The position numbers and the translations under genes are program-made. The notes beneath the pieces are model-generated. The model saw nothing but the letters and a program-made list of their open reading frames with translations. It was not told the origin of the DNA and did no database searches. A stretch of 63,200 bases of DNA, from NCBI RefSeq assembly GCF_027620315.1, contig NZ_JAPNNL010000019.1:1-63200 (forward strand). Reading direction: 5' to 3'. This document shows, in pieces, positions 1 to 63,200 of this stretch (its first letter is position 1; the number at the start of each line of letters is the position of its first letter). The stretch is from Nonomuraea corallina (lineage in GTDB: Bacteria; Actinomycetota; Actinomycetes; Streptosporangiales; Streptosporangiaceae).

Positions 1-414
1 CCCGGTCAGGCCGAGCAGCACGTGGCCGAGCAGCCCGCCGAGGCTCAGCGCCAGCCCCCAGCTGCCGGCCACGATCGCGCCGTCCCACCAGCCCTGCCAG
101 CGCCGGCCCGGCAGCCGGCCGCGCAGCCACAGGCCCGTGTCCCGCGTCACCCAGGACAGCAGCAGCGCCACCACCAGCGGGTAGTTGCCGGCCAGCAGCT
201 CCCCCTCCAGCATCGGGAAGAAACCGGCCAGCACGCCCCCGGTGACCACCAGCCACACCTCGTTGCCCAGGAAGAACGGCGCGATCGCGGCGATCACCTC
301 GCGCCGCTCGTCCGGCGTGCGGCCCAGGTACGGCAGGGCCATGCCGACGCCGATGTCGGCCCCGCCCAGCACCAGGTAGCCGAGCGTGAAGAAAGCCAGA
401 ATGAAGATCTCCAT
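1..414 (-). CDS. cydB: Cytochrome bd oxidase subunit II, partial
   Basis: The visible N-terminal 138 residues begin MEIFILAFFTLGYLVLGGAD, the typical CydB opening, with GADIG and the FFLGNEVWLV segment also conserved. Several hydrophobic helices can be seen. The 3' end lies outside the window. It starts 9 nt after the cydA stop, so it is translated in the same operon. With CydA it forms the membrane quinol oxidase that reduces O2 to water at low oxygen tension. Identity is secure; the only limitation is truncation by the window edge. Confidence 0.93.
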   Translation of the reverse strand, partial: MEIFILAFFTLGYLVLGGADIGVGMALPYLGRTPDERREVIAAIAPFFLGNEVWLVVTGGVLAGFFPMLEGELLAGNYPLVVALLLSWVTRDTGLWLRGRLPGRRWQGWWDGAIVAGSWGLALSLGGLLGHVLLGLTG

Positions 415-423
415 GGTCGCTCC

Positions 424-1674
424 TCAGAAGGCGGGGACGGGCTCGGGCTTCTCGGCGGGCCGCGCGCCCAGGGCGACGGCCGCGGGGCCGCGCCGCGCGG
501 CCCTGGCCAGCAGCCAGGAGTTGACCGCGACCAGGACGGCGAACACCGCGGTGAAGGCGATCAGTGAGAACCGCATCATCCCGTCGGACACCGGCGACAG
601 CGCGTCCCGCGTCGTCAGCAGCCCGTACACCGCCCACGGCTGCCGCCCGACCTCGCGGAAGACCCACCCGGCGATCATCGCCCCGAACGGCAGCGGGATC
701 GCCGCGACCAGCAGCACGTGCCAGGCCCGGAAGCCGTGCACCACCGGCCGGAAGAGCATCAGCAGGGCGTTCAGTCCCGACAGGAAGAACATGAGCGCGA
801 ACAGGATCAGCATCACCAGCGCCCCGCCCTGCACCCACTCCACCGGTGGCAGGTAGTCGCCCGGCCCGTGCAGGGCCGTCATCTCCGCCTGGACCTCTGC
901 GGCCAGGTCGGGGTCGCGCGTCCAGGCGGCGAGCTTGCCCGGCTGCAGCGTCTCGAACCCCACCCCGCCGAACCCGGCCGTGACCACCGTGGCGGGCAGC
1001 GCCACCCCGGCCCCGATCCGCAGCGACTTGCGGAAGAAGTCCCGCTCAGGGGTACGCCGGAACAGATGGTAGGCGCTCACCCCGGCCATGAAGAAGCCGC
1101 CGGCCATCATCGCCGCGCCCAGGACGTGCCCGAGCGCCACCGTCGCCGACGGGTTGGCCATCATGGCGCCGAAGTCGGTGACGTGCAGCGCGTGGCCGTC
1201 GAACCGGTAGCCGACCGGGTTCTGCAGGAAGCCGTTGGACACCATGATCCAGTACGCCGAGGCGTACGCGGTGAGGGCGACGATCCAGATCAGCGCCAGG
1301 TGCGCCCACCGGTTCAGCTTGTCCCAGCCGAAGATCCACAGGCCGAGGAACGTCGACTCGATGAAGAAGGCGACCATCGTCTCCAGGGCGAGCGCGGAGC
1401 CGAACGCGTTCCCCGCGTACTCGGCCAGCCCGCTCCACGCCATGCCGAGCTGGAACTCCATGACGAGTCCGGTGACGATGCCCATCGCGTAGTTGATGAC
1501 GTAGAGCTGGCCCCAGAACCTGGTCATGCCCAGATGGACCGGGCTGCGGCCGATCGTGGCCCGGGTCTGGATGACGGCCACCAGTGTGACCAGCCCGAGT
1601 GTCAGGGCGACGAAGAGGAAGTGCGCGCCCGCGGTGAGGGCGAACTGCAGGCGCGCGAGGTCGAGGGTGTCCAT
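424..1674 (-). CDS. cydA: Cytochrome bd oxidase subunit I
   Basis: A 416-residue polytopic membrane protein that starts MDTLDLARLQFALTAGAHFL. The early His in AGAHFLF is the expected heme ligand region, and GRQPWAVYGLLTT near residue 340 is the CydA signature. At 416 aa it is shorter than the long E. coli type (about 520 aa), consistent with the short Q-loop class common in actinobacteria. It carries hemes b558, b595 and d and oxidises quinol. cydB follows 9 nt downstream. The start is the ATG whose complement lies at 1672-1674. Confidence 0.96.
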   Translation of the reverse strand: MDTLDLARLQFALTAGAHFLFVALTLGLVTLVAVIQTRATIGRSPVHLGMTRFWGQLYVINYAMGIVTGLVMEFQLGMAWSGLAEYAGNAFGSALALETMVAFFIESTFLGLWIFGWDKLNRWAHLALIWIVALTAYASAYWIMVSNGFLQNPVGYRFDGHALHVTDFGAMMANPSATVALGHVLGAAMMAGGFFMAGVSAYHLFRRTPERDFFRKSLRIGAGVALPATVVTAGFGGVGFETLQPGKLAAWTRDPDLAAEVQAEMTALHGPGDYLPPVEWVQGGALVMLILFALMFFLSGLNALLMLFRPVVHGFRAWHVLLVAAIPLPFGAMIAGWVFREVGRQPWAVYGLLTTRDALSPVSDGMMRFSLIAFTAVFAVLVAVNSWLLARAARRGPAAVALGARPAEKPEPVPAF

Positions 1675-1786
1675 GCGGCCAGGGTCGGCTCACGGTCACG
1701 GTCCGCGCGTCAGCCGGCGGCGGTCAACCGCCGTACGACCTGGGGGTCATCCGCCACCGGAGGGTACTCCCCGGGTGGTAGGGCGC

Positions 1787-2464
1787 TCACCGCTGGCCGT
1801 CGGAGAGCCAGCCGGGCGTGATGACCCCGGCTTCGTAGGCGGTCACGACGAGCTGGGCGCGGTCACGTGCCCGCAGCTTGGTCATGATCCGGCTGACGTG
1901 GGTCTTGGCGGTGGCGGGGCTGAGCACCAGCTTGGCGGCGATCTCGTCGTTGGACAGCCCGCCCGCGACCAGCGTCAGCACCTCGCGCTCCCGCTCGGTG
2001 AGCGCGTTGAGCTCCGGGGCGGGGTCGGGCCTCTTGACCCGCCCGGCGAACTCGGAGATCAGCCGCCGGGTGATGGACGGCGCGATGAGCGCGTCGCCCC
2101 TGGCCACCACGCGCACGGCGTGGATCAGCTCGGCCGGCTCGGTGTCCTTGACCAGGAACCCGCCCGCGCCCGCGCGCAGCGCGCCGTAGACGTAGTCGTC
2201 GAGGTCGAACGTGGTCAGGATGATCACCTTGACCGCGTCGAGCCGCGGGTCGCCGGCGATCCGGCGGGTGGCCTCCAGGCCGTCGAGGCCGGGCATCCGG
2301 ATGTCCATGAGCACCACGTCAGGCCGCAGCTCGCGGGCCAGGGTCACGGCCGCCGCGCCGTCGCCCGCCTCGCCCACCACGTCGAGGTCGTCCTCGTCGC
2401 TGAGGATGGACCGGAACCCGGCCCGTACCAGGGTCTGGTCGTCGGCCAGCAGCACGCGGATCAT
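1787..2464 (-). CDS. NarL/LuxR-type response regulator
   Basis: 225 aa. The receiver domain (residues 1-120) has DD at 8-9, phospho-acceptor D54 in VLMDIRMPG, and K near 105 in FLVKD. The C-terminal LuxR-type helix-turn-helix (about 155-215) carries LTEREREVLTLVAGGLSNDEIA. It overlaps the upstream kinase gene by 4 nt (ATGA), a clear two-component operon. The target is unknown; such pairs in actinobacteria often respond to envelope stress or antibiotics, but nothing here fixes the signal. Confidence 0.93.
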   Translation of the reverse strand: MIRVLLADDQTLVRAGFRSILSDEDDLDVVGEAGDGAAAVTLARELRPDVVLMDIRMPGLDGLEATRRIAGDPRLDAVKVIILTTFDLDDYVYGALRAGAGGFLVKDTEPAELIHAVRVVARGDALIAPSITRRLISEFAGRVKRPDPAPELNALTEREREVLTLVAGGLSNDEIAAKLVLSPATAKTHVSRIMTKLRARDRAQLVVTAYEAGVITPGWLSDGQR

Positions 2465-3603
2465 CGGGCTCCGTCCAGCGGTAAGGAGGCGTTCAGCGGT
2501 AAGGAGGCGAGGACGCGGAAGCCGCCGGTGGGGCGCGGGCCGGCCTCCAGGCTGCCGCCCAGCGCGGCGGCGCGCTCGCGCATGCCGCGCAGGCCGAAGC
2601 CGCTGCCTTCGGTGAACGTGGCTCCCGGGCCGTCGTCATCCACCCTGATCATGATATGTCCGTCACGGGCGGAGACGGCGAGGGTGGCCTCACCGGCGCC
2701 GGAATGGCGGGCGACGTTGGTCAGCGCCTCGCGGATGATGCGGGTCGCGGCCAGGTCGACCTCGACGGGCACCCGGTCGAGCGGGCCGGACAGCTCGGTG
2801 CGGACCGTCAGCCCGGACGCCTCGACCAGCGACTCCAGCCGCGACAGGCTGTCGGCGGGCGCGGTCGGCGCGTCCTCGTCGACCTGGCGCAGCACGCCCA
2901 GCGTGGTGCGCAGCTCGCGCAGCGTCTCCTTGCTCGTGTCCTTGATCGTGCGCAGCGCCCGTTCGGCGTCGTCGGGACGCTTCTTCAGGCCGTGGAGCGC
3001 CGCCGCCGCCTGCACGTTGATCAGGGAGATGTTGTGACCGAGCACGTCGTGCAGCTCCCTGGCGATGCGCAGCCGCTCCTCCCCGGCCCGCCGTCTGGCC
3101 TCCTCCTCCTTGCCGTGCTCGGCCTCGCGCACCCGGCGCTCGGCCTCCTGGAGGTAGGCGCGGCGGTTGCGGGTCACGCTGCCCGCCGCGATCGCGGCCA
3201 CCACCCAGCCCGCGATCATGATCATCGCGCTGTCGTCCACGTGGCGCACCGTGCCGGTCTCGCCCAGCCCCATGGCCAGCAGCGCGAGCGAGCCGGTGGT
3301 GGCGGCGGCGATGAGGTGGCCGCGCTCGGCCGCGGTGTAGAGGACCACGAGCGGCAGGAAGATGAGCGGCCCGTCGAGCGAGGAGAAGGGGAAGTAGGTC
3401 ATGGTCGCGGCGACCGTGACGACCAGCGCCACGACGGGGTAGCGCTCCCGGACGAGCACGCCGGCCAGCGCGACGGCGGGCAGCACCACGTCGAGCGGCC
3501 CGGGCTGCCGGTCGGCACGGATCACCCAGGCGACGGCGAGCGCCAGCACCGTCACCGCCACGACGGCGAGCGACACGATCGTGCTCGTGGGCAGCTTGCG
3601 CAT
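2461..3603 (-). CDS. Sensor histidine kinase (HPK7 / NarX-like family)
   Basis: 380 aa from the ATG at 3603; an earlier in-frame start exists at 3639 but adds only a charged leader. About five hydrophobic segments occupy residues 10-140, followed by a coiled linker and a HisKA_3 dimerisation domain with phospho-acceptor H185 in ARELHDVLGHN. The ATPase domain shows the N box EALTNVARHSG and a G box GFGLRGMRERA. It phosphorylates the response regulator whose start codon overlaps its stop. No large extracellular sensor domain is present, so the membrane itself probably supplies the signal (inference). Confidence 0.93.
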   Translation of the reverse strand: MRKLPTSTIVSLAVVAVTVLALAVAWVIRADRQPGPLDVVLPAVALAGVLVRERYPVVALVVTVAATMTYFPFSSLDGPLIFLPLVVLYTAAERGHLIAAATTGSLALLAMGLGETGTVRHVDDSAMIMIAGWVVAAIAAGSVTRNRRAYLQEAERRVREAEHGKEEEARRRAGEERLRIARELHDVLGHNISLINVQAAAALHGLKKRPDDAERALRTIKDTSKETLRELRTTLGVLRQVDEDAPTAPADSLSRLESLVEASGLTVRTELSGPLDRVPVEVDLAATRIIREALTNVARHSGAGEATLAVSARDGHIMIRVDDDGPGATFTEGSGFGLRGMRERAAALGGSLEAGPRPTGGFRVLASLPLNASLPLDGAR

Positions 3604-3683
3604 GCCGTCATTCTCCCGCCCGCGCAGCGTACGGACCATACGCCTGAGGTCGTAAGCCGACCGGAGGCGGGTACAGCCCCGGG

Positions 3684-3896
3684 ATGAGCATCGAAGACGA
3701 ACTGCGGCAGCTCGACGAGGACATCGCGCGGCTGAAGCAGGAGAACCGCGAGCAGCGCGAGCAGATCAGCACCATGGGGGCGACCGACCAGACGGAGATC
3801 GCCGCCCTGATCAACCAGGCCGACGAGCAGGCCGGGGTCATCTCCGAGCTGGAGGAGCGCCGTGAGAGCCTGCGTCGCCGGCTGGGCGACGGATGA
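3684..3896 (+). CDS. Small coiled-coil protein, unknown
   Basis: 70 residues, starting ATG at 3684. The composition is highly charged and helical: heptad-like runs such as LRQLDEDIARLKQENREQRE predict one long coiled coil, broken near residue 32 by a GATDQTE turn and resuming to the C-terminus. There is no signal peptide or membrane segment. It lies between a divergent kinase gene and a convergent desaturase gene, so it is monocistronic. Codon use is typical of real genes here. The function is not recognised. Confidence 0.72.
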   Translation: MSIEDELRQLDEDIARLKQENREQREQISTMGATDQTEIAALINQADEQAGVISELEERRESLRRRLGDG

Positions 3897-3906
3897 GCGC
3901 GCGGGG

Positions 3907-4920
3907 TCAGCGAAGCGCGGCCCCGACCTCGTGCAGGTGCCGCAGCGCCTGCCCGTACGAGCTGAACAGCCCGGTCTCCAGGTAGCTGACGCCGATCTCC
4001 TCGCAGTACTGCCGCACGATCGGCTGCGCCTTGCGCAGGTTGGGCGCCGGCATGTTCGGGAACAGGTGGTGTTCGATCTGGTAGTTGAGCTGGCCGAGCG
4101 CGACGTCGGTGACGAGGCCGCCCCGGACGTTGCGCGAGGTGAGCACCTGCTTGCGCAGGAAGTCGAGCTTGTCCGCGGCGGTCAGGACCGGCATGCCCTT
4201 GTGGTTCGGCGCGAACGAGCAGCCCAGGTAGATGCCGAAGATCCCCTGGTGGACGATCAGGAACAGCACGGCCTTGCCGAACGGCAGCACCGCGAAGACC
4301 GCGCCGAAGTACAGCGCGAAGTGCGTCAGCAGCAGCACAGCCTCGGTGCGGCGGTGCCGCGAGCCCGGCTTGAGCAGCGCCTTGACGCTGGCCACGTGCA
4401 GGTGCCAGGCCTCCAGCGTGAGCAGCGGGAAGAACCAGAACGCCTGCCGCTTGGCGATGAACCGGGGCAGGCCGCGGCTGTTGGCCACCTGGTCCTCCGA
4501 CCAGACGATCACCGCGGGGGAGACGTCCGGGTCGTGGTCCTCGTGGTTGGGGTTGGCGTGGTGCTTGTTGTGCTTGGTGTTCCACCAGCCCCAGCCGAGG
4601 CCGATGCCCAGGTTGCCGACGAGCAGCCCGACGATGTCGCTGGTCCGGCGGGACCTGAACACCTGCCGGTGGCCGAGGTCGTGCGCGAGGAAGCCGACCT
4701 GGGTGAAGACCACGGCGAGGACGGCGGCGACGAGCAGCTGCAGCCACGAGTCACCCACCCAGGCGAACAGCGCCCAGCCGCCCGCGTAGGCCGCCGCGAC
4801 GAGGGCGCCGCGGACGGCGTAGTAGACGGGACGCCGGTCGAGCAGACCGGCCTCATTGATCTTGTGAGCGAGTCTGGCGAAGTCGCTGCCCCGGGGCGCC
4901 AGTCTGACGGGCTCGGCCAC
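3907..4920 (-). CDS. Membrane fatty acid desaturase (acyl-lipid type)
   Basis: About 337 aa from GTG at 4920, chosen because GAGGAG lies a few bases upstream; an ATG at 4980 would add 20 residues. Three histidine boxes that bind the diiron centre are present: HDLGH, HNKHH and the late QIEHH box. The QxxHH form is typical of front-end or Delta-type acyl-lipid desaturases. Four or more hydrophobic helices separate the boxes. The enzyme introduces a double bond into membrane acyl chains using O2 and reduced electron carriers. No partner ferredoxin is adjacent. Regiospecificity cannot be read from the sequence. Confidence 0.9.
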   Translation of the reverse strand: MAEPVRLAPRGSDFARLAHKINEAGLLDRRPVYYAVRGALVAAAYAGGWALFAWVGDSWLQLLVAAVLAVVFTQVGFLAHDLGHRQVFRSRRTSDIVGLLVGNLGIGLGWGWWNTKHNKHHANPNHEDHDPDVSPAVIVWSEDQVANSRGLPRFIAKRQAFWFFPLLTLEAWHLHVASVKALLKPGSRHRRTEAVLLLTHFALYFGAVFAVLPFGKAVLFLIVHQGIFGIYLGCSFAPNHKGMPVLTAADKLDFLRKQVLTSRNVRGGLVTDVALGQLNYQIEHHLFPNMPAPNLRKAQPIVRQYCEEIGVSYLETGLFSSYGQALRHLHEVGAALR

Positions 4921-5024
4921 AGGTCTCCTCGATGTCGAGTTGGACGGACACCCACAGCCTGACGTATCGGTCGTCCCCATGAAAGATTTCCTGCCCCGGG
5001 CGAGTCCGGCGGGGCTCCTCGGCC

Positions 5025-5237
5025 TCAGCCGGTGGACAGCCGGTCGAACAGCGCCAGCGCGGCCTCCCTGACCTCTTCGGGCGCGAGCCCGTCCAGCGTC
5101 TCCCTGGCCTGCGCCATGTCGCGGGTCGTCGCCAGGGTGATCGCCACGGACGACGCCGCCGCCCGGTCGACCGAGCCGGCGGGCGCGGCGTCGGCCAGCT
5201 CCTGGGCGTTCGCGGCGAGGTCGAGGTTGTCTCTCAA
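5025..5237 (-). CDS. Small helical protein, unknown
   Basis: 70 aa starting with TTG at 5237, supported by an AGGAGG ribosome binding site 4 nt upstream. The sequence is Ala/Asp/Glu-rich and predicted helical (for example RAAASSVAITLATTRDMAQ), with no Cys, signal peptide or membrane segment. It sits between the desaturase and a two-component pair on the same strand. No family is recognised. The unusual start and strong Shine-Dalgarno sequence are the best evidence that it is translated. Confidence 0.6.
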   Translation of the reverse strand: MRDNLDLAANAQELADAAPAGSVDRAAASSVAITLATTRDMAQARETLDGLAPEEVREAALALFDRLSTG

Positions 5238-5349
5238 CGGGCCTCCTCAGTACGGTGGTCGGCCCATTGGACCACTTGACGACGCCCCGTTTCCATCGCA
5301 CGGTGAACGACGCCCCGAACGGACCGCGACGGGGGGCCGTGGGCGCCGG

Positions 5350-6045
5350 TCACGCGCCGGGGGCGGTCAGCCCCGACTCGTAGGCGGCGATCACGGCCTG
5401 TACGCGGTCGCGCAGGCCGAGCTTGGCCAGCAGGTTGCTGACGTGGGTCTTCACCGTGTGCTCGCTGACCACCATCGCCTCGGCGATCTCCGCGTTCGAC
5501 AGGCCGCGGGCGATCAGCAGCAGTGTCTCCCGCTCCCTGGCCGTCAGCGCGTCCACCGCCGCGCCGGCGCCCCGTTTGGCGGGCCGGGAGGTGAACGCGC
5601 GGATCAGCCGGGTCGTCACCGACGGGGCCAGCAGCGACTCGCCGGCCGCCACCACCCGCACCGCGTTCACCAGGTCGTCGCGGCGCACGTCCTTCAGCAG
5701 GAACCCGCTGGCCCCGGCGCGCAGCGCGTCGTACACGTAGTCGTCCAGGTCGAACGTGGTCAGCATGAGCACCCGGCACCCGGTCTCCGCCCCCACGATC
5801 CCGGCGGCCTCGATGCCGTCCATCACGGGCATGCGGATGTCGAGCAGCAGCACGTCCGGCCGGTGCTCCCGGACGGCGGCCACGGCCGCGAGCCCGTCAC
5901 CGGCCTCGGCCACGACGTCGATGTCCGGCTGCGCGTCCAGGATCATCGCGAAGCCGCTGCGCACCAGCTCCTGGTCGTCGGCCACCACCACCCGGATCGG
6001 GGCGTCCGGTTCGCCGGCGGCCGGGCCCCGCGCGGGGCCGGTCAT
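5350..6045 (-). CDS. NarL/LuxR-type response regulator
   Basis: 231 aa. The receiver domain has DD at 23-24, phospho-acceptor D69 in LLLDIRMP and Lys in FLLKDV. The C-terminal HTH carries LTARERETLLLIARGLSNAEIAEAMVV. The first 16 residues are a variable leader. The start overlaps the stop of the upstream kinase by 4 nt. It is a paralogue of the regulator at 1787-2464 but clearly divergent, so the two systems probably answer different signals. Confidence 0.93.
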   Translation of the reverse strand: MTGPARGPAAGEPDAPIRVVVADDQELVRSGFAMILDAQPDIDVVAEAGDGLAAVAAVREHRPDVLLLDIRMPVMDGIEAAGIVGAETGCRVLMLTTFDLDDYVYDALRAGASGFLLKDVRRDDLVNAVRVVAAGESLLAPSVTTRLIRAFTSRPAKRGAGAAVDALTARERETLLLIARGLSNAEIAEAMVVSEHTVKTHVSNLLAKLGLRDRVQAVIAAYESGLTAPGA

Positions 6046-7196
6046 GAGAGCGGGAGCCGGGCGGAGACGCGGAAGCCGGGCGCGTCCTGGCGGGGGCCGG
6101 CGGTGGCCGTGCCGCCGCAGGCCGCGGCGCGTTCCCTGATGCCGATGAGCCCGTGGCCGCCCGAGGGCAGGGCGCGCCCGCCGCCGTGGCCGTCGTCCAT
6201 GACGTCGATCATGAGGCTGTCGTCCTCCCAGGTGAGCCGGACGCCCGCGCGGGTGGCGCCGGCGTGCTTGACGATGTTGGTGAGAGCCTCCTGCACGATC
6301 CGGTACGCGGCCACCGCGCAGCCGGCCGGCACCGGCCTGGGCTCGCCCGTCACCGCGAACGTCACCTCAGGGCCCGCGGCCGAGACCTGCGCGGCCAGCC
6401 CTGGGAGGTCGTCGATCGTGGGCTGGGGCGCGCGCGGCGCCTCCTGCTCCTTGAGCACGCCGAGCATGCGCCGGATCTGTTCCATCGCGTCGCGCCCGGC
6501 CCCGGCGATCGCGTCGAACGCCGCCTCCGCCCGCGCCGGATCCTTCCTGACGGCCACCGGCCCGGCCTCGGCCTGCACCACCATGAGGCTGACCGCGTGG
6601 GCGAGGATGTCGTGCATGTCGCGGGCGATCCTGGCCCGCTCGCGTTCGGCGGCGCGTTCGGCCTCCAGCTCGCGCTCCCTCTCCAGCCTGGCCGCCCGCT
6701 CCTCCAGCGCCGCCGCGTGCGCGCGGGAGCCGGCCGCCGCCCTGCCTGTCGCGTACGCGGCCACCAGCAGCATGCTGCTGCGCAGCGCGGTGTCGGCCGA
6801 GCCGGGCAGGAAGAGCATCCCGACCGCGGTGCAGCCGAGCAGCAGCATTCTGGTCCGGCGGGGCGACAGGGCGGCCACGGTGTAGTAGCCGACCAGGGTG
6901 CCGTACCAGACGGGCTGCTCGGCGACGTGGTCGGCCAGGTCGTACGAGAGGCTGACGACCAGCGACACCATCAGCGTGGTCAGCGGCGCCCTGCGGCGCC
7001 AGACCAGGGGTGCCGAGGCGGTGACCGCGACCGCGTACCCCCACCAGTCCCACGGCAGGCCGTCGGCCTGCCGGGTGGTCAGCAGCGGCCAGAGCTGCGC
7101 GCCGGTGATCAGCAGGGCGAGCGCGCCGTCGACCAGCAGGGGCGGCAGCGCTCGCGCGCGCCGCCGCAGGACGGTCACGAGGGGCGGCTCGGGCAC
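6042..7196 (-). CDS. Sensor histidine kinase (HisKA_3)
   Basis: 384 aa from GTG at 7196, preferred over ATG at 7271 because a GGAGGAGGGGG sequence precedes it; the upstream start would overlap the neighbouring gene. Residues 10-150 contain about five membrane helices. A coiled linker rich in ERERELEAERAAERE leads to the phospho-acceptor His in ARDMHDILAHAVSL. The HATPase domain carries EALTNIVKHAGA and GHGLIGIRERAA. It is co-translated with the regulator at 5350-6045. Confidence 0.91.
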   Translation of the reverse strand: MPEPPLVTVLRRRARALPPLLVDGALALLITGAQLWPLLTTRQADGLPWDWWGYAVAVTASAPLVWRRRAPLTTLMVSLVVSLSYDLADHVAEQPVWYGTLVGYYTVAALSPRRTRMLLLGCTAVGMLFLPGSADTALRSSMLLVAAYATGRAAAGSRAHAAALEERAARLERERELEAERAAERERARIARDMHDILAHAVSLMVVQAEAGPVAVRKDPARAEAAFDAIAGAGRDAMEQIRRMLGVLKEQEAPRAPQPTIDDLPGLAAQVSAAGPEVTFAVTGEPRPVPAGCAVAAYRIVQEALTNIVKHAGATRAGVRLTWEDDSLMIDVMDDGHGGGRALPSGGHGLIGIRERAAACGGTATAGPRQDAPGFRVSARLPLS

Positions 7197-7263
7197 GGCT
7201 CCCCCTCCTCCAGCGCCGTACGGTGGATGCTCCAGTGGTCTCACCGTACGGGCGGCGGACCGA

Positions 7264-7881
7264 TCAGGCATGTGCCGGGACGGGCCGGTTCCTGGCCCGC
7301 AGGGCCAGCGGCAGGAACGCGATGACCGCGAGCGCGGAGCCCACCGGGATGAGGTCGAGCGAGACCAGCGGGAGCAGGACCTGGGCCAGGACGAGCGGCG
7401 GCATCCAGAACCGGACCCGCCGGTGGACGGCGAGCTGGACCGCGAAGGCGACCAGGGCGGCGTAGAACAGGATCGGCCCGGCCTGGTAGAGCACCAGCGG
7501 CACCCCCGGCACGGCCTGCACCCGGTCGAACAGCGGCCCCATGGCCTCGTGGTCGGTGGCCAGGAAGCCCACCACCACGTCGACCGCGAACTGGGCGAAC
7601 GCGCAGGCGATCCCCGCGAGACCGGCGGCGTAGGTGACGGTGGCCGCCCGGCTGCGCCCGAGCAGCTCCCGCATGTCCCGCAACATCACCGCGAACAGCA
7701 CCAGGGCCGCCATGAACGCCAGGTGTCCCAGGGTCCAGGCCGCTCCCGGACCCATGTCGCCGTCGAGCCCGTCGAGGATCCTGAGCACCCCGTAGGTCAG
7801 GGCGAGCGTCGGCGCGGCTATGTACGAGAAGGCCGCGAGAGTGGTGGGCGGCGGGACGGGAGGATCAGGCCGGACGGACAT
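7264..7881 (-). CDS. Hypothetical six-helix membrane protein
   Basis: 205 aa with about six hydrophobic segments spread over residues 15-200 (for example AAWTLGHLAFMAALVLFAVM and AVIAFLPLALRA). There are short charged loops and no signal peptide. It lies upstream of the two-component pair on the same strand, with a 67-nt gap to the kinase start, so it may share regulation. No family recognised beyond a generic integral membrane protein. Confidence 0.75.
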   Translation of the reverse strand: MSVRPDPPVPPPTTLAAFSYIAAPTLALTYGVLRILDGLDGDMGPGAAWTLGHLAFMAALVLFAVMLRDMRELLGRSRAATVTYAAGLAGIACAFAQFAVDVVVGFLATDHEAMGPLFDRVQAVPGVPLVLYQAGPILFYAALVAFAVQLAVHRRVRFWMPPLVLAQVLLPLVSLDLIPVGSALAVIAFLPLALRARNRPVPAHA

Positions 7882-7969
7882 GGCGGCTCCTTCGAAGCGA
7901 TTCGGGGTTGCCTACCCATCCTGAGATTTCCGGCCTTCCGGCGGATCGCCGCCACGGGCGATCCTCCGG

Positions 7970-7987
7970 CTCACTCTCAAGAGTGAG
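7970..7987. terminator. Hairpin after the 7996-8442 gene
   Basis: CTCACTCT and AGAGTGAG form a perfect 8-bp stem around a 2-nt loop, inside a longer GGCTC/GAGCC pairing. It starts 9 nt beyond the stop of the minus-strand gene ending at 7996 and precedes the next minus-strand gene. There is no U-run, as is usual for high-GC actinobacterial terminators. It could equally be an operator for the gene at 7264-7881. Confidence 0.45.
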
Positions 7988-7995
7988 GAGCCGCC

Positions 7996-8442
7996 TCAGG
8001 CCTTGCCCGCGGCGAGATCGGCGACCGCGGCGGCGACCCGCCGCTGTCTGGTCTCGGCCTTCTTCGCGCCCTCGACCAGCAGTACGACCCGCCGCTGCCG
8101 GGAGTAGGACAGGCCGTCGAAGAACGCCCGCGCCTCCGGAGCCCGGTCGAGCGCCTCGGCCAGGTCGGCCGGCACGGTGACCGTGCGCGGCTCGGTGTCG
8201 AGCTCCAAGCAGACCTCGATCTCGTCGCCCGCGGCCACGCCCGCGGCCGCGCGGTTCTCGGCGGAGAGCGACACCAGGTAGCGGCCGCCCATCGGCGCCA
8301 CCGTGCTGCGGTAGACGTATCCGTTGACGGTGACCCGGACGGGCGGTCGTCTGCCCGAGCCGAGCCCGGCCACCACCTCTGACGGCACCTCGAACCCGGT
8401 GGCGGTCTTGCGCTCCAGCTCGACGGTGGTACGGAAGATCAT
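7996..8442 (-). CDS. YdeI/DUF1905-type protein
   Basis: 148 aa from ATG at 8442, which overlaps the upstream hydrolase stop by 4 nt. The N-terminal half (residues 1-90) reads as a DUF1905 beta-barrel, with VRVTVNGYVYRSTVAPMGG and a DEIEVCLELD strand. The C-terminal half contains the YdeI-type helix with ALDRAPEARAFFDGLSYSRQ and RRV. Related proteins are widespread small cytoplasmic proteins of unknown biochemical function. Translational coupling suggests co-expression with the hydrolase. Confidence 0.82.
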   Translation of the reverse strand: MIFRTTVELERKTATGFEVPSEVVAGLGSGRRPPVRVTVNGYVYRSTVAPMGGRYLVSLSAENRAAAGVAAGDEIEVCLELDTEPRTVTVPADLAEALDRAPEARAFFDGLSYSRQRRVVLLVEGAKKAETRQRRVAAAVADLAAGKA

Positions 8443-9233
8443 CGGAAGAACCCCTTCAGGACGGGCGCGAGCGCGGCGGGCTTGACGATGTGGTTCTCGC
8501 CGGGGAGCGTGCGGTGCTCGGCGTTCGGCAGCACCCTGGCCAGGTCGCGGGTGCCGTTGCGGATCCAGGCGGGGCTCTTGCTCCCGTCGACGACCAGGGC
8601 CGGCATCTTGACGTCGTCCCACCGGCCCTCGGGCAGCGGCTCGCCGTGCTCGAACTCGGTCACGAACGCCAGGTCGTAGGGCAGGGTGTGGGCCACCGCC
8701 TTCATGCCGGACCAGCCGGGCATGAGGGGCATCATGGCGACCACCGGGGCGGGCAGGTGGACGCCCCGGCGCATGAAGTAGCGGATCGCCGCGCCCGGCT
8801 TGCCCTGGGCGAGCATGGTCTCGATGCTGGTGGTGTAGTCGGCGGGGATGGGCGGGCGGGTGCCGTCGACCACGAACGGCGGCTCGAACACCGCGATCTT
8901 GCTGACCGGCAGCCCGCTCGCGGCGGCGGCCAGGGCCAGCGCCGCGCCGGACGAGATCCCGTACAGGAAGACCGGCCCGCCGATCATCTCGACGAGGGCC
9001 TCGATGTCCTCGATCTCACGCTCCGGGGCGTACGGCGCGGTGTCGCCGCTCTCGCCGCGCCCGCGCCGGTCGTAGGTGTAGACGGTGTAGTCGCCGGCCA
9101 GCTCCTCGGCGAGCCCGGTGTTGGGGCCCGAGGCGCGGTGGCACATGGCGCCGTCGACCAGCAGGAGCGCGGGGCCCTGGCCGATGCGGGTGTAAGCGAT
9201 GGTGGTGCCGTCGAGGGACGTCACGGTGGTCAT
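8439..9233 (-). CDS. Alpha/beta hydrolase
   Basis: 264 aa. The nucleophile elbow GISSG holds Ser near residue 95. The acid is probably Asp in LVVDGSKSP, and the catalytic His is in GENHIVKP near the C-terminus. The oxyanion region is around LLVDGAMCHRA. There is no signal peptide, so it is cytoplasmic. The start at 9233 has an AAGGAGG ribosome binding site. A good promoter lies just upstream (9260-9288). It heads a two-gene operon with the YdeI-like gene. The substrate is unknown; esterase or small-lactone hydrolase would fit. Confidence 0.9.
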   Translation of the reverse strand: MTTVTSLDGTTIAYTRIGQGPALLLVDGAMCHRASGPNTGLAEELAGDYTVYTYDRRGRGESGDTAPYAPEREIEDIEALVEMIGGPVFLYGISSGAALALAAAASGLPVSKIAVFEPPFVVDGTRPPIPADYTTSIETMLAQGKPGAAIRYFMRRGVHLPAPVVAMMPLMPGWSGMKAVAHTLPYDLAFVTEFEHGEPLPEGRWDDVKMPALVVDGSKSPAWIRNGTRDLARVLPNAEHRTLPGENHIVKPAALAPVLKGFFR

Positions 9234-9259
9234 GTCGGCCTCCTTGGGGGGATGTGAGG

Positions 9260-9288
9260 ATCATGTCACCGACAAAAAAAGTTGTCAA
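9260..9288 (-). promoter_or_regulatory. Promoter of the hydrolase operon
   Basis: On the minus strand, a perfect -35 TTGACA (9283-9288) is followed after exactly 17 nt by CATGAT (9260-9265), a 4/6 match to TATAAT. Transcription would start about 20 nt upstream of the hydrolase ATG, leaving room for the ribosome binding site. The spacer is A/T-rich, unlike the surroundings. Confidence 0.65.
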
Positions 9289-9378
9289 GACTCTCCGGGG
9301 CCGGTCGTGAGGCGGTCCGGCCCGTCCGGCAGGCTGGGGATGACGGCCGTCCGGCCGGAGCCCGCAGGAGGAGTCACC

Positions 9379-9855
9379 ATGGAGATCATCGCCACCCCTG
9401 AGAGGCCGTCCGGCATCCGGCGTGCCCTGTTCCGGCTGCCGATCCACCTCTACCGCCTGCGACTGGGATGGCTGATGGGCGGCCGGTTCATGCTGGTCAC
9501 CCACACCGGGCGGGTGTCCGGCCGGCCCCGCCAGGTCGTCCTGGAGATCGTCAACCACGACGCGGCCGACGGCAGCCGCGTCGCGGCCGCCGGGTTCGGC
9601 CGCCGCTCCGACTGGTACCGCAACGTGCTGAAGACGCCGGAGGTGACGGTGCAGGTCGGCACCCGGGCGGTGCCGATGGTCGCCCGGCCGCTCGACCCGG
9701 AGGAGGGCGCCGAGCTCATGGCCGGGTACGCGCGCCGCAACCCCGGCCTGGCCAAGCGGATGTCGAAGGCCATGGGATTCCTGGTCGACGGCTCCGAGTC
9801 CGACTACCGGGAACTGGGGAGAAGCCTGCCGTTCGTCCGGTTCGCCCCGCGCTGA
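9379..9855 (+). CDS. Deazaflavin (F420)-dependent nitroreductase family protein
   Basis: 158 aa from ATG at 9379, preceded by GGAGGAG. The DUF385/Ddn-like split-barrel fold is indicated by LVTHTGRVSGRPRQVVLE, a glycine/serine phosphate-contact strand, then SDWYRNVLKTPEVTVQVG and a C-terminal LPFVRFAPR. Family members use F420H2 to reduce nitro groups, quinones or enones. It is divergent from the hydrolase operon with about 145 nt between starts. No F420 biosynthesis gene is visible here. Confidence 0.88.
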   Translation: MEIIATPERPSGIRRALFRLPIHLYRLRLGWLMGGRFMLVTHTGRVSGRPRQVVLEIVNHDAADGSRVAAAGFGRRSDWYRNVLKTPEVTVQVGTRAVPMVARPLDPEEGAELMAGYARRNPGLAKRMSKAMGFLVDGSESDYRELGRSLPFVRFAPR

Positions 9856-10093
9856 CGGGTCCGGACGTCAGCGGGTCGTCGCGAGTTCTCCAGGCTGACG
9901 GGCCGACGGGACGATCGGCTGGTCTCCCGCCGCGTTCCCGGGTCCGGCATCCGGGATGACCGGGGATCACCACCAAGGGTCAGGGGTAACGGCACGGCCA
10001 CGAAGGGCGATTCATCACCTTAAAGGGGTCATAATCCTGTCCAGTGTCCGGCGGGGGGCCGGAACCGGAGGCGGGACGGGAGGGCCGATCACG

Positions 10094-12133
10094 GTGTTCG
10101 CCGGGAAGGCCACATGGACGGGCCCGCGCGTGGCGGCCCTCGTCATGGCGGTTGCCGCGCCGCTCCTCGAACTGGCCGCGATCCTCCGATGGGCGGGGCT
10201 TCCTCCGGAGTGGACGCCTCCGGCCACCGTGACTCCGCAGTCGGCCGTGGCGTTCACCTTCCCCGCCGTCGGCGCGTACCTCATCGCGCACCGCCCCCGG
10301 CTGAACATGGCCTGGATGATGTCCGTCGGCGGGCTCGCGGCGGGACTCAGCGACTTCTTCCAGTCGCTCATGTTCCGGGCCGCCGCCGACGGCAACCTGA
10401 TGCTCGCCGGCCACCTGCGCTACACGTACGCCGTCTTCTGGGCGGTGTGCGGGTTCACGCTGACCGCGCTGCTGCCGCTGTACTCGCCCGACGGACGGCT
10501 GCCGTCGCCGCGCTGGCGCCTGGTGCTCGGGCTGAGCGCGCTCTCGCTCGGCGCCGAGACGGTGCGCAACATCACCCGCCCGACCCCGTCCCCGATCGGC
10601 TACCCCTTTCCCGAGATCGTCCCCAACCCGCTGGAGATCCCGGCCCTGGCCCCGTACCAGGACGTCATCACGACGGCGGCCTGGACCGGCATCTACCTCT
10701 CGCTGGTGCTCTCCGCGTTCTCCCTGGTCCTGCGGCTGCGGTGGGCCGACCCGGTGGGCAGGCGGCAGATCGGCTGGCCGCTGTTCGCGTTCGCCGGCTA
10801 CGTCGTCTTCCTGATCGCCGGGGAGGCGCTGCCGGGCCTGAAATGGCTCGGGGTGCTGTGGTCCGCGCTCATCCCGATCGCGGTGGCCTTCGCGGTCATG
10901 CGCTACCGGCTGTACGGGATCGACACCGTCATCAGCCGCGCCTTCGTCGCCGCCGGGCTGATCGGTATGGTCAGCGCCGTCTACTTCGGCGTCGGCGCCG
11001 TGGCCAGCCTGGGCGTCTCCGGGTACGACCGCGTCGCCGGCCTGGCGTCGGCCCTGTTCGCCGGGGCGTTCTTCCAGCCGCTGCGGCGCATGCTGCAGCG
11101 GACCGTCGACCGCATGCTCTACGGGAAGGTCGGCGACCCGGCGCTGCTGGCCGGCCGGCTCACCCAGGCGATCCGGCGCGGCGATCCCGCCGAGGCGCTG
11201 ACCTCGGTCGTCGGCGTGCTGCGTGACGGGCTGGCGGTCGAGGGCGTGGCCGTGGAGGTGGCCGACGGAGAGCCCCGGTACGTGGAGAACGGCCGGATCG
11301 GCGACCGGCCACGCGAGGTGCCGCTGGTCTGGCACGGCGAGCAGGTCGGCCGGCTGCTGGTGGGCGCCCCCGGCCCGCGTCGCTTCCCGGCGGCGCACGA
11401 CGAGCGGGTGCTCGCCACCCTCGCCCCGTACGCGGCCGACGTCGCGCATGCCGTGCGGATGGCCGCTGACCTGCAACGTTCCAGGGAGCGCATCCTGACG
11501 ACCCGGGAGGAGGAACGGCGGCGGCTGCGCCGCGACCTGCACGACGGGCTGGGGCAGAGCCTGGCCGGCATGGCCATGCTCATCAACATCGCCCGCAGCC
11601 GGTTGAAGGAGGCGCCGGACTCGGCCGACGCCCTGCTGCGCGAGCTGCGCACCGGGATGGACGCCGTCGCCGGCGACATCCGCGAGCTGGTGTACGGGCT
11701 GCGCCCGCCGGCCCTCGACGAGCTGGGCCTGGTGCGGGCCGTGCGCGAACTGGCCGACCAGGCGTCACCGGAGGTGGCGGTCGAGGTCACGGTCGAGGGG
11801 GAGCTGTCGGAGCTCCCCGCGGCCGTGGAGGTCGCCGTCTACCGCATCGTGCAGGAGGCGCTGACCAACGTGCGGCGGCACGCGCGGGCCGGGAAGGCCC
11901 GCATCCACCTGCAGCGGGAACGCGAGGTGCTGCGGGTGACCGTCGCCGACGACGGCCGCGGCCTGCCGGAGGGCCGCCGCTCCGGCGTCGGCCTGAGCTC
12001 GATGCGCGAGCGCGCGGCCGAGCTGGGCGGCATCTGCGTGATCAGCGGCCCTCCCGGCGAGGGCACCCGGGTCGAGGTCATGCTCCCCCTCCTGCCGCAG
12101 CCTGAGCCGGCCTCGCGTCCCGGGCGTCCCTGA
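10094..12133 (+). CDS. Orphan sensor histidine kinase with GAF-like region
   Basis: 679 aa from GTG at 10094; a GGGAGGG sequence lies upstream, while the longest frame opens at 9956. Residues 1-330 hold eight or more membrane helices in a 7TM-like arrangement. A soluble GAF-like region covers about 330-460. A coiled segment leads to the phospho-acceptor His in RRDLHDGLGQSLAGM. The HATPase domain carries EALTNVRRHARAG and GVGLSSMRERAAELGG. No response regulator is adjacent, so its partner must be elsewhere. The large membrane sensor distinguishes it from the two paired kinases at 2.4-7.2 kb. Confidence 0.88.
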   Translation: MFAGKATWTGPRVAALVMAVAAPLLELAAILRWAGLPPEWTPPATVTPQSAVAFTFPAVGAYLIAHRPRLNMAWMMSVGGLAAGLSDFFQSLMFRAAADGNLMLAGHLRYTYAVFWAVCGFTLTALLPLYSPDGRLPSPRWRLVLGLSALSLGAETVRNITRPTPSPIGYPFPEIVPNPLEIPALAPYQDVITTAAWTGIYLSLVLSAFSLVLRLRWADPVGRRQIGWPLFAFAGYVVFLIAGEALPGLKWLGVLWSALIPIAVAFAVMRYRLYGIDTVISRAFVAAGLIGMVSAVYFGVGAVASLGVSGYDRVAGLASALFAGAFFQPLRRMLQRTVDRMLYGKVGDPALLAGRLTQAIRRGDPAEALTSVVGVLRDGLAVEGVAVEVADGEPRYVENGRIGDRPREVPLVWHGEQVGRLLVGAPGPRRFPAAHDERVLATLAPYAADVAHAVRMAADLQRSRERILTTREEERRRLRRDLHDGLGQSLAGMAMLINIARSRLKEAPDSADALLRELRTGMDAVAGDIRELVYGLRPPALDELGLVRAVRELADQASPEVAVEVTVEGELSELPAAVEVAVYRIVQEALTNVRRHARAGKARIHLQREREVLRVTVADDGRGLPEGRRSGVGLSSMRERAAELGGICVISGPPGEGTRVEVMLPLLPQPEPASRPGRP

Positions 12134-12197
12134 CCGTCAGACGCCACGCCTCGCGGTGATCGCCGCGCCCGGTGGGTCCAGGCATGCGGGCTTGTTG

Positions 12198-12227
12198 TTG
12201 CATGTGCGTAAAAGCATGCACGTACAA
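12198..12227. promoter_or_regulatory. Imperfect inverted repeat, probable MarR operator
   Basis: TTGCATGTGCGTA (12198-12210) and CATGCACGTACAA (12215-12227) form an imperfect inverted repeat (9 of 13 positions) around AAAG. It ends 29 nt upstream of the MarR-family start, where autoregulatory operators of this family normally lie. It is the only A/T-rich stretch nearby. Confidence 0.6.
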
Positions 12228-12256
12228 GTAAGCTGGTGTCGACCCGAGGAGCGCCG

Positions 12257-12673
12257 ATGACCGCCGACACCGACCTGTGGGACCAGTTGCTCACCCTGCA
12301 CGCCCACGTGGAGAGCCGCCTGGCCCAGGCCCTCCAGCGCGGGCACGGCCTGGGGCTGTCGGAGTTCCGCGCCCTCGGCCACCTCGCCGCCGCCCCCGAC
12401 AGCGAGCTGCGCATGCAGGACCTCGCCGGCAGGCTCGGGCTCAACCAGAGCTCCGTCACCCGCCTGGTCGGCCGCCTCGACACCGCCGGACTCGCCTACC
12501 GCGACCTGTGCCCCGACGACAAGCGCGGCGTCTACGCCGTGCTGAAGGACGACGGCCGCGACCGGCTCGAAGCCGCCCGCGGCACGTACGAGCAGGTGCT
12601 CACCGCCGCCCTCGACGAGGCCGCCGAGCAGCACCCCGGCCTGCGCGGCCTGCTCGGGGCGCTACGCGCCTGA
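12257..12673 (+). CDS. MarR-family transcriptional regulator
   Basis: 138 aa from ATG at 12257 with a CGAGGAG ribosome binding site. The winged HTH spans residues 35-105: LSEFRALGHLAAAP, the recognition helix region LGLNQSSVTRLVGRLDTAG, and a wing with CPDDKRGVYAVL. Terminal helices provide dimerisation. The inverted repeat immediately upstream suggests autorepression. No divergent target gene is obvious; the preceding histidine kinase is co-directional. Confidence 0.92.
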   Translation: MTADTDLWDQLLTLHAHVESRLAQALQRGHGLGLSEFRALGHLAAAPDSELRMQDLAGRLGLNQSSVTRLVGRLDTAGLAYRDLCPDDKRGVYAVLKDDGRDRLEAARGTYEQVLTAALDEAAEQHPGLRGLLGALRA

Positions 12674-12800
12674 AACCGCTCCGCTCCTGCTCCCGCTGCT
12701 TGCGCCGCCGCCCCACGAACCAGCCGATCCCGAGTGCGACGAGCCCCAGCGGGGTACGCGCGAGCCACCGCGCCAGCACAACTTTGAAGAATCCTTTCAT
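12600..12800 (-). CDS. DUF6203-like small membrane protein
   Basis: 66 aa from ATG at 12800. It opens MKGFFKVVLARWLARTPLGL and continues with one hydrophobic helix ending in a GRRRKQREQ basic stretch, the layout of the DUF6203 family of tiny actinobacterial proteins. The C-terminal 25 residues are an Arg-rich tail that overlaps the 3' end of the MarR gene (74 nt, tail to tail). The overlap could mean the frame is artificially extended. Function is unknown. Confidence 0.62.
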   Translation of the reverse strand: MKGFFKVVLARWLARTPLGLVALGIGWFVGRRRKQREQERSGFRRVAPRAGRAGRGAARRPRRGRR

Positions 12801-12936
12801 GGTCTTTGCCTCTGCCCCGGGCGGGCCGGGCCACACCGCCGCGCGAAACCGTCCCGTTTCATGAAGGCCATCAACGGTACGCATCGTTCAGCGGACTGAA
12901 ACCGTAGTGTCAGCGGAGCTGCCTAAGATCCACGGC

Positions 12937-13431
12937 ATGAGCGGAACCATCGGGACGGCGCACTTCGTTCATGTGGACCTCCACGTCCACTACCGCCAGG
13001 CCTACCTCGTCGACGACGAGGCCACCGGGCCCCACGGCCTGCCGGAGGACCACCCGGCCCATCCGGTGGGCATCATCAGGGTCGAGGAGGGGGCCGCCTT
13101 CCTGATCACCGGGGCCGACACCGGCACGGTCGGGTTCACGGTGGCGGTGGCCGACCGCGACCCGGGGCCCGAGGAGGAGTTCGAGGACATCGTGGAGGTG
13201 GGGTTCCGCTCGGTGGGCGGCCGGGTGGCGCTGCACGAATGGGGCGGGCCGGCCTATGAGCTGCCGCCCCTGCCCGCCGGGCCGGGGTGGTACCGCCTCC
13301 GCTACCACGCCAGGGGGATGGACGGCCCGGTCGACGACTACCTGCTGCAGATCTGGCCGGCCGAGTCGGGCGAGCCGCGCGTCCTCAAGAGCAGCAGCGC
13401 CACGCTGCGCTACTGGATGCACCCCAGCTGA
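12937..13431 (+). CDS. Hypothetical soluble protein
   Basis: 164 aa from ATG at 12937; a GTG at 12907 would add ten residues and neither start has a clear ribosome binding site. The sequence has many beta strands (HFVHVDLHVHYRQAYLV, FLITGADTGTVGFTVAVADR, WYRLRYHARGMDG) and is acidic, with no membrane segment. It reads like a single beta-sandwich domain of the kind found as uncharacterised proteins in actinobacteria. It is convergent with the next gene. Function not recognised. Confidence 0.72.
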   Translation: MSGTIGTAHFVHVDLHVHYRQAYLVDDEATGPHGLPEDHPAHPVGIIRVEEGAAFLITGADTGTVGFTVAVADRDPGPEEEFEDIVEVGFRSVGGRVALHEWGGPAYELPPLPAGPGWYRLRYHARGMDGPVDDYLLQIWPAESGEPRVLKSSSATLRYWMHPS

Positions 13432-13470
13432 TCCGTTCCGGCCCCCGCCGTCCGCCTCCCGGCGGACGGG

Positions 13471-14043
13471 TCACAGCCAGCTCGCCCGGATGCTGTCGCC
13501 GCCCTCCGGCGGGGCGGTGCCGAGCCGGCCCGCGCGGACGTCGGCCAGTGCGCCCTCCACGCACGAGATGATCTCGTGGGCGCGCTCCCGCAGCGCGACC
13601 GCGTCCTGCGGGTACGTCTCGTCCACGTTCGCCTGCTTGAGCACGCCGTCCAGGTCCGACAGCCGCTCGGCCAGCCAGCCGAGGGGGTCGGCCGACAGGT
13701 CTCTGGCGAACACCCGGGGGCCGGGGTTCCAGTCGGTGAAGACCGGGTGGTGGTGGGTCCTGTCGAAGCTGCCGGGCCGCCCGTCGACGGATTCCAACAG
13801 GTCCACCCGCCAGATCGGCCGGCCCAGGCTGATGGGGCGGGCCGCGTAGACCGTGCCCTGGAGTTCGCCCTGGTCGAGCATCCGCAGTTCGACCCGGACG
13901 CCGTGCTCGGGGCCCTCCTGGCCCTTGTTCGGTTGCGGGTCGACGAAGTACAGGTCGCTGACGGCCACGCCGATCCGCTCGAAGCCGAAGACGTACAGCA
14001 CAGGATGCCCCTCTCTGTTGGTCCCTCTCCGGAGTATGAGCAT
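13471..14043 (-). CDS. Hypothetical soluble protein
   Basis: 190 aa from ATG at 14043. The first half is beta-rich (VLYVFGFERIGVAVSDLYFV; GVRVELRMLDQGELQGTVY). It then has an HHHPVFTDWNPG loop and a helical tail containing DETYPQDAVALRERAHEII. No catalytic motif or signal peptide is recognised. The gene is divergent from the ABC exporter pair, 95 nt apart, and convergent with the previous hypothetical gene. It is a real gene by codon use but of unknown role. Confidence 0.72.
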   Translation of the reverse strand: MLILRRGTNREGHPVLYVFGFERIGVAVSDLYFVDPQPNKGQEGPEHGVRVELRMLDQGELQGTVYAARPISLGRPIWRVDLLESVDGRPGSFDRTHHHPVFTDWNPGPRVFARDLSADPLGWLAERLSDLDGVLKQANVDETYPQDAVALRERAHEIISCVEGALADVRAGRLGTAPPEGGDSIRASWL

Positions 14044-14138
14044 GGCTCGCCCAGGAGAAAAGCGTTCGGAAAGTGTCGGTGGTCACTGATACACAAAAGG
14101 TTCGATGTCTGCCGTCGATCGGTCAGGGGGCCGTTTCC

Positions 14139-15950
14139 GTGAGCAGCAGTTCGGAGTTCTCCGTCTCCGGGCCGGTCTACGACCGGCGGGGCCCGGTGCG
14201 CTGGCTCTGGTCCCATGTGCGCAGTCACCCGCTCCACCTGACGGGGTTCCTCGGCGGGTCGCTGGTCATGGTGGTGCTCAACGCCATGGTCCCGCAGCTC
14301 ATCGGCTCGGCCTTCGACGCGGTGCTGGGCGAGCGGTCGGCGCTCGGCGCGATCGCGCTGGTCACGCTGGCGGTGGTGCTGGCCCGCGGCCTGTTCGACG
14401 TGGCGGCGCGGCTGTCGGGTGAGGTGCTGGCCAAGCGGCTGGAGCGTGACGCCCGCGACGAGCTCTACGTGAGCCTGCTGGGCAAGAGCCAGACCTTCCA
14501 CAACCGCCAGCGGATCGGCGACCTGATGGCCCGGGCCGCCAACGACATCCGGCAGCTGTCCATCATGATCTCCCCGGGCGTCGACCTGATCGTCGACTCC
14601 GGACTGTCCGGCCTGGTGCCGCTGTTCTTCATCGCCATGATCGACCCCCGGCTGCTGCTCGTGCCGGGCGTGTTCGCGGTCCTGTTCGTGCTCGCGCTCT
14701 GGCACTACATGCGCCAGCTCAACCCGGTGGCGACCCGGATGCGCGAGCAGTTCGGCGATCTCAACGCCGGGCTCAACGAGGCCGTGCGCGGCATCGAGGT
14801 CATCAAGGTCACCGCGCAGGAGGCGCAGGAGCGCCGCCGCTTCCGCGCCCGGGCCCGCCTCTACCGCGACTCGTTCGTACGCAACGGCCTGGTGCAGGCC
14901 CGCTACCTGCCGACGCTGCTCTTCGCGGCCGCGATGGCCGGGGCGCTGTGGCACGCGCTCGCGCTGCAGGCGGCGGGCCAGATCACGATCGGCGACGTGG
15001 TGGCCTTCATGGGGCTGATGGGCATGCTCGGCTTCCCCACCCAGATGTCGATCTTCACGTTCTCGCTGGTGCAGCTCGGCATCGTGGCCGCCCGCCGGAT
15101 CCTGGCCATCGTCAACGCCGAGACCGAGCTGGAGCAGCCGGCCGAGGGCCACGCCGCGCCCATCACCGGTGAGATCGTCTTCGACGACGTGACGTTCGGC
15201 TACGAGGGCGGCGACCCGGTGCTGCGCGGGGTGTCGTTCACCGTGCGGCCGGGCGAGACGGTCGCCGTCGTCGGCGAGACCGGCTCCGGCAAGAGCACGC
15301 TCACCAAGCTCGTCCCGCGCATCTACGACGTCACCTCCGGCCGCGTCCTCGTCGACGGCGTCGACGTGCGGGAGTGGGACCTCGACTCGCTGCGCTCCCA
15401 GATCTCCGCCATCGAGCAGGACATCGTGCTGTTCTCCCGCTCGGTGGCCGAGAACATCGGCTTCGGCCTGGGCCAGCGGGCCGGCCGCGACGACGTGGTG
15501 CGGGCCGCCGAAGACGCGCAGGCGGCCGAGTTCATCGGCGAGCTCGACGACGGCTACGACACCGTCATCGGCGAGCGCGGCGTCACCCTCTCCGGCGGCC
15601 AGCGCCAGCGGCTGGCCATCGCGCGGGCGCTGCTGACCGACCCGGCGATCCTCGTGCTCGACGACTCCACCAGCGCCGTCGACTCCGCCACCGAAGACCT
15701 GATCCAGCAGGCGATCGGCCGCCTGCTCGACGGCCGCACCACCCTGCTGATCACCCACCGGCTGTCCCAGATCAGATGGGCCGACAAGGTCCTGCTGCTC
15801 AAACGCGGCGAGCTGGTCGACTTCGGCACCCACGACGAGCTGCTCGGCCGCAGCCCCCTCTACCGCCGGATCTTCGCCCACTACGACGAGGCCCTGCCGG
15901 GCGAGGGCGACGCGCCCGTGCTGGCGGGCGAGCAGGGGAGGGCCTCCTGA
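14139..15950 (+). CDS. ABC exporter half-transporter (subunit 1)
   Basis: About 603 aa from GTG at 14139, after an AGGGGG sequence. Residues 20-310 form a six-helix ABC transmembrane domain. The ATPase domain has Walker A GETGSGKST, Q-loop Q in SAIEQDIVLFS, signature LSGGQRQRLA, and Walker B ILVLDDSTSAVD in which Asp replaces the catalytic Glu after the Walker B Asp. H-loop is TLLITHRLS. The degenerate site plus the adjacent partner gene indicate a heterodimeric multidrug or lipid exporter of the BmrC/D or TM287/288 type. The stop overlaps the partner's ATG by 1 nt. Confidence 0.93.
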   Translation: MSSSSEFSVSGPVYDRRGPVRWLWSHVRSHPLHLTGFLGGSLVMVVLNAMVPQLIGSAFDAVLGERSALGAIALVTLAVVLARGLFDVAARLSGEVLAKRLERDARDELYVSLLGKSQTFHNRQRIGDLMARAANDIRQLSIMISPGVDLIVDSGLSGLVPLFFIAMIDPRLLLVPGVFAVLFVLALWHYMRQLNPVATRMREQFGDLNAGLNEAVRGIEVIKVTAQEAQERRRFRARARLYRDSFVRNGLVQARYLPTLLFAAAMAGALWHALALQAAGQITIGDVVAFMGLMGMLGFPTQMSIFTFSLVQLGIVAARRILAIVNAETELEQPAEGHAAPITGEIVFDDVTFGYEGGDPVLRGVSFTVRPGETVAVVGETGSGKSTLTKLVPRIYDVTSGRVLVDGVDVREWDLDSLRSQISAIEQDIVLFSRSVAENIGFGLGQRAGRDDVVRAAEDAQAAEFIGELDDGYDTVIGERGVTLSGGQRQRLAIARALLTDPAILVLDDSTSAVDSATEDLIQQAIGRLLDGRTTLLITHRLSQIRWADKVLLLKRGELVDFGTHDELLGRSPLYRRIFAHYDEALPGEGDAPVLAGEQGRAS

Positions 15951-17773
15951 TGGGCTTCCTGATGGACGGCCTGGAGGCCGAGGACTACGACCGCACCTAC
16001 AACGACCGCGAGCTGCTGCGCCGGATCCTGTCCTACTTCCGGCCCAAGTTCGGGGCGATGCTGGTGGTCGCCGCCATGATCGTGCTGGGGTCGCTGGGCC
16101 AGGCGGCGGTGCCGCTCGTGGTCAGCTGGGGCGTCGACGCCGTCCAGGACGGCACGATCGGCGACGCCGCCTGGCTGCTCTCCGGGGCGCTGCTGCTGGC
16201 CGGGGCCCTCGGCTGGGTGTTCAACTTCTTCCGCCAGTGGTTCAGCGCCCGGGTGACCGGTGACGTCGTGCTCCACCTGCGTGAGGACGCCTTCGACGCG
16301 GTGCTCCAGCGCGACCTGTCGTTCTATGACGAGACGCCCTCGGGCCGGATCGTCAGCCGGGTGACGTCCGACACCGACGACTTCGCCACCGTGTCCACGC
16401 TCACCATGGACCTCGTCAGCCAGGTGCTGATGGTCGGGTTCGTCACGGTCCTGCTGTTCCTGCGCAGCGTCGAGCTGGCCCTGCTGACGCTCCTCGTGGT
16501 GCCGGTGGTGATGGGCCTGGCCCTGCTGTTCCGGCGGCTCGCCCGCGCCACCACCCGCAGGGCGCAGCGCTCGCTCAGCCGGGTCAACGCCAACCTGCAG
16601 GAGACCATGGGCGGCATCGCGGTGGCCAAGAGCTTCCGCCAGGAGCGTCAGGTCCACGACGAGTTCCTGCCGATCAACCGGCAGAGCTACCAGGTGACGC
16701 TGCGCCAGGGCTTCGTCTTCTCGGCCATCTTCCCCGTGCTGTTCCTGGTCGCCGGGCTGGCCACGGTCGCGCTCGTGCAGCTCGGCGGCACGGCCGTGCT
16801 CGACGGGCGGCTCTCGGCCGGAGACTGGTACCTGTTCCTCCAGGGCGTAGCGCTGTTCTGGTTCCCGCTGACGTCCATCGCCGCGTTCTGGTCGCAGTTC
16901 CAGCAGGGCCTGTCGGCGGCGGAGCGGGTCTTCGCGCTGATCGACGCGCCGCTGCGGGTGGTGCAGACCGGCGCGGAGCCGGTCGGCAGGCTGGCCGGCC
17001 GCATCGAGTTCCAGGGCGTCACCTTCGGCTACGACCCGGCCAGCCCGGTGCTGCGCGACTTCGACCTGCGGATCGAGTCGGGCGAGACGGTCGCGCTCGT
17101 CGGCCACACCGGCGCCGGCAAGTCCACGCTCAGCAAGCTGATCACCCGCTTCTACGAGTTCCAGGAGGGCCGCCTGCTCGTCGACGGCCGCGACATCCGC
17201 GGCCTCGACCTGGGCGACTACCGCCGGCAGATCGGCGCGGTGCCGCAGGCGCCGTTCCTGTTCAGCGGCACGGTGGCCGACAACATCCGCTACCCCAGGC
17301 CCGACGCGACCGACGACGAGGTCCGCGCGGCGGCCGAGGCGGTCGGCGGCGGCGACTGGATCGACGCCCTGCCCCAGGGCCTGGCCACCGACGTCGGGGA
17401 GCACGGCCGGGCCCTGTCGATGGGCCAGCGCCAGCTCGTCGCGCTGGCCCGCCTGCTCGTCCAGGACCCGGCGATCGTGGTGCTCGACGAGGCCACGGCC
17501 AGCGTCGACCCGCTCACCGAGGCCCAGATCCAGGAGGGCCTCGACGTGGTGCTCGCCGACCGCACCTCCATCGTCATCGCCCACCGGCTGTCCACGATCG
17601 AGCACGTCGACCGCATCATCGTGCTCGACCACGGCCGCATCGTCGAGGAGGGCGACCATCTGACGCTGCTCGCCAGGGGCGGCCGCTACTGCCAGGTCTA
17701 CAACACCTACTTCCGCCACCAGTCGCCCCACTACCGGGCGGGCAGCGGGTTCGTGCCCCTCGGCTCGTCCTGA
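15950..17773 (+). CDS. ABC exporter half-transporter (subunit 2)
   Basis: 607 aa from ATG at 15950, sharing an A with the stop of the first subunit (TGATG). The transmembrane domain spans residues 30-340. The ATPase domain has Walker A GHTGAGKST, a signature LSMGQRQLVALAR (LSMGQ instead of LSGGQ), Walker B IVVLDEATASVD with the catalytic Glu intact, and H-loop SIVIAHRLS. So this half carries the consensus Walker B and the other half carries the consensus signature, the pattern expected of an asymmetric heterodimer with one competent ATP site. Confidence 0.94.
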   Translation: MGFLMDGLEAEDYDRTYNDRELLRRILSYFRPKFGAMLVVAAMIVLGSLGQAAVPLVVSWGVDAVQDGTIGDAAWLLSGALLLAGALGWVFNFFRQWFSARVTGDVVLHLREDAFDAVLQRDLSFYDETPSGRIVSRVTSDTDDFATVSTLTMDLVSQVLMVGFVTVLLFLRSVELALLTLLVVPVVMGLALLFRRLARATTRRAQRSLSRVNANLQETMGGIAVAKSFRQERQVHDEFLPINRQSYQVTLRQGFVFSAIFPVLFLVAGLATVALVQLGGTAVLDGRLSAGDWYLFLQGVALFWFPLTSIAAFWSQFQQGLSAAERVFALIDAPLRVVQTGAEPVGRLAGRIEFQGVTFGYDPASPVLRDFDLRIESGETVALVGHTGAGKSTLSKLITRFYEFQEGRLLVDGRDIRGLDLGDYRRQIGAVPQAPFLFSGTVADNIRYPRPDATDDEVRAAAEAVGGGDWIDALPQGLATDVGEHGRALSMGQRQLVALARLLVQDPAIVVLDEATASVDPLTEAQIQEGLDVVLADRTSIVIAHRLSTIEHVDRIIVLDHGRIVEEGDHLTLLARGGRYCQVYNTYFRHQSPHYRAGSGFVPLGSS

Positions 17774-17809
17774 CCGGCATCCCCCGGCTCGTCCGCCCCG
17801 GGCCGGGGG

Positions 17810-18322
17810 TCACAGCGTGGTGAGCACCTCCTGCACCCGGGTCTTGCCCGTGCCGAACCGGCCGCTGGCCCGGCGGGGCTCGCCCGCGGCCGGGCGGCCT
17901 CTCAGCGCGTCCAGCTCACGCTGCCGGGCCTCCTGGAACGCCGCGCCCAGCGCGGCCAGCTCCTCCCCGGTCTTGCCGCGGGCCAGGATCGGGAGGATCG
18001 TCGTCTCCTCGTCGCAGAAGTGCGCCATCACCGACACGACGAGCTGGTGCAGCGCCTGGGTGAGCTCGGGCGTCCCGGCGTCGGCCCGCCGCAGCGCGTC
18101 CAGGTGGACCTCGGCCTCCTTGTGCTGGGCGAAGCCGTGGTGGGCGTTCAGGAGCGGGTAGAACACGTCCTCCTCGGCGCGGAAGTGCGCGGTCAGCAGG
18201 GCGTGCAGCGCGCTGACGGCGGGCCCGGGGTCCTGCTGGTTCAGCAGCAGCCGCTTGAACAGAACCTCGATCCGGCGGTGGTCGGCCTGGACGAGGGAGA
18301 TGACGTCGTTCCGCACGGTCAT
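17810..18322 (-). CDS. Hemerythrin HHE-domain protein
   Basis: 170 aa from ATG at 18322. Four-helix diiron binding residues are visible: LVQADHRRIEVLF, LTAHFRAEEDVFYP, KEAEVHLDAL and VMAHFCDEETTILP. The C-terminal 40 residues are a charged tail ending KTRVQEVLTTL. Bacterial HHE proteins bind O2, NO or iron, or sense redox; the role here is open. It is convergent with the ABC exporter and divergent from the secreted hydrolase. Confidence 0.9.
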   Translation of the reverse strand: MTVRNDVISLVQADHRRIEVLFKRLLLNQQDPGPAVSALHALLTAHFRAEEDVFYPLLNAHHGFAQHKEAEVHLDALRRADAGTPELTQALHQLVVSVMAHFCDEETTILPILARGKTGEELAALGAAFQEARQRELDALRGRPAAGEPRRASGRFGTGKTRVQEVLTTL

Positions 18323-18454
18323 GGGCTCGTGGCTACCCGGGCGGCGGGCCGTCAACCGTGCCGCCCGGTGAGGGACCCTTTCACCGCCCGCCGCGGCGGA
18401 GTATGAACGAATCACCCGCACTCCCCCGATCAGCCCGCCCGGAGGTGACGGCAG

Positions 18455-19831
18455 ATGCGCCGTCCGAGCCTGGTTCTCTCCGCCCTCGCCCTGGCCGCCG
18501 CCCTGCTCGTGCCCGGCGCGGCGGAAGCCCGCACCGGCCCGCCCGGCCCTGGGGACGCCGGTGCTTCCGAGGCGGGGCGGCCGCGGCCGGGGGTGCCCGG
18601 CGACCAGCCGCTGCCCGGCTACACCATCGACAACCCGCCGCTCGCGCCCGCGATCGTGCGCGGCGAACCGGCCCGGGTCCTGCAAGGGGTGCACGGCCAC
18701 GCCGCGTACCAGATCGAGGTGCCGCCGCGCTGGAACGGCGGCCTCGCGATGTGGGCCCACGGCTTCCGCGGCGCCACCCGGGTGCTCTCCGTCGACCCGC
18801 CCGGCTACGGCCTCCGGCAGCGGCTGCTCGACCAGGGGTACGCCTGGGCGGCCTCCTCGTACTACGCCAACGACTACGACGTGCGGGCCGGGGTGCTCAG
18901 CACCCGCGCGCTGGCCGGCCACTTCGCGCGGCTGGTCGGCAAGCCGAAGCGCACGTTCATCACCGGGGCGTCGATGGGCGGGCATGTCACGGTCCGGTCG
19001 CTGGAGGAGTACCCCGGCTTCTACGACGCCGCGCTGCCGATGTGCGGGGTGCTCGGCGACCACGAGCTGTTCGACTTCTTCCTCGACTTCCACCTGGTGG
19101 CCCAGGACCTGGCGGACGTGCCTGCGTACCCGTTCCCGGCCGACTACGCGACCTCGGCCGTGCCGAAGATCCAGGAGCGCCTCGGGCTGACCGGGCAGGA
19201 GCCGGGCAACACGCTCGGCGCGCAGCTGCGGGAGATCGTGATCAACCGGAGCGGCGGCGAGCGGCCCGGCGCGGACGCCGCGTTCGCGTACTGGAAGGAC
19301 TTCCTGTTCGGGCTGGCCGGGCCGGACGAGGGCGGCACGCCGGCCCAGCAGCCCGGCCGGGTGGCCACGAACCTCGGCACCCGCTACGCGCCCTCCTCAC
19401 CGGTGAACGTCAACGCGACCGTGCAGCGGGTGCCGCCCGCCGACCCGGCGACCCGGTTCAGCCGCGCGCTCACCGCCGTGCCGAGCGTGTCGGGGCGGAT
19501 CGACGTGCCCGTGCTGTCGCTGCACGACCTGGGGGACCTCTTCGTGCCGTTCTCGATGGAGCAGGAGTACCGCACGGACGTGGCCCGGCACGGCCGGACG
19601 AAGCACCTGGTGCAGCGGGCGATCAGGGCCGTGGGCCACTGCGAGTTCAGCGACGCCGAGGCCGGCGCCGCCTGGGACGACCTCGTCCGATGGCAGCGCG
19701 GCGGCCCCCGGCCCGCGGGCGACGACGTGATCACGCCCTCCGTCGTGGCCGATCCGGACTACGGGTGCCGGTTCACCGACCCGTCGGCCTACGCGACCGG
19801 CACCCGCTCGCTGTTCGCCCCCTGCCCCTGA
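18455..19831 (+). CDS. Secreted alpha/beta hydrolase
   Basis: 458 aa from ATG at 18455 with GGAGGTGA upstream. The N-terminal signal peptide (MRRPSLVLSALALAAALLVP, cleaved after AEA near residue 25) marks an exported protein. The nucleophile is Ser in GASMGGH, the acid is probably Asp in SLHDLGDLFVPF, and the His lies in VGHCEFS. Two Cys in DYGCRF and FAPCP near the C-terminus may form a disulfide. Substrate unknown; it resembles secreted prolyl-type or esterase-like hydrolases of actinobacteria. Confidence 0.86.
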   Translation: MRRPSLVLSALALAAALLVPGAAEARTGPPGPGDAGASEAGRPRPGVPGDQPLPGYTIDNPPLAPAIVRGEPARVLQGVHGHAAYQIEVPPRWNGGLAMWAHGFRGATRVLSVDPPGYGLRQRLLDQGYAWAASSYYANDYDVRAGVLSTRALAGHFARLVGKPKRTFITGASMGGHVTVRSLEEYPGFYDAALPMCGVLGDHELFDFFLDFHLVAQDLADVPAYPFPADYATSAVPKIQERLGLTGQEPGNTLGAQLREIVINRSGGERPGADAAFAYWKDFLFGLAGPDEGGTPAQQPGRVATNLGTRYAPSSPVNVNATVQRVPPADPATRFSRALTAVPSVSGRIDVPVLSLHDLGDLFVPFSMEQEYRTDVARHGRTKHLVQRAIRAVGHCEFSDAEAGAAWDDLVRWQRGGPRPAGDDVITPSVVADPDYGCRFTDPSAYATGTRSLFAPCP

Positions 19832-19836
19832 CGTGA

Positions 19837-20277
19837 TCAGTCGGCGACCAGGCGGGCCCGCGGGCCTTCCCGCTCGCGCTGGCGGCGCACCACGTACGCG
19901 CCGGGCGCGCAGCCCGTCGCCCCGTGCTCCGGGTGCAGCAGGTAGGCCGGGGCCGTGGTCTCGAACATGCCGATGGCCAGCCGTTCGGAGTCGGACGTCC
20001 ACGGGGTCCACCGGCAGGCGAACGGTTCGGCGACGAGGGTGTGCGGGTTGCCCCCCGCCTCGCCGCGCAGCAGCTCGACGCCGTGTGGAGGCACGTGCTC
20101 CCAGCGCTCGGGTGCGCGAGAGCGGCGGACGGACCCGGCGATCATGGCCAGCGGGATGACGATCAGGTCGCCCTGGGCCTGGAGGCCGTCGACGACGGGG
20201 ATGCGGACCGACCGCTCCAGGTGGTCGAGCGCGGTCAGCCCGGTCTGCGCTTCGAGGGTGGCGAGAGTGACGTTCAT
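19837..20277 (-). CDS. Hypothetical protein linked to DUF6745 gene
   Basis: 146 aa from ATG at 20277, supported by a TGAGGTGA ribosome binding site overlapping the upstream stop region. It contains LVIPLAMIAGSVRRSRAPER, then PPHGVELLRGEAGGNPHTLV and TAPAYLLHPEHGATGCAPGAYV, suggesting a beta-rich single domain. It lies 10 nt downstream of the DUF6745 gene, so the two form an operon. Reads like a companion of unknown function. Confidence 0.75.
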   Translation of the reverse strand: MNVTLATLEAQTGLTALDHLERSVRIPVVDGLQAQGDLIVIPLAMIAGSVRRSRAPERWEHVPPHGVELLRGEAGGNPHTLVAEPFACRWTPWTSDSERLAIGMFETTAPAYLLHPEHGATGCAPGAYVVRRQREREGPRARLVAD

Positions 20278-20287
20278 GGCATTCACC

Positions 20288-21370
20288 TCAGGTTCGGCGG
20301 AGAAGTCCGGCGTACTGGTCGGCGGACAGCCCGTAGGTCCAGCCGGCGGCGGCGATCGGGTCGTCGAAGTACCACGGCACGGTCAGCCCGTGACGGCGGC
20401 GGGTCCCGTCGCGCTCGACGGACCCGTTGACGGCGAGCAGCACCCTGGTGCCCGTGTGCACGTCGTAGAGCCGCAGCTCGGAGCCGGGGTTGCCGGGGTC
20501 GGGGGCGGCGGCGACCAACCGGAGCCCGGCCCGGTCGAGGTAGGCGCCCCAGCCGAGGCGCTCGATCGCGCACCGCCTGACCTCGACGTTGCGCTCCCGC
20601 GAGATGCGCTCGACGGACGGGTCGGTGATCACCCAGCACGGCACCCGGGTGCCGTGCCAGGCGTACACGTCCCAGCCGTCGGCGAACCGCACGGCCGGGC
20701 CGCCGCCGTGGTGCGGCCGCACCTCGCCGCGCTCGCCGCACACCTCGGTGCGCAGCTCGGCCGGGCGTTCCGAGAGCACGCACAGGTCCCGCCGAGGCCA
20801 CCACCAGCCGCACGAGCGGGCCACCGCGGCCCACAGCCGGGCCTGCCGCTCCTGCGCCCGGCTGAACACCTCGACGCCGCCCAGCCGGCGCAGCGCGTCG
20901 TGCCGCGCCTGCCACGCGACGGTCGTGACGTCCTCGTACCAGCTGACGCGCCGGAGCGGACGGCCGTGCGCCGCCTCCAGCACCGGGACGAGCCGGCGCG
21001 CCGACCAGGCGAGGGGGTCGTGCACCTCGCGGCGGACCAGTTCGTGGAGCTCCCGGTGGGCGCCCCGGACCGCGGCGTCGATCCGTCCGCCCAGCTCGGC
21101 CGCAAGCCGGGACAGGCTCGTGACCACCGGCCAGTGCGGCACCCGGTCGGGGTCCTCGCCGGGGCGCGGCCGGACGCCCGGCGGCAGCGTGGCGAGAGCG
21201 GTCAAGGGCGACGACGCCCAGTGGAAGCGCGGCCGGTCGAACCCGGCCAGGAGGTAGAGCTCGGAGATGGCGGCCTCGGCCGCCTGACGGTCGCAGGGCC
21301 GCGTCGACAACGCCAGGCCCAGCCATTCTTCGCGGATGGTCGCGGCTTCCCGCCGCGTACGTGCGCTCAC
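20288..21370 (-). CDS. DUF6745 domain protein
   Basis: 360 aa from GTG at 21370. The N-terminal two thirds is helical and charged. The DUF6745-type segment follows: PAVRFADGWDVYAWHGTRVP, then ISRERNVEVRRCAIERLGWG and a C-terminal LTVPWYFDDPIAAAGWTYGL. In other actinobacteria this domain is also fused to or sits beside repeat proteins. No enzymatic motif is evident. It overlaps no neighbour and leads an operon with the 146-aa protein. Family attribution is from recalled motif patterns. Confidence 0.7.
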   Translation of the reverse strand: MSARTRREAATIREEWLGLALSTRPCDRQAAEAAISELYLLAGFDRPRFHWASSPLTALATLPPGVRPRPGEDPDRVPHWPVVTSLSRLAAELGGRIDAAVRGAHRELHELVRREVHDPLAWSARRLVPVLEAAHGRPLRRVSWYEDVTTVAWQARHDALRRLGGVEVFSRAQERQARLWAAVARSCGWWWPRRDLCVLSERPAELRTEVCGERGEVRPHHGGGPAVRFADGWDVYAWHGTRVPCWVITDPSVERISRERNVEVRRCAIERLGWGAYLDRAGLRLVAAAPDPGNPGSELRLYDVHTGTRVLLAVNGSVERDGTRRRHGLTVPWYFDDPIAAAGWTYGLSADQYAGLLRRT

Positions 21371-21487
21371 CGGCTCCGGGTGGCGCGATCCTTTCTGATC
21401 ATGTCCGCGATGGTGACAGGCCGGGGCGTCATCTGTCCAGTGGCCGGGAGGAGCGGGGACGGTTGCGTGTGGCGTCCGTCACGCGCT

Positions 21488-21509
21488 ATCTGTGCATTCC
21501 TCCACAGAT
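21488..21509. promoter_or_regulatory. Inverted repeat upstream of thuA-like gene
   Basis: ATCTGTG (21488-21494) and CACAGAT (21503-21509) are perfect 7-bp arms around an 8-nt spacer. They lie 69 nt upstream of the ThuA-like start, in the 207-nt gap shared with the divergent DUF6745 gene. A dimeric repressor site is plausible; no regulator gene is adjacent. Confidence 0.4.
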
Positions 21510-21577
21510 GATCGCCGCAGGTCCCGCCGGAGGTGTGACGATCGGAGTCGTCGGCCCTCCGAGCGATAGGCGCGAGC

Positions 21578-22276
21578 ATGACGAACCGTAAGGCACTGGT
21601 GGTGCGCGGCGGCTGGGAGGGGCATGCCCCGGTCGCCGCCACCGAACTCTTCATCCCCTTCCTCGAACGGCACGGCTTCGAGGTGCACCGGGCCGGCTCC
21701 CCGGCGCCGTACGCGGACGCCGCCTTCATGTCCGGCGTCGACCTGGTCGTGCAGTGCTACACGATGGGCACGATCGAGCCGGACGAGCTGGCCGGCCTGC
21801 GCGCCGCGATCGAGGCGGGCACCGGGATGGCGGGCTGGCACGGCGGCATCGCCGACTCCTTCCGGGCCTCCTCCGACTACCTGCACCTGATCGGCGGGCA
21901 GTTCGCCTGCCATCCCGGCAAGGACCCCGCCGAGCCGCACGAGAGCGCCGAGGCGCACAACTTCGTCCCGTACACCGTGAACCTGCTCCCCGAGGCGGGC
22001 GCCCACCCCATCACCGAGGGCCTGACGGACTTCGACCTCGTGACCGAGCAGTACTGGGTGCTGACCGACGACTACGTCGACGTGCTGGCCACGACCACGC
22101 AGAAGGTGCGCCCGTGGGACCCCTGGCACCGGGAGGTCACCTCGCCGGCGATCTGGACCCGGCACTGGGGGACCGGCCGGATCTTCGTGACCACGCCCGG
22201 CCACAGCCTTGACGTGTTGCGGGACGACACCGTACGCACCATCATCGAACGCGGCATGCTCTGGGCGTCCCGGTAG
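21578..22276 (+). CDS. ThuA-like (trehalose utilisation family) protein
   Basis: 232 aa from ATG at 21578. The class-I glutamine-amidotransferase-like Rossmann fold of ThuA is shown by KALVVRGGWEGHAPVAATE, VVQCYTMGTIEPDELAGL, GMAGWHGGIADSFRA and GRIFVTTPGHSLDVL. The usual catalytic Cys is not at the elbow, as in other ThuA proteins. Family members sit in carbohydrate catabolic loci and probably oxidise or isomerise sugars. The following (broken) permease gene supports a former sugar-uptake locus. Confidence 0.86.
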   Translation: MTNRKALVVRGGWEGHAPVAATELFIPFLERHGFEVHRAGSPAPYADAAFMSGVDLVVQCYTMGTIEPDELAGLRAAIEAGTGMAGWHGGIADSFRASSDYLHLIGGQFACHPGKDPAEPHESAEAHNFVPYTVNLLPEAGAHPITEGLTDFDLVTEQYWVLTDDYVDVLATTTQKVRPWDPWHREVTSPAIWTRHWGTGRIFVTTPGHSLDVLRDDTVRTIIERGMLWASR

Positions 22277-22282
22277 CCCCAA

Positions 22283-22311
22283 AGAACCTTGGTTCTCGGA
22301 ACGATGTTCCG
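22283..22311. promoter_or_regulatory. Two adjacent hairpins
   Basis: AGAACC/GGTTCT (22283-22296, 2-nt loop) and CGGAAC/GTTCCG (22297-22311, 3-nt loop) abut directly after the ThuA stop. The pair could be a terminator for that gene or a double operator for the following permease remnant. No U-run follows. Confidence 0.4.
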
Positions 22312-22417
22312 AATTGTCCGGCAAATCTCTTCGTATGCCCAGAATGCGTGATTGGTATTCCGCTCACCGCAATGACAGTCCGCCACGCGAAACAGCGTTG
22401 AGCCAGAGGGGCCTGCG

Positions 22418-23259
22418 ATGCTCCGGTACGTCGGACGCAGGGTCGCCGGTCTCGCACTGGTCCTGCTGATCGTCCTGACGCTCGTCTTCTTCATGCTCAG
22501 AGCCGCCCCCGGCGGTTCCGCCGAGGCCTACCTCGGCATGAACCCCACGCCGGAGAAGGTGGCGGAAGTCGAGCGCAGGCTCGGGCTCGACCAGCCGATC
22601 TGGGTGCAGTACGGCACCTTCGTCGGCAACCTGCTGACCGGTGACTTCGGCCGCTCGCTGTTCAGCGACCGCCCGGTCATCGACATCATCGCCGAGCGGC
22701 TCCCCGTGACCCTCGAACTCAGCCTGATCGCCTTCGTGTTCTGGGTCGCCGTCGGCCTCTACGTCAAGGGAGTGCTGCCCTCAAGCGGATGGGTGCACTT
22801 CGGGGACGATCCGGTGGAGAACCTGCGCACCGTGATCCTGCCCGCCTTCGCCCTCGGCCTCGGCTCGGGCGCCATCATCGCCCGTACGCTGCCCGCCTCG
22901 ATGATCGACATCGCGCAGGCCGACTACGTGTCGTTCGCCCGTGCGATGGGCATGCCCGAGCGGCACATCCTGCGCCGCATCACCGCACGCAACGCGATCA
23001 TCCCGACGGCCACGGTCATCGGGCTCACGGCAACGCCCTCGCGGCGGCGGACAGCAAGTTCGAGAAGCTGATCGTCGCCCAGATCCCCATCGCCGCCTAC
23101 CGCGCCAGGCACCGCCAGCCGGACATCCACTGGGACATGTACCGGCAGATCTTCGAGGGCTACCAGAGCCGCTTCGCGCCCAACCTGTTCACCCCGTACC
23201 AGCCGGAGAGCCTGGAGGACGCCGGCCGCTACCTCGACGGCGAGTCCCGCTGGCGCTGA
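22418..23259 (+). pseudogene. Chimeric remnant: ABC permease start joined to another gene's 3' end
   Basis: Translation from ATG at 22418 gives a DppB/OppB-type permease N-terminus (MLRYVGRRVAGLALVLLIVL) through LSLIAFVFWVAVGL. Then roughly 40-50 residues expected for this family are missing, and it resumes at VLPSSGWVHFGDDPVENLR. The EAA-like loop region FARAMGMPERHILRR remains. Around 23029 the coding frame shifts and a different coding stretch (KFEKLIVAQIPIAAYRARHR onward to a stop at 23259) begins. That tail is not permease-like and weakly resembles the end of a carbon-nitrogen hydrolase. Two deletions seem to have fused leftovers of a transport locus. Confidence 0.8.
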
Positions 23260-25667
23260 AGCCCCAGCTCCTGGCGGATCCAGTCGACGTCCATGAGGAC
23301 TCCGTTCCCGGCCTGCACGCTCCGATCGTTGTGCCACTCCATGTCGTCGAGCTGAGTCTCCAGATCCGCCAGGGCCCGGCCGCCCGCGCGCGCCGCCTCC
23401 CGCGGGCTCAGGCCCGAGCCGGGGACCGCGTCGATCCAGGACTCGGCCTGGGCGCGCGGCAGCGCCTGGCCGGCATCCCTCACCACGTAACTCTCCACAA
23501 TCAACTCTCTGGCCCGAGGATGGGGCCCGCCGCCGAGCCGCTCCGCCTTCCTGCGCACCTCGACGGCGTCGGGCGCCACCTCGCGGACCATTCTCTCCAG
23601 CTCCGTGAGCCGCTCCACCGAGTTCGCCCGCACCACCCAGTGGTCGCCTTCGTCGGTGACCTGGCCGGCGCTGACGACCTTCCCGCCGACCTCTCGGTGC
23701 CACTCCAGGACATCGATGTCGATTTCCACCATCCGGTCGGCCAGCCGCGCCCAGGCCCGGCCGCCCCCGGTCACCTTCAGGACCGCTTCGGCGTCGACGT
23801 ACTCGTGCCCGTCGCCGTTGCGGACGTACGGCTCGGGCCGAGGTCCGAAGAACTCGGCCAGCTGCTCGGCCGAGTGCTCGCCGGCGAGCAGGCCGGCCAG
23901 CTCGGCCCGCTGGTCGCGGGGGACCAGCGTGGGCAGCGCGAGCACGCGAGGCCGCTCGCCGTCGGGCAGGAGCCGGCCGCAGAACAGGTCCAGCCGACGC
24001 ACCGAGCCGGAGAACTTCCGATCGGGCAGGAACACCGGCTCCCCGTCCGGCATCGGCCGCACGGTCACGCCGGTCCCCTTACGGACCTGGACGACCTCGT
24101 AGAGCCCGATCGGCACGTCCAGCCACGACTCGGCCAGCTCACGCTCGTCGGCCCTGAGCCACCCGCCGCGGGCCCGCAGGAACCGCTCGGCGAACCCGCA
24201 GTCGGTGAGCAGCAGGTCGAGGCAGAGGAACACGCTGGCGTCGTCGGCGCCGCTGCGGCTGATGAGCAGGCTGAGCGTTTCACGGGCGGGCGCGCGCTGG
24301 ACGTACGTCGCGAGCAGCGCGTAGAGCAGCTTGGCCCGCTCGGTGATCGGGTGCACGGCGTTGTTCAGGCAGCACAGCTTGTGCTTGCGGCCGGACCCGC
24401 ACGGGCACGGATGGTTGCGGCCGGTCTTGGTACGGGGCGGGACGAGCAGGTTCCGCATCGCCCTGCGCAACGAGTCGGCGGGCACCAGACCGCTGCGGCG
24501 CAGGTAGTCGTCGGCGGCGTGCAACTCGCCCCGGCAGGCGGCGTACTCGCCGGCGTCCGCCAGCGCCGGAACCAGCGCGGGCTGCGCGGCCAGCGCCTCG
24601 TGCACCAGGCGCTCCGCCTCGGCCGAGTCGCCGGACCCTTCGGCCGACCTCGCCAGGAGCAGCGTCACCGCCGCCCGCTCCGCCGGCGTCTTCGCGATCG
24701 CGCCGAGCTTGGCAAGCTGCTCGCCGAAACGGGCGCCTTCCGCGGCGCGTACCTCCACCTCGTCGGCGACGTAACCGATCACGCCCGGCGTGGCCGTCAG
24801 GTAGTCGCGCAGGAGAGTCGGCGCGTGCTCGGGATCCTCCTCGGCCCAGAGCACCAGCATGCCGACGGCCATCGCCCCCGCCACGACCTCCTCCCGGCGC
24901 AGTCCGCGTACCCTGCTGAGATCCCACGGCACCCCCGGCACGCCGACGCTGCCGCCGAAGGTCTCCATGCCCGCGCCGCGCAGCATCCGCGCCAGCGGAG
25001 GCAGCGGATCGGCGAGCAGTTCCGGGTCCGACCTCAGCAGCGAGACGAGCAACTCGTCAAAGGGCGCGATCGGGCTCTCGCGATCCTCCTCAAGGTAGAT
25101 CCGCATCGCTTCCGTGGCCGCGAGCAGCATGAAGTCGCGCACCTGACGCGCGCGGCCGGTCTCCTCCGGCACTTCGGCCGCGGAGATCTCCAGGCCGCCG
25201 TCGCGGAGCCGCACCGAGAGCACGTCGCCGGGGGAGAACTCCGTCAGCCAGCCGTCCGGCCCCGTCAGCACCTGCCCGATGCCGCCGCGGCCGGGCGGCA
25301 GCCCGTTGCCGAAACCGGCCGGCAGGTCGAGGAACGTGGTCGCGCCCACCTGTCCGCCGCCCGCCAGGGGCAGCCCGTCCTGGGCGAACCGCGCCCAGAG
25401 CGCGAGATCGTCATCGGCCGCGAGCACTCCGGCCGCCACCTCGGCGGCGCTCAGCTCGTGCAGGAACGCCACCCCGTCGGCGAGCCGCAGCCCGCTCACC
25501 CAGTCGCCGCCGGAGTCGGGGCACAGGTAGGGATGCTCGTCCAGGAAGGTACGGAGGACGGAACGCGACACGTTCGCGCGCTCGGCCAGCTTCTCGAAAG
25601 GCACAGGCCCTTCGGCTGTGACGAACGCCGTGATCTCGTCGGCCCAATGAGGGGAGTCGCCGGTCAT
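23229..25667 (-). CDS. Large SEC-C motif protein
   Basis: 812 aa from ATG at 25667. A zinc-binding SEC-C motif, NHPCPCGSGRKHKLCCLNN, sits centrally around residues 416-434. The N-terminus (residues 10-60) looks like a small winged-helix domain with FEKLAERANVSRSVLRTFLD. Helical TPR-like stretches (AEAERLVHEALAAQPALVPA) precede the zinc motif. The rest is mixed and uncharacterised. SEC-C motifs occur in SecA and in many stand-alone proteins where they probably mediate protein contacts. The 3' end overlaps the permease remnant antisense by 31 nt. Function unknown. Confidence 0.85.
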   Translation of the reverse strand: MTGDSPHWADEITAFVTAEGPVPFEKLAERANVSRSVLRTFLDEHPYLCPDSGGDWVSGLRLADGVAFLHELSAAEVAAGVLAADDDLALWARFAQDGLPLAGGGQVGATTFLDLPAGFGNGLPPGRGGIGQVLTGPDGWLTEFSPGDVLSVRLRDGGLEISAAEVPEETGRARQVRDFMLLAATEAMRIYLEEDRESPIAPFDELLVSLLRSDPELLADPLPPLARMLRGAGMETFGGSVGVPGVPWDLSRVRGLRREEVVAGAMAVGMLVLWAEEDPEHAPTLLRDYLTATPGVIGYVADEVEVRAAEGARFGEQLAKLGAIAKTPAERAAVTLLLARSAEGSGDSAEAERLVHEALAAQPALVPALADAGEYAACRGELHAADDYLRRSGLVPADSLRRAMRNLLVPPRTKTGRNHPCPCGSGRKHKLCCLNNAVHPITERAKLLYALLATYVQRAPARETLSLLISRSGADDASVFLCLDLLLTDCGFAERFLRARGGWLRADERELAESWLDVPIGLYEVVQVRKGTGVTVRPMPDGEPVFLPDRKFSGSVRRLDLFCGRLLPDGERPRVLALPTLVPRDQRAELAGLLAGEHSAEQLAEFFGPRPEPYVRNGDGHEYVDAEAVLKVTGGGRAWARLADRMVEIDIDVLEWHREVGGKVVSAGQVTDEGDHWVVRANSVERLTELERMVREVAPDAVEVRRKAERLGGGPHPRARELIVESYVVRDAGQALPRAQAESWIDAVPGSGLSPREAARAGGRALADLETQLDDMEWHNDRSVQAGNGVLMDVDWIRQELGLQRQRDSPSR

Positions 25668-25689
25668 ACAGAGAACCGTAGCGCCGCCG

Positions 25690-26136
25690 TCACAGGTTGA
25701 TCAGGCCGACGCCGACCAGAGCCAGGCCGATCAGGGACGCCGCGGCCCTGACCGTGTTCCACAGGGTCCACCGCGGCGAGTACTCCTTCCACGGCATCGT
25801 CCCGGCGTCGACGGCGTTGTTCATCGGCACGTTGATCACCATGGTGACCAGGAAGGAGCCGACGGCGCTGACCCCGGCCGCGGCGAAGAACCAGATCGCC
25901 GCCGGGCCGCCGGCGAACAGCCCGGCCGCCAGCGCCGCGATCGGCGCGCCGAGGAACACGAGGAAGAGCCAGGGGTTGAGGATCTTCCTGTTGATGCTCC
26001 GCATCACCTCCTCGGCCCTGGCGGGCTCGACGGCGTCGAGCGCCGGCATGACGGACATGGAGAAGGCGTAGAAGAGGCCGGCGAGCGCGCCGTGCAGCAC
26101 CAGGGCGATGAGAGGGAGTACGAGCATGGTCACCAT
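25690..26136 (-). CDS. DUF1772 membrane protein
   Basis: 148 aa from ATG at 26136; longer starts at 26205 or 26238 would collide with the divergent cytochrome gene. Four hydrophobic helices are visible. The family hallmarks are GLFYAFSMSVMPAL in helix 1 and NVPMNNAVDAGTM before the last helix. DUF1772 relatives include anthrone oxygenase-like enzymes and putative membrane redox proteins. Its substrate cannot be told here. Confidence 0.84.
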   Translation of the reverse strand: MVTMLVLPLIALVLHGALAGLFYAFSMSVMPALDAVEPARAEEVMRSINRKILNPWLFLVFLGAPIAALAAGLFAGGPAAIWFFAAAGVSAVGSFLVTMVINVPMNNAVDAGTMPWKEYSPRWTLWNTVRAAASLIGLALVGVGLINL

Positions 26137-26220
26137 GGTGGCCGGGCCGGGGGAAACCGGTCCATGTACAGCCCTCTCAATCACATGTGCGAGCGTCTCG
26201 TTCATGGTGGGATATGGCGA

Positions 26221-26754
26221 ATGGATCGAGCAGGACAATTAGTGGGCGAGACGCTGCTTTTCTGCTTTCTCTTCGCCCTGATCACCGGAGGCTTCCTCGC
26301 CTTCCACTTCACCCCCGGCGACGGCCTCACCGTCTACGACGGCGCCTACGAGCCGCTGCGGGGCACCCCCATGAGCGACGCCTACGCCTCCATTCTGCGG
26401 ATCAGCTTCGACGTGGACGGCGGCCTGCGCATGCGCCAGCTGCACCACAAGTCGCTGTTCGTCCTCATCCTGGGGGTCTGCGTCTGGGTCGTGCTCGCCC
26501 GGCACCGGTACGCGATCGCGGCGGTGGCGCTGTGCGTGGCCGGCGGGATCGCCGGCTACGCCAGCGCCGACGACGTGCTCAGCGCCTACGTCGCGGGCAC
26601 GATCTGGTGGTACGCGCTGCACCTGGTGCTGGCGCTGGCCATGATCGCCGTCCTGGTGAAGGCCTCCCTGTGGGAGGCCGCCCGACAGCCGCGGACGCTC
26701 GGCCTCATGGCGCTGGCCCTCTGCATCGCCCTGCTGATGATCTGGTGGATCTGA
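26221..26754 (+). CDS. Miniature cytochrome b (QcrB N-terminal-like) protein
   Basis: About 177 aa from ATG at 26221. The start resembles the N-terminal region of actinobacterial QcrB: LVGETLLFCFLFALITGGFL, then YDGAYEPLRGTPMSDAYAS, ISFDVDGGLRMRQLHHKSLF. The RQLHH dyad is a heme-ligand position of cytochrome b, and YALHLVLALAM may supply a second His. There are only four or five helices rather than the eight of full cytochrome b. No Rieske or cytochrome c genes are nearby, so this is a stand-alone quinone- or heme-binding membrane protein (inference). Confidence 0.78.
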   Translation: MDRAGQLVGETLLFCFLFALITGGFLAFHFTPGDGLTVYDGAYEPLRGTPMSDAYASILRISFDVDGGLRMRQLHHKSLFVLILGVCVWVVLARHRYAIAAVALCVAGGIAGYASADDVLSAYVAGTIWWYALHLVLALAMIAVLVKASLWEAARQPRTLGLMALALCIALLMIWWI

Positions 26755-26811
26755 TCGCCGTTGCAGTCGGATCCAAGATCGTTACAAGTGGGGTGCGATG
26801 GAATCCTTCCC

Positions 26812-26991
26812 ATGAGCATCGAGAAGAAGTCCGGCGCCTTCGCGCGCGCCGGCCGCCGCATCGCCGCCCTGACGGTGATCGCCGCGGCCTCCCTGTCCCT
26901 CGTCGCCGGCGCCGCCCAGGCCCGCCCGAATGACGGCTGGTACCAGTGCTGGGTCTCCGACCACGGCTGGATGTGGTGCAAGGACGTGTAG
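26812..26991 (+). CDS. Tiny secreted peptide with two cysteines
   Basis: 59 aa from ATG at 26812. A Sec signal peptide (basic KKSGAFARAGRR, hydrophobic IAALTVIAAASLSLVAGA, cleavage after AQA) leaves a mature peptide of about 22 residues, RPNDGWYQCWVSDHGWMWCK plus DV. It holds two Cys, four Trp and a Tyr, suggesting a single disulfide loop of ten residues. A TTGCAG/TACAAG promoter-like pair with a 16-nt spacer lies at 26761-26788. It stands alone, 57 nt after the mini cytochrome b gene and before a strong terminator. Unknown family. Confidence 0.68.
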   Translation: MSIEKKSGAFARAGRRIAALTVIAAASLSLVAGAAQARPNDGWYQCWVSDHGWMWCKDV

Positions 26992-27067
26992 AACGTCCAC
27001 GCGGCGCCGCGTCCGGAACCGTCGTTTCCATGGGGGGAGCGTGACGTCTCCGGCGCGGGGATGACGA

Positions 27068-27103
27068 ACAGGCACGAACCTCGTCAGCGAGGTTCGTGCC
27101 TGT
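27068..27103. terminator. Strong bidirectional terminator hairpin
   Basis: ACAGGCACGAACCTCG and its exact complement (27088-27103) form a perfect 16-bp stem with a TCAG loop. It lies between the convergent secreted-peptide and SDR genes and is followed by CGCGTTT. This is the strongest hairpin noticed in the window. Confidence 0.88.
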
Positions 27104-27116
27104 CGCGTTTGCGGGG

Positions 27117-27809
27117 TCATCCGATGTGCAGCGCCTCCTTCGCGAGCATGCGGTAGAGGTTCGGGGTGCCTTCGGTGGTGATGACCTCGACGACGGCCCG
27201 CGGGTTGCGGTCCTCGACGGCTTCCCGGATGAGCGCGTCCGCCAGGTCGCGGCGCGAGGTGAACCGGCCGACCATCTGCGGGGGGCCGACGGTGTAGTCG
27301 GTGACGCCGTCGCGGTCGAACAGCCCCGAGGGACGGACGACGGTCCAGTCGAGGTCGCTGCGCGCCACGATCTCCTCCGCGCGCGCCGCGTCCTCGTACA
27401 GCGGACGTCCCAGCTTGACCAGCCACGGCGCGATCACCTTGCGGTAGAAGAACGTCTCGCCGGGCGGGGGTTTCATCGGCACCCCGGTCGAGGTGACCAT
27501 GACCAGCCGCCGGACCCCGTGGGCGGTCATGGCTCCTACGATGGCCCCGACGGCCTCGGTGGCCATGGTGGTGTCCGCCGAGCCGTACGGGACCCCGAGT
27601 GTCGAGATCACCGCGTCGTGCCCGGCCACGACCCGGTCCACGGCCGCGCCGTCCCGCACGTCCGCCTTCACCACGGTCAGCCGGGGATCTTCCAGGGGGA
27701 ACTCCTCCGGACGCCGGGCCACCGCGGTGACGTCATGCCCCTCGGCGAGCGCCTGGGCGGTGGCGATCCGGCCGGTCCGGCCGTTGGCCCCGAAGATCAC
27801 AAGTCTCAC
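27117..27809 (-). CDS. NAD(P)-binding atypical SDR
   Basis: 230 aa from ATG at 27809. The Rossmann motif GANGRTG is at residues 8-14. DVRD, HDAVISTLGVP and the central strand LVMVTSTGVP follow. There is no YxxxK pair, placing it with NmrA-like/SDR_a5 atypical reductases. It has a MVGRFTSRRDLADALI segment typical of these. It is divergent from a TetR gene with an operator-like repeat between them, so it is probably the TetR target. Confidence 0.88.
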   Translation of the reverse strand: MRLVIFGANGRTGRIATAQALAEGHDVTAVARRPEEFPLEDPRLTVVKADVRDGAAVDRVVAGHDAVISTLGVPYGSADTTMATEAVGAIVGAMTAHGVRRLVMVTSTGVPMKPPPGETFFYRKVIAPWLVKLGRPLYEDAARAEEIVARSDLDWTVVRPSGLFDRDGVTDYTVGPPQMVGRFTSRRDLADALIREAVEDRNPRAVVEVITTEGTPNLYRMLAKEALHIG

Positions 27810-27836
27810 GTACGCACCTCCGCTAGCTTGGCCGTC

Positions 27837-27860
27837 GTGGCGTCTGTGTTATGACGCCAC
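27837..27860. promoter_or_regulatory. TetR operator candidate
   Basis: GTGGCGTC (27837-27844) and GACGCCAC (27853-27860) are perfect 8-bp arms around an 8-nt spacer, centred in the 91-nt gap between the divergent SDR and TetR genes. A TATAAG -10 element at 27871-27876 points toward the TetR gene, and the right arm covers its -35 position. This matches classical TetR autoregulation. Confidence 0.66.
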
Positions 27861-27900
27861 TGATATTGATTATAAGCACCGTAAAGCGAAGTGGAGGATC

Positions 27901-28539
27901 ATGAGTGAGGAGCAGGGGCGGCGCCGCTACGAATCGTTGCGCCGCACCACCCAGGCGCTGGAAACCCGGGCCGAGATCGCCCGAGCCGCCCGTACCCTCT
28001 TCCTCACCCGGGGATGGGCCCAGACCACGGTGCGCGACGTGGCACGCGAAGCCGGAGTCTCCGTGCCGACCGTCTACTCCACGTACGGCAACAAGACCGG
28101 CCTGGCTCGCGCCCTCGCCGACGCCGCCGACCTGAGCGGGGACGTGCCGCACCTGCTGGCCGAACTCGAAGACCCCGCCGCGGACCCGGCGCGGCAACTC
28201 GCCGCGATGGCCGGCTTCGACCGCCGGCTCTACGAGCGCTCGGGCGACATCATCATGCTCGTACGGGAAGCGGCCCGCACGGAGCCGGACCTGGCCACCC
28301 TCTACAGCGACGGCCGCCGCCGCGCCGACGAGACCCGCGTCCAGGTGTTCTCCTCCTGGCCGGACGGCGTCCTGCGGTCCGGCCTGGACGTGGCGACCGC
28401 CGTCGACGTCTACGCCGCCATCTGCAACATCGACGTCTACGCCGTGCTCACCGGCGAACGCGGCTGGTCACCCGACCGCGTCGAAAACTGGTGGGGCGAC
28501 GTCCTGGCCCGCGAACTGCTGGTGAAGAGCGGGCCGTGA
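27901..28539 (+). CDS. TetR-family transcriptional regulator
   Basis: 212 aa from ATG at 27901 with GTGGAGG upstream. The HTH lies at about residues 22-68: AARTLFLTRGWAQTTVRDVA, REAGVSVPTVYSTYGNKTGL. The C-terminal ligand domain is helical with VDVYAAICNIDVYAVLTGER. The divergent SDR and the palindrome between them suggest repression of a detoxifying reductase. It ends 1 nt before the convergent F420-reductase-like gene. Confidence 0.92.
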   Translation: MSEEQGRRRYESLRRTTQALETRAEIARAARTLFLTRGWAQTTVRDVAREAGVSVPTVYSTYGNKTGLARALADAADLSGDVPHLLAELEDPAADPARQLAAMAGFDRRLYERSGDIIMLVREAARTEPDLATLYSDGRRRADETRVQVFSSWPDGVLRSGLDVATAVDVYAAICNIDVYAVLTGERGWSPDRVENWWGDVLARELLVKSGP

Positions 28540-28540
28540 G

Positions 28541-29245
28541 TCACCCCATGTCGCGGTAACGGAGGGCGGCGGCCAGCGCGGTGCGCAGCTCGTCGGCCCC
28601 GGCGGGGGAGCCCGGGTCATCCGCGGAGATCCCGGCGCCCTGCGGCGCGTGCGCGTACGGCACCACGTACGCGGCGGTGTCCCGCTGGAACCGCCACCCC
28701 TCCGCCAGCGGCCCGACGTCGACCACGTCGAACCCGAGCGTGTCCAGCAGCTCGGTCGCGGCGGCCTTGGCGCCGGCGTCGTCCCCCGCGATCGGCAGCG
28801 CCGTCCGGTCGGCGGCGCCCGCCGGGCGGGGGAGCGAGGCCAGGTGCTTGAAGTAGATGTTGTTGAAGGCCTTGACCACCTTGGCCCCGGGCAACCGCCG
28901 CTGGAGCAGCTCGCTGGTCGTGGTCTCCTCCGCGTCGAGCTCCGGGATCTGCCCGTCGCGCTGCGGATAGTAGTTGCCGGTGTCCAGCACGACCTTCCCT
29001 GCCAGTGGCTCCGCCGGCACCTGGCCGATGCTGCGCAGCGGGATCGTCACCACCACCCAGTCGCCGGCGGCCGCGGCCTCGGCCGGCGTGGCGGCGCGGG
29101 CGCGCGGGCCGAGCTCCTCGACGAGCGAGGCCAGGGTCTCCGGGCCGCGGGAGTTGCTCAGGACGACGTCGAGCCCGGCGTCCACGGCCAGGCGGGCGAG
29201 TGTGCCGCCGATGTTGCCACTGCCGATCAATCCAAGAGTTGCCAT
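28541..29245 (-). CDS. NADPH-dependent F420 reductase-like oxidoreductase
   Basis: 234 aa from ATG at 29245; no strong ribosome binding site is seen. The Rossmann motif GLIGSGNIGGTLARL at residues 5-19, SNSRGPETL (phosphate recognition typical of NADP) and VVVTIPLRSI are present. VVLDTGNYYPQRDG and KAFNNIYFKHL are hallmarks of the F420-dependent NADP reductase-like (NPDR) family. Members reduce F420 or unknown ketones. It is upstream of nothing else on its strand, 66 nt from the MerR stop. Confidence 0.87.
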   Translation of the reverse strand: MATLGLIGSGNIGGTLARLAVDAGLDVVLSNSRGPETLASLVEELGPRARAATPAEAAAAGDWVVVTIPLRSIGQVPAEPLAGKVVLDTGNYYPQRDGQIPELDAEETTTSELLQRRLPGAKVVKAFNNIYFKHLASLPRPAGAADRTALPIAGDDAGAKAAATELLDTLGFDVVDVGPLAEGWRFQRDTAAYVVPYAHAPQGAGISADDPGSPAGADELRTALAAALRYRDMG

Positions 29246-29311
29246 GCCCGCGACAACCCCGCCCGCGCGAGGCCTGTTCCCTACCATGCAGGAGGGTTAC
29301 TGCTCGTTTAC

Positions 29312-29653
29312 CTATCGCGTAAGGAAGCCGGCCAGCGTGCTCCGGTTGCGCTGGAGGTCGTCGATGCGCTCGTCCATGGACGCCAGCTCCCCGTTGAGGA
29401 TGTCCCACAGCTCCGCGCACCAGTCGAACTCCGGCCGCTCGCCCCGCGCGCACGGCAGCACCGTACGGATCACCTCGGTGGACAGACCCGCCTTCAACAG
29501 CGCGCGCACCTGCCGCACGGTGACGACGGCATCCTCGCCGTAACGGCGGTAGCCGTTGGCGGCGCGGCTGACGTCGAGCAGCCCCTGCTCCTCGTAGTAG
29601 CGCAGCATCCTCGGGCGCACCCCTGTCAGCCGGGACAGCTCCCCGATCAGCAT
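29312..29653 (-). CDS. MerR-family transcriptional regulator
   Basis: 113 aa from ATG at 29653, with GGAAAGG upstream. It has an N-terminal winged HTH (MLIGELSRLTGVRPRMLRYYEEQ..., residues 1-70) and a C-terminal coiled coil that ends SMDERIDDLQRNRSTLAGFL. A single Cys is in VLPCARGER. No metal-binding cluster is seen, so an organic effector is likely. It is divergent from the aminotransferase, and the promoter between them has an elongated spacer. Confidence 0.91.
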   Translation of the reverse strand: MLIGELSRLTGVRPRMLRYYEEQGLLDVSRAANGYRRYGEDAVVTVRQVRALLKAGLSTEVIRTVLPCARGERPEFDWCAELWDILNGELASMDERIDDLQRNRSTLAGFLTR

Positions 29654-29656
29654 GAG

Positions 29657-29686
29657 TTGACCTTTCCATCGGTGTGAAGCCATAAC
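29657..29686 (+). promoter_or_regulatory. Promoter with elongated spacer, MerR-type
   Basis: TTGACC (29657-29662) and CATAAC (29681-29686) are separated by 18 nt, longer than the optimal 17, in the gap between the divergent MerR gene and the class IV aminotransferase. MerR regulators activate such promoters by untwisting. The -10 match is only moderate. Confidence 0.45.
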
Positions 29687-29739
29687 GTCGCCTCGTCGAA
29701 CGGGCATTCCGGCCCGCGTCATCACCGCTGGAGCAAGCC

Positions 29740-30537
29740 ATGTCCTCTTTCGTCGCCCACCGTGACGGCCGCCCGGCGACCGCCGCAGAACTCGCGCCGC
29801 TCGCCTTCGCGGGCTACGCCCACTTCACCGCCATGCAGGTCAGGGGAGGTCGCGTACGAGGTCTCGACCTTCACCTGGAGAGGCTGCGATCCGCCTCCAT
29901 AGAGCTGTTCGGCCGGGCGCTTCCCGATGATCAGGTTCGGGCCCGGCTGCGGTCGGCCCTCCTGGCAGGCCCGGCCGACGTCTCGCTGACGGCCACCGTG
30001 TACTCCCCGGCGGGCGAGTTCACCGCGACCGACCTGGAGCCTTCGCTATTGGTACGCACCGGCCCGCCCGCGTCCGGCCCCCCGGGACCGCTTTCGCTGG
30101 CGGCGGTCGAGCACGAACGGGTCCTGCCCGCCGTGAAACACGTCGGCGAGGTGGCCAAGACGTACTTCCTGCGCCAGGCCGTCGCCCGCGGCTTCGACGA
30201 CGCCGCCTTCGTCGACCGCCGGGGCCGCCTCAGCGAAGGGTCCATCTGGAACCTGGCCTTCTGGGACGGGGCGGCGGTGGTGTGGCCCGAGGCCGAGATG
30301 CTGGGCGGCACCACGATGGCCATCGTCCGCCGCCAACTGGACCGCCTCGACGTCCCCCAGCGGGTCCAGGAGATCAGGCTCACCGATCTGCCGGAGCTGG
30401 CAGGGGCCGTGGTCATGAACTCGTGGACGCCGGGGGTGCCTGTGCAGCAGATCGCCTCGACCACTCTGCCTGAAGCGCCGTTTTTCGTACGAATGCTGCA
30501 CGAGGCGTACGAAGGTGAGCCGCTCAGTGCTCCTTAG
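29740..30537 (+). CDS. Class IV aminotransferase family protein
   Basis: 265 aa from ATG at 29740. The PLP-fold class IV features are HLERLRSASIELFG near the N-terminus, the candidate Schiff-base Lys in VKHVGEVAKTYFLRQA, and SEGSIWNLAFWDG with the conserved Glu contacting the pyridine N. VVMNSWTPGVPV near the C-terminus corresponds to the phosphate cup. Family members include branched-chain and D-amino acid transaminases and aminodeoxychorismate lyase. The lysine context is atypical for BCAT, so substrate is unclear. Likely MerR-controlled. Confidence 0.85.
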   Translation: MSSFVAHRDGRPATAAELAPLAFAGYAHFTAMQVRGGRVRGLDLHLERLRSASIELFGRALPDDQVRARLRSALLAGPADVSLTATVYSPAGEFTATDLEPSLLVRTGPPASGPPGPLSLAAVEHERVLPAVKHVGEVAKTYFLRQAVARGFDDAAFVDRRGRLSEGSIWNLAFWDGAAVVWPEAEMLGGTTMAIVRRQLDRLDVPQRVQEIRLTDLPELAGAVVMNSWTPGVPVQQIASTTLPEAPFFVRMLHEAYEGEPLSAP

Positions 30538-31331
30538 GCCGTCCGCGCGTCCTTACGTTGGTCTTCCGCTTCGTCGAACAAGTCGTCGAGGGTCTGGGCA
30601 GTGACCGCGCGGATGATCCAGGTTTCGAGTCGGTCCAGGTCGGTGCAGGCGGTGATGCGGGCCCGAGTGTCGTCGGGAAGCGTGAAGCCACGGGTTTCGA
30701 GCACGAGCATCACCAACCGAGCGGCTTCTTCCACCCTGCCCTCTGCTTCGACCAGGGCTAGGCCGTCTTTGAAGCCGCGGCCGTAATGTTCGCGTGCGAA
30801 GGGACTGTAGACGGGCCAGGCGGTGGACTTCATGCCGTGGGCCTTGACCGACAGGGCCGAGAGGGCGGGCTGAGCCGACGCTTCACGCGGATCCGTGATG
30901 ACCGGGATGTCGTCCAGCACCAGCACGTGGGGGTGCAGGCGGTAGCCGGGCAACCCGGAATCGACCGGCGTGGCGTAGTGGGCGGCGACCCCTCGGTCGG
31001 GGCAGATGACCAGGACGGTGACGTCGCAGCGCAGCAGCAGCCACAGGGCGACGGCATAGCGGGCGAGCTGTCTCGGGTCCTTGGACTCGTCGTGCTGGAT
31101 CTCCACGACGATGGCGTGCGCGGGCTCGTCGGGTGGTCCTAGGACGACGACCACATCAGCTTCGAGATCACCTGAGGGGAGGTTGTTGAACGCGCTGTCC
31201 GCGACGCGGATCAGCGGAGTGGTGGGCATCTCCACTCCCTTGAGGTCGCGCAAGATCTCCACCGCCAGCTCGGGCCGGTCTTTGACCAGCTGGATGAGGG
31301 CGTCATGTCGGGGGGACGGCATGACACTCAT
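30534..31331 (-). CDS. Rpn/PD-(D/E)XK nuclease-like protein
   Basis: 265 aa from ATG at 31331. DLEADVVVVLGPPDEPAHAI followed by VVEIQHDESKDPRQLARYAV is a PD-(D/E)XK-type core with Asp in the first strand and ExQ in place of ExK, as in Rpn (recombination-promoting nuclease) relatives. The C-terminal third is helical with RLVMLVLETRGFTLPDDTRA. Many actinobacteria encode several copies. Rpn proteins have been linked to DNA rearrangement and phage defence. It marks the left edge of an accessory region. Its 3' end overlaps the aminotransferase stop by 4 nt. Confidence 0.75.
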   Translation of the reverse strand: MSVMPSPRHDALIQLVKDRPELAVEILRDLKGVEMPTTPLIRVADSAFNNLPSGDLEADVVVVLGPPDEPAHAIVVEIQHDESKDPRQLARYAVALWLLLRCDVTVLVICPDRGVAAHYATPVDSGLPGYRLHPHVLVLDDIPVITDPREASAQPALSALSVKAHGMKSTAWPVYSPFAREHYGRGFKDGLALVEAEGRVEEAARLVMLVLETRGFTLPDDTRARITACTDLDRLETWIIRAVTAQTLDDLFDEAEDQRKDARTA

Positions 31332-31388
31332 TGTGACACTTCAATTACTTTAAGTGTTCATCGGGTCGCGTCCTTGACCGCCGGAGCG

Positions 31389-31903
31389 GGCTCCGACGCC
31401 CGCCCGTGGCTGATCGACCCGAACGAACCTCCGGCCCAACCCGTCATATCCGGATATGAAGCGATTCGCTATGGCGAGTGCGTGGCTGGCAGGGTTCCTC
31501 CTGGTCATGCCGACGGCGGGTCTGGCCGTGGCGGCCTCGTCGCTTGCACGAGCCCGCGGCTTTCCTGGGCTGGTACCTGGCGCTGCTGGCCCTGGCCTAC
31601 ATCCTGGGCCTGATCCTCCTCGCGCTGATCGGCCTCTCGCCCGCCTGGCTGCGGGCGCTCGTCACAGCGGTGCTGATGTACGTGATCGCGCTCGCAACGC
31701 CGCTCACCAGCGCCATGGCGAGCTTCCCGATCCACGTGATCAGGTGCGGAGGGCTGCCGCTCGTCGCCACGAACTTCGCCGCCGGCTATACCTACCGGAT
31801 GCCCGGCAGCGACTTCTACGTAGTGACCCCGCTGGACAGCCGCTTCTTCTGCACCGAGGACGAGGCCCACGCCGCCAGATACCACCTATGGCCAGAGCCT
31901 TGA
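31389..31903 (+). repeat. Duplicated segment, copy A
   Basis: From GGCTCCGACGCCCGCCCGTG to the end of the membrane-protein remnant, this segment is nearly identical to 33700-34213 (copy B), including 67 nt upstream of the start codon. A truncated third copy lies at 35643-35720. All three are in the same orientation. Confidence 0.9.
31456..31903 (+). pseudogene. Frameshifted paralogue of the 33767-34213 membrane protein
   Basis: Compared with the intact copy, one extra T is present near 31549 (CGCTTGCACG versus CGCTGCACG), so the frame breaks after about 31 residues. The length is 448 nt versus 447. After the shift the second frame continues the same protein: AAFLGWYLALLALAYILGLI onward to YHLWPEP. 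Most differences from copy B are silent or conservative, so inactivation is recent. A sequencing error in one base is the alternative. Confidence 0.85.
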
Positions 31904-32082
31904 CCGCATCCGTTGGAAAGCGGCTGTGGTCGACGCATCAGACGGGCGAGAAGTGAGCGGAACTGCCGCTTCAGGGCCAGCCAGCTACACGCAGCGTTAC
32001 GATGAGCGTCGTTCAACCAGGACGGACGCGCGCTCGGCGATGCAGCCCTGGCCGCCCTCTGATCGCAGTCGGGAGTGCGAAG

Positions 32083-32469
32083 ATGGTCGTCATGAGCATG
32101 AAACGGCAGGGCGAAGTCTTGAACGAACTGGCCGAGGCCATCAGGCGCATGCGCATTCCAGACTCTCCCCGCATCCAGCAGGCTTCGGTCGAGCCGTATC
32201 TTGACGCCGATGGCGAGGCGGCACTCAAAGCCCTCATCATTGTCGACGACTCGGGCGACGAGCAAGGATGGTCGGCCGAATTCACTCATGCGCTGCGAAG
32301 GCAAGTGAACAGACTTGCCGCCGAGCGGCACATCGATGAGCACGTGTACGTCACACTGTTCACTCGAGAAGAGTTCGAAGCCCGGGAAGACGTGGACGAG
32401 TCGGTGGAAGGCAACAGCACGAGCACCATTGACCAGACCCTGATCCGGGACCAACAGGACAGGCCGTGA
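32083..32469 (+). CDS. Hypothetical partner of the HEPN-like gene
   Basis: 128 aa from ATG at 32083, preceded by GGGAGTGCGAAG. Predicted alpha/beta: KRQGEVLNELAEAIRRMRIP, then strands KALIIVDDSG and HVYVTLFTREEFEARED. No known domain is recognised; the fold could be a small regulator or nucleotide-binding protein. Its stop is followed after 1 nt by the GTG of the HEPN-like gene, so the two are translationally coupled. That arrangement is typical of two-gene toxin-antitoxin or defence modules, but the assignment is inference only. Confidence 0.68.
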   Translation: MVVMSMKRQGEVLNELAEAIRRMRIPDSPRIQQASVEPYLDADGEAALKALIIVDDSGDEQGWSAEFTHALRRQVNRLAAERHIDEHVYVTLFTREEFEAREDVDESVEGNSTSTIDQTLIRDQQDRP

Positions 32470-32470
32470 G

Positions 32471-33020
32471 GTGAGATTTCAAGGCAGACGACTATCTCCA
32501 TCTAGCCGATACCCTCGCGGGTCGTACCGCAGGGCGCGGCCGTCCTCGGACCGCCTACCTGAGGCGTGCCACCTCAACTGCCTACTACGCGCTCTTCCAT
32601 GAGCTTGTCCAGCATGGCGCACGACGCGCGGCGAGGAACGGGCCGATCGAGCATCAGCAGGCCATCGGCCGCTGGTACGCCCACGGCAACTTCAAGAAAG
32701 CCGCCCGATGGGTGGAGGACATTGCGGCAGGCCGCACGCCACCCAACCCTGTCCGGCTCCTTCTGATCGATCCGCTCACCGGGAGCGTGCCAGCGGATTT
32801 GGAAGTGCTGGCCAGCGCGTTCAACGAGCTTCTGGAAGCTCGACACGGTGCGGATTACGACCCTGCCTTCGACGCAACCCGTCTGGGTACTCTCGGTCAC
32901 ATCAACACGGCTCGTTCCGGCATCGAGGCCATTAGGCGAATGGACAAGGCCGACCTTCATCAGTTCGACATGTTCCTCCTGCTCGCTCTCGGTGGCGACC
33001 GCATGATCAAGAACAGTTAG
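32471..33020 (+). pseudogene. HEPN-like protein with frameshift at codon 4
   Basis: GTG at 32471 opens VRF, and then an extra C at about 32480 breaks the frame. Removing it gives a continuous 182-residue protein: KADDYLHLADTLAGR, then RATSTAYYALFHELVQHGAR, the R...AYYA.FH signature of HEPN/UPF0332 domains, and LGTLGHINTARSGIEAIRR before the stop at 33020. Without the correction no ATG, GTG or TTG lies in frame before 32712, which would lose the signature. Either a recent pseudogene or an assembly/sequence error. HEPN proteins are commonly RNases in toxin-antitoxin and abortive-infection systems. Confidence 0.7.
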
Positions 33021-33080
33021 GCAAGCAAGATCCGGAGCCTTCGGTGTCATAAGGCGCGAAACTCCAGGGCCATAAAGATG

Positions 33081-33145
33081 TCAGGCTGCGACCCGGGTGA
33101 GAAAGTCTCGCAGCTCAGGGTCCACCGCGTGGATCACCGTGCCGC
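33081..33145 (-). pseudogene. Relic C-terminus on the minus strand
   Basis: Read on the minus strand, this short piece encodes TVIHAVDPELRDFLTRVAA followed by TGA, with normal coding character. It has no upstream continuation because at about 33146 it runs into the antisense of the helicase fragment. It seems to be the leftover tail of a lost gene. Confidence 0.4.
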
Positions 33146-33629
33146 GACGTCGTCATCGGCGACTGGGCGCGACCGTGGAACGTCAAGAACGACCGCGCCG
33201 TGGGTGACTGCCCGCCCCGGATGTACTGGGCCAGCGACCCGAACGGGTTCGGGCAGGTGGGCTGCGTCTACACCGCCCAGGGCTTCGAGTACGACTGGAA
33301 CGGCGTCATCCTGGGCCCGGACCTCACGGTCAGGGACGGGCGGCTGGTCACGGTGCGGGAAGCGAACAAGGACCCGGCGTTCAAGAGCCGCAAGCGCGAA
33401 CCTCCACCAACCGCTTCACCCCCGCGGCCAAGCGCACCGGCCGCAGTCAGCTCGACGAGCTGATGTCCGCGGCGCGGGTGCCGGTCTTCCTCCTCGACGA
33501 CCACCAGGTGGCCCGATGGCGTGGGACGACGAGGACTTCGAGCTGCGGCTCGCCGGCTCTCCGCACGAGCTCGAAGGGTTCCTCGGCGCGCAGCCGGGCA
33601 CCGCCCGCATGACCGCCGGCTTCTGCTGG
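33146..33629 (+). pseudogene. Scrambled remnants of a DUF2075 (Schlafen-3-like) helicase
   Basis: Three fragments in three frames are recognisable. At 33146-33396: DVVIGDWARPWNVKNDRAVG and FGQVGCVYTAQGFEYDWNGV, the C-terminal part of DUF2075 DNA/RNA helicases. At 33397-33505: TNRFTPAAKRTGRSQLDELM then VPVFLLDDHQV, the Walker B region that should come earlier. At 33522-33629: DDEDFELRLAGSPHELEGFL then ARMTAGFCW, a middle portion. The order (C-terminal, then N-proximal, then middle) shows rearrangement as well as deletion. Family attribution is by recalled motifs. Confidence 0.72.
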
Positions 33630-33699
33630 GTTGCGTGGCGGCAGCGCCGGTTCGGCCCGTGGCGCGGCCTCGTTCGTGCGCGAGCAGATCGGCGCCGCT

Positions 33700-34213
33700 G
33701 GCTCCGACGCCCGCCCGTGGCTGATCGACCCGAACGAACCGTCGGCCTGACCCGTCATATCCAGATATGAAGCGATTCGCTGTGGCGAGTGCGTGGCTGG
33801 CAGCGTTCCTCTTGGTCATCCCGACGGCGGGTCTGGCCGTGGCGGCCTCGTCGCTGCACGAGCCCGCGGCTTTCCTGGGCTGGTACCTGGCACTGCTGGC
33901 ACTGGCCTACGTCCTGGGCCTGATCCCCCTCGCACTGATCGGGCTCTCGCCCGACTGGCTGCGGGCGCTCGTCACAGCGATGGTGATGTACGTGATCGCG
34001 CTCGTCACACCGCTCACCAGCGCCATGGCGAGCTTCCCGATCCACGTGATCAGGTGCGGCGGGCTGCCGCTCGTCGCCACGGACTTCGCCGCAGCCAAGA
34101 GCTACACCGTGCCCAGCAGCGAGTACTACCTGGTGACCCCCCTGGACAGCCGCTTCTTCTGCACCGAGGACGAGGCCCGCGCCGCCCGCTACCACCGATG
34201 GCCGGTGCCTTAG
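33700..34213 (+). repeat. Duplicated segment, copy B
   Basis: Intact copy of the segment at 31389-31903. The upstream 67 nt also contain the shared tail SDARPWLIDPNEPSA ending in a stop, which in copy A has lost its stop codon. The two copies are about 2.3 kb apart, flanking the HEPN-like pair and helicase relics. Confidence 0.9.
33767..34213 (+). CDS. Small membrane protein (intact copy)
   Basis: 148 aa from ATG at 33767. The first helix (residues 5-28) could be a signal anchor; two or three further helices follow (FLGWYLALLALAYVLGLIPL; RALVTAMVMYVIALVTPLTS). The C-terminal 60 residues are extracytoplasmic or cytoplasmic with two Cys (IRCGGLPLV; RFFCTEDEA) that could pair. The protein is the conserved element of a three-copy repeat. 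No function is recognised. It overlaps the convergent secreted-protein gene by 4 nt. Confidence 0.72.
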   Translation: MKRFAVASAWLAAFLLVIPTAGLAVAASSLHEPAAFLGWYLALLALAYVLGLIPLALIGLSPDWLRALVTAMVMYVIALVTPLTSAMASFPIHVIRCGGLPLVATDFAAAKSYTVPSSEYYLVTPLDSRFFCTEDEARAARYHRWPVP

Positions 34214-34611
34214 CTGCCCTGGGTGAAGATGATCTTCGACTTCGAGCACGACCCGGTGGGCTGCTTGGCGGTGCCCCGGCAGACCTGGACCTTGATCTGC
34301 AGCACGTACCCGTAGGTCCTGCGGAAAGTGCCGACGCCGGGCTTGCAGTAGTAGAAGCCGTGAGTCTTCCAGCGGCCGTTCTTCGCGCTCTGGGCGCGGA
34401 GGATCACCCAGGAACAGGCCTTGCCGGGGACGTCCCGCACGTTGCCGGAGACGACGAAACCGGACTGGCCCACCGTCACCCTGCCCCAGGCGCCGGCCTT
34501 GGCGTCAGCGGAGTACACGGTCCCCCACTTCCAGGACGTGGGGTCGGCCGCGGCCGGGGAGGCCAGAGTGAGGGGGAGGGCCAGGGCGGCGAGGAAGGCG
34601 AGCAGGCGCAT
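34210..34611 (-). CDS. Secreted hypothetical protein
   Basis: 133 aa from ATG at 34611. A Sec signal peptide (MRLLAFLAALALPLTLASPA, cleaved after AAA) is followed by a beta-rich domain: WKWGTVYSADAKAGAWGRVT, VSGNVRDVPGKACSWVILRA. Four Cys (KACSW, YYCKPG, QVCRG, GSCSK) may form two disulfides. It resembles the many small secreted actinobacterial proteins with a single immunoglobulin-like fold. Function unknown. Confidence 0.78.
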   Translation of the reverse strand: MRLLAFLAALALPLTLASPAAADPTSWKWGTVYSADAKAGAWGRVTVGQSGFVVSGNVRDVPGKACSWVILRAQSAKNGRWKTHGFYYCKPGVGTFRRTYGYVLQIKVQVCRGTAKQPTGSCSKSKIIFTQGS

Positions 34612-34757
34612 GAGAGAACTCCGGGACGATACGTAACGTGATCACCTCTAGAGATAGGCTGCGCGCCTTGCGATCCGCTTGAAGCCGGCTGTGATCAGCG
34701 AACCGGACCGACGAGCAAGCCCTCTGAGGACCGGAAGATCGCCCTACACTGACGATC

Positions 34758-35645
34758 GTGGACTGGATCGAGCGGGTCGCCGAGATCCGGCGCTGGACCA
34801 GAGGCGGCGAGCGCGCGCCGCACAAGCCGCTCCTCCTCCTGTACGCCCTGGGCCGGTTCCAGCGTCACGGCAACCGGCCGATCCCGTTCAGCGCCGCCGA
34901 GGCCGAGCTCAAGACCCTGCTCAAGGAGTACGGCCCGCCCCGCGACACCAGCCCCGGCTACCCGTTCCACCACCTGACCAGCGACGGTCTCTGGCTGGTC
35001 GAGACCCTGCACGGCCCGGGCAGCCCCGGCCCCGAGCTGGGCCGGTTGCGCGACAGCCAGGCCACCGGCCGCCTCCACCCCGACCTGGCCCGCGCCCTGT
35101 CGGAGGAACCCGGACTGCTGGGACGGATCGCCCGCTACCTCCTCGACGCCAACTTCGCCCCGTCCCTGCACACCGACCTCTGCATGCTGGCCGGCCTGGA
35201 CCTGGAGACGGCGGAGACCAGCGGCGAGGTCAGGAAGCCGCCGCCCGTCCGCCGCGGCCCGGCGTTCCGCGACCAGGTTCTGATGGCGTACGAGTACTGC
35301 TGCGCGTTCTGCTCGTACGACGGCTGGCTGGACGGCGCGGCGGTGGGCCTCGACGCGGCGCACGTCCGCTGGTGGGCCTTCGACGGCCCGGACGACCTGG
35401 CCAACGGGCTGTGCCTGTGCGCGATCCACCACAAGCTGTTCGACAAGGGCGTCCTCGGGCTGACCCAGGAACGGACCATCACCGTCTCGGCCAGGTTCGT
35501 GGGCCGGTCCCCGGCATCCCGCGACCTGGTCCTCTCCCTGGCCGGACGCCCGGCACGGGAGCCGCAACGAGGCATGGACGCGGTCGAGCCGGACCACATC
35601 GGCTGGCACGTCCGCCAGGTCTTCCGCACACCCGCCCGCAGTTGA
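34758..35645 (+). CDS. Phosphorothioate-dependent (SBD-HNH) restriction endonuclease
   Basis: 295 aa from GTG at 34758. The N-terminal sulfur-binding domain (about residues 1-160) shows RRWTRGGERAPHKPLLLLYA, GYPFHHLTSDGLW and DANFAPSLHTDLC, as in ScoMcrA/SprMcrA-type enzymes. The C-terminal HNH nuclease has CAFCSYDG, the first His in LDAAHVRWW, Asn in DLANGLCLCAIHHKLFD and the last His there, with Cys for zinc. Such type IV enzymes cleave DNA carrying Dnd phosphorothioate marks. No dnd genes are present here, consistent with its role against modified foreign DNA. Confidence 0.85.
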   Translation: MDWIERVAEIRRWTRGGERAPHKPLLLLYALGRFQRHGNRPIPFSAAEAELKTLLKEYGPPRDTSPGYPFHHLTSDGLWLVETLHGPGSPGPELGRLRDSQATGRLHPDLARALSEEPGLLGRIARYLLDANFAPSLHTDLCMLAGLDLETAETSGEVRKPPPVRRGPAFRDQVLMAYEYCCAFCSYDGWLDGAAVGLDAAHVRWWAFDGPDDLANGLCLCAIHHKLFDKGVLGLTQERTITVSARFVGRSPASRDLVLSLAGRPAREPQRGMDAVEPDHIGWHVRQVFRTPARS

Positions 35646-35720
35646 TCGTCCGAACGAACGGTCGGCTCGACCCGTCAAATCCGGAGATGAAGCGATTCGC
35701 TGTGGCAGGTGTGTGGCTGG
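35643..35720 (+). repeat. Truncated third copy of the duplicated segment
   Basis: TGATCG.CCGAACGAAC through ATGAAGCGATTCGCTGTGGC and GTGTGGCTGG match copies A and B across the region before and just after the membrane-protein start codon, then similarity stops. It begins inside the stop codon of the restriction endonuclease. The ATG at 35688 therefore opens only a short remnant. Confidence 0.8.
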
Positions 35721-36548
35721 ATCGGAAACGATCACCATGTTGCCGTATTGGCGTGTCTGCAGGCTGATTGGACGACCTGGCCATGTTCGACGTGGGGTCC
35801 GTTGATCGTCAGATGTGGCCGAGTTACCGCTTTGGATGAATGAATCGTGGCTCTACTGAGAGCCCGGGTCCTCCGGATTACGAAGCGCGTAGTTTGATAC
35901 TACATCTATGAAATAGGTTCAGAATGTCTGATTTCTAGTACGTATCATATAATTGAGACAGATCCGATATCTGGTCATGCGGCTGACCGGATTCCTGCTT
36001 CGCCTTCGGGCCCCCTCGCGGCTGCCTTCGTTTCTAATGCCGGATGAGATGTAGCGGCTTCCAGTGTGTCGTTTCGTCAGCCTAGGGCTGGCATGCTATG
36101 GGTGCACCCTGGTCGGCGCGTGTGTATACGCGCGAGGTTCTGGATCTGCGGAACGGGTGCGCTGCTCTGATTTTCCTTGAGGTCGAGACGTGGCAGTACT
36201 TGGAGCATGAGCGCCTTCCTCGATGATGAGTGTTGAGTGGTTCGCACCCGCTGTCGGGCCCCAGGTATCCGCTGGCACTTGAACCCCCTCGCGGCGCCAG
36301 GGGATCGATGTGCCGGTCTGCAGTTGAGGCACTGATGCCACCACTCGCCGTGCGGGGCGGACGCTGTGATCTAGGCAGGTCACGCTGTCCATAGGGAGTC
36401 GACTGGACGATGTCCGAGGACCTGCGTGTTGGTGTGCGGCTGTACGTTGGTGGACCGATATTCATCCAAAGGCTGGCGCCAAAAGGAGTGAAGGTAATGT
36501 TTTGAACCTTACGTGACAGGCTGCGGCCAGTTATATAGGCTCAAAGCC
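35721..36548. other. 828-nt gap without recognisable gene
   Basis: This stretch has clearly lower GC than its surroundings, with an A/T-rich patch at 35885-35965 (TTTGATACTACATCTATGAA and TACGTATCATATAATTGAG). Short open frames exist on both strands, but their composition is not coding-like and they have no ribosome binding sites. No tRNA, known ncRNA or terminal inverted repeat was recognised. It probably represents imported or decaying DNA between two accessory modules. Confidence 0.6.
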
Positions 36549-37007
36549 ATGCCGGAATCCGATTCGTCCTACGTGCGAAGCCGTGTTTGCCGTGAGGCTG
36601 AGAAGCCCTGGCTCTGCATAGCGGACGAAAAGGTGCTCACTCAGTTCTCCCGGAATGAGAACAAGTATCTGGATGAGCCGCGATATGATCGGGAGCGCGA
36701 ATTGTCCCTTTTGACTGGGAAGCTCATGGTCGAGCAAGCGGCTCGCTACGTACTTCGTTCCGTAATTGCTAGAGATATCGAGCGTGCCAGCGTAAGGTAC
36801 ACGACGGCGGGGGAGCTACGGAAGGTGGGGTTTGCCGTCCTGCATACCCCAGGTCGCATTTCCGCAGGTTGCGACGGCGATCTGAGCCACGTCTCAGTGA
36901 TCTGGCCGGCTGATGATCCCATCCAAAGACAGGACATCCCTTGGGATCCCGACGTGACGGAAAGCTTCATCCGATGCTTCAATGGGTATGGAGACGAGCG
37001 GAGGTAG
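36549..37007 (+). CDS. Hypothetical protein, lower-GC operon gene 1
   Basis: 152 aa from ATG at 36549; no clear ribosome binding site. It is soluble and mixed alpha/beta, with CIADEKVLTQFSRNENKYLD, MVEQAARYVLRSVIARDIER and a C-terminal VSVIWPADDPIQRQDIPWDP. Codon third positions are notably less G/C-biased than in neighbouring genes, a sign of recent transfer. Its stop overlaps the ribosome binding site of the next gene. No family recognised. Confidence 0.72.
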   Translation: MPESDSSYVRSRVCREAEKPWLCIADEKVLTQFSRNENKYLDEPRYDRERELSLLTGKLMVEQAARYVLRSVIARDIERASVRYTTAGELRKVGFAVLHTPGRISAGCDGDLSHVSVIWPADDPIQRQDIPWDPDVTESFIRCFNGYGDERR

Positions 37008-37012
37008 GGGCG

Positions 37013-37507
37013 GTGAACCTAGACTATCTGATCAAGAGGGGTCTTCCTCCTTGGCGCCCGCGACCCGAAGCATCCGATCTAGACGTGTGGCATGAGTACG
37101 AGATCCCGCTAACGGGCACGTTTCATCTCAACGGAGATCTCATCCTCTTTACGCAAGTAGCTGCTGCGACCGAAGAGCGAAGCGCGTGGGCGTACGTGTG
37201 CATCGACCCAGTTGATGCTGACTCCGTAGAGAACGCCGTTTTCGCCTCGCTGGATGAGATGGACGCGTTTGTTGAAGACAGGTTCGCCGGCCGAGAGGTA
37301 GTGATCGCCCTTGCGGACAGCGACGAGCTCATCGGCCTCTGGACGAGAGAGATCATCAACTCCGGTGGCCTGCCGCAGGCGCTTGAGAGTGCGCTGAATA
37401 CGGTGATCAAGAGCGTAAACAGTGTGGATGGGCAAGAGCGTCGCATCCGGGTGAAGCTGGCAGGGGTTGAGGCGGCGAAAGCAGAACTCGACGTGCTGTC
37501 GGCTTGA
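37013..37507 (+). CDS. Hypothetical protein, lower-GC operon gene 2
   Basis: 164 aa from GTG at 37013, preceded by GGAGG, which overlaps the stop of gene 1. It opens NLDYLIKRGLPPWRPRPEAS and contains DVWHEYEIPLTGTFHLNGDL, then VVIALADSDELIGLWTREI and a helical tail. No motif is recognised, although the pattern recalls uncharacterised small proteins of actinobacterial accessory regions. A solid terminator follows, so the pair is an independent two-gene unit. Confidence 0.75.
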   Translation: MNLDYLIKRGLPPWRPRPEASDLDVWHEYEIPLTGTFHLNGDLILFTQVAAATEERSAWAYVCIDPVDADSVENAVFASLDEMDAFVEDRFAGREVVIALADSDELIGLWTREIINSGGLPQALESALNTVIKSVNSVDGQERRIRVKLAGVEAAKAELDVLSA

Positions 37508-37523
37508 AAGAAGAGGACATAGG

Positions 37524-37551
37524 CGCCGCTCTCTCCCTGGAGAGGGCGGCG
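37524..37551 (+). terminator. Terminator of the two-gene operon
   Basis: CGCCGC, a T-G wobble and CTCTCC pair with GGAGAG and GCGGCG around CT, giving a 13-bp stem followed by ATTTCGT. It begins 17 nt after the operon's stop codon. Confidence 0.82.
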
Positions 37552-37561
37552 ATTTCGTGTG

Positions 37562-37896
37562 AGGCACAGCGTCAGACGGCGTCCACCTCCGGGGCGCCGA
37601 CCTCGACCAGGGCTTGTGGCAGACGGTGAGCGCGGAGGACGCGTACGCCTTCGTGTCGCTGCTCCAGGAACAGAACCACCTGGCGGTGATGCCGTGAGCC
37701 GTCCGCCCCTGGACCCTGAGTGCCTCGGCCTCCACGTGCCCACACATATCTCGCGTTCGAGCTCTGCACAGCCTTCGGCCTGTGGTTCGTCCGACGCCTC
37801 CCCGTCAAGGACCTCGGGGACATCGTGGACAGCACCTGGACGTCCCGCGCGGCCGAGAAACTGTGGCTGCAGATCGTGACCGGCCGCGCTCGGTGA
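37562..37896 (+). pseudogene. Remnants of two small overlapping genes
   Basis: First, a 3' end encodes DGVHLRGADLDQGLWQTVSA then AFVSLLQEQNHLAVMP with a stop at 37695-37697, lacking any start. Its stop overlaps GTG at 37694, which opens SRPPLDPECLGLHVPT. Near 37743 the frame shifts, and the second frame continues YLAFELCTAFGLWFVRRLPV, KDLGDIVDSTWTSRAAEKLW to a stop at 37896. Coding bias is strong in both pieces. The arrangement implies a formerly coupled pair, now truncated and frameshifted. Confidence 0.6.
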
Positions 37897-38087
37897 CGCA
37901 AACAGGCCGACGAACCCCCACAACCAGAAACCCCGGCGGTGGTTGCTGAAAGTTTGCCGCCCTGTACGTGGCAGCAGAGACAGCACGAGGGACGCTCAAG
38001 GACGAGGTCAAAAAGCAACTCAGCCCAGGAAGCCGTCCTGTCTTAACCGGCAGCCGCGAGGCCAAGGGCACAGGGGAAAGGTCGGGC
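37897..38087. other. Spacer before the SDR gene
   Basis: 191 nt upstream of the SDR start. It includes short open frames such as one encoding ARGTLKDEVKKQLSPGSRPV in frame with the SDR, but with no start supported by a ribosome binding site. No operator-like repeat was recognised. Confidence 0.4.
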
Positions 38088-38822
38088 ATGAAGATCGTCG
38101 TAGTAGGCGGGACCGGTCTGATCGGGTCGAAGCTCGTGGCCAATCTCCGCGACCAGGGCCACGAGACGGTGGCCGCGTCCCCGCGCACCGGCATCAACAC
38201 CCTCACTGGCGAAGGCCTGAGCGAAGCACTGGACGGCGCGTCCGTGGTGGTCGACGTGTCGAACTCGCCCTCCTTCGAGGAGTCCGCCGTACGGGAGTTC
38301 TTCGAGACCTCCACCCGCAACCTGCTCGCCGCCGAGGCGAAGGCCGGCGTCGGCCATCATGTCGCGCTGTCGATCGTGGGCACGGAGCGTCCGCCAGGCA
38401 ACCCGTACTTCCGGGCAAAAGCCGCCCAGGAGAAGCTGATCGAGGAGTCGTCGATTCCGTTCTCGCTCGTCCACGCCACCCAGTTCTTCGAGTTCGTCCC
38501 GAGCATCGCCGACGAGGCCACCGACGGCGGCAAAGTGCGGATGGCGCCTGTGCTCTTCCAGCCCATCGCGGGTGACGACGTCGCGCGGGCGGTCGGCCGG
38601 GTCTCGGTGGGGGAGCCGTTGAACGGCAGGGTCGAAACAGCCGGGCCCGAGCAGTTCCGGATGGACGAGTTCTTCCGGGAGGCGCTCGCCTCCTGGGATG
38701 ACCCGCGCGACGTGGTCACTGACCCACACGCGCGCTACTTCGGCTCCGAGCTGCGCGAGCGGTCGCTGGTGCCGGATGACGGCGCCGCCCTCGGCGAGAT
38801 CCGTTACCGGGACTGGAGGTAG
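38088..38822 (+). CDS. NAD(P)-binding atypical SDR
   Basis: 244 aa from ATG at 38088 with GGGGAAAGG upstream. Rossmann motif GGTGLIG at residues 7-13, DVSNSPSFEES, HHVALSIVGTERPPGN and NPYFRAKAAQEKLIE with the later ATQFFEFV loop are typical of NmrA/SDR_a5 proteins acting on small substrates or sensing NADP. The cupin gene follows 5 nt downstream, so the two are an operon. Confidence 0.9.
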   Translation: MKIVVVGGTGLIGSKLVANLRDQGHETVAASPRTGINTLTGEGLSEALDGASVVVDVSNSPSFEESAVREFFETSTRNLLAAEAKAGVGHHVALSIVGTERPPGNPYFRAKAAQEKLIEESSIPFSLVHATQFFEFVPSIADEATDGGKVRMAPVLFQPIAGDDVARAVGRVSVGEPLNGRVETAGPEQFRMDEFFREALASWDDPRDVVTDPHARYFGSELRERSLVPDDGAALGEIRYRDWR

Positions 38823-38827
38823 GTCCT

Positions 38828-39229
38828 ATGTCAGAGGCCGCCTGGCAGACGGCGCTCACCACATTGCAGGAGGTCGAGCCGCCCTTCATCCCGGAGGGGG
38901 CGCACGTGATGACCGTGCTCATCGAGTTCCCGCCCGGTGACCCCGGCACGCCGCCGCACCGGCACACCGGTCCGGCGTTCGGGTACGTCCTGGAAGGCGA
39001 GATGCTGTTCGAGCTGGAAGGCGAGCCGGAGCGGGTGGTACGGGCCGGTGAGGTGTTCTGGGAGCCGGGCGGCGATGTCATCCACTACCAGGACGGCAAC
39101 CACCGCGACGACATCCGGCTCCGCTTCACCGTCACCATGCTGTGTGAACCCGGCAAGCCGATGCTCACGCTGGTGGACGACGAAGAGCTCGCCCAGCGCC
39201 AGGACCGCCGCGCCCCACGCCCGTCCTGA
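38828..39229 (+). CDS. Cupin-domain protein
   Basis: 133 aa from ATG at 38828, after the SDR stop. The cupin motif 1 is seen as GTPPHRHTGPAFGYVLEGEM with E later in the strand, and motif 2 as VFWEPGGDVIHYQDGN. Two His plus Glu and a further His form a metal site. Small single-domain cupins can be dioxygenases, isomerases or binding proteins; the coupled SDR suggests a common small-molecule substrate. The 3' end abuts the convergent NTF2-like gene. Confidence 0.88.
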   Translation: MSEAAWQTALTTLQEVEPPFIPEGAHVMTVLIEFPPGDPGTPPHRHTGPAFGYVLEGEMLFELEGEPERVVRAGEVFWEPGGDVIHYQDGNHRDDIRLRFTVTMLCEPGKPMLTLVDDEELAQRQDRRAPRPS

Positions 39230-39231
39230 GT

Positions 39232-39597
39232 TCAGCGGGCCGGAGGCACGAATTCGGGCTGGTCGAGCACCCGCAGCCAGCTCCCGTCAGCCTGACGCCG
39301 GACCACCTGCGCGCGAGCACCGGAGCCGTCCTTCGGTGGCGTCGAGGTCAGGGCGAGGTCGCCGCTGATCAACGTGGGCAACGGCTCCTCCGGCTTGAAG
39401 CGGGGACGTCCGGCCAGCACCTTCGACCACAGTTCGCGGATCGCCTCCCGTCCCACCGTCTGGCTTCCCGGCGGGTATGCCAGCACCGCGTCCTCCTCGT
39501 ACAGCTCGGCGACCCCGGCCGCGTCGCCGGCGTTGGACCGCTCGACGAACAGGCGGGTGATGTCCTCAGGTCGCATGGCCTTCTCATATTCGCTCAT
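39232..39597 (-). CDS. SnoaL/NTF2-like protein
   Basis: 121 aa from ATG at 39597. The NTF2 cone fold is indicated by ITRLFVERSNAGDAAGVAEL, YEEDAVLAYPPG, GREAIRELWSKVLAGRP and a final VVRRQADGSWLRVLDQP. These proteins are ketosteroid-isomerase-like enzymes or stress proteins. It is divergent from the LysR gene (71 nt apart), so LysR probably controls it. Confidence 0.88.
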   Translation of the reverse strand: MSEYEKAMRPEDITRLFVERSNAGDAAGVAELYEEDAVLAYPPGSQTVGREAIRELWSKVLAGRPRFKPEEPLPTLISGDLALTSTPPKDGSGARAQVVRRQADGSWLRVLDQPEFVPPAR

Positions 39598-39668
39598 GCC
39601 TTCAGCATCCCCACCTCTCTTGCCAGAAGTCCAACAGCTGGTTCTCATCGAAACTAAAATCAGCAGTT

Positions 39669-40550
39669 ATGGAACTGCGGCAGCTGGAGTACTTCGTCGC
39701 CGTCGCCGAGGAGCGGAACTTCACCCGCGCCGCCGAGCGGGTCCACATCAGCCAGTCCGGCGTCAGCGCCCAGATCCGCCAGCTCGAACGCGAGCTCGGA
39801 GCCGACCTGTTCGACCGCCAGACCCGGACGGTCACCCTCACCGTCGCCGGCAAGGCCGCGCTCGAACACGCCCGCGCCGCGCTCGCCGCCGCCTCCGCCG
39901 TGAAGCAGGCGGTGGGCGAGGTGACCGGCCTGATCCGGGGGAGGCTCACGGTCGGCATGGTGATCGGCTGCACCGTCACGCCGCTGTTCGACGCCCTCGC
40001 CGCCTTCCACCGGGCGCATCCGGGAGTGGAGATCTCGCTGCTGGAGGGCAACTCCGACCGGCTCGCCGAGAACGTACGAACCGGGACGATCGACCTGGCC
40101 CTCATCGGGACGGGGACAGGCGAGCATGACGGGCTCCACACGATGACGATCATCAGTGAACGCCTCGTCGCGGCGGTGCCGCCCGGCCATCCCCTCGCGG
40201 ACCGGGAACGGGTCACCCTGGACGAGCTGACCGCGTACCCGACCGTCTGCATGCCGGAGGGCACCGGCCTGCGCGCCGTGTTCGACCGGGCCTGCGCCGC
40301 GAGAGACCGTCGGCCGGTGATCGCGTTCCAGGCCAGTGCCGGGGACGCCGTCGCCGACCTGGCCGCGCGGGGGCTCGGCGTCGGCATCCTCAGCGAGTCG
40401 ATGGCCGCGCACCACCGCGACCGGCTCGCCGCCCGCGTCATCGACGACGTCGAGGCTCCCGCCCGGCTCGCCCTCGTCTGGAAGAACACCCACAGCCCGG
40501 CCGTACGGGAGGCGCTGGCGCACAGCCGGAAGGCCTTCACGCCGGCATGA
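39669..40550 (+). CDS. LysR-family transcriptional regulator
   Basis: 293 aa from ATG at 39669. N-terminal winged HTH: MELRQLEYFVAVAEERNFTR and HISQSGVSAQIRQLERELGA. The effector domain starts near residue 90 with GRLTVGMVIGCT and continues with a periplasmic-binding-protein fold. The divergent SnoaL-like gene is the likely target, as LysR regulators usually control the divergent neighbour. Overlaps the convergent TetR gene by 14 nt at the 3' end. Confidence 0.93.
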   Translation: MELRQLEYFVAVAEERNFTRAAERVHISQSGVSAQIRQLERELGADLFDRQTRTVTLTVAGKAALEHARAALAAASAVKQAVGEVTGLIRGRLTVGMVIGCTVTPLFDALAAFHRAHPGVEISLLEGNSDRLAENVRTGTIDLALIGTGTGEHDGLHTMTIISERLVAAVPPGHPLADRERVTLDELTAYPTVCMPEGTGLRAVFDRACAARDRRPVIAFQASAGDAVADLAARGLGVGILSESMAAHHRDRLAARVIDDVEAPARLALVWKNTHSPAVREALAHSRKAFTPA

Positions 40551-41157
40551 CGCCGGGCCGGTCCAGGCCGGCGGCGAGTTCGGCGATCACCGCGTCGACC
40601 TGCCGGCCCAGCACCGCCGCGTCCGGCTCCCGTCCCGGCTCCATCCACTGGTTCACCACGATGCGCAGCGCCGCCAGCACGGCGGACGCGCAGACCGCCG
40701 GATACACCGAGTCCCCGGGCGGGCCGACCCGTTCGGCGATCGCTGAAGCCAGCGCCTTCTCCTGGGCGGCGAGCACGGCCAGCTGGTGCGGCACCAGCGA
40801 CGGTGTCCGCTGGATCAGCCGCACCACGGCGAGGTAGTCGCGGTTCGCGGCGTCGCTCTCGTTCAGGATCACCAGCACCGCCTCACGGAAGGCCCGCAGC
40901 ACGGACTCCGTACGGGGCCGCGCCCGGAACTCGGCGATGAGCGCCTCGGCGGCCGAGGACACGGTGGCCACCACCGCTTCTTCCTTGCTGGAGAAGTAGT
41001 TGAAGAAGGTGCGCAGCGCGATGTCGGCCTCGCCGGCGATCCGCTCGACGGTGATGTTCTCGACGCCGTCCCGGATGGACAGGCGTAGCGCGGCCTCCCG
41101 CAGGGCGGCGAGGGTGGCCTGCTTCTTCCGCTCGCGCCGTCCCAGAAGCGCCGTCAT
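40537..41157 (-). CDS. TetR-family transcriptional regulator
   Basis: 206 aa from ATG at 41157, which overlaps the P450 stop by 4 nt. HTH region: [40 protein letters not shown] and FSSKEEAV. The C-terminal domain is helical with [18 protein letters not shown]. Co-translation with the P450 remnant implies it once controlled that operon; the palindrome near 42487-42502 is a candidate operator. With the P450 broken upstream, its expression may now depend on another promoter. Confidence 0.92.
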
Positions 41158-42413
41158 GACCAGGTCACCGGCAGCGAGTGGACCCCGAAGATCAGCATCT
41201 CGTTCCGTACCGGGATCTTCTCGGCCGGGACGGCCAGGCGCAGGCCCGGCAGGCGGGTGATCAGCTCGCGCAGGCCGATCTGCATCTCCACGCGGGCGAG
41301 CTGCTGGCCCAGGCACTGGTGGACGCCGTGGCCGAAGGCGAGGTGGGAGGTGCGGGGGCGGCGCACGTCGAGCTGGTCGGGCTCGGGCCAGTGCTGGGCG
41401 TCGCGGTTGACCTCCGGGGTGGCGACGACGACTGTGGCGCCGGGCGGGAGGTCGACGCCGCCCAGCGTGACGGCCTCGGTCGTGACGCGGCTGACGCCGA
41501 GCTGGATGATGCTCAGGTAGCGGAGCAGCTCCTCGACCGCGTTGTCGATCAGCGCGGGGTCCTCGCGCAGCGCGGCGAGCTGGGTGGGGTTCTCCAGCAG
41601 CGCGAACATGCTCAGGCTCAGCTGGTTGGCGGTCGTCTCATGGCCCGCGCCGAGCAGGACGAGCGCGACGGAGGTGTGCTCCTGGAACTCGGCCCGGTCG
41701 GCGTAGTCGACGCCGAGCAGCTCGCAGATGACCAGCGACGGCAGCGGCAGCGCGAACGCCGGCACCAGGTCGGCCTCGTCGCCGGCCGCCTTCATCGCCT
41801 CGATGTGCTCGACGGCGATCTCGGTGACCCGCGACTCCAGCGCCTTCATCCGCCGCACGGTGAACTGACTCGTCAGCAGCCGTCGCAGGCGGGTGTGCTC
41901 GGGCGGGTCCATCAGATCTAGCGAGGGGACTGCCGGGTTCACCCGGCAGGGGAATCGCTTCCCTGTTATAGTTTCTTTGTTCGAAACGGGCAGGGCTTGT
42001 CCGTCGCCTACCCTCAGCAGGGGAAAGCGAGAAGCCGCTTCCTTGAGGAAGCGGAGGAGTCACGAAGACGAAGAACCCGTCCTCGCGGGTCGCCGTCGGC
42101 TCGGGGGTGGTGGACGCGTCCACCTCGTGCGGCTGCATCGAGGTGGCGTCGCGGTGGCGCATCTTGTCGGCGCTGAACCGCGGTCGGACAGTACGGTGCG
42201 CGCCTCCTCGAAGCCGGTCACCAGCCACGCCTGCGCGCCGTTGCGCAGCGGCAGCGGCTGCACGGCTCCCTGGCCGCGCCGCCCCCGCAGGCCCGGCGGC
42301 GGGTCGAACGGGCACTGCCCACGCTCCAGCAGGTCCGCGGGGATGATCTGGCGCATCGCCGTGGGGTTGGAACGAGGTGAGTCCGTCGTGGCCTGCGGGG
42401 TGTCGTCGCTCAT
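41154..42413 (-). pseudogene. Cytochrome P450, broken by an insertion, a frameshift and a deletion
   Basis: The N-terminal part starts MSDDTPQATTDSPRSNPTAM at 42413. A missing C near 42187 breaks the frame at TVLSD-RFSADKMR. A 151-bp element (41913-42063) then splits GFFVF from [12 protein letters not shown]; deleting it restores the frame. The remaining coding part keeps AGHETTANQ (I helix), EELLRYLSI and the heme loop [10 protein letters not shown] with Cys. About 50 residues between HTSV and LLGAGHETT that are normal in this family are absent. Three lesions make it nonfunctional. The overlapping TetR gene remains intact. Confidence 0.9.
41913..42063 (+). mobile_element. 151-bp IS200/IS605-type palindromic element (TnpB right-end-like)
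   Basis: The element has no transposase gene and no target duplication. Its left part carries the perfect hairpin CTGCCGGGT-TC-ACCCGGCAG (41929-41948). Its right end carries CCGCTTCCT(TG)AGGAAGCGG followed by AGGAGTCAC, the form seen at right ends of IS1341/TnpB elements, where the reRNA (omega RNA) scaffold lies. Exact removal restores the P450 frame, fixing both boundaries. It is therefore a non-autonomous derivative mobilised in trans by TnpA; orientation is plus. The hairpin pattern is seen; the family is from recalled elements. Confidence 0.72.
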
Positions 42414-42486
42414 CGGCACATCCTGTTCACGGGCGAGCCGGGGCCGCTCGTCGTGGAGGGGACCTTACGCCGACAAACATACACAA

Positions 42487-42502
42487 CGCGCATCAATGCG
42501 CG
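42487..42502. promoter_or_regulatory. Palindrome between P450 and LLM oxidoreductase
   Basis: CGCGCAT and ATGCGCG are perfect 7-bp arms around CA. It sits upstream of the P450-TetR operon, 74 nt from its start codon, just before the stop of the LLM gene at 42513. A TetR operator for autoregulation, or a terminator for the LLM gene, would both fit. Confidence 0.45.
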
Positions 42503-42512
42503 ACATGCATGA

Positions 42513-43391
42513 TCACTGTTCGTTGACCAGGACCCGCACCTCTGCCAGCAGCTCCACCTGCGCCCGCCAGTCGCCTCCCGCGATCCCGACGATCGCGTGC
42601 CGCGCCCCGGCCTCGCGGTAGGCGGCCAGCTTCTCGGCGGCCTCCTTCGGCTGCCCGGTCAGCGGGATGTCGGCGACCTCTTCGACCGGACGCCCGTAGG
42701 CGCTGCCGACGCCTCGGGCGAGCTCCTCGCGGGAGGGGACTCCCGTGCCCAGGGCGCCGGTGGCCCCGATGGCGATGACCGGGGCAGGCCTGTCGTGCTC
42801 CGCGGCCAGTTCGGCGAGCCGCGCGCCGCCTTCGGCCACCTCGCGCGGGGAGATCAGGGACGGGAACCAGCCGTCCCCCAGCCGGGCGGCCCGCCGGATC
42901 GCCGCCATGGACGCGTTCCCCACCCAGACCGGAGGCATCGGCACCGGCGGCGCGTCCATCAGCTCGGTCCGCTCGCCCGCCAGCAGGCGGGGGAGGAGCT
43001 CCAGCGCCGTGTCGGTACGGGGCCCGCGCTCGGCATAAGGCACCCCGGCGGCGGCCCACTGCCCGGCACCGCCTCCAGACCCGACCCCGAGCACCAGCCT
43101 CCCACCGGACACGTACTGGAGGGTCGCGACCTGCTTGGCGGCCCAGACGACCGGGCGGATCGCCGGGACGAGCACGCTCGCGCCGATCCTGACCCGGGTC
43201 GTGGCCGCGGCGGCGGTGGCCAGGGCGATCGGGGCGTCCAGAGTGGGGGCGCCGACGGCGAGGTGGTCACCGTGCCACACGCCGTCCAGCCCCGCGTCCT
43301 CCGCGTGCCGCGCCGCCTCCCGCAGGTCGATGCCCTGGTCGTGTTGCACGCCGACCCCGGGCAGAATGACGCCGATCTCGAAGCTGTTCAT
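42513..43391 (-). CDS. LLM-class F420-dependent oxidoreductase
   Basis: 292 aa from ATG at 43391. The luciferase-like TIM barrel is shown by FEIGVILPGVG, DGVWHGDHLAVGAP, VRIGASVLVPAIR and GGRLVLGVGSGGGAGQWAAA. PVWVGNASMAAIRRAARLGD is the late strand typical of F420-dependent members. Uses F420 to oxidise or reduce alcohols, ketones or imines. It is upstream of the P450 remnant on the same strand with 99 nt between, so once probably part of one pathway. Confidence 0.9.
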   Translation of the reverse strand: MNSFEIGVILPGVGVQHDQGIDLREAARHAEDAGLDGVWHGDHLAVGAPTLDAPIALATAAAATTRVRIGASVLVPAIRPVVWAAKQVATLQYVSGGRLVLGVGSGGGAGQWAAAGVPYAERGPRTDTALELLPRLLAGERTELMDAPPVPMPPVWVGNASMAAIRRAARLGDGWFPSLISPREVAEGGARLAELAAEHDRPAPVIAIGATGALGTGVPSREELARGVGSAYGRPVEEVADIPLTGQPKEAAEKLAAYREAGARHAIVGIAGGDWRAQVELLAEVRVLVNEQ

Positions 43392-43468
43392 GCTCGTACG
43401 GTGCAACCTGAAGTCCGGTTGACGTCAAGTATCGCCCGACGCTTCCTCGATGGTCTCCGGCACCCCTC

Positions 43469-43497
43469 ATAAGCGTACTTATGATAAGTGCACTTAT
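43469..43497. promoter_or_regulatory. Tandem ATAAG palindromes upstream of the PL8 lyase
   Basis: ATAAGCGTACTTAT (43469-43482) and ATAAGTGCACTTAT (43484-43497) are two 14-bp palindromic boxes with centres 15 bp apart. The second is perfectly self-complementary. They lie about 100 nt before the lyase start, in an otherwise GC-rich context. A MarR-, GntR- or TetR-type repressor would bind such sites on adjacent faces of the helix. Confidence 0.8.
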
Positions 43498-43594
43498 GAA
43501 AAATTCCTTCGCATGGATAGGAGGAGCTGGCCATAGATTTCAGGGCGGCAAGTGGGGATCATGTGAGGTGCCACCCGACCGCCTGGAGCCCGCC

Positions 43595-46096
43595 GTGCCG
43601 CACCTGTCCCGTCGCCAGGTTCTCTCCCTGATTCCCGCCGCCGGCCTGCTCGCCGCGGCGCCGCCCGCGCGCGCCGCCGCCTCGGGGGCCGACCACGCCC
43701 GGCTGATCGCCAACACCGTGGCCATGCTCGCCGGCACTCCCGACAGCAACACGCGGCCCGAGGTCGCCGCCAAGCTCGCCGCCATCCTCAGGACCGCCAG
43801 GCAGCGTCTCACCGCCATGGACCGGGCAGGTGACGGCGAGCTGTTCGCCGGCCTCACCCTCGGCGCCGACGACGCCGCACTCCGCCAGGCTTTCCAGTAC
43901 CTGTACGAGATCGCGCTCGCCACCCGCACCCCCGGCGGCGAACTCGACGGCGACGCCACCGTCCAGCGGCGCGTTGTCGAGGGACTCCAATGGCTGCACG
44001 AACGTCACTTCGGCGACCAGACGACGGGCTACTACGGCAACTGGCACACCTGGGAGATCGGCATCCCCACCCACGCCGGCCGCACCCTCGTGCTGCTCGC
44101 CGACCGCTTACGCGAGGAACACCCGGACCTGATCCCGACGTACGTCACCACCATGGACGGCTACCTGCGCAACGGCGAGAACGGCGACGTCGACCTCGAC
44201 TCCCGCTTCCACACCGGCGCCAACCTCGCCGACATCACCGCCAACCGCATCCTCCAGGGCGCCCTCACCGCCGACGACGCCCGCGTCGCCAAGGCCATCG
44301 CCGACCAGGCCACCGTCTTCGCCACCATCGACCCGTACCGGCTCAGGCACGGCGTCACCGACGGCTACTACGAGGACGGCTCGTTCATCCAGCACCACTC
44401 CGTCGCCTACACCGGCTCCTACGGGCGCATCCTGCTCACCCGCGTCGTCCAGACCCTCAAGACGCTCGACGGCGTGACCACCGGGTCGGGGCTGGGCGAG
44501 GTGGTCTACCGGTGGATCACCGACGGCTTCGCCCCGCTCATCTTCGAGGGCTGGATGATGGAGATCGTCAAGGGCCGCGCGGTCTCCCGCACCACCACCG
44601 GGTACGCCGACGTGGGGGTGATCGTGGAGGCCATCGCGGACCTGGCCGACCACGTCGGCGACGACAGGGCCCTCGCGCTGCGCAAGTACGTCAAGCACCT
44701 GCCCGCCGCCGACACCGGCGCGTTCGTCTCCCCGGTCAGCGTCGCCCGCTACGAGGAGATCCGCGCCGATCCCGCCATCCCCGCCGAAGACCTGAACCCG
44801 CCCGCGCGGTCCGTGGCCTTCAACGCCATGGACCGGGCTGTGCACCGGCGGCCCGGGTACGCGTTCGCGCTGGCCCGCAGCTCGGAGCGGATCAGCAAGT
44901 ACGAGTACATGAACGGGGAGAACCTCATGCCCTGGTTCCAGGGTGACGGGGCCTCCTACCTCTACCTGGCGGGTGAGGACCAGCGGGAGGCGTTCGGGGT
45001 CGACTACGTCACCGTCGTGTCGCCGTACCGGCTGGCGGGGGTCACCGCGCCGGTGGAGGAGCGGCGGACGGTGCCCGAGCTGTACGGGCGGTTCTGGTAC
45101 GAGAACCCGGGGCATCCGCTGGCCTTCACCTCGTCGTCGGAGTCGCAGAACACGTACGTGTACTTCCCGCGCGGGCGCAACGCGTTCTCCGGCGGGGCGA
45201 CGCTAGGGGCGTACGGGGTGGCGGGGTTCGTCCAGTCCGATGACGTGGCCTTCGCCGCCAAGCGGGAAGGGCTGCTGCCGGACGACTTCGTGACGTACCG
45301 CAACGCCCTGGCCACCAAGTCGTGGTTCATGCTGGACGACGAGATCGTGGTGCTCGTGGCGGGGGTCTCGGGGCAGGACGGGCGGGCGGCGGTGACCACG
45401 GTCGACAGCCGCATCGCCGCTCCCGGGGAGGCGGTCGCCGTGACCGGGGAGCGCTGGGACGGGCGTGCCTGGGAGCCGGGCGACACGGGCGCGCCCCGCT
45501 GGCTGCGTTACGCCAACGACACCCGCGGCACCGCCGTCGGGTACGCCTTCCTCACCCGGCAGCCGGTCACCGCGGGGGTGGAGACGGTGACCCGCAGCCG
45601 CAGAGTCGTGCGTACCGGCAATCCCGACACTCCGGTAACCAAGCACGTCTTCACCGCGTCGGTCACCCATCCCGCGGGCGGTCACGTTGCCGACCTCGCC
45701 TACGCTCTGGTGCCCGGCGCGACCGAGGCCGGGCTGCGCGGGTACACGCGCGGGACGTTGCGGGTGCTGGCCAACGACCGGCACGTCCAGGCGATCCAGC
45801 ACCAAGGGCTCGGGATCGTGGCGGCCAACGTCTTCTCGGACGGGCCGCGTCTCGCCGGTCGGATGCTGGTCGACGGGCCCGCTTCGGTCATCGTGCGGTC
45901 GGGTGAGCGTACGGTGGTCGCGCTGTCGGACCCGACGATGAAGCGGGACCGGGTCAGCGTCGTGCTGCACGGGCCGCGTCTGCGGGCCGACTCGGCGGAC
46001 GAGGGGGTGAAGGTGCGGCGGGTGCCGGGCGGGACGCTGATCCAGGCGACGACCCGCCACGCCCACGGCCGCACCTTCATCGCCACCCTGCGCTGA
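43595..46096 (+). CDS. Secreted polysaccharide lyase, family 8
   Basis: 833 aa from GTG at 43595, preferred because GGAG precedes it and the Tat signal SRRQVLSLIPAAGLLAAA starts right there; the longer frame from 43481 overlaps the operator boxes. The alpha/alpha toroid (residues 40-360) holds the catalytic Asn in YYGNWHTWEIGIP, His in FIQHHSVAYTGSYG with the catalytic Tyr, and later Arg. The C-terminal beta-sandwich region follows (EYMNGENLMPWFQGDGASYL). PL8 enzymes cleave hyaluronan, chondroitin or xanthan by beta-elimination. Exported folded through Tat. Substrate not decidable here. Confidence 0.93.
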   Translation: MPHLSRRQVLSLIPAAGLLAAAPPARAAASGADHARLIANTVAMLAGTPDSNTRPEVAAKLAAILRTARQRLTAMDRAGDGELFAGLTLGADDAALRQAFQYLYEIALATRTPGGELDGDATVQRRVVEGLQWLHERHFGDQTTGYYGNWHTWEIGIPTHAGRTLVLLADRLREEHPDLIPTYVTTMDGYLRNGENGDVDLDSRFHTGANLADITANRILQGALTADDARVAKAIADQATVFATIDPYRLRHGVTDGYYEDGSFIQHHSVAYTGSYGRILLTRVVQTLKTLDGVTTGSGLGEVVYRWITDGFAPLIFEGWMMEIVKGRAVSRTTTGYADVGVIVEAIADLADHVGDDRALALRKYVKHLPAADTGAFVSPVSVARYEEIRADPAIPAEDLNPPARSVAFNAMDRAVHRRPGYAFALARSSERISKYEYMNGENLMPWFQGDGASYLYLAGEDQREAFGVDYVTVVSPYRLAGVTAPVEERRTVPELYGRFWYENPGHPLAFTSSSESQNTYVYFPRGRNAFSGGATLGAYGVAGFVQSDDVAFAAKREGLLPDDFVTYRNALATKSWFMLDDEIVVLVAGVSGQDGRAAVTTVDSRIAAPGEAVAVTGERWDGRAWEPGDTGAPRWLRYANDTRGTAVGYAFLTRQPVTAGVETVTRSRRVVRTGNPDTPVTKHVFTASVTHPAGGHVADLAYALVPGATEAGLRGYTRGTLRVLANDRHVQAIQHQGLGIVAANVFSDGPRLAGRMLVDGPASVIVRSGERTVVALSDPTMKRDRVSVVLHGPRLRADSADEGVKVRRVPGGTLIQATTRHAHGRTFIATLR

Positions 46097-46106
46097 CCGG
46101 CCGGGA

Positions 46107-46853
46107 TCAGATGCGGAGAATCTGCCCACCGTCCAGGACGTACGTGTGCCCGCAGGCGAAATCGGTGTGCACGAGGTGCACGATGACTGTCGCGACCTCG
46201 TCGACGGTGCCCAGCCGGCCGACCGGTGTGGTGCGCACAGCCCAGTCCACGACTTCCTGTCCCGCCGCGCGGGTCATGTCGGTGTCTATGTTGCCCGGGG
46301 CGACGGCGTTGACCAGAACGCCTTGCGAGCCGAGCTCCGCCGCCATGGCGGTGGTAACGGCGTTCACCCCCGCCTTGGCCGCGGTGTAGGCGAGCACCGC
46401 GGCGCCGCCGTTGAACGAGTACGTCGAGGTCAAGTTGACGATGCGGCCCCATCCACGGTCCACCATCGAGGGCGCGAAGACGCGGATGCCGTGGATGACG
46501 GACAACAGGTTGACCTGGATCGTGCGATGGAGATCCTCGTCGCTCTGCTGGGACCAATCAGCCGGCCTGGAGATGGCTCCGGCGTTGTTGATCAGGATGT
46601 CGACCGGGCCGAGGTCTCGCTCGATCTCGACGCGCGCGGCGCGGACCTGCTCGGGGGAGGCGGCGTCGCACCGCATCGCACGGGCGGTCGCCCCGAGGTC
46701 TTTCAACTCTCGCAACGACTCTTCCGCCGCCGCGGCGTTCTCACGATAGGTGATCACCACGTCGGCGCCCTGCTGGGCGAGTAGGCGGGCCGTCGCGCGG
46801 CCGATTCCGCGCGATCCCCCGGTGACCAGGGCGGTTCTGCCAGCGAGCTTCAT
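46107..46853 (-). CDS. Classical short-chain dehydrogenase/reductase
   Basis: 248 aa from ATG at 46853. NAD(P) motif TGGSRGIG, NNAGAISRP, catalytic Ser in NLTSTYSFNGG and Tyr/Lys in YTAAKAG. Later VNAVAPGNIDTDM and HTYVLDGGQILRI are typical of the FabG-like class. It is the last gene of the minus-strand run that starts with the Trypco1 gene, 51 nt after the small cupin. Whether it belongs to that functional unit is inferred from position only. It is convergent with the PL8 lyase. Confidence 0.9.
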   Translation of the reverse strand: MKLAGRTALVTGGSRGIGRATARLLAQQGADVVITYRENAAAAEESLRELKDLGATARAMRCDAASPEQVRAARVEIERDLGPVDILINNAGAISRPADWSQQSDEDLHRTIQVNLLSVIHGIRVFAPSMVDRGWGRIVNLTSTYSFNGGAAVLAYTAAKAGVNAVTTAMAAELGSQGVLVNAVAPGNIDTDMTRAAGQEVVDWAVRTTPVGRLGTVDEVATVIVHLVHTDFACGHTYVLDGGQILRI

Positions 46854-46904
46854 TGACGTTCCTGTCGCGTACGAGGGATAGGGAGTCACGCGGCTCGGAA
46901 GATA

Positions 46905-47252
46905 TCACTCGTCGATTATCTCGTCGTCGAGATTGAAAGCCGGGCTGTAGAGGATGGCGATTCTCGCCGCCTCGCCGACCAGCTCCACCCACGTGCCAGG
47001 ATCTATCATCGCCGCGCCCAGTGGCCCGATCTCATGTTCGGTGCCGTCGGATTTGATCCGGATGTTGCCGCTGAGTACGAAATAGAGCTTGACGCTGCGC
47101 CGGTTCATGCGGCGGGAGTGCAGGCCGTTGAGATCGGCGGTCACCAGGCTGGCATGCGGGCTGTCGGACTCGGAAAAATATTGATAAATGGTCATTGAAT
47201 GATCTATTGGGGCAACTCCGGCATTTGCGCCTGAGACAATTCTAACTCCCAT
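46905..47252 (-). CDS. Small cupin-like protein
   Basis: 115 aa from ATG at 47252, overlapping the stop of the upstream cupin-like gene by 11 nt (an ATG at 47264 is possible but too close to AAAGG). The sequence VKLYFVLSGNIRIKSDGTEH, then EIGPLGAAMIDPGTWVELVG is a single beta-barrel of cupin type. Metal ligands are poorly conserved, so it may bind sugar nucleotides, as in WxcM/FdtA-like isomerases, rather than act as an oxygenase. Codon use is less G/C-biased than the rest of the window. Confidence 0.66.
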   Translation of the reverse strand: MGVRIVSGANAGVAPIDHSMTIYQYFSESDSPHASLVTADLNGLHSRRMNRRSVKLYFVLSGNIRIKSDGTEHEIGPLGAAMIDPGTWVELVGEAARIAILYSPAFNLDDEIIDE

Positions 47253-48003
47253 AGGGATTGCCATCCTTTGTCGGGTCTGGGAACCGATGACCGATCAGCG
47301 CGGTGGGTGCACTGAGCAGCGAAAATATCTTTTCTGACAGCTCGCCGACGGTGAACTGTCTCACCTTGACCATCGGCTGATCCGGAAGCGGGACTCCGCT
47401 CAGCAGATCGCAGGCCGGGCTGAGCGACGCTCCCTGGAGTATGAGAGTGGCGGTCAGCGACCGACCGTGGACGAGGATGCGATGCAGCATGGTCTCACCC
47501 AGCCAGTAGCTCGATCCAGGACCGACCGTTTCGGCGAAGACGGTCTGGACTTCGACGCTGTCCTGCCAGTCCCGGACGAAGTGCGTCCCACCGGGCGGGT
47601 GGGAATATCGATAGCGCTGCATCGGCCGGCCGCCTGGCGTGAGGGCGAAGAACTCCATCTCCAGCTCGCCTGCGAGGATGACGGACGCGAAAGTCCACCG
47701 ATGATTGTGGATGTGCTCGCTGTGCCGGTCCCGATTCGGCCACCAGATGTGCAGGCGCAGTTTGTAGCGATTGTCCGGCCCTGCTACCAGAACGATCTTG
47801 TCGAACCCGTTGTTGTGCCTATATGAGTCGGCCGCGACCCGGGCCAGGTAAGCCTCGTCCCTGAGTGCCGATTGAAGGAGCGCCGGGAGTTCACCGCTCG
47901 AAATGATATCGCGGAGCAGTTGCCGGGCCTGAATCCCCGCGTTCGGCGCCGACGCGTCGAATGATGTGTTGAGCAGGTCAATCAACTCACGCATCGTCTC
48001 CAT
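47242..48003 (-). CDS. Cupin-like metal-binding protein
   Basis: 253 aa from ATG at 48003, with GGAG 7 nt upstream. Residues 1-75 are helical; a beta-barrel follows. The likely metal site is HSEHIHNHRWTFASVILAGE with several His, plus a Glu in LEMEFF and His in HPPGGTHF. Later TMLHRILVHGRSLTATLILQ adds further His. The layout suggests an iron-dependent dioxygenase or hydroxylase of the cupin superfamily, but no named family is recognised. It is co-translated with the small cupin. Confidence 0.68.
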   Translation of the reverse strand: METMRELIDLLNTSFDASAPNAGIQARQLLRDIISSGELPALLQSALRDEAYLARVAADSYRHNNGFDKIVLVAGPDNRYKLRLHIWWPNRDRHSEHIHNHRWTFASVILAGELEMEFFALTPGGRPMQRYRYSHPPGGTHFVRDWQDSVEVQTVFAETVGPGSSYWLGETMLHRILVHGRSLTATLILQGASLSPACDLLSGVPLPDQPMVKVRQFTVGELSEKIFSLLSAPTALIGHRFPDPTKDGNPYGS

Positions 48004-48022
48004 GCGATCGCTCCATCGAGCT

Positions 48023-48805
48023 TCAGGGACCTGACGACCGTTCAGTTCTACGCGCGCAGGCGACGAGAATGCTGCCGAGTCCGGGGAAGAGCCGAGCGAG
48101 TGATCTCGACTGAAGGCGATCGCCGGATTTCTTCCGCCATACGACGAAATTGGACTCGAGATCGATTGTTTCGAAGCCCGTCGCCTCCAAGGTATCTCTC
48201 AACGAAGTTGCGGTGAAGGGCCTGATGTGGAGCCACAGATACCGGTGCAGGGGATTCACATGCCGAGGGGAGCGGCCCTCGATGAACCGAACCCGATCCT
48301 GAAGGGCCGCGAGGTTGGGAGTCGTGAGCACCACCACACCGCCCGGGGTCAGGATCCGGTGACACTCTTCCAGCAGACGGCGGGTGTCATAAATGTGCTC
48401 GATCAGCTCTCCCAGGACCACGGCACAGACCGTGGCGTCGCGGAAGGGCAGCGTGGCCGCGGCGTCCGAACAGACTCGGCGGTGCTGCTGGAGTTTGACC
48501 GGGCCTAGAGCGGCCGGATCGAAATCCACATAGACCACCCGTCGTGGCCCGAGAACGCTCAGGAGCCTGTCTCCCCCCACGATCCGTCCGCCGCCCGCAC
48601 CGAGCTCGACGACGGGTGCGCCGGCCGGGAAATCGGCCTTCTCCAAGGCCCTTCCCAGCTGTTTGCGAGCCAGCAGCACGCGCACCGCGTGATAGCGCTC
48701 GGTGAAGTAGCCGCGTACCTCCTCGCCTCCGGCGTACAACGCCAGGTTGGCGTTCCGGCCGTCGCGTACGGCACTGATCCTGAATCGCTGTTCACGCTCA
48801 TCCAT
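48023..48805 (-). CDS. Class I SAM-dependent methyltransferase
   Basis: 260 aa from ATG at 48805, overlapping the NACHT-protease stop by 8 nt. SAM motif I is VVELGAGGGRIVGG; VVYVDFDPAALG supplies the acidic ribose contact; VCAVVLGELIEHIYDTRRLL, EECHRILTPGGVVVLTTPN are motifs typical of Methyltransf_11. It has an N-terminal helical cap (residues 1-60). The acceptor is unknown. Its tight overlap with a conflict-system ATPase makes it a likely functional partner: a self-protection, signal- or metabolite-modifying enzyme (inference). Confidence 0.87.
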   Translation of the reverse strand: MDEREQRFRISAVRDGRNANLALYAGGEEVRGYFTERYHAVRVLLARKQLGRALEKADFPAGAPVVELGAGGGRIVGGDRLLSVLGPRRVVYVDFDPAALGPVKLQQHRRVCSDAAATLPFRDATVCAVVLGELIEHIYDTRRLLEECHRILTPGGVVVLTTPNLAALQDRVRFIEGRSPRHVNPLHRYLWLHIRPFTATSLRDTLEATGFETIDLESNFVVWRKKSGDRLQSRSLARLFPGLGSILVACARRTERSSGP

Positions 48806-51416
48806 CTATTGCCGTCCCGCCGTCTCCGATGAGGCTGAGGATCTCGCGGAGTTCTTCGATCTCGGGCCAGCCGGCGGACTCGGGATTGTGCTCGAACGCG
48901 TCCAGGACCATCGACAGTTCCGGCGCGCACTCCCGCATCGTGATGACATAGCGTTCCCGTGACACCGGGCGATGCCGCCACAGCTCCACCAAGGTCAGGA
49001 GGTCGAGCCGCCAGCATTCCTGGTCCGTCTCCGTGCCGACCAGGTAGGTGATCCTTCTGATGGTGCCCTCGCAGTTCTCCAGGCCCTGGTCGACCTCGGG
49101 GTGAAGGTGATCGGTGGGTTGATCGCCGAAGAACGTCAGGGTGTAACCCAGGTTGACGTCGTTCTCCGCGCTATTTCGTCCGGTGACGCGGTTGTCGCGC
49201 AGTCTGTCGACGTACTCCTCCAAGGGCCGTGCGGTTCCTCCGAACGCCAGGCCCAGGATGATCCCGCGCTGGATCCACAAGTCCGGCTCGTTCAGCAGGG
49301 CCTCCTCCAGGAACTGCACGACGCGGGCCGACCGCAGGTTGCCCAGGTAGTATGCGAGCTGCTGCCGGGCCACGCGAGCCCGCGCGTCGTCGGCCCTGTT
49401 GGCCAAGTAGGCGTCGATGCATACGTCGCACACACGCGCCAGGATCCGGCTGTTGACGTTGGCGCGGTCGAGATACTCCTTGACGAACTCCGAGACCTCG
49501 GCGGAGATGAATCTGCGGAACGCGGTCGCGGCCGCGGTCGCGTCCGTCTGCATGCATCCGAAAAGATGACGGGCCACGAAATATTCGTGGAAGGACTTGT
49601 GCGCGAACCGCACGACAGTGGGCTCGAAGAGATCGAACTGATCGCTGTCTATGGCGAGGAGCGAACGGGACACGAGGTCCTCGACTATCGCGTGCGCGTC
49701 ATCCTCCGGGGTTCGCAGGTCGACGCAGATGAAATCATGCAGCTCGCGCAGCGTGAACAAGCGTGCCCCCTGACTGCGGGCCTCCCCTTCGTCGTAGAAG
49801 TGCCAGGCGATCCGAGTCAGGAGGTCCAGCTTCTGCTCGATGCCCAAGGTGCTGCCGATCTTCGCCGACTCTATCTGGAGCAACTGCGCGACATAGGCGT
49901 GATACAGGCCCAGCGTGTCGTTGATGACGGGATTCTCCAGATCCCCTTTGAACATGAGTTCCAGTGCCATGTTGATGCGCAACGGCGTCTGGCACAGATC
50001 GCGCACCGGTCTGGACTCGATGCGCAGGCGAACCTTCCTCGTCTCCTGCTCCTGGTATTCGGGGAAGCAGTAGCTGACGTACGCGTGCACATACCGTCTG
50101 CGTTCCTGCTCCCCCCACGGCATGAGTTCGATCTGTTCGAGATCGTCGGCGAAGGGGGAGTGGGCCAGGAACCTGTTGAAATACTGGGTCCGGCAGCAGG
50201 AAAGGGCCGCGTACCCGAAGATGAACTTGTTCAGTTCGTTCAGCATGCGCGGGTAGGCCAGCCGAGAGAGATGTTCATCGAGGGAGTCGAGGATCAGGAC
50301 GGGTCGTAACGGAATTCCGTCACGATCTTCCACTCCGACCCAGGAGATCGGTTCGCACCCGAGAGCCGAACGATCCAAATAGCGTGCCAGCCATTCCGCC
50401 GATCCGAAGTCTTCGTCGATGGCGTGCGTCGCGACAGCTCGCAGGTCGATGCGCACCGGGAAGGTGTCCTTCCGGACTCCGGCGGACCACGTCCGCAGCA
50501 GCTCCGAATATAGGCAGTAGGTCAGCGTGGTCTTCCCGATGCCGGGGTCGGAGAGCAGGAGCACCCGACGTGGTGATGGGGTGTCGTCCGTCACCTGCTC
50601 ACGGACTCTTCCGACGAGCTCGGTGACGAGCCCTCCGCGTTCCGCGTCTCGACCACTCACCCGCCATGGGGCCGGCACGAGAAGCTCTGAGCGGGTGAGC
50701 AGGTCACCGACTGTTATCCGCGACGATCCGGGCACGCCACGAGCGAGAAGCCTCCGCTGTTCCCGGAGTTTCCTCTCCCAGACCGCCTCCAAAGCGGGTG
50801 TGGAGTGGAACGAGAGTGCTCTCGACTCTGGAGTGATCCCGGCGGGTCCCAGGGCATCCGACTGGGGCACCAGCCCGGGAAACTCCGACAAGACCGTCCG
50901 GACGGGAATGGCTCTGCCGCCGAGGTCGCTGTTCCGGTCTCTGGTCGCCACGAGGATGCCGCACACGGCGCCGGTGCGGATGTTGAGCACGCCCGCGCCG
51001 CTCATCCCTGGCCTCACCTGGCCATCCTTGAGCTTCAGCAGGGGCCGGTCGGCCCGCGTCAAGCCTTCGTACGAGGCGGTGAGAGAGTCTCCCTCACCGT
51101 AGATATCTGTATAGCCGTAGGCATACGTACGATCACCCAGCTCGACTTCATGGTGCAGCTCGATGACCGGATGATTGCGCAATCCGATACCGAGCAGAGC
51201 GAGATCGGGATACGGCTGGTCGCGGATACTGACAATTCGAGCAGGATACTCCTTATGCTGCCAGACGACAGTTATCTCGGCTTCGGGGGAAAGGCATCCC
51301 TCCAGTACGTGAGCGCACGTCAGGACGAGTCCGGTGCCCACGAAGAGGCCCGTTCCGAACTGCTGCGCTCCGGGCACGACTTTGACGGTGGCGACCCGTA
51401 GTTGTGCGTCATCCAT
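48798..51416 (-). CDS. Trypsin-like protease fused to NACHT NTPase (STAND)
   Basis: 872 aa from ATG at 51416, overlapping the Trypco1 stop by 8 nt. The N-terminal trypsin-like domain (1-180) has the triad H36 in LTCAH, D71 in YPDLALLG and S139 in RPGMSGAG. The NACHT module has Walker A SDPGIGKTTL (289-298), Walker B VLILDSLDEH (373-382) and a CCRTQYF sensor region. A helical C-terminal array of about 400 residues (SFHEYFVARHLF onward) would sense the trigger. The architecture fits a STAND switch whose ATP-driven assembly activates a protease. No signal peptide: cytoplasmic. Confidence 0.92.
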   Translation of the reverse strand: MDDAQLRVATVKVVPGAQQFGTGLFVGTGLVLTCAHVLEGCLSPEAEITVVWQHKEYPARIVSIRDQPYPDLALLGIGLRNHPVIELHHEVELGDRTYAYGYTDIYGEGDSLTASYEGLTRADRPLLKLKDGQVRPGMSGAGVLNIRTGAVCGILVATRDRNSDLGGRAIPVRTVLSEFPGLVPQSDALGPAGITPESRALSFHSTPALEAVWERKLREQRRLLARGVPGSSRITVGDLLTRSELLVPAPWRVSGRDAERGGLVTELVGRVREQVTDDTPSPRRVLLLSDPGIGKTTLTYCLYSELLRTWSAGVRKDTFPVRIDLRAVATHAIDEDFGSAEWLARYLDRSALGCEPISWVGVEDRDGIPLRPVLILDSLDEHLSRLAYPRMLNELNKFIFGYAALSCCRTQYFNRFLAHSPFADDLEQIELMPWGEQERRRYVHAYVSYCFPEYQEQETRKVRLRIESRPVRDLCQTPLRINMALELMFKGDLENPVINDTLGLYHAYVAQLLQIESAKIGSTLGIEQKLDLLTRIAWHFYDEGEARSQGARLFTLRELHDFICVDLRTPEDDAHAIVEDLVSRSLLAIDSDQFDLFEPTVVRFAHKSFHEYFVARHLFGCMQTDATAAATAFRRFISAEVSEFVKEYLDRANVNSRILARVCDVCIDAYLANRADDARARVARQQLAYYLGNLRSARVVQFLEEALLNEPDLWIQRGIILGLAFGGTARPLEEYVDRLRDNRVTGRNSAENDVNLGYTLTFFGDQPTDHLHPEVDQGLENCEGTIRRITYLVGTETDQECWRLDLLTLVELWRHRPVSRERYVITMRECAPELSMVLDAFEHNPESAGWPEIEELREILSLIGDGGTAIDG

Positions 51417-51801
51417 CGTGATCGAGCTGCGATCGCCCGCCGTTGGGGTCAGGCGTCGCGGCGGGTAGCGCGATCTCGGGCGTACCGGCCGCGGTGGGAT
51501 GTTCGGCACGGCGCCATTCGAACGTGACCTTGAGATTGGCCTTTCCTGTGCCCTTCGCCAGGATGGCGGTGAGCCCACCCGACTCGACGCCTATCTCGAA
51601 CCCCAGTTCCACCGTCGCCACATCGGGGGCGGCGGCTCTGATGGCGTCGCCCACTTCTTCGGTGATCGCGGAGATTTTCCCGACGACATCACCGAAATTG
51701 AACAATCGGCTGGCCACCAATTCCTCGCCCATGGACATTTCGACATGGACGACGCTGCCATCACGCAAAGCCACGGGTACGGCATGAGATCTGTCGTGCA
51801 C
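51409..51801 (-). CDS. Trypsin-co-occurring domain 1 (Trypco1) protein
   Basis: 130 aa from GTG at 51801 with a GGGAGGAAAA ribosome binding site. The CU044_2847/Trypco1 pattern is visible: VPVALRDGSVVHVEM, then VVGKISAITEEVGDAIRAAA, VATVELGFEIGVESGGLTAI and KANLKVTFEWRR. These small proteins are linked to trypsin-like proteases in predicted conflict systems and may be their substrate, regulator or sensor. A proline-rich C-terminal tail (PTAAGTPEIALPAATPDPNG) could be a cleavage linker (inference). First gene of the operon. Confidence 0.86.
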   Translation of the reverse strand: MHDRSHAVPVALRDGSVVHVEMSMGEELVASRLFNFGDVVGKISAITEEVGDAIRAAAPDVATVELGFEIGVESGGLTAILAKGTGKANLKVTFEWRRAEHPTAAGTPEIALPAATPDPNGGRSQLDHDG

Positions 51802-51905
51802 TTTTCCTCCCAGCGGAGCCGGTCCGGGCGAACGGCGGAAGCGCCAGGTCGGCCTGAATGCCCATCAGGCGGAGGGATTTCCCTCATGATACCCGGCGGC
51901 GCCTG

Positions 51906-51943
51906 CACGACAAGGAATCATTACCTGTCGTGATACCGGTCAA
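51906..51943 (-). promoter_or_regulatory. Inverted repeat and -35 upstream of the Trypco1 operon
   Basis: CACGACA (51906-51912) and TGTCGTG (51926-51932) are perfect 7-bp arms with a 13-nt A/T-rich spacer. On the minus strand a TTGACC -35 (51938-51943) precedes it, with the -10 expected inside the repeat. A dimeric repressor would block the promoter of the whole conflict operon, about 110-140 nt upstream of its start. The -10 itself is not convincing. Confidence 0.5.
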
Positions 51944-52188
51944 GCCGGGCGCTGATTCGTCAACGAAAAAGCGGTGAAAGGGGCAGGCCTTTTCGCGCGG
52001 GATCATCGGGATGGCCGGCGAACGTTCTACTCCTCGGTGAGGGGCGTGATCAGCGAAGTGATGAAAATTTCAAGCATGTGCCGGGCGTGGTCGGGGTGTT
52101 CCGCCATGTGAGGCGGTTGCCGACGTCCGGCGGAAATCTGCCATGGGAGGGGTGGTGTTGACGGGCTGGTACGGCACCCGAGAGCCTC
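51944..52188. other. Intergenic region between divergent operons
   Basis: The 450-nt gap between Trypco1 and DoxX starts. Apart from the listed repeats, it holds an apparent 26-codon minus-strand frame at 52027-52107 (MAEHPDHARHMLEIFITSLI, then TPLTEE) with good coding bias but no ribosome binding site; it may be the tail of a lost TetR-like gene. A TTGACG element lies at 52159-52164, facing DoxX. Confidence 0.45.
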
Positions 52189-52204
52189 TTGGGAGCGCTC
52201 CCAA
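52189..52204. promoter_or_regulatory. CebR/LacI-type operator before doxX
   Basis: TTGGGAGCGCTCCCAA is a perfect 16-bp palindrome that contains TGGGAGCGCTCCCA, the known binding box of the cellobiose-responsive LacI-family repressor CebR of Streptomyces. It lies 48 nt upstream of the DoxX start, downstream of a TTGACG -35-like element. No CebR gene or cellobiose transporter is in the window, so regulation would be in trans. Confidence 0.8.
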
Positions 52205-52251
52205 AGCGTCCCGGAGAACGGCACCGCCCCCCTCGTCGAAAGGACACCTCT

Positions 52252-52689
52252 GTGGAATCGCTGGTCAAAGATCAAGGGTTCTTCCTGGCTCTGTACCGGA
52301 TCGTGATCGGGCTGCTGTTCGCCTGTCACGGCGTGGCGACGCTCTTCGACGTGCTGGGCGGCCCCCACGGCGCGGTGCCCGGCTTCGCGCAGTGGCCCGA
52401 CTGGTGGGCCGCGGTCATCCAGCTGGTCGGCGGCGTCCTGGTCATGCTCGGCCTGGCCACCCGCGCCGCCGCCGTCATCTGCTCGGGGACGATGGCCTAC
52501 GCCTACTTCGTCGTCCACCAGCCGCAGGCGCTGTTCCCGATCGAGAACGGCGGGGAGAAGGCCGCGCTGTTCTGCTGGGGCTTCCTGCTCATCGCCGCGC
52601 TCGGGCCGGGCCGCTGGGCGCTGTCGGCGTTGCTCTCTTCCGCGCGGACCGCGCGGACCTCGCGGACCCTCGCGCACGAGACAAGTTAG
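52252..52689 (+). CDS. DoxX-family membrane protein
   Basis: 145 aa from GTG at 52252, after GAAAGGA. Four helices; the hallmark elements are FFLALYRIVIGLLFACHGVA, GVLVMLGLATRAAAVICSGT and AYAYFVVHQPQALFPIENGG. DoxX proteins are integral membrane components associated with thiosulfate:quinone or thiol redox and with oxidative-stress complexes. Here it is monocistronic and carries a perfect CebR box upstream, tying it to cellobiose availability (inference). Confidence 0.88.
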   Translation: MESLVKDQGFFLALYRIVIGLLFACHGVATLFDVLGGPHGAVPGFAQWPDWWAAVIQLVGGVLVMLGLATRAAAVICSGTMAYAYFVVHQPQALFPIENGGEKAALFCWGFLLIAALGPGRWALSALLSSARTARTSRTLAHETS

Positions 52690-52977
52690 CCGCCCGCGCC
52701 TCAAGTCCGCATCGCCGGAGCCCTGAGACGCGACGGCCAGGAAAGGCGCCCATGGGGACATCGCCGACCGCGATGGACGAGGTCAGGCACCGCGACGCCA
52801 CTCCGCTGACGGGCGAGGCCATGACATGCAGAGGGTGACCGAGTGTCATGGCTTCGGAAATTCTTCCCCACCGGGTCGATTCCCGCCGCGCTTCGGACGA
52901 CGTACGGGTGAGGGGGCGGGCGGCCGGGCACCACCGGCCACCCGCCCGGCGAGCCCGATCCGACGTAGGGAGATGTG

Positions 52978-53556
52978 ATGGGCACCGTGGTGATGCACTG
53001 CGTGGTTTCGGTGGACGGCTTCATCGCCGACGCGAACGACGAGGTCGGTCCCCTGTTCGACTGGTACTTCAACGGCGACGTCCCGCTCGGTGAGGGCGGC
53101 GGCATCAGGATCTCGGAGGTCTCGGCGGGCTACGTGCGGCCCTTCTGGGACGGCATCGGGGCGATGGTGATCGGCCGTCGCCTGTTCGACATCACCAACG
53201 GCTGGGAGGGGAGGCCGCCGACCGGCGAGCACGTGGTCGTGGTGTCGCACCGGCCCAAGCCCGAGGGCTGGCACCCCGAGGCGTCCTACCAGTTCGTCGG
53301 CGACGTGGACCAGGCGGTCGCGCGCGCCAAGGAGCTCGCCGGGGAGCGGCTGGTGGCCGTGGCGGCGGGCGAGGTGGGCGGGCAGGCGTTCGCCCGCGGG
53401 CTGGTGGACGAGGTCGCGATGGACGTCGTGCCGGTGGTCTTCGGCTCGGGCAGGCGCTACTTCGGGTCGGCGGACGGCCCGCGTCTGCTCGAAGACCCGC
53501 ACGTGGTGATCCAGGGTGACCGGGTGCTGCACCTGCTCCACCGGGTTCGCCGATAG
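52978..53556 (+). CDS. Dihydrofolate reductase (RibD-C-like) family protein
   Basis: 192 aa from ATG at 52978 with GGGAG upstream (the ATG at 52975 is also in frame). The DHFR/RibD-C fold appears as VVMHCVVSVDGFIADANDEV, AMVIGRRLFDITNGWEGRPP and LVAVAAGEVGGQAFARGLVD. These YwjB/YyaP-like proteins are NADPH-dependent reductases of unknown substrate, not classical DHFR. A 288-nt gap without recognisable features separates it from DoxX. Confidence 0.9.
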   Translation: MGTVVMHCVVSVDGFIADANDEVGPLFDWYFNGDVPLGEGGGIRISEVSAGYVRPFWDGIGAMVIGRRLFDITNGWEGRPPTGEHVVVVSHRPKPEGWHPEASYQFVGDVDQAVARAKELAGERLVAVAAGEVGGQAFARGLVDEVAMDVVPVVFGSGRRYFGSADGPRLLEDPHVVIQGDRVLHLLHRVRR

Positions 53557-53654
53557 CCGGCGCGCGGTTCCTGTCGTATCCGGGCCGTCGCCGATCGTCT
53601 GATGGGTAAGAGGGCGATGAGCACGCCCCAGGGCAGGGAACCCAGGAGGATGCC

Positions 53655-53993
53655 GTGAAGTACGTGCTGATGTTCGTCGAGACCCAGGAGTTCGCCCAGG
53701 AGCTGGAGGCCATGGGCGAGCTGGAACGCGAGGCGGCCTACGCGGCGGTCGGGAAGTGGTTCGCCGACCACGCCGACAAGATCACCCACCAGGCGCACCT
53801 GGCACCCGTGCACACCGCCACCACGGTGCGCCTGGACCAGGGGGACCCGGTGGTCACCGACGGGCCGTTCGTGGAGGGCAAGGAGGTGGTCAGCGGGTTC
53901 GCCGAGGTCGAGGTGGCCGACCTGGACGAGGCGCTGAGGATGGCCCGCGGCTGGCCGGCCTGCCCGATCGTGGAGATCCGCCCGGTCCGGTGA
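53655..53993 (+). CDS. YCII/DGPF-domain protein
   Basis: 112 aa from ATG at 53655, preceded by GGAGGA. MKYVLMFVETQEF, the VVTDGPFVEGKEVVSGFAEV signature and ARGWPACPIVEIRPV mark the DGPF (PhnB-related) family. It overlaps the sigma factor start by 4 nt. The pair is the classical ECF42 arrangement, in which the DGPF protein probably senses a small molecule and controls the sigma factor, replacing an anti-sigma factor. Confidence 0.92.
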   Translation: MKYVLMFVETQEFAQELEAMGELEREAAYAAVGKWFADHADKITHQAHLAPVHTATTVRLDQGDPVVTDGPFVEGKEVVSGFAEVEVADLDEALRMARGWPACPIVEIRPVR

Positions 53994-55195
53994 GCGGCGG
54001 TACGGAGGCGAGCCGGGACGCGCTGGCGCGCGTGGTGCGCGAGCACGCCGGCAGGCTGGCGGCGTCCCTGGTCCCGCTCCTCGGCGACTTCGCCGCGGCC
54101 GAGGACCTGGTGCAGGACGCGGTCGAGACCGCGCTGCGGCGCTGGCCGGCCGACGGCATCCCGGAGCGGCCGGACGCGTGGCTGTTCACCGTGGCCCGGC
54201 GGCGCGGCCTGGACGTGCTGCGCCGCGAGTCGAACCACCGCGCCAAGCTGGCCTGTCTCCGCCCGCCGGAGCCGGGGCCGCACGACGACCGGCTACGGCT
54301 GATCTTCACCTGCTGCCACCCGGCGCTGTCCCCCGAGGCGCGGATCGCGCTGACCCTGCGGGTGGTGTGCGGGCTGAGTACGGCCCAGATCGCCGCAGCC
54401 TTCGTGGTGCCGGAGGCGACCGTGGCCCAGCGCATCACCCGCGCCAAGCGGAAGATCGGTGAGGCCGGAATCCCGTACCGGATGCCCGGTGAGGAGGAGC
54501 TGAGCGAGCGGCTGGACGGCGTGCTGGCCGTCGTGTACCTGCTGTTCAACGAGGGTTACCTGTCGAGCACGCCGGAGCGGACCCAGGCGCGTGACCTGGT
54601 GGACGACGCCGAGTGGCTGGCCGCGCTGCTGGTGAACCTGATGCCCAGGGAGCCGGAGGCGGCGGGACTGCTGGCCCTGGTCCGGCTGCACCGGGCGCGC
54701 GCCGCGGCCCGGTTCGACCGCGCCGGGCGCCTGGTGCTGCTGGCCGACCAGGACCGCTCGCTCTGGGACCGCCCCGCGATCGCCGAGGCCACCGCCCTCC
54801 TGATGCGTGCCGCCCGCGCCCATCACCGGCCGGGGCCGTACCAGGTGCAGGCGGCGATCGTGGCCTGCCATGCGGAGGCCGAGAGCTTCGAGGCGACCGA
54901 CTGGGCGCAGATCCTCGTCCTGTACGACCTGCTGCTGCGGCTGGCGCCCTCGCCCGTCACCCGGTTGCACCGGGCGGTGGCGCTGCGGCACGTCCGGGGG
55001 CCGGAGGCGGCGCTGGCCGAGCTGGCCGGACTGGCGCTGGAGCGCTACGCCCTGTTCCACGCCACCCGGGCCGAGCTGCTGCGGGCGCTCGGCCGCCACG
55101 ACGAGGCCCGCCGGTCCGACGAGCGGGCGCTGGCGCTGACCGCCAACCCCGCCCAGCAGGCGCTCCTGGTGGAGCGCCTCGACTGGCCCTCCTGA
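53990..55195 (+). CDS. ECF42-type RNA polymerase sigma factor with C-terminal extension
   Basis: 401 aa from GTG at 53990 (GTGA overlap with the DGPF gene). Region 2: FAAAEDLVQDAVETALRRWP then PDAWLFTVARRRGLDVLRRE. Region 4: RLIFTCCHPALSPEARIALT, GLSTAQIAAAFVVPEATVAQ. A long helical, TPR-like extension of about 220 residues follows (LNEGYLSS..., EARRSDERALALTANPAQQA), the hallmark of group ECF42. No anti-sigma factor is adjacent; the extension and the DGPF partner are thought to regulate activity. Confidence 0.93.
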   Translation: MSGGTEASRDALARVVREHAGRLAASLVPLLGDFAAAEDLVQDAVETALRRWPADGIPERPDAWLFTVARRRGLDVLRRESNHRAKLACLRPPEPGPHDDRLRLIFTCCHPALSPEARIALTLRVVCGLSTAQIAAAFVVPEATVAQRITRAKRKIGEAGIPYRMPGEEELSERLDGVLAVVYLLFNEGYLSSTPERTQARDLVDDAEWLAALLVNLMPREPEAAGLLALVRLHRARAAARFDRAGRLVLLADQDRSLWDRPAIAEATALLMRAARAHHRPGPYQVQAAIVACHAEAESFEATDWAQILVLYDLLLRLAPSPVTRLHRAVALRHVRGPEAALAELAGLALERYALFHATRAELLRALGRHDEARRSDERALALTANPAQQALLVERLDWPS

Positions 55196-55222
55196 TCGCG
55201 ACCGGGATCGCGCGGAGAGCTT

Positions 55223-56728
55223 CTACTCGTCCTCGGTGAACACCATCTCGCGGCGCCTGCGGATGGCCGGCAGCACCGTGATCACGAGGGCCGCCACGGT
55301 GAGGACCAGGAGCGCCGCGGAGATCGGCCGGGTGAAGAAGACCGACGCGTCGCCGCGCGAGATGATCAGAGCCCGCCGCAGGTTCTCCTCCAGCAGCGGC
55401 CCGAGGACGAACCCGAGCAGCAGCGGGGCCGGCTCGCAGCCGCACTTGATCAGGAGGTAGCCCAGGAGCCCGAAGATCGCGATCGCGTACACGTCGTAGG
55501 CGTTGAACCCCAGGGAGTACGTGCCGATCGAGGCGAACAGGATGATCATCGGGAACAGCACCTGGTACGGGATGCGCAGCATGCGCACCCACATGCCGAT
55601 CAACGGCAGGTTCAGCAGCACCAGCAGCACGTTCCCGATCCACATCGACGCGATCAGCCCCCAGAACAGCGCGGGCTCCTCGGTGATGACGTTCGGGCCG
55701 GGGGTGATGCCGTGCACGATGAACGCGCCGACCATCAGCGCCATCACCGGGTGGGCGGGCAGGCCCAGGGTGAGCAGCGGGATGAACGAGGTCTGCGCGG
55801 CCGCGTTGTTGGCCGACTCGGGTCCTGCGACGCCCTCGATCGCGCCGTGCCCGAACTCCTGCTGCCGCTTGGAGATGCGCTTCTCGACGGCGTACGAGGT
55901 GAACGAGGCCAGCACGTGGCCGCCGCCGGGCAGGACGCCGAGCGCGGCGCCCAGGCCGGTGCCCCGCAGGATCGGGCCGGCCATCCGGCGCCGGTCCTCC
56001 CGGGTCGGCCAGAGGTTCTTGACCTTGCTGACGATGGCCGTGCGAGTCTGCTGGTTCTCCAGGTTGCGCAGGATCTCGGCCACGCCGAACATGCCGACGG
56101 CGACCGACACGAAGTCGATGCCCCCGTACAGCTCGCGCTGTTCGAAGGTGAACCGGGGGGTGCCGGTGTAGATGTCCTGGCCGACGGTGCCGAGCAGGAC
56201 GCCGAGGAAGATCATCGCCAGGGCCTTGAGCGCCGTGCCGCGCGCCAGCGCGATCGACACGATCAGGCCGAACAGCACCAGCGAGAAGTACTCGGCGGGG
56301 CCGAACCGCAGCGCGACCCTGGCCAGCGGCGGCGCCGCGACGGCCAGGGCGACGGTGGCCAGCGTGCCCGCGACGAAGGAGCCGATGGCGGCGGCGGCCA
56401 GCGCCGCGCCGGCCCTGCCCTGCCGGGCCATGGCGTGGCCGTCGAGCGCGGTGACCGCCGCCGACGACTCGCCGGGCAGGTTGATCAGGATGGCGGTCGT
56501 GGAGCCGCCGTACTGGGCGCCGTAGTAGATGCCGGCCAGCATGATCAGCGCCGTCACCGGCTCGAAGCTGAACGTGATCGGCAGCAGCATCGCCACCGTC
56601 GCGGTCGGCCCGATGCCGGGCAGCACGCCGATGGCCGTTCCGAGCAGCACTCCCAGGAAGCAGTAGAGGACGTTCGTGATCAGGAGGGCGGTGGAGAGGC
56701 CCAGTGCGATGTTGTCGAGAAGTTCCAT
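55223..56728 (-). CDS. tctA: Tripartite tricarboxylate transporter large subunit
   Basis: 501 aa from ATG at 56728. Twelve or so helices; the TctA signatures are LGTAIGVLPGIGPTATVAML, GIYYGAQYGGSTTAILINLP and the second repeat GLPAHPVMALMVGAFIVHGI. This is the transport channel of the TTT family, taking up citrate or other carboxylates using the solute-binding protein TctC. The order on the minus strand is tctC-tctB-tctA, and a two-component system lies divergently upstream. Confidence 0.95.
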   Translation of the reverse strand: MELLDNIALGLSTALLITNVLYCFLGVLLGTAIGVLPGIGPTATVAMLLPITFSFEPVTALIMLAGIYYGAQYGGSTTAILINLPGESSAAVTALDGHAMARQGRAGAALAAAAIGSFVAGTLATVALAVAAPPLARVALRFGPAEYFSLVLFGLIVSIALARGTALKALAMIFLGVLLGTVGQDIYTGTPRFTFEQRELYGGIDFVSVAVGMFGVAEILRNLENQQTRTAIVSKVKNLWPTREDRRRMAGPILRGTGLGAALGVLPGGGHVLASFTSYAVEKRISKRQQEFGHGAIEGVAGPESANNAAAQTSFIPLLTLGLPAHPVMALMVGAFIVHGITPGPNVITEEPALFWGLIASMWIGNVLLVLLNLPLIGMWVRMLRIPYQVLFPMIILFASIGTYSLGFNAYDVYAIAIFGLLGYLLIKCGCEPAPLLLGFVLGPLLEENLRRALIISRGDASVFFTRPISAALLVLTVAALVITVLPAIRRRREMVFTEDE

Positions 56729-56748
56729 GTCTCAGTCCGGATGCCGCG

Positions 56749-57210
56749 TCAGAAGCCCAGCCATGGGCCCCATAGCGGGATCCGCAGCTGAAGTCCGACG
56801 ACGAAGATGAGCGTGGCGGCCACGGTCAGCCCGGCCGCCACGGCCAGGGCCGTCAGCGGACGCATCCGCTCGCTGGCCAGCGTGGTGAGCAGGGCGGTCA
56901 CCGCCGACGTCGGGACGAACCCGAGACCCCGTACGGAGAACCCGAAGAACAGCAGCGCGGCCACGATCACGCCGACCGCGCGCCACGGGACCCTGCCGAA
57001 CTCGATCAGCTCGCCGGCGACGAGACCCTTGACCACGATCCCCAGGCCCAGAGCCGTCACGAGCGCGCCGACCAGCAGCGGGAAGGCGCCCGGACCCATC
57101 CGCAGCGGGGTGCCCAGCTCGTAGCCGAGCGACCCCACCACGAACGCGCCACCGAGCAGGATGAAGACTCCCCCGGCGAGGACGTCGGGGAAGGAACGGT
57201 GGCGCTCCAC
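56749..57210 (-). CDS. tctB: Tripartite tricarboxylate transporter small subunit
   Basis: 153 aa from GTG at 57210, 1 nt after the tctC stop, with a GAGG sequence in the tctC end. Four hydrophobic helices occur: DVLAGGVFILLGGAFVVGSL, FPLLVGALVTALGLGIVV, VIVAALLFFGFSVRGLGFVP and LTALAVAAGLTVAATLIFVV. TctB is poorly conserved and its role is structural. Placement between the receptor and the channel genes makes the assignment safe. Confidence 0.9.
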   Translation of the reverse strand: MERHRSFPDVLAGGVFILLGGAFVVGSLGYELGTPLRMGPGAFPLLVGALVTALGLGIVVKGLVAGELIEFGRVPWRAVGVIVAALLFFGFSVRGLGFVPTSAVTALLTTLASERMRPLTALAVAAGLTVAATLIFVVGLQLRIPLWGPWLGF

Positions 57211-57211
57211 C

Positions 57212-58255
57212 TCAGGAAGCCTTGATCCCGGCGTCGGCGATGACCTTCGCCCAGGTGCCGAGCTGCTCTTCGAGCTTGGTCCGGTGCGCCTGCGGGGTCG
57301 CGTCCTCAGCCGGGACCGGCGCGGTGCCGAGCTTGGCCATCTGGTCGACGACCTTCTGGTCGGCCAGCGCCGTCTTCAGCGCCTCGGACAGCTTCTGCAC
57401 GACGTCCTGCGGCGTGCCCTTCGGCACGTAGAGGCCGTGCCAGACGCTGACCTCGAGGGCGGGCAGCCCGGCCTCGGCCGTGGTCGGCAGGTCGGGCAGG
57501 CTCTTGACCCGCTCCGGCGTGGTGACCGCGTACGCCTTCACCTCACCCGCGCTGATCTGGCCGCTGGTGTTGGTCGTCTGGTCGCACATGAAGTCGACCT
57601 GGCCGCCGACGAGGTCGGTCAGCGCGGGACCGGTGCCCTCGTACGGGACCTCCTGCACCTTGACGCCCGTGGCCGTCTGGAACAGCAGGCCGCACAGGTG
57701 GGACGCGGCGCCGATGCCGGCGTTGGCCAGCGTGACCTTGTCGGCGTTCGCCTTGACGTGGGTCACGAGGTCCTGCAGCGTGGCGGGGGCGAAGTCCTTG
57801 CGGGCGATGATGGTCATGGGCACCTCGGTGACGAGGCCGACCATCTCGAAGCTCTCCAGCGGCTGGTAGCCGAGGTTCTGGTAGAGGGCGGGGGCCGTCG
57901 ACATGCCGATGTGGTGCATGAGCACGGTGTAGCCGTCGGGCTCGGCCCGCGCGACCTCGCCGGCGCCGACCGTGCCGCCCGCGCCTTCGACGTTCTGCAC
58001 GACGACCTTGCCGCCGAGCTTGGCCGCCATCGGCTCGGCGATCATGCGGGTGACGGTGTCCGTCGGGCCGCCCGCGCTGAACGGCACGACGAACGTGATG
58101 TTCTGGCCGGGGTAGCCTCCGGTCTCACCGCCGGCGGTGCCGCCTGTGCCGCCTGTGCCGCCGGTGCCGGCGCCGGCGCAGGCGGCCGCCAGCGAGACGA
58201 CTCCGATGGCCGCGATCATCCGCGCGGCGGCCCGGTATCTGGGGGACGTGCTCAT
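57212..58255 (-). CDS. tctC: Tripartite tricarboxylate transporter solute-binding lipoprotein
   Basis: 347 aa from ATG at 58255 with GAGGAGG upstream. Lipoprotein signal peptide: IAAIGVVSLAAACAGAG with lipobox Cys near residue 26, then a flexible Gly/Thr linker. The TctC (Bug) fold shows ITFVVPFSAGGPTDTVTRMI, NVEGAGGTVGAGEVARAEPD, VKVQEVPYEGTGPALTDLVG. Binds carboxylates outside the membrane and delivers them to TctA. It heads the operon facing the two-component system, with direct repeats in between. Confidence 0.95.
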   Translation of the reverse strand: MSTSPRYRAAARMIAAIGVVSLAAACAGAGTGGTGGTGGTAGGETGGYPGQNITFVVPFSAGGPTDTVTRMIAEPMAAKLGGKVVVQNVEGAGGTVGAGEVARAEPDGYTVLMHHIGMSTAPALYQNLGYQPLESFEMVGLVTEVPMTIIARKDFAPATLQDLVTHVKANADKVTLANAGIGAASHLCGLLFQTATGVKVQEVPYEGTGPALTDLVGGQVDFMCDQTTNTSGQISAGEVKAYAVTTPERVKSLPDLPTTAEAGLPALEVSVWHGLYVPKGTPQDVVQKLSEALKTALADQKVVDQMAKLGTAPVPAEDATPQAHRTKLEEQLGTWAKVIADAGIKAS

Positions 58256-58337
58256 GTGGGGGGCCTCCTCGTTCATCACATTCGCGTTCTCCGGCGAGTG
58301 CGCGGCCTCAGTTTGGAGCGGCGGAGGCGCGGATGGT

Positions 58338-58387
58338 GTCAGAGGAATCCCAAGGAATGCGCCAGATGTCAGGGAAATCCCAAGAAA
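58338..58387. promoter_or_regulatory. Two direct repeats between tctC and the two-component system
   Basis: GTCAGAGGAATCCCAAGGAA (58338-58357) and GTCAGGGAAATCCCAAGAAA (58368-58387) repeat with a 30-bp period, close to three helical turns. They lie in the divergent promoter region between tctC (start 58255) and the response regulator (start 58429), the natural place for OmpR-type regulator binding. Confidence 0.78.
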
Positions 58388-58417
58388 GTGGGTCAACACA
58401 GAAGTCAGGCCGGGTCG

Positions 58418-58423
58418 TACAAT
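58418..58423 (+). promoter_or_regulatory. -10 element for a leaderless response-regulator mRNA
   Basis: TACAAT (5/6 match to TATAAT) ends 5 nt before the ATG at 58429, so transcription would start at or within a base of the start codon. No ribosome binding site precedes the ATG, which fits a leaderless transcript. Confidence 0.6.
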
Positions 58424-58428
58424 CCGGT

Positions 58429-59112
58429 ATGCGGATCACCATCATCGAAGATGACGACCGCGTGGCCCGCGGGCTGGTCACCGTGCTGGCGCAGGCGGGC
58501 TTCGAGGTCCACCGGCTGGCCACCGCCGCCGAGGCCGTGCGCGCGGCGCCGTCCGACGTCGTCCTCGTCGACCTCGGCCTGCCCGACGGCGACGGGCTCG
58601 ACGTGATCCGCAAGCTGCGCGACCGCCCGGAGACCGCCGTCATCGCCGTGACGGCCCGTTCGGAGGAGCACGAGCGGGTCCGCGGCCTGCGCGCCGGGGC
58701 CGACGACTACATCGTCAAACCCTTCGGCATCCCCGAGCTGCTGGCCCGGATCGACGCCGTGCTGCGGCGCACCCGCGTGGCCCGCGCGCTGACCCTCCGC
58801 GACGAGCCCGTGCTCGCGGGCCCGATCCGGATCTGCACCGCCACCCGCGAGGTCACCGTCGACGACACGCCCGTGACCCTCACCCGCAAGGAGTACGAGC
58901 TGCTCCTGCTGCTGGCCCGGCGGGCGCCGGACGTGGTGAGCCGCGACGTCATCCTCGACCAGATCTGGGGCGCCACCTGGGAGTCGTCGAGCCGCACCCT
59001 CGACACCCACATCGCCGCGCTGCGGCAGAAGATCGGGCCGGCCGCGGTCATCCGCACCGTCCACGGGGTCGGCTACCGCCTGCCGGCCGACCGGCCGGAG
59101 CCGATCGGCTGA
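58429..59112 (+). CDS. OmpR-type response regulator (TctD-like)
   Basis: 227 aa from ATG at 58429. Receiver: acidic triad E7-D9, phospho-acceptor D48 in VLVDLGLPDGDG, Thr in VTARSEE, Lys in YIVKPFG. The winged-helix DNA-binding domain (residues 130-220) has VTLTRKEYELLLLLARRAPD and TLDTHIAALRQKIG with the GVGYRL wing. It is divergent from tctCBA and followed 6 nt later by its kinase; TctD regulators control such transporters in response to the carboxylate. Confidence 0.93.
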   Translation: MRITIIEDDDRVARGLVTVLAQAGFEVHRLATAAEAVRAAPSDVVLVDLGLPDGDGLDVIRKLRDRPETAVIAVTARSEEHERVRGLRAGADDYIVKPFGIPELLARIDAVLRRTRVARALTLRDEPVLAGPIRICTATREVTVDDTPVTLTRKEYELLLLLARRAPDVVSRDVILDQIWGATWESSSRTLDTHIAALRQKIGPAAVIRTVHGVGYRLPADRPEPIG

Positions 59113-59118
59113 CGTGCC

Positions 59119-60528
59119 GTGCACCGCCGACTGCTGATCGTCCTCGTCCCCCTCGCGGTCCTGCTCGTCACGGCGCTCGGGGTGCCGCTCAGCGTCACCG
59201 TGGCCGAACGGGAGATGCAGGAGACGTACGTCGACCGGCTCAACGACGTCGGCCGGTTCGCGTCCCTGGCCGAGACCGCGCTGTCGAGCGGCCGCAGCGA
59301 GGCGCTCCAGCGGGAGCTGTCGCGCTACCACGACCTCTACGGCATCCCGGTCGCGGTGATCGACTCCTCGGGCACGGTGCTGCTCGGGCCCCAGGACGCC
59401 TACCAGGAAGCCGCGCGGGACGAGCCCGCGCTGCCCCGGATCATGACCGCGGCGCTGGCCGGCGCGCGGCCCGAACCCTCGGGGGAGTGGGCGCCGTGGG
59501 ACGACTCCGCGCTCGTGGTCGCCGAGCCGGTGGGCCGCGACAGCGAGGTCGTCGGCGCCGTCGTGACGATCTCCGACCTGTCGAAGACCCGCCACCGCAT
59601 CCTCGTCCGCTGGGCCCAGCTCGCCGGGCTCGGGCTGCTGCCCCTGGTCGCGCTCGTGGCCGTCGCCTGGCCGGTGTCGGCGTGGGTGCTGCGGCCGGTG
59701 CGCGAACTCGACGCGGCCAGCTCGCGCATCTCCCAGGGCGACCTCACCATCAGGGCCGACGCCGAGGCGGGGCCGGCGGAGCTGCGGCGGCTGGCGGAGT
59801 CGTTCAACACCATGATGGACGCGGTCGAGAACGCGGTGCAGCGGCAGCGGGCGTTCGTGTCCGACGCCTCGCACCAGTTACGCAACCCCCTCACCAGCCT
59901 CCGGCTCGCCGTGGAGAGCCTGGAACCCCACCTGCGCGCCGCCGACAGCGGACGGCAGGTGTACGACATCGCCGTGGACGAGCTGAAGGCGATGCAGCGG
60001 CTGCTGAACTCGCTGCAGGCCAGTGCCCGGATGGAGAGCATCAGGACCGCGTCGCCGGTGGAGCTGGACGCGGTGCTGGCGACCCGGGTGGAGCGCTGGC
60101 GGGCGCTGACGGCGACCGCGGGACAGACGCTGGCGGTGGAGGTGCCGCCCGGACTGCGGCTGCTGGAGCCGACGGGCGGGCTGGGCAGCATCCTGGACGA
60201 GCTGATCAGCAACGCGCTGCGGCTGTCGGGCGCGCGGCTGGTGGAGGTGACCGCCCGGGTGACGGACGCCGGCGACGAGGTCATGATCGCCGTACGGGAC
60301 GACGGCCAGGGCATCGACGCGGCCGAGCGCGCCCAGGCGCTGCGCCGGTTCTGGCGCGCGCCCCGGCACCAGAACGTCACCGGGACCGGCCTGGGGCTGG
60401 CCATCTGCGCCGACCTGGTCGGCGCGGCCGGAGGCGAACTGCGGCTGGAGGACGGCCTGCCGCGTCCCGACGGGTCCGGGCACGGGTTCGCCGCGGTGGT
60501 CACGCTGCCGGTGGTCCCGCCGGACTGA
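59119..60528 (+). CDS. Sensor histidine kinase (TctE-like)
   Basis: 469 aa from GTG at 59119. Helix 1 (residues 3-30), an extracellular sensor of about 140 residues with GIPVAVIDSSGTVLLG, then helix 2 near 165-190 and a HAMP linker. HisKA: phospho-acceptor His in SDASHQLRNPLTSLR (near 255). HATPase: ELISNALRLSGARLV, DDGQGID and GTGLGLAICADL. It presumably detects the carboxylate taken up by TctCBA. Its end is 5 nt from the convergent TAXI gene. Confidence 0.93.
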   Translation: MHRRLLIVLVPLAVLLVTALGVPLSVTVAEREMQETYVDRLNDVGRFASLAETALSSGRSEALQRELSRYHDLYGIPVAVIDSSGTVLLGPQDAYQEAARDEPALPRIMTAALAGARPEPSGEWAPWDDSALVVAEPVGRDSEVVGAVVTISDLSKTRHRILVRWAQLAGLGLLPLVALVAVAWPVSAWVLRPVRELDAASSRISQGDLTIRADAEAGPAELRRLAESFNTMMDAVENAVQRQRAFVSDASHQLRNPLTSLRLAVESLEPHLRAADSGRQVYDIAVDELKAMQRLLNSLQASARMESIRTASPVELDAVLATRVERWRALTATAGQTLAVEVPPGLRLLEPTGGLGSILDELISNALRLSGARLVEVTARVTDAGDEVMIAVRDDGQGIDAAERAQALRRFWRAPRHQNVTGTGLGLAICADLVGAAGGELRLEDGLPRPDGSGHGFAAVVTLPVVPPD

Positions 60529-60533
60529 CGACC

Positions 60534-61484
60534 TCAGCGCTTGTGATCGCGGAACCAGGCCGCCGCGCCCGGGTGCAGCGGGACCGACGCCGTCGAGATC
60601 CCGGTGCGCACGTTGATGTGCCACGCCTCGGGCACGGCCTCGGCGTCCTCCCGCCCGGCGGAGGTGATCGTCCCGGTGTGCGTGAAGATCGTGTCAGTGA
60701 TCGCGTACACGAGGTCGGCGGGCAGGTCGGCCCGGACCAGGAGCACGTTCGGCACCGCGACGGTGCGGGTGGCCACGACGCCCGCGTAGGCGGTCGCCGG
60801 GATCATGGCCGGGGCGTAGGGGCCCGGGTACGCGCTGAAGAGCCGGCCCGCCTGCGTGTCCAGCGGGATCAGCCGGATCGGGCGCGCCGTCGCCAGCTCC
60901 ATGACGGCCGGGGTCGGGACGCCGGTCAGCGAGAACATCGCGTCGATCTCCCCGTCGCGCAGCGCCGCCGCCGACGCGGCCTGGCTCAGATAGCGGCCGT
61001 CGACGTCCATCTTCGCCAGCTCCAGCATCCGCAGCGCGGTGAACTCCGTGCCCGAGTCGCGGGCCCCGAGGGAGACGCGCCTGCCCCGCAGGTCGCCGAA
61101 CTCCTCGATCGGCGACCCGGCCATGACCACCAGATGCAGATGACTGTCGTACAGCCGGCACACCGCCGACAGCTCCTCGGGCGCGCTGCCGTCGGTCAGG
61201 ATCAGCGCGTCCAGGCTCGTGAGCCCGAGCTGCACCTCCCCGGCCGTCAGCATCCGGATGTTGTCGGTGGACGCCCCGCTCGGCACCGTGCTCACCGTGA
61301 CGCCGGGGACCTGCTCGGCGATGTGCTCGGCCACCGAACCGCCGATGCGCCGGTACACCGCCCCGGCCGGACCCGTCGCCAGCCGCAGATGGACCCGGCC
61401 GGCCTCGCGCTCCCGGGAGCAGCCGGCCAGCAGCCCTCCGGCGGCCAGGAGCACCGCCCGGCGGCTGAGCAGGTTCAGCACCAT
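60534..61484 (-). CDS. TAXI-type TRAP solute-binding lipoprotein
   Basis: 316 aa from ATG at 61484. Twin-Arg and lipobox features coexist: LLSRRAVLLAAGGLLAGC, with lipobox Cys at residue 22. The TAXI fold shows LRLATGPAGAVYRRIGGSVA, VPSGASTDNIRMLTAGEVQL, LSAVCRLYDSHLHLVV and RVSLGARDSGTEFTALRM. TAXI proteins bind glutamate, alpha-ketoglutarate or related compounds. No TRAP permease is adjacent, so this could be a periplasmic sensor that feeds the neighbouring kinase rather than a transporter part (inference). Confidence 0.88.
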   Translation of the reverse strand: MVLNLLSRRAVLLAAGGLLAGCSREREAGRVHLRLATGPAGAVYRRIGGSVAEHIAEQVPGVTVSTVPSGASTDNIRMLTAGEVQLGLTSLDALILTDGSAPEELSAVCRLYDSHLHLVVMAGSPIEEFGDLRGRRVSLGARDSGTEFTALRMLELAKMDVDGRYLSQAASAAALRDGEIDAMFSLTGVPTPAVMELATARPIRLIPLDTQAGRLFSAYPGPYAPAMIPATAYAGVVATRTVAVPNVLLVRADLPADLVYAITDTIFTHTGTITSAGREDAEAVPEAWHINVRTGISTASVPLHPGAAAWFRDHKR

Positions 61485-61610
61485 GCCGCGATGATACGGA
61501 CGACCGCACCCGGCTCACCGGCCCGGCCGAACGACCGGCGCGGGCTGACGGGTGAGGGTCGGCTCGTACGGCCGGGTGTGGGGAAGCGCCGGTTCGCGCG
61601 GCCTGTCGGA

Positions 61611-61656
61611 TCAGCCGGCGCGGCGGACGCGGGTCAGCCGGCGCGGTGGACGCGGC
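61611..61656. repeat. Two-copy 23-bp tandem repeat at the DUF6223 stop codon
   Basis: TCAGCCGGCGCGGCGGACGC begins at 61611 and recurs with one change at 61634, giving a 23-bp period. The second copy contains the minus-strand stop codon of the DUF6223 gene, so the first copy places a second in-phase-like stop sequence beyond it. Probably replication slippage. Confidence 0.7.
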
Positions 61657-62095
61657 GGGCGCGGGTGAGGGCCAGCCCGCCGAGTGCCGTCGCGACCAGC
61701 CCGACCACCACCGAGAGGTAGCCGCCCACGATGCCGTAGCCGGTGCCCGGACCGCCCTCGGCCGCGGCCACGACCAGCCCGCCGGCGGCCGCCCCCGCCA
61801 GCCCCGTCGCCAGGGCCGTCATGGCTCCCTTCCTCCCGGCGCCGGCGCGACGGCCCGAACGGGCCAGGGCGAGCCCGCCGGAGACCCCGCCGGCCAGCCC
61901 GAGCCCCGTTCCCACCAGCGACCAGAACCGCCCGGGGGTCAGCTCGTACGCACCGGTCGGCTCGACCGACGCCACGGCGTGCGCGTACGCACCGGGCGGC
62001 TCCGCCGGGAGCACGGCGTGCGCGAGCGCCGGTACGGCTGACCCCAGGACCACGAGCAGCGTGGCTCCGGTGACGAGCGCAGATCTGGTCGGCAT
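61634..62095 (-). CDS. DUF6223 membrane protein
   Basis: 153 aa from ATG at 62095, with GGAGGAGAG upstream. A signal peptide (TRSALVTGATLLVVLGSAVP, cleaved near AHA) is followed by YELTPGRFWSLVGTGLGLAG, then two or three more helices, GGPGTGYGIVGGYLSVVVGL. This pattern fits the actinobacterial DUF6223 family. Function unknown. It is divergent from the histidine kinase gene with a 214-nt gap. Confidence 0.78.
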   Translation of the reverse strand: MPTRSALVTGATLLVVLGSAVPALAHAVLPAEPPGAYAHAVASVEPTGAYELTPGRFWSLVGTGLGLAGGVSGGLALARSGRRAGAGRKGAMTALATGLAGAAAGGLVVAAAEGGPGTGYGIVGGYLSVVVGLVATALGGLALTRARRVHRAG

Positions 62096-62309
62096 GAGTC
62101 TCTCCTCCGACGACGGGACGTGTCCCCCGATGGTGACCGCCGGCCCCGGCGCCGGTCGTCCCGCCCACGCGGGCACTTCGCGCTGCCGCCCGCGCCGCAG
62201 CCGGGTACCGCCGCCGCGGTGTGACCCGCGCGGGTACCGCGGGCGCGGTAGGGGCGTCCTCATCCGCACGCAGGAGTCGCCCGCGCGGACATCGGGCTAG
62301 GGTGCGCGC

Positions 62310-63200
62310 ATGAGTGTGAGCCGGTCCGTCGCCGCCGACTGGGCGATCGCCGTCAGCGTGACGGCGGCGCTGCTGGTCACCGGGCTCTCCGAGGCTCGTC
62401 CCGCCACGGCCGCCGGGCTGCTCGGCGGCGCCCTGCTCGCGGCCGGCGGGCTGGCGCTGGCCGCGCGCCGCCGGGCTCCCGTCGCCGTCCTGGTCGTCAC
62501 CGGGGTGTGCGCGGCCGGCTACCAGGCGGCCGGTTTCGACGTGCCCGCCGTCGCCTTCCTGTTCGCCGTCTACGCCGCCGTACGGGCCGGGCACCGCGCC
62601 GTCACCGTGGCGGCGAGTGTGGCGCTGCTGGCCGCGCTTCCCGTCGCGGCGATGATCTCCGGCCCGTACGACACCGGCCAGGCGTTCGCGCAGGCCCGCG
62701 GCGTGCTGGAGATCGCCTGGCTGGTCGCGGCCGGAGCGGCGGGCGAGGCGCTGCGGCAGGCCGAGCGGCGGGCGGAGGAGGCCGAACGCACCCGGGAGGA
62801 GACCGCGCGCCGCCGCGCCGACGAGGAACGGCTGCACCTCGCGCGAGAACTGCACGACTCGCTCACCCACCAGATCTCCATCATCAAGCTGCAGGCCGAG
62901 GTCGCCGTCCACGTCGCCCGCAGACGCGGCGAGCCGGTGCCGGAGGCGCTGCTGGCGATCCAGGAAGCCGGCCGGGAGGCGGCCCGCGAACTGCGCGCGA
63001 CCCTGCGGGCGCTGCGCGACGACGACACCGCCCCGCCGCGCGACCTCGACCACATCCCCGAGCTGGTGGAACGGGCCCGGGCGATGGGCCTGGACACGAC
63101 GCTGACGATCGAGGGGCAGCGCCACGACGTGCCGGCCGCGGTGAGCCGGACCGCCTACCGGATCGTCCAGGAGTCCCTCACCAACGTCTCCCGGCACGCC
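62310..63200 (+). CDS. Sensor histidine kinase, partial
   Basis: Begins ATG at 62310; 297 codons are visible and the frame runs off the window. Residues 8-140 contain about five membrane helices (AALLVTGLSEARPATAAGLL; AFLFAVYAAVRAGHR). A coiled linker precedes the phospho-acceptor His in ARELHDSLTHQISIIKL (near residue 185). The ATPase domain starts with AYRIVQESLTNVSRHA at the edge. Another NarL-associated HisKA_3 kinase; its regulator is expected just beyond the edge. Confidence 0.92.
   Translation, partial: MSVSRSVAADWAIAVSVTAALLVTGLSEARPATAAGLLGGALLAAGGLALAARRRAPVAVLVVTGVCAAGYQAAGFDVPAVAFLFAVYAAVRAGHRAVTVAASVALLAALPVAAMISGPYDTGQAFAQARGVLEIAWLVAAGAAGEALRQAERRAEEAERTREETARRRADEERLHLARELHDSLTHQISIIKLQAEVAVHVARRRGEPVPEALLAIQEAGREAARELRATLRALRDDDTAPPRDLDHIPELVERARAMGLDTTLTIEGQRHDVPAAVSRTAYRIVQESLTNVSRHA

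What the first reader, a model, noticed from the sequence alone, without database searches (positions are those of the whole stretch)
46107..51801. Trypsin-NACHT/Trypco1 conflict operon with a methyltransferase, two cupins and an SDR
Six minus-strand genes, five of them touching or within 20 nt: Trypco1, a protease-NACHT STAND protein with an intact triad (H36, D71, S139) and Walker A/B, a SAM methyltransferase, two cupin-like proteins, and an SDR 51 nt further on. Trypsin plus NACHT plus Trypco is a predicted class of NTP-dependent biological conflict systems. The enzymatic tail is not one I recognise from it. It could make or modify a small molecule that triggers, or protects against, the protease. 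An inverted repeat sits over the probable promoter.
Basis: partly seen in the sequence, partly recalled or inferred. Interest (0 to 1): 0.9.

Follow-up and report, generated by a model that had tools for sequence, protein, structure and literature searches.

The report
Protease-NTPase switch beside nucleoside-type enzymes
A soil bacterium carries a rare, transferable gene set that joins an immune-type protease switch to enzymes, one of which most resembles a known nucleoside-editing enzyme, hinting that some bacterial alarm systems may act through small-molecule chemistry, although no function has been tested.

Summary
The six genes are real: Trypco1 (PF19493), a trypsin-NACHT protein with intact triad and Walker motifs, a SAM methyltransferase, two cupin-fold proteins and an SDR, on one strand at 63-64% GC (flanks 70-73%). 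The set is rare but not confined to close relatives. A Bacteroidota MAG carries cup1, Trypco1, trypsin-NACHT and the same-clade SDR in one run. A Streptomyces has MTase-cup1-cup2-SDR behind a NACHT whose protease is replaced by an HTH. Two further actinobacteria have cup1, cup2 and SDR beside a different AAA_16-TPR NTPase. So the switch is exchangeable, cup1+SDR recur in all four, and the exact four-gene tail is not constant.

Best reading: a STAND-gated module whose enzymes make or alter a nucleoside-type molecule, probably in biological conflict. Substrate, product and defence are untested; a small biosynthetic operon with a STAND regulator is the main rival. The searches of the held papers found no description of the combination. 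New variant of a known kind; interest 0.62.

The parts
51409..51801 (-). Trypco1 (trypsin-co-occurring domain 1), 130 aa, first gene
   Evidence: PF19493 1.6e-15, 57.9 bits; NF041216
48798..51416 (-). Trypsin-like protease fused to a NACHT/STAND NTPase with weak C-terminal HEAT-like repeats, 872 aa
   Evidence: PF13365 1.5e-14; H36/D71/S139, K295, LDSLDE; P-loop G294/K295 and LDSLDE invariant in 8 of 8 aligned rows
48023..48805 (-). SAM-dependent methyltransferase, 260 aa
   Evidence: PF13489 3.4e-15; only weak PDB relatives, two MitM sequences at about 5e-4
47242..48003 (-). cup1: thiol-dioxygenase-fold cupin with HxH...H (H99, H101, H174), 253 aa
46905..47264 (-). cup2: Pac13-like cupin, 119 aa
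46107..46853 (-). Short-chain dehydrogenase/reductase (FabG-like), 248 aa; an upstream GTG at 46889 is also possible
   Evidence: PF00106 2.7e-56; clade with the other four operon SDRs, support 0.972
51906..51932 (.). Near-palindrome with 13-nt arms, about 105 nt upstream of Trypco1, overlapping a promoter-like match; possible operator
   Evidence: promoter-like match 51913-51886 on - strand, 1 found against 0.8 expected; single site in genome; 12 of 300 simulated sequences as good

Best explanation
This is a horizontally spread module in which a STAND-type NTPase switch controls enzymes that make or alter a nucleoside-type small molecule, most likely in biological conflict. Proposed working: the NACHT part senses a cue and assembles on ATP; assembly brings the N-terminal trypsin domains, partnered by Trypco1, into action; the protease cleaves a partner, possibly one of the tail enzymes or an inhibitor. 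The SDR oxidises a sugar hydroxyl, the Pac13-like cupin eliminates water from the activated sugar, and the cup1 oxygenase and (where present) the methyltransferase finish the product. The product acts as a toxic or signalling nucleoside. Shown: gene content, motifs, predicted folds of the two cupins, recurrence with exchangeable switches. Inferred: substrate class (from Pac13 similarity), order of reactions, protease target, horizontal spread (rarity, GC and phylum jump), biological role.
Against: The tail is not constant: MTase in 1 of 4 and cup2 in 3 of 4 related genomes. Pac13's Y89 is not kept (L95), K16 lies outside the aligned stretch, and H42/H49 is off by one in the profile alignments. 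Single-sequence similarity of cup2 to Pac13 is not significant (0.35). No nuclease, pore or other classic effector was found among the six genes or the nearest flanking genes scanned. None of the six proteins matches a PADLOC model over its whole length. The L002 switch has an HTH, which fits transcriptional regulation. The low GC is not peculiar to the operon: 30-40 kb of the window is 61-69% too. Nothing was found on viral contigs with the cup2 or NACHT alignments.
Confidence: 0.42

Rival explanations
1. A small specialised-metabolite operon with a STAND-family regulator: the enzymes make a secreted or storage metabolite, and the NTPase (with HTH or TPR in other members, trypsin here) tunes its production. 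No immunity is involved.
For: cup2's best and the MTase's best PDB relatives are Pac13 and MitM, from antibiotic pathways (Pac13: PMC5656905; MitM: recalled); the L003 and L014 NTPases partly match, far below cut-off, the TOMM kinase/cyclase model, and L003 the AfsR model; L002 carries HTH_31; cup1 relatives sit in pathway-like neighbourhoods elsewhere, such as L016 and a Vibrio plasmid.
Against: Trypsin plus Trypco1 is described in predicted conflict systems (PMC7159879, passages); none of the six proteins is a transporter or a scaffold-building enzyme by Pfam; the L003 and L014 NTPases matched no DNA-binding domain.
Confidence: 0.27
2. A plain trypsin-NACHT death switch: the protease is the effector or activates one elsewhere, and the enzymes are hitchhikers or metabolic neighbours.
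For: The N-terminal protease domain weakly resembles Avs1b, LmuA and RT-protease models; MTase and cup2 are not always present.
Against: SDR and cup1 stay with the NTPase across two phyla and three switch types, with a specific SDR clade; genes are packed with overlaps in the window and L022.
Confidence: 0.17
3. The tail is protective: it makes or repairs something that keeps the protease quiet, or detoxifies a product of attack, so the protease fires when the metabolite falls.
Against: No result here separates it from the main reading; L014's SDR is on the opposite strand from its NTPase.
Confidence: 0.1

Closest known systems
Trypco1/trypsin modules of the VMAP ternary conflict systems (PMC7159879)
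   Same: Trypsin-like peptidase with a Trypco1 gene next door in an NTPase-linked predicted conflict system (passages)
   Different: VMAP systems pair with MoxR and vWA proteins; here the trypsin is fused to a NACHT-type NTPase and none of the six proteins matches MoxR, vWA or VMAP families. The main text of that paper has no occurrence of cupin or methyltransferase
AVAST type 1 (Avs1b) and other fused trypsin proteases (PMC12799240)
   Same: N-terminal trypsin on a STAND-type NTPase; protease thought to fire on oligomerisation (passages)
   Different: The Avs1b model is about 1,900 positions long and only residues 1-102 here match it; those systems pair with an MBL pro-nuclease upstream, and none of the six genes here is one
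Pac13, nucleoside dehydratase of pacidamycin (PMC5656905)
   Different: About 20% identity; Y89 not kept; cup2 sits with an SDR and a STAND NTPase, not in an antibiotic pathway
Cysteine dioxygenase/thiol dioxygenase family
Prokaryotic viperins (recalled; search listing only)
   Same: An immune-linked enzyme acting on nucleotides; Pac13's product is also 3'-deoxy-3',4'-didehydro at the ribose
   Different: Viperin is a radical-SAM enzyme (recalled); no radical-SAM family was matched among the six proteins

Membership tests
Trypco1/trypsin conflict module | Trypco1 domain next to a trypsin-like peptidase | tested here: met
   PF19493 and PF13365 both above cut-off in adjacent genes; also in L022
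VMAP ternary system | VMAP-C, MoxR and vWA components | tested here: not met
   No such Pfam family among the six proteins at E<=0.1
STAND/NACHT NTPase | Walker A, acidic Walker B and NACHT-type helical region | tested here: inconclusive
   G294, K295 and LDSLDE invariant in 8 of 8 rows; a source names the Nonomuraea purpurea relative NACHT domain-containing; but Pfam gives only sub-threshold NTPase hits
AVAST type 1 | Avs1b-like full-length protein with upstream MBL nuclease | tested here: not met
   Avs1b model matched over 105 of 1,924 positions only; no MBL family among the six proteins
Pac13-like nucleoside cupin | Closest solved fold is Pac13 | tested here: met
Pac13-like nucleoside cupin | Catalytic H42, E108 and the Y55/Y89 pair | tested here: inconclusive
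   E108 and Y55 matched, Y89 lost, H42 matched but shifted by one
Pac13-like nucleoside cupin | Dehydration of uridine-5'-aldehyde | not testable with these tools
   needs enzyme assay
Thiol dioxygenase | Cupin fold with a 3-His iron site | tested here: inconclusive
   Fold and HxH...H conserved 7 of 7; residue-level overlay not available
Anti-phage defence system | Protection against phage | not testable with these tools
   no assay; no PADLOC match over a whole protein among those scanned

The most novel reading that the evidence does not exclude
A STAND-gated, protease-controlled immune module that makes a viperin-like antiviral nucleotide (a 3'-deoxy-3',4'-didehydro or otherwise sugar-modified species) by an oxidation-plus-elimination route, SDR then Pac13-like cupin, instead of radical SAM chemistry, with interchangeable sensor switches across phyla.
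Probability: 0.1. Interest if true: 0.93.

Novelty: new variant of a known kind. Interest (0 to 1): 0.62.

Why it matters
Known STAND and trypsin conflict systems are thought to end in proteases, nucleases, pores or nucleotide-signal enzymes (recalled; in part passages). A recurring pairing with a Pac13-type cupin and a specific SDR would add small-molecule nucleoside chemistry as an output or control of such switches, and gives a directly testable enzyme (cup2) with a solved relative and a known substrate type.

Tried and rejected
Plasmid records: trypsin-NACHT matched 4 records, none covering 80% of it; cup1 matched 4, none covering 80%; cup2 and a strict SDR search (E<=1e-60) matched none. 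IMG/VR contigs: cup1 gave one contig, phage-like by my reading of its ORFs, with no match to the other window proteins in the half that was fetched; cup2 and NACHT gave none. More copies of the protease-NACHT: 1 of 345 genomes of the order, the window's own, at E<=1e-30, and 0 of 392 Streptomyces genomes at E<=1e-40 (the tool warns that an empty answer shows nothing by itself). cup2: 2 of 297 genomes of the family at E<=1e-8, the window's own and one that is evidently the genome of L003 (same 7,726-base contig). cup1: 13 of 394 genomes of the class, the window's own included, mostly in other contexts. A literature lead on cysteine-derived sulfonamides made by a cupin oxygenase (PMC9113183, passages) gave no closer link.

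Rejected: that the exact four-gene tail is a fixed unit; that cup1 is simply inherited with the operon (its tree puts L014 with Actinomadura cup1 at 0.991 and L022 elsewhere, with weak deeper support); a RiPP operon (little room between genes for a precursor, small ORFs not searched for; daptide-MTase match only 13.8 bits against a cut-off of 175); membership in VMAP or AVAST.

Rows dropped: A1 used 17 of 18 cup1 hits (P0017 left out); A2 used 7 of 49 NACHT hits plus L022; A5 left out P0074, a short form of the window's own cup2. The cup1 tree (95 sequences) left out P0003, P0010, P0011, P0016-P0018 and one of 84 loci (envelope of 120 residues or less, or no hit). The SDR tree (33) used only SDRs in held loci at E<=1e-15 and over 150 residues; 30 of the 91 matches were held as loci. 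The tool kept 80 of 106 cup1 loci, found by two short peptide patterns. Gene calls in fetched loci come from a simple script, so small genes may be missed; one search used a P-loop pattern that misses NACHT-type loops and was replaced.

Full report
What is there. Six minus-strand ORFs fill 51801-46107. Trypco1 and the trypsin domain both pass Pfam cut-offs. The protease-NACHT protein has H36, D71, S139, GIGKTT and LDSLDE. In an eight-row alignment the P-loop glycine and lysine and LDSLDE are invariant; the trypsin triad is readable in the six rows that have the whole domain (P0019, P0021, P0022, P0024, P0025, L022), is cut off in P0020 and is replaced in P0023. The stretch is 63-64% GC against about 70-73% on either side, but 30-40 kb of the same window is 61-69% as well, so acquisition is suggested, not shown. 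The nearest protein relatives are from Nonomuraea purpurea (cup1 82%, NACHT 86%), so the host is probably a Nonomuraea or close kin (inference).

Does it recur? cup1, the most distinctive tail gene, was sought in the genome-contig collection (84,980 species by the tool's description) through two peptide patterns: 106 loci, 80 kept. Homologues of the other window proteins were then sought in every fetched locus. Four loci stand out. L022 (Saprospiraceae MAG, Bacteroidota): cup1, Trypco1, trypsin-NACHT (32% identical), SDR (50%), all plus strand, cup1 and Trypco1 overlapping by 4 nt. L002 (Streptomyces sp. NBS 14/10): NACHT (64%) with an HTH_31 in place of trypsin, MTase (69%), cup1 (53%), cup2 (55%), SDR (74%) in order. 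L003 (Thermomonosporaceae MAG): SDR (cut by the contig end), a 913-aa AAA_16-TPR NTPase, cup1, cup2, one strand. L014 (Streptomyces sp. PR69): a 951-aa AAA_16-TPR NTPase, cup1, SDR on the other strand, cup2.

Is that more than chance? SDRs are common, so three checks were made. Of the 80 loci only these four have a P-loop protein of 600 aa or more on the cup1 strand within 1 kb; 15 such proteins on either strand lie within 5 kb in the whole set. The SDR in these four is the best match in its genome to the window SDR, with clear gaps to the runner-up, out of 7, 54, 12 and 18 SDR matches in the L022, L002, L014 and L003 genomes. The five operon SDRs form one clade (0.972) of 33. cup1 does not follow: the window, P0002, P0004, L002 and L003 form a clade (0.952), but L014 groups with Actinomadura cup1 genes (0.991) and L022 lies elsewhere, with weak deeper nodes. 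This suggests that cup1-type proteins were recruited to this setting more than once, which argues for a functional need. Further copies are inferred from equal contig lengths only: NPDC007905 has NACHT, cup1 and cup2 on a 33,290-base contig; NBC_01410 has trypsin-NACHT and cup2 on an 8,339,859-base contig; N. purpurea has NACHT and cup1 on a 157,992-base contig. Adjacency there was not seen.

How it may work. Trypsin domains fused to AVAST and other defence proteins are activated on infection and cleave a partner pro-nuclease (PMC12799240, passages). By analogy the NACHT part here would be the switch and the trypsin the relay. Since the trypsin and Trypco1 are exchanged for HTH or AAA_16-TPR forms while cup1 and SDR stay, the constant business end is the enzyme set. 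I therefore favour a small-molecule output. SDR plus Pac13-like cupin suggests oxidation then elimination on a ribose. Whether the output harms a phage, the cell or a competitor, or is a signal, is open. The rival of a small biosynthetic operon with a STAND regulator keeps about a quarter of the weight; it is helped by sub-cut-off TOMM kinase/cyclase matches in L003 and L014 and an AfsR match in L003.

Novelty. Searches for Trypco with NACHT, trypsin and biological conflict, CU044_2847 (no paper), Trypco1 (two papers), cupin with NACHT, defense, trypsin and STAND NTPase, AVAST with trypsin-like, and STAND, NACHT, nucleoside, cupin, conflict system and dioxygenase (top 10 of 179 listed) showed no paper describing this combination; the two Trypco papers were seen as passages only. 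Only open-licence PMC papers are held. The protein classes are known; the combination and the Pac13 link are new as far as these searches go.

Noticed in passing
L103:711-7659: A 2,038-aa TIR, NA-iREase3 and WD40 protein lies 4 nt from a distant cup1-like gene on the same strand; cup1-like proteins may join other STAND-type systems too.
   Followed up: partly
L007:6714-8088, L017:9384-10669, L106:7902-9213: cup1 relatives directly adjoin thymidylate-kinase-like genes in a Henriciella MAG, an unclassified bacterial MAG and a Vibrio nigripulchritudo plasmid.
   Followed up: partly
L005, L020 and most of L023-L081: A cup1 subfamily, mostly Streptomyces, sits near one membrane-protein family (60 loci) and often a NUDIX-like gene (51 loci; NUDIX is my reading of the sequence); function unknown.
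   Followed up: no
window 34758-37507: HNH endonuclease gene with PADLOC HNH and type IV restriction matches, followed by 57-59% GC ORFs without Pfam match; possible defence remnant 9-11 kb from the operon.
   Followed up: partly
window 43470-46096: Polysaccharide lyase family 8 gene that ends 10 nt from the SDR stop, with an AT-rich near-palindrome (TAAGCGTACTTATGATAAGTGCACTTA) over its listed start.
   Followed up: no
P0020 (Nonomuraea purpurea): Annotated NACHT relative starts inside the protease domain, so its catalytic His and Asp are missing; wrong start or decayed protease.
   Followed up: no
P0071, P0079 (Nonomuraea sp. NPDC046802): One strain has two cup2 genes on contigs of different length, so possibly two such operons.
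   Followed up: no
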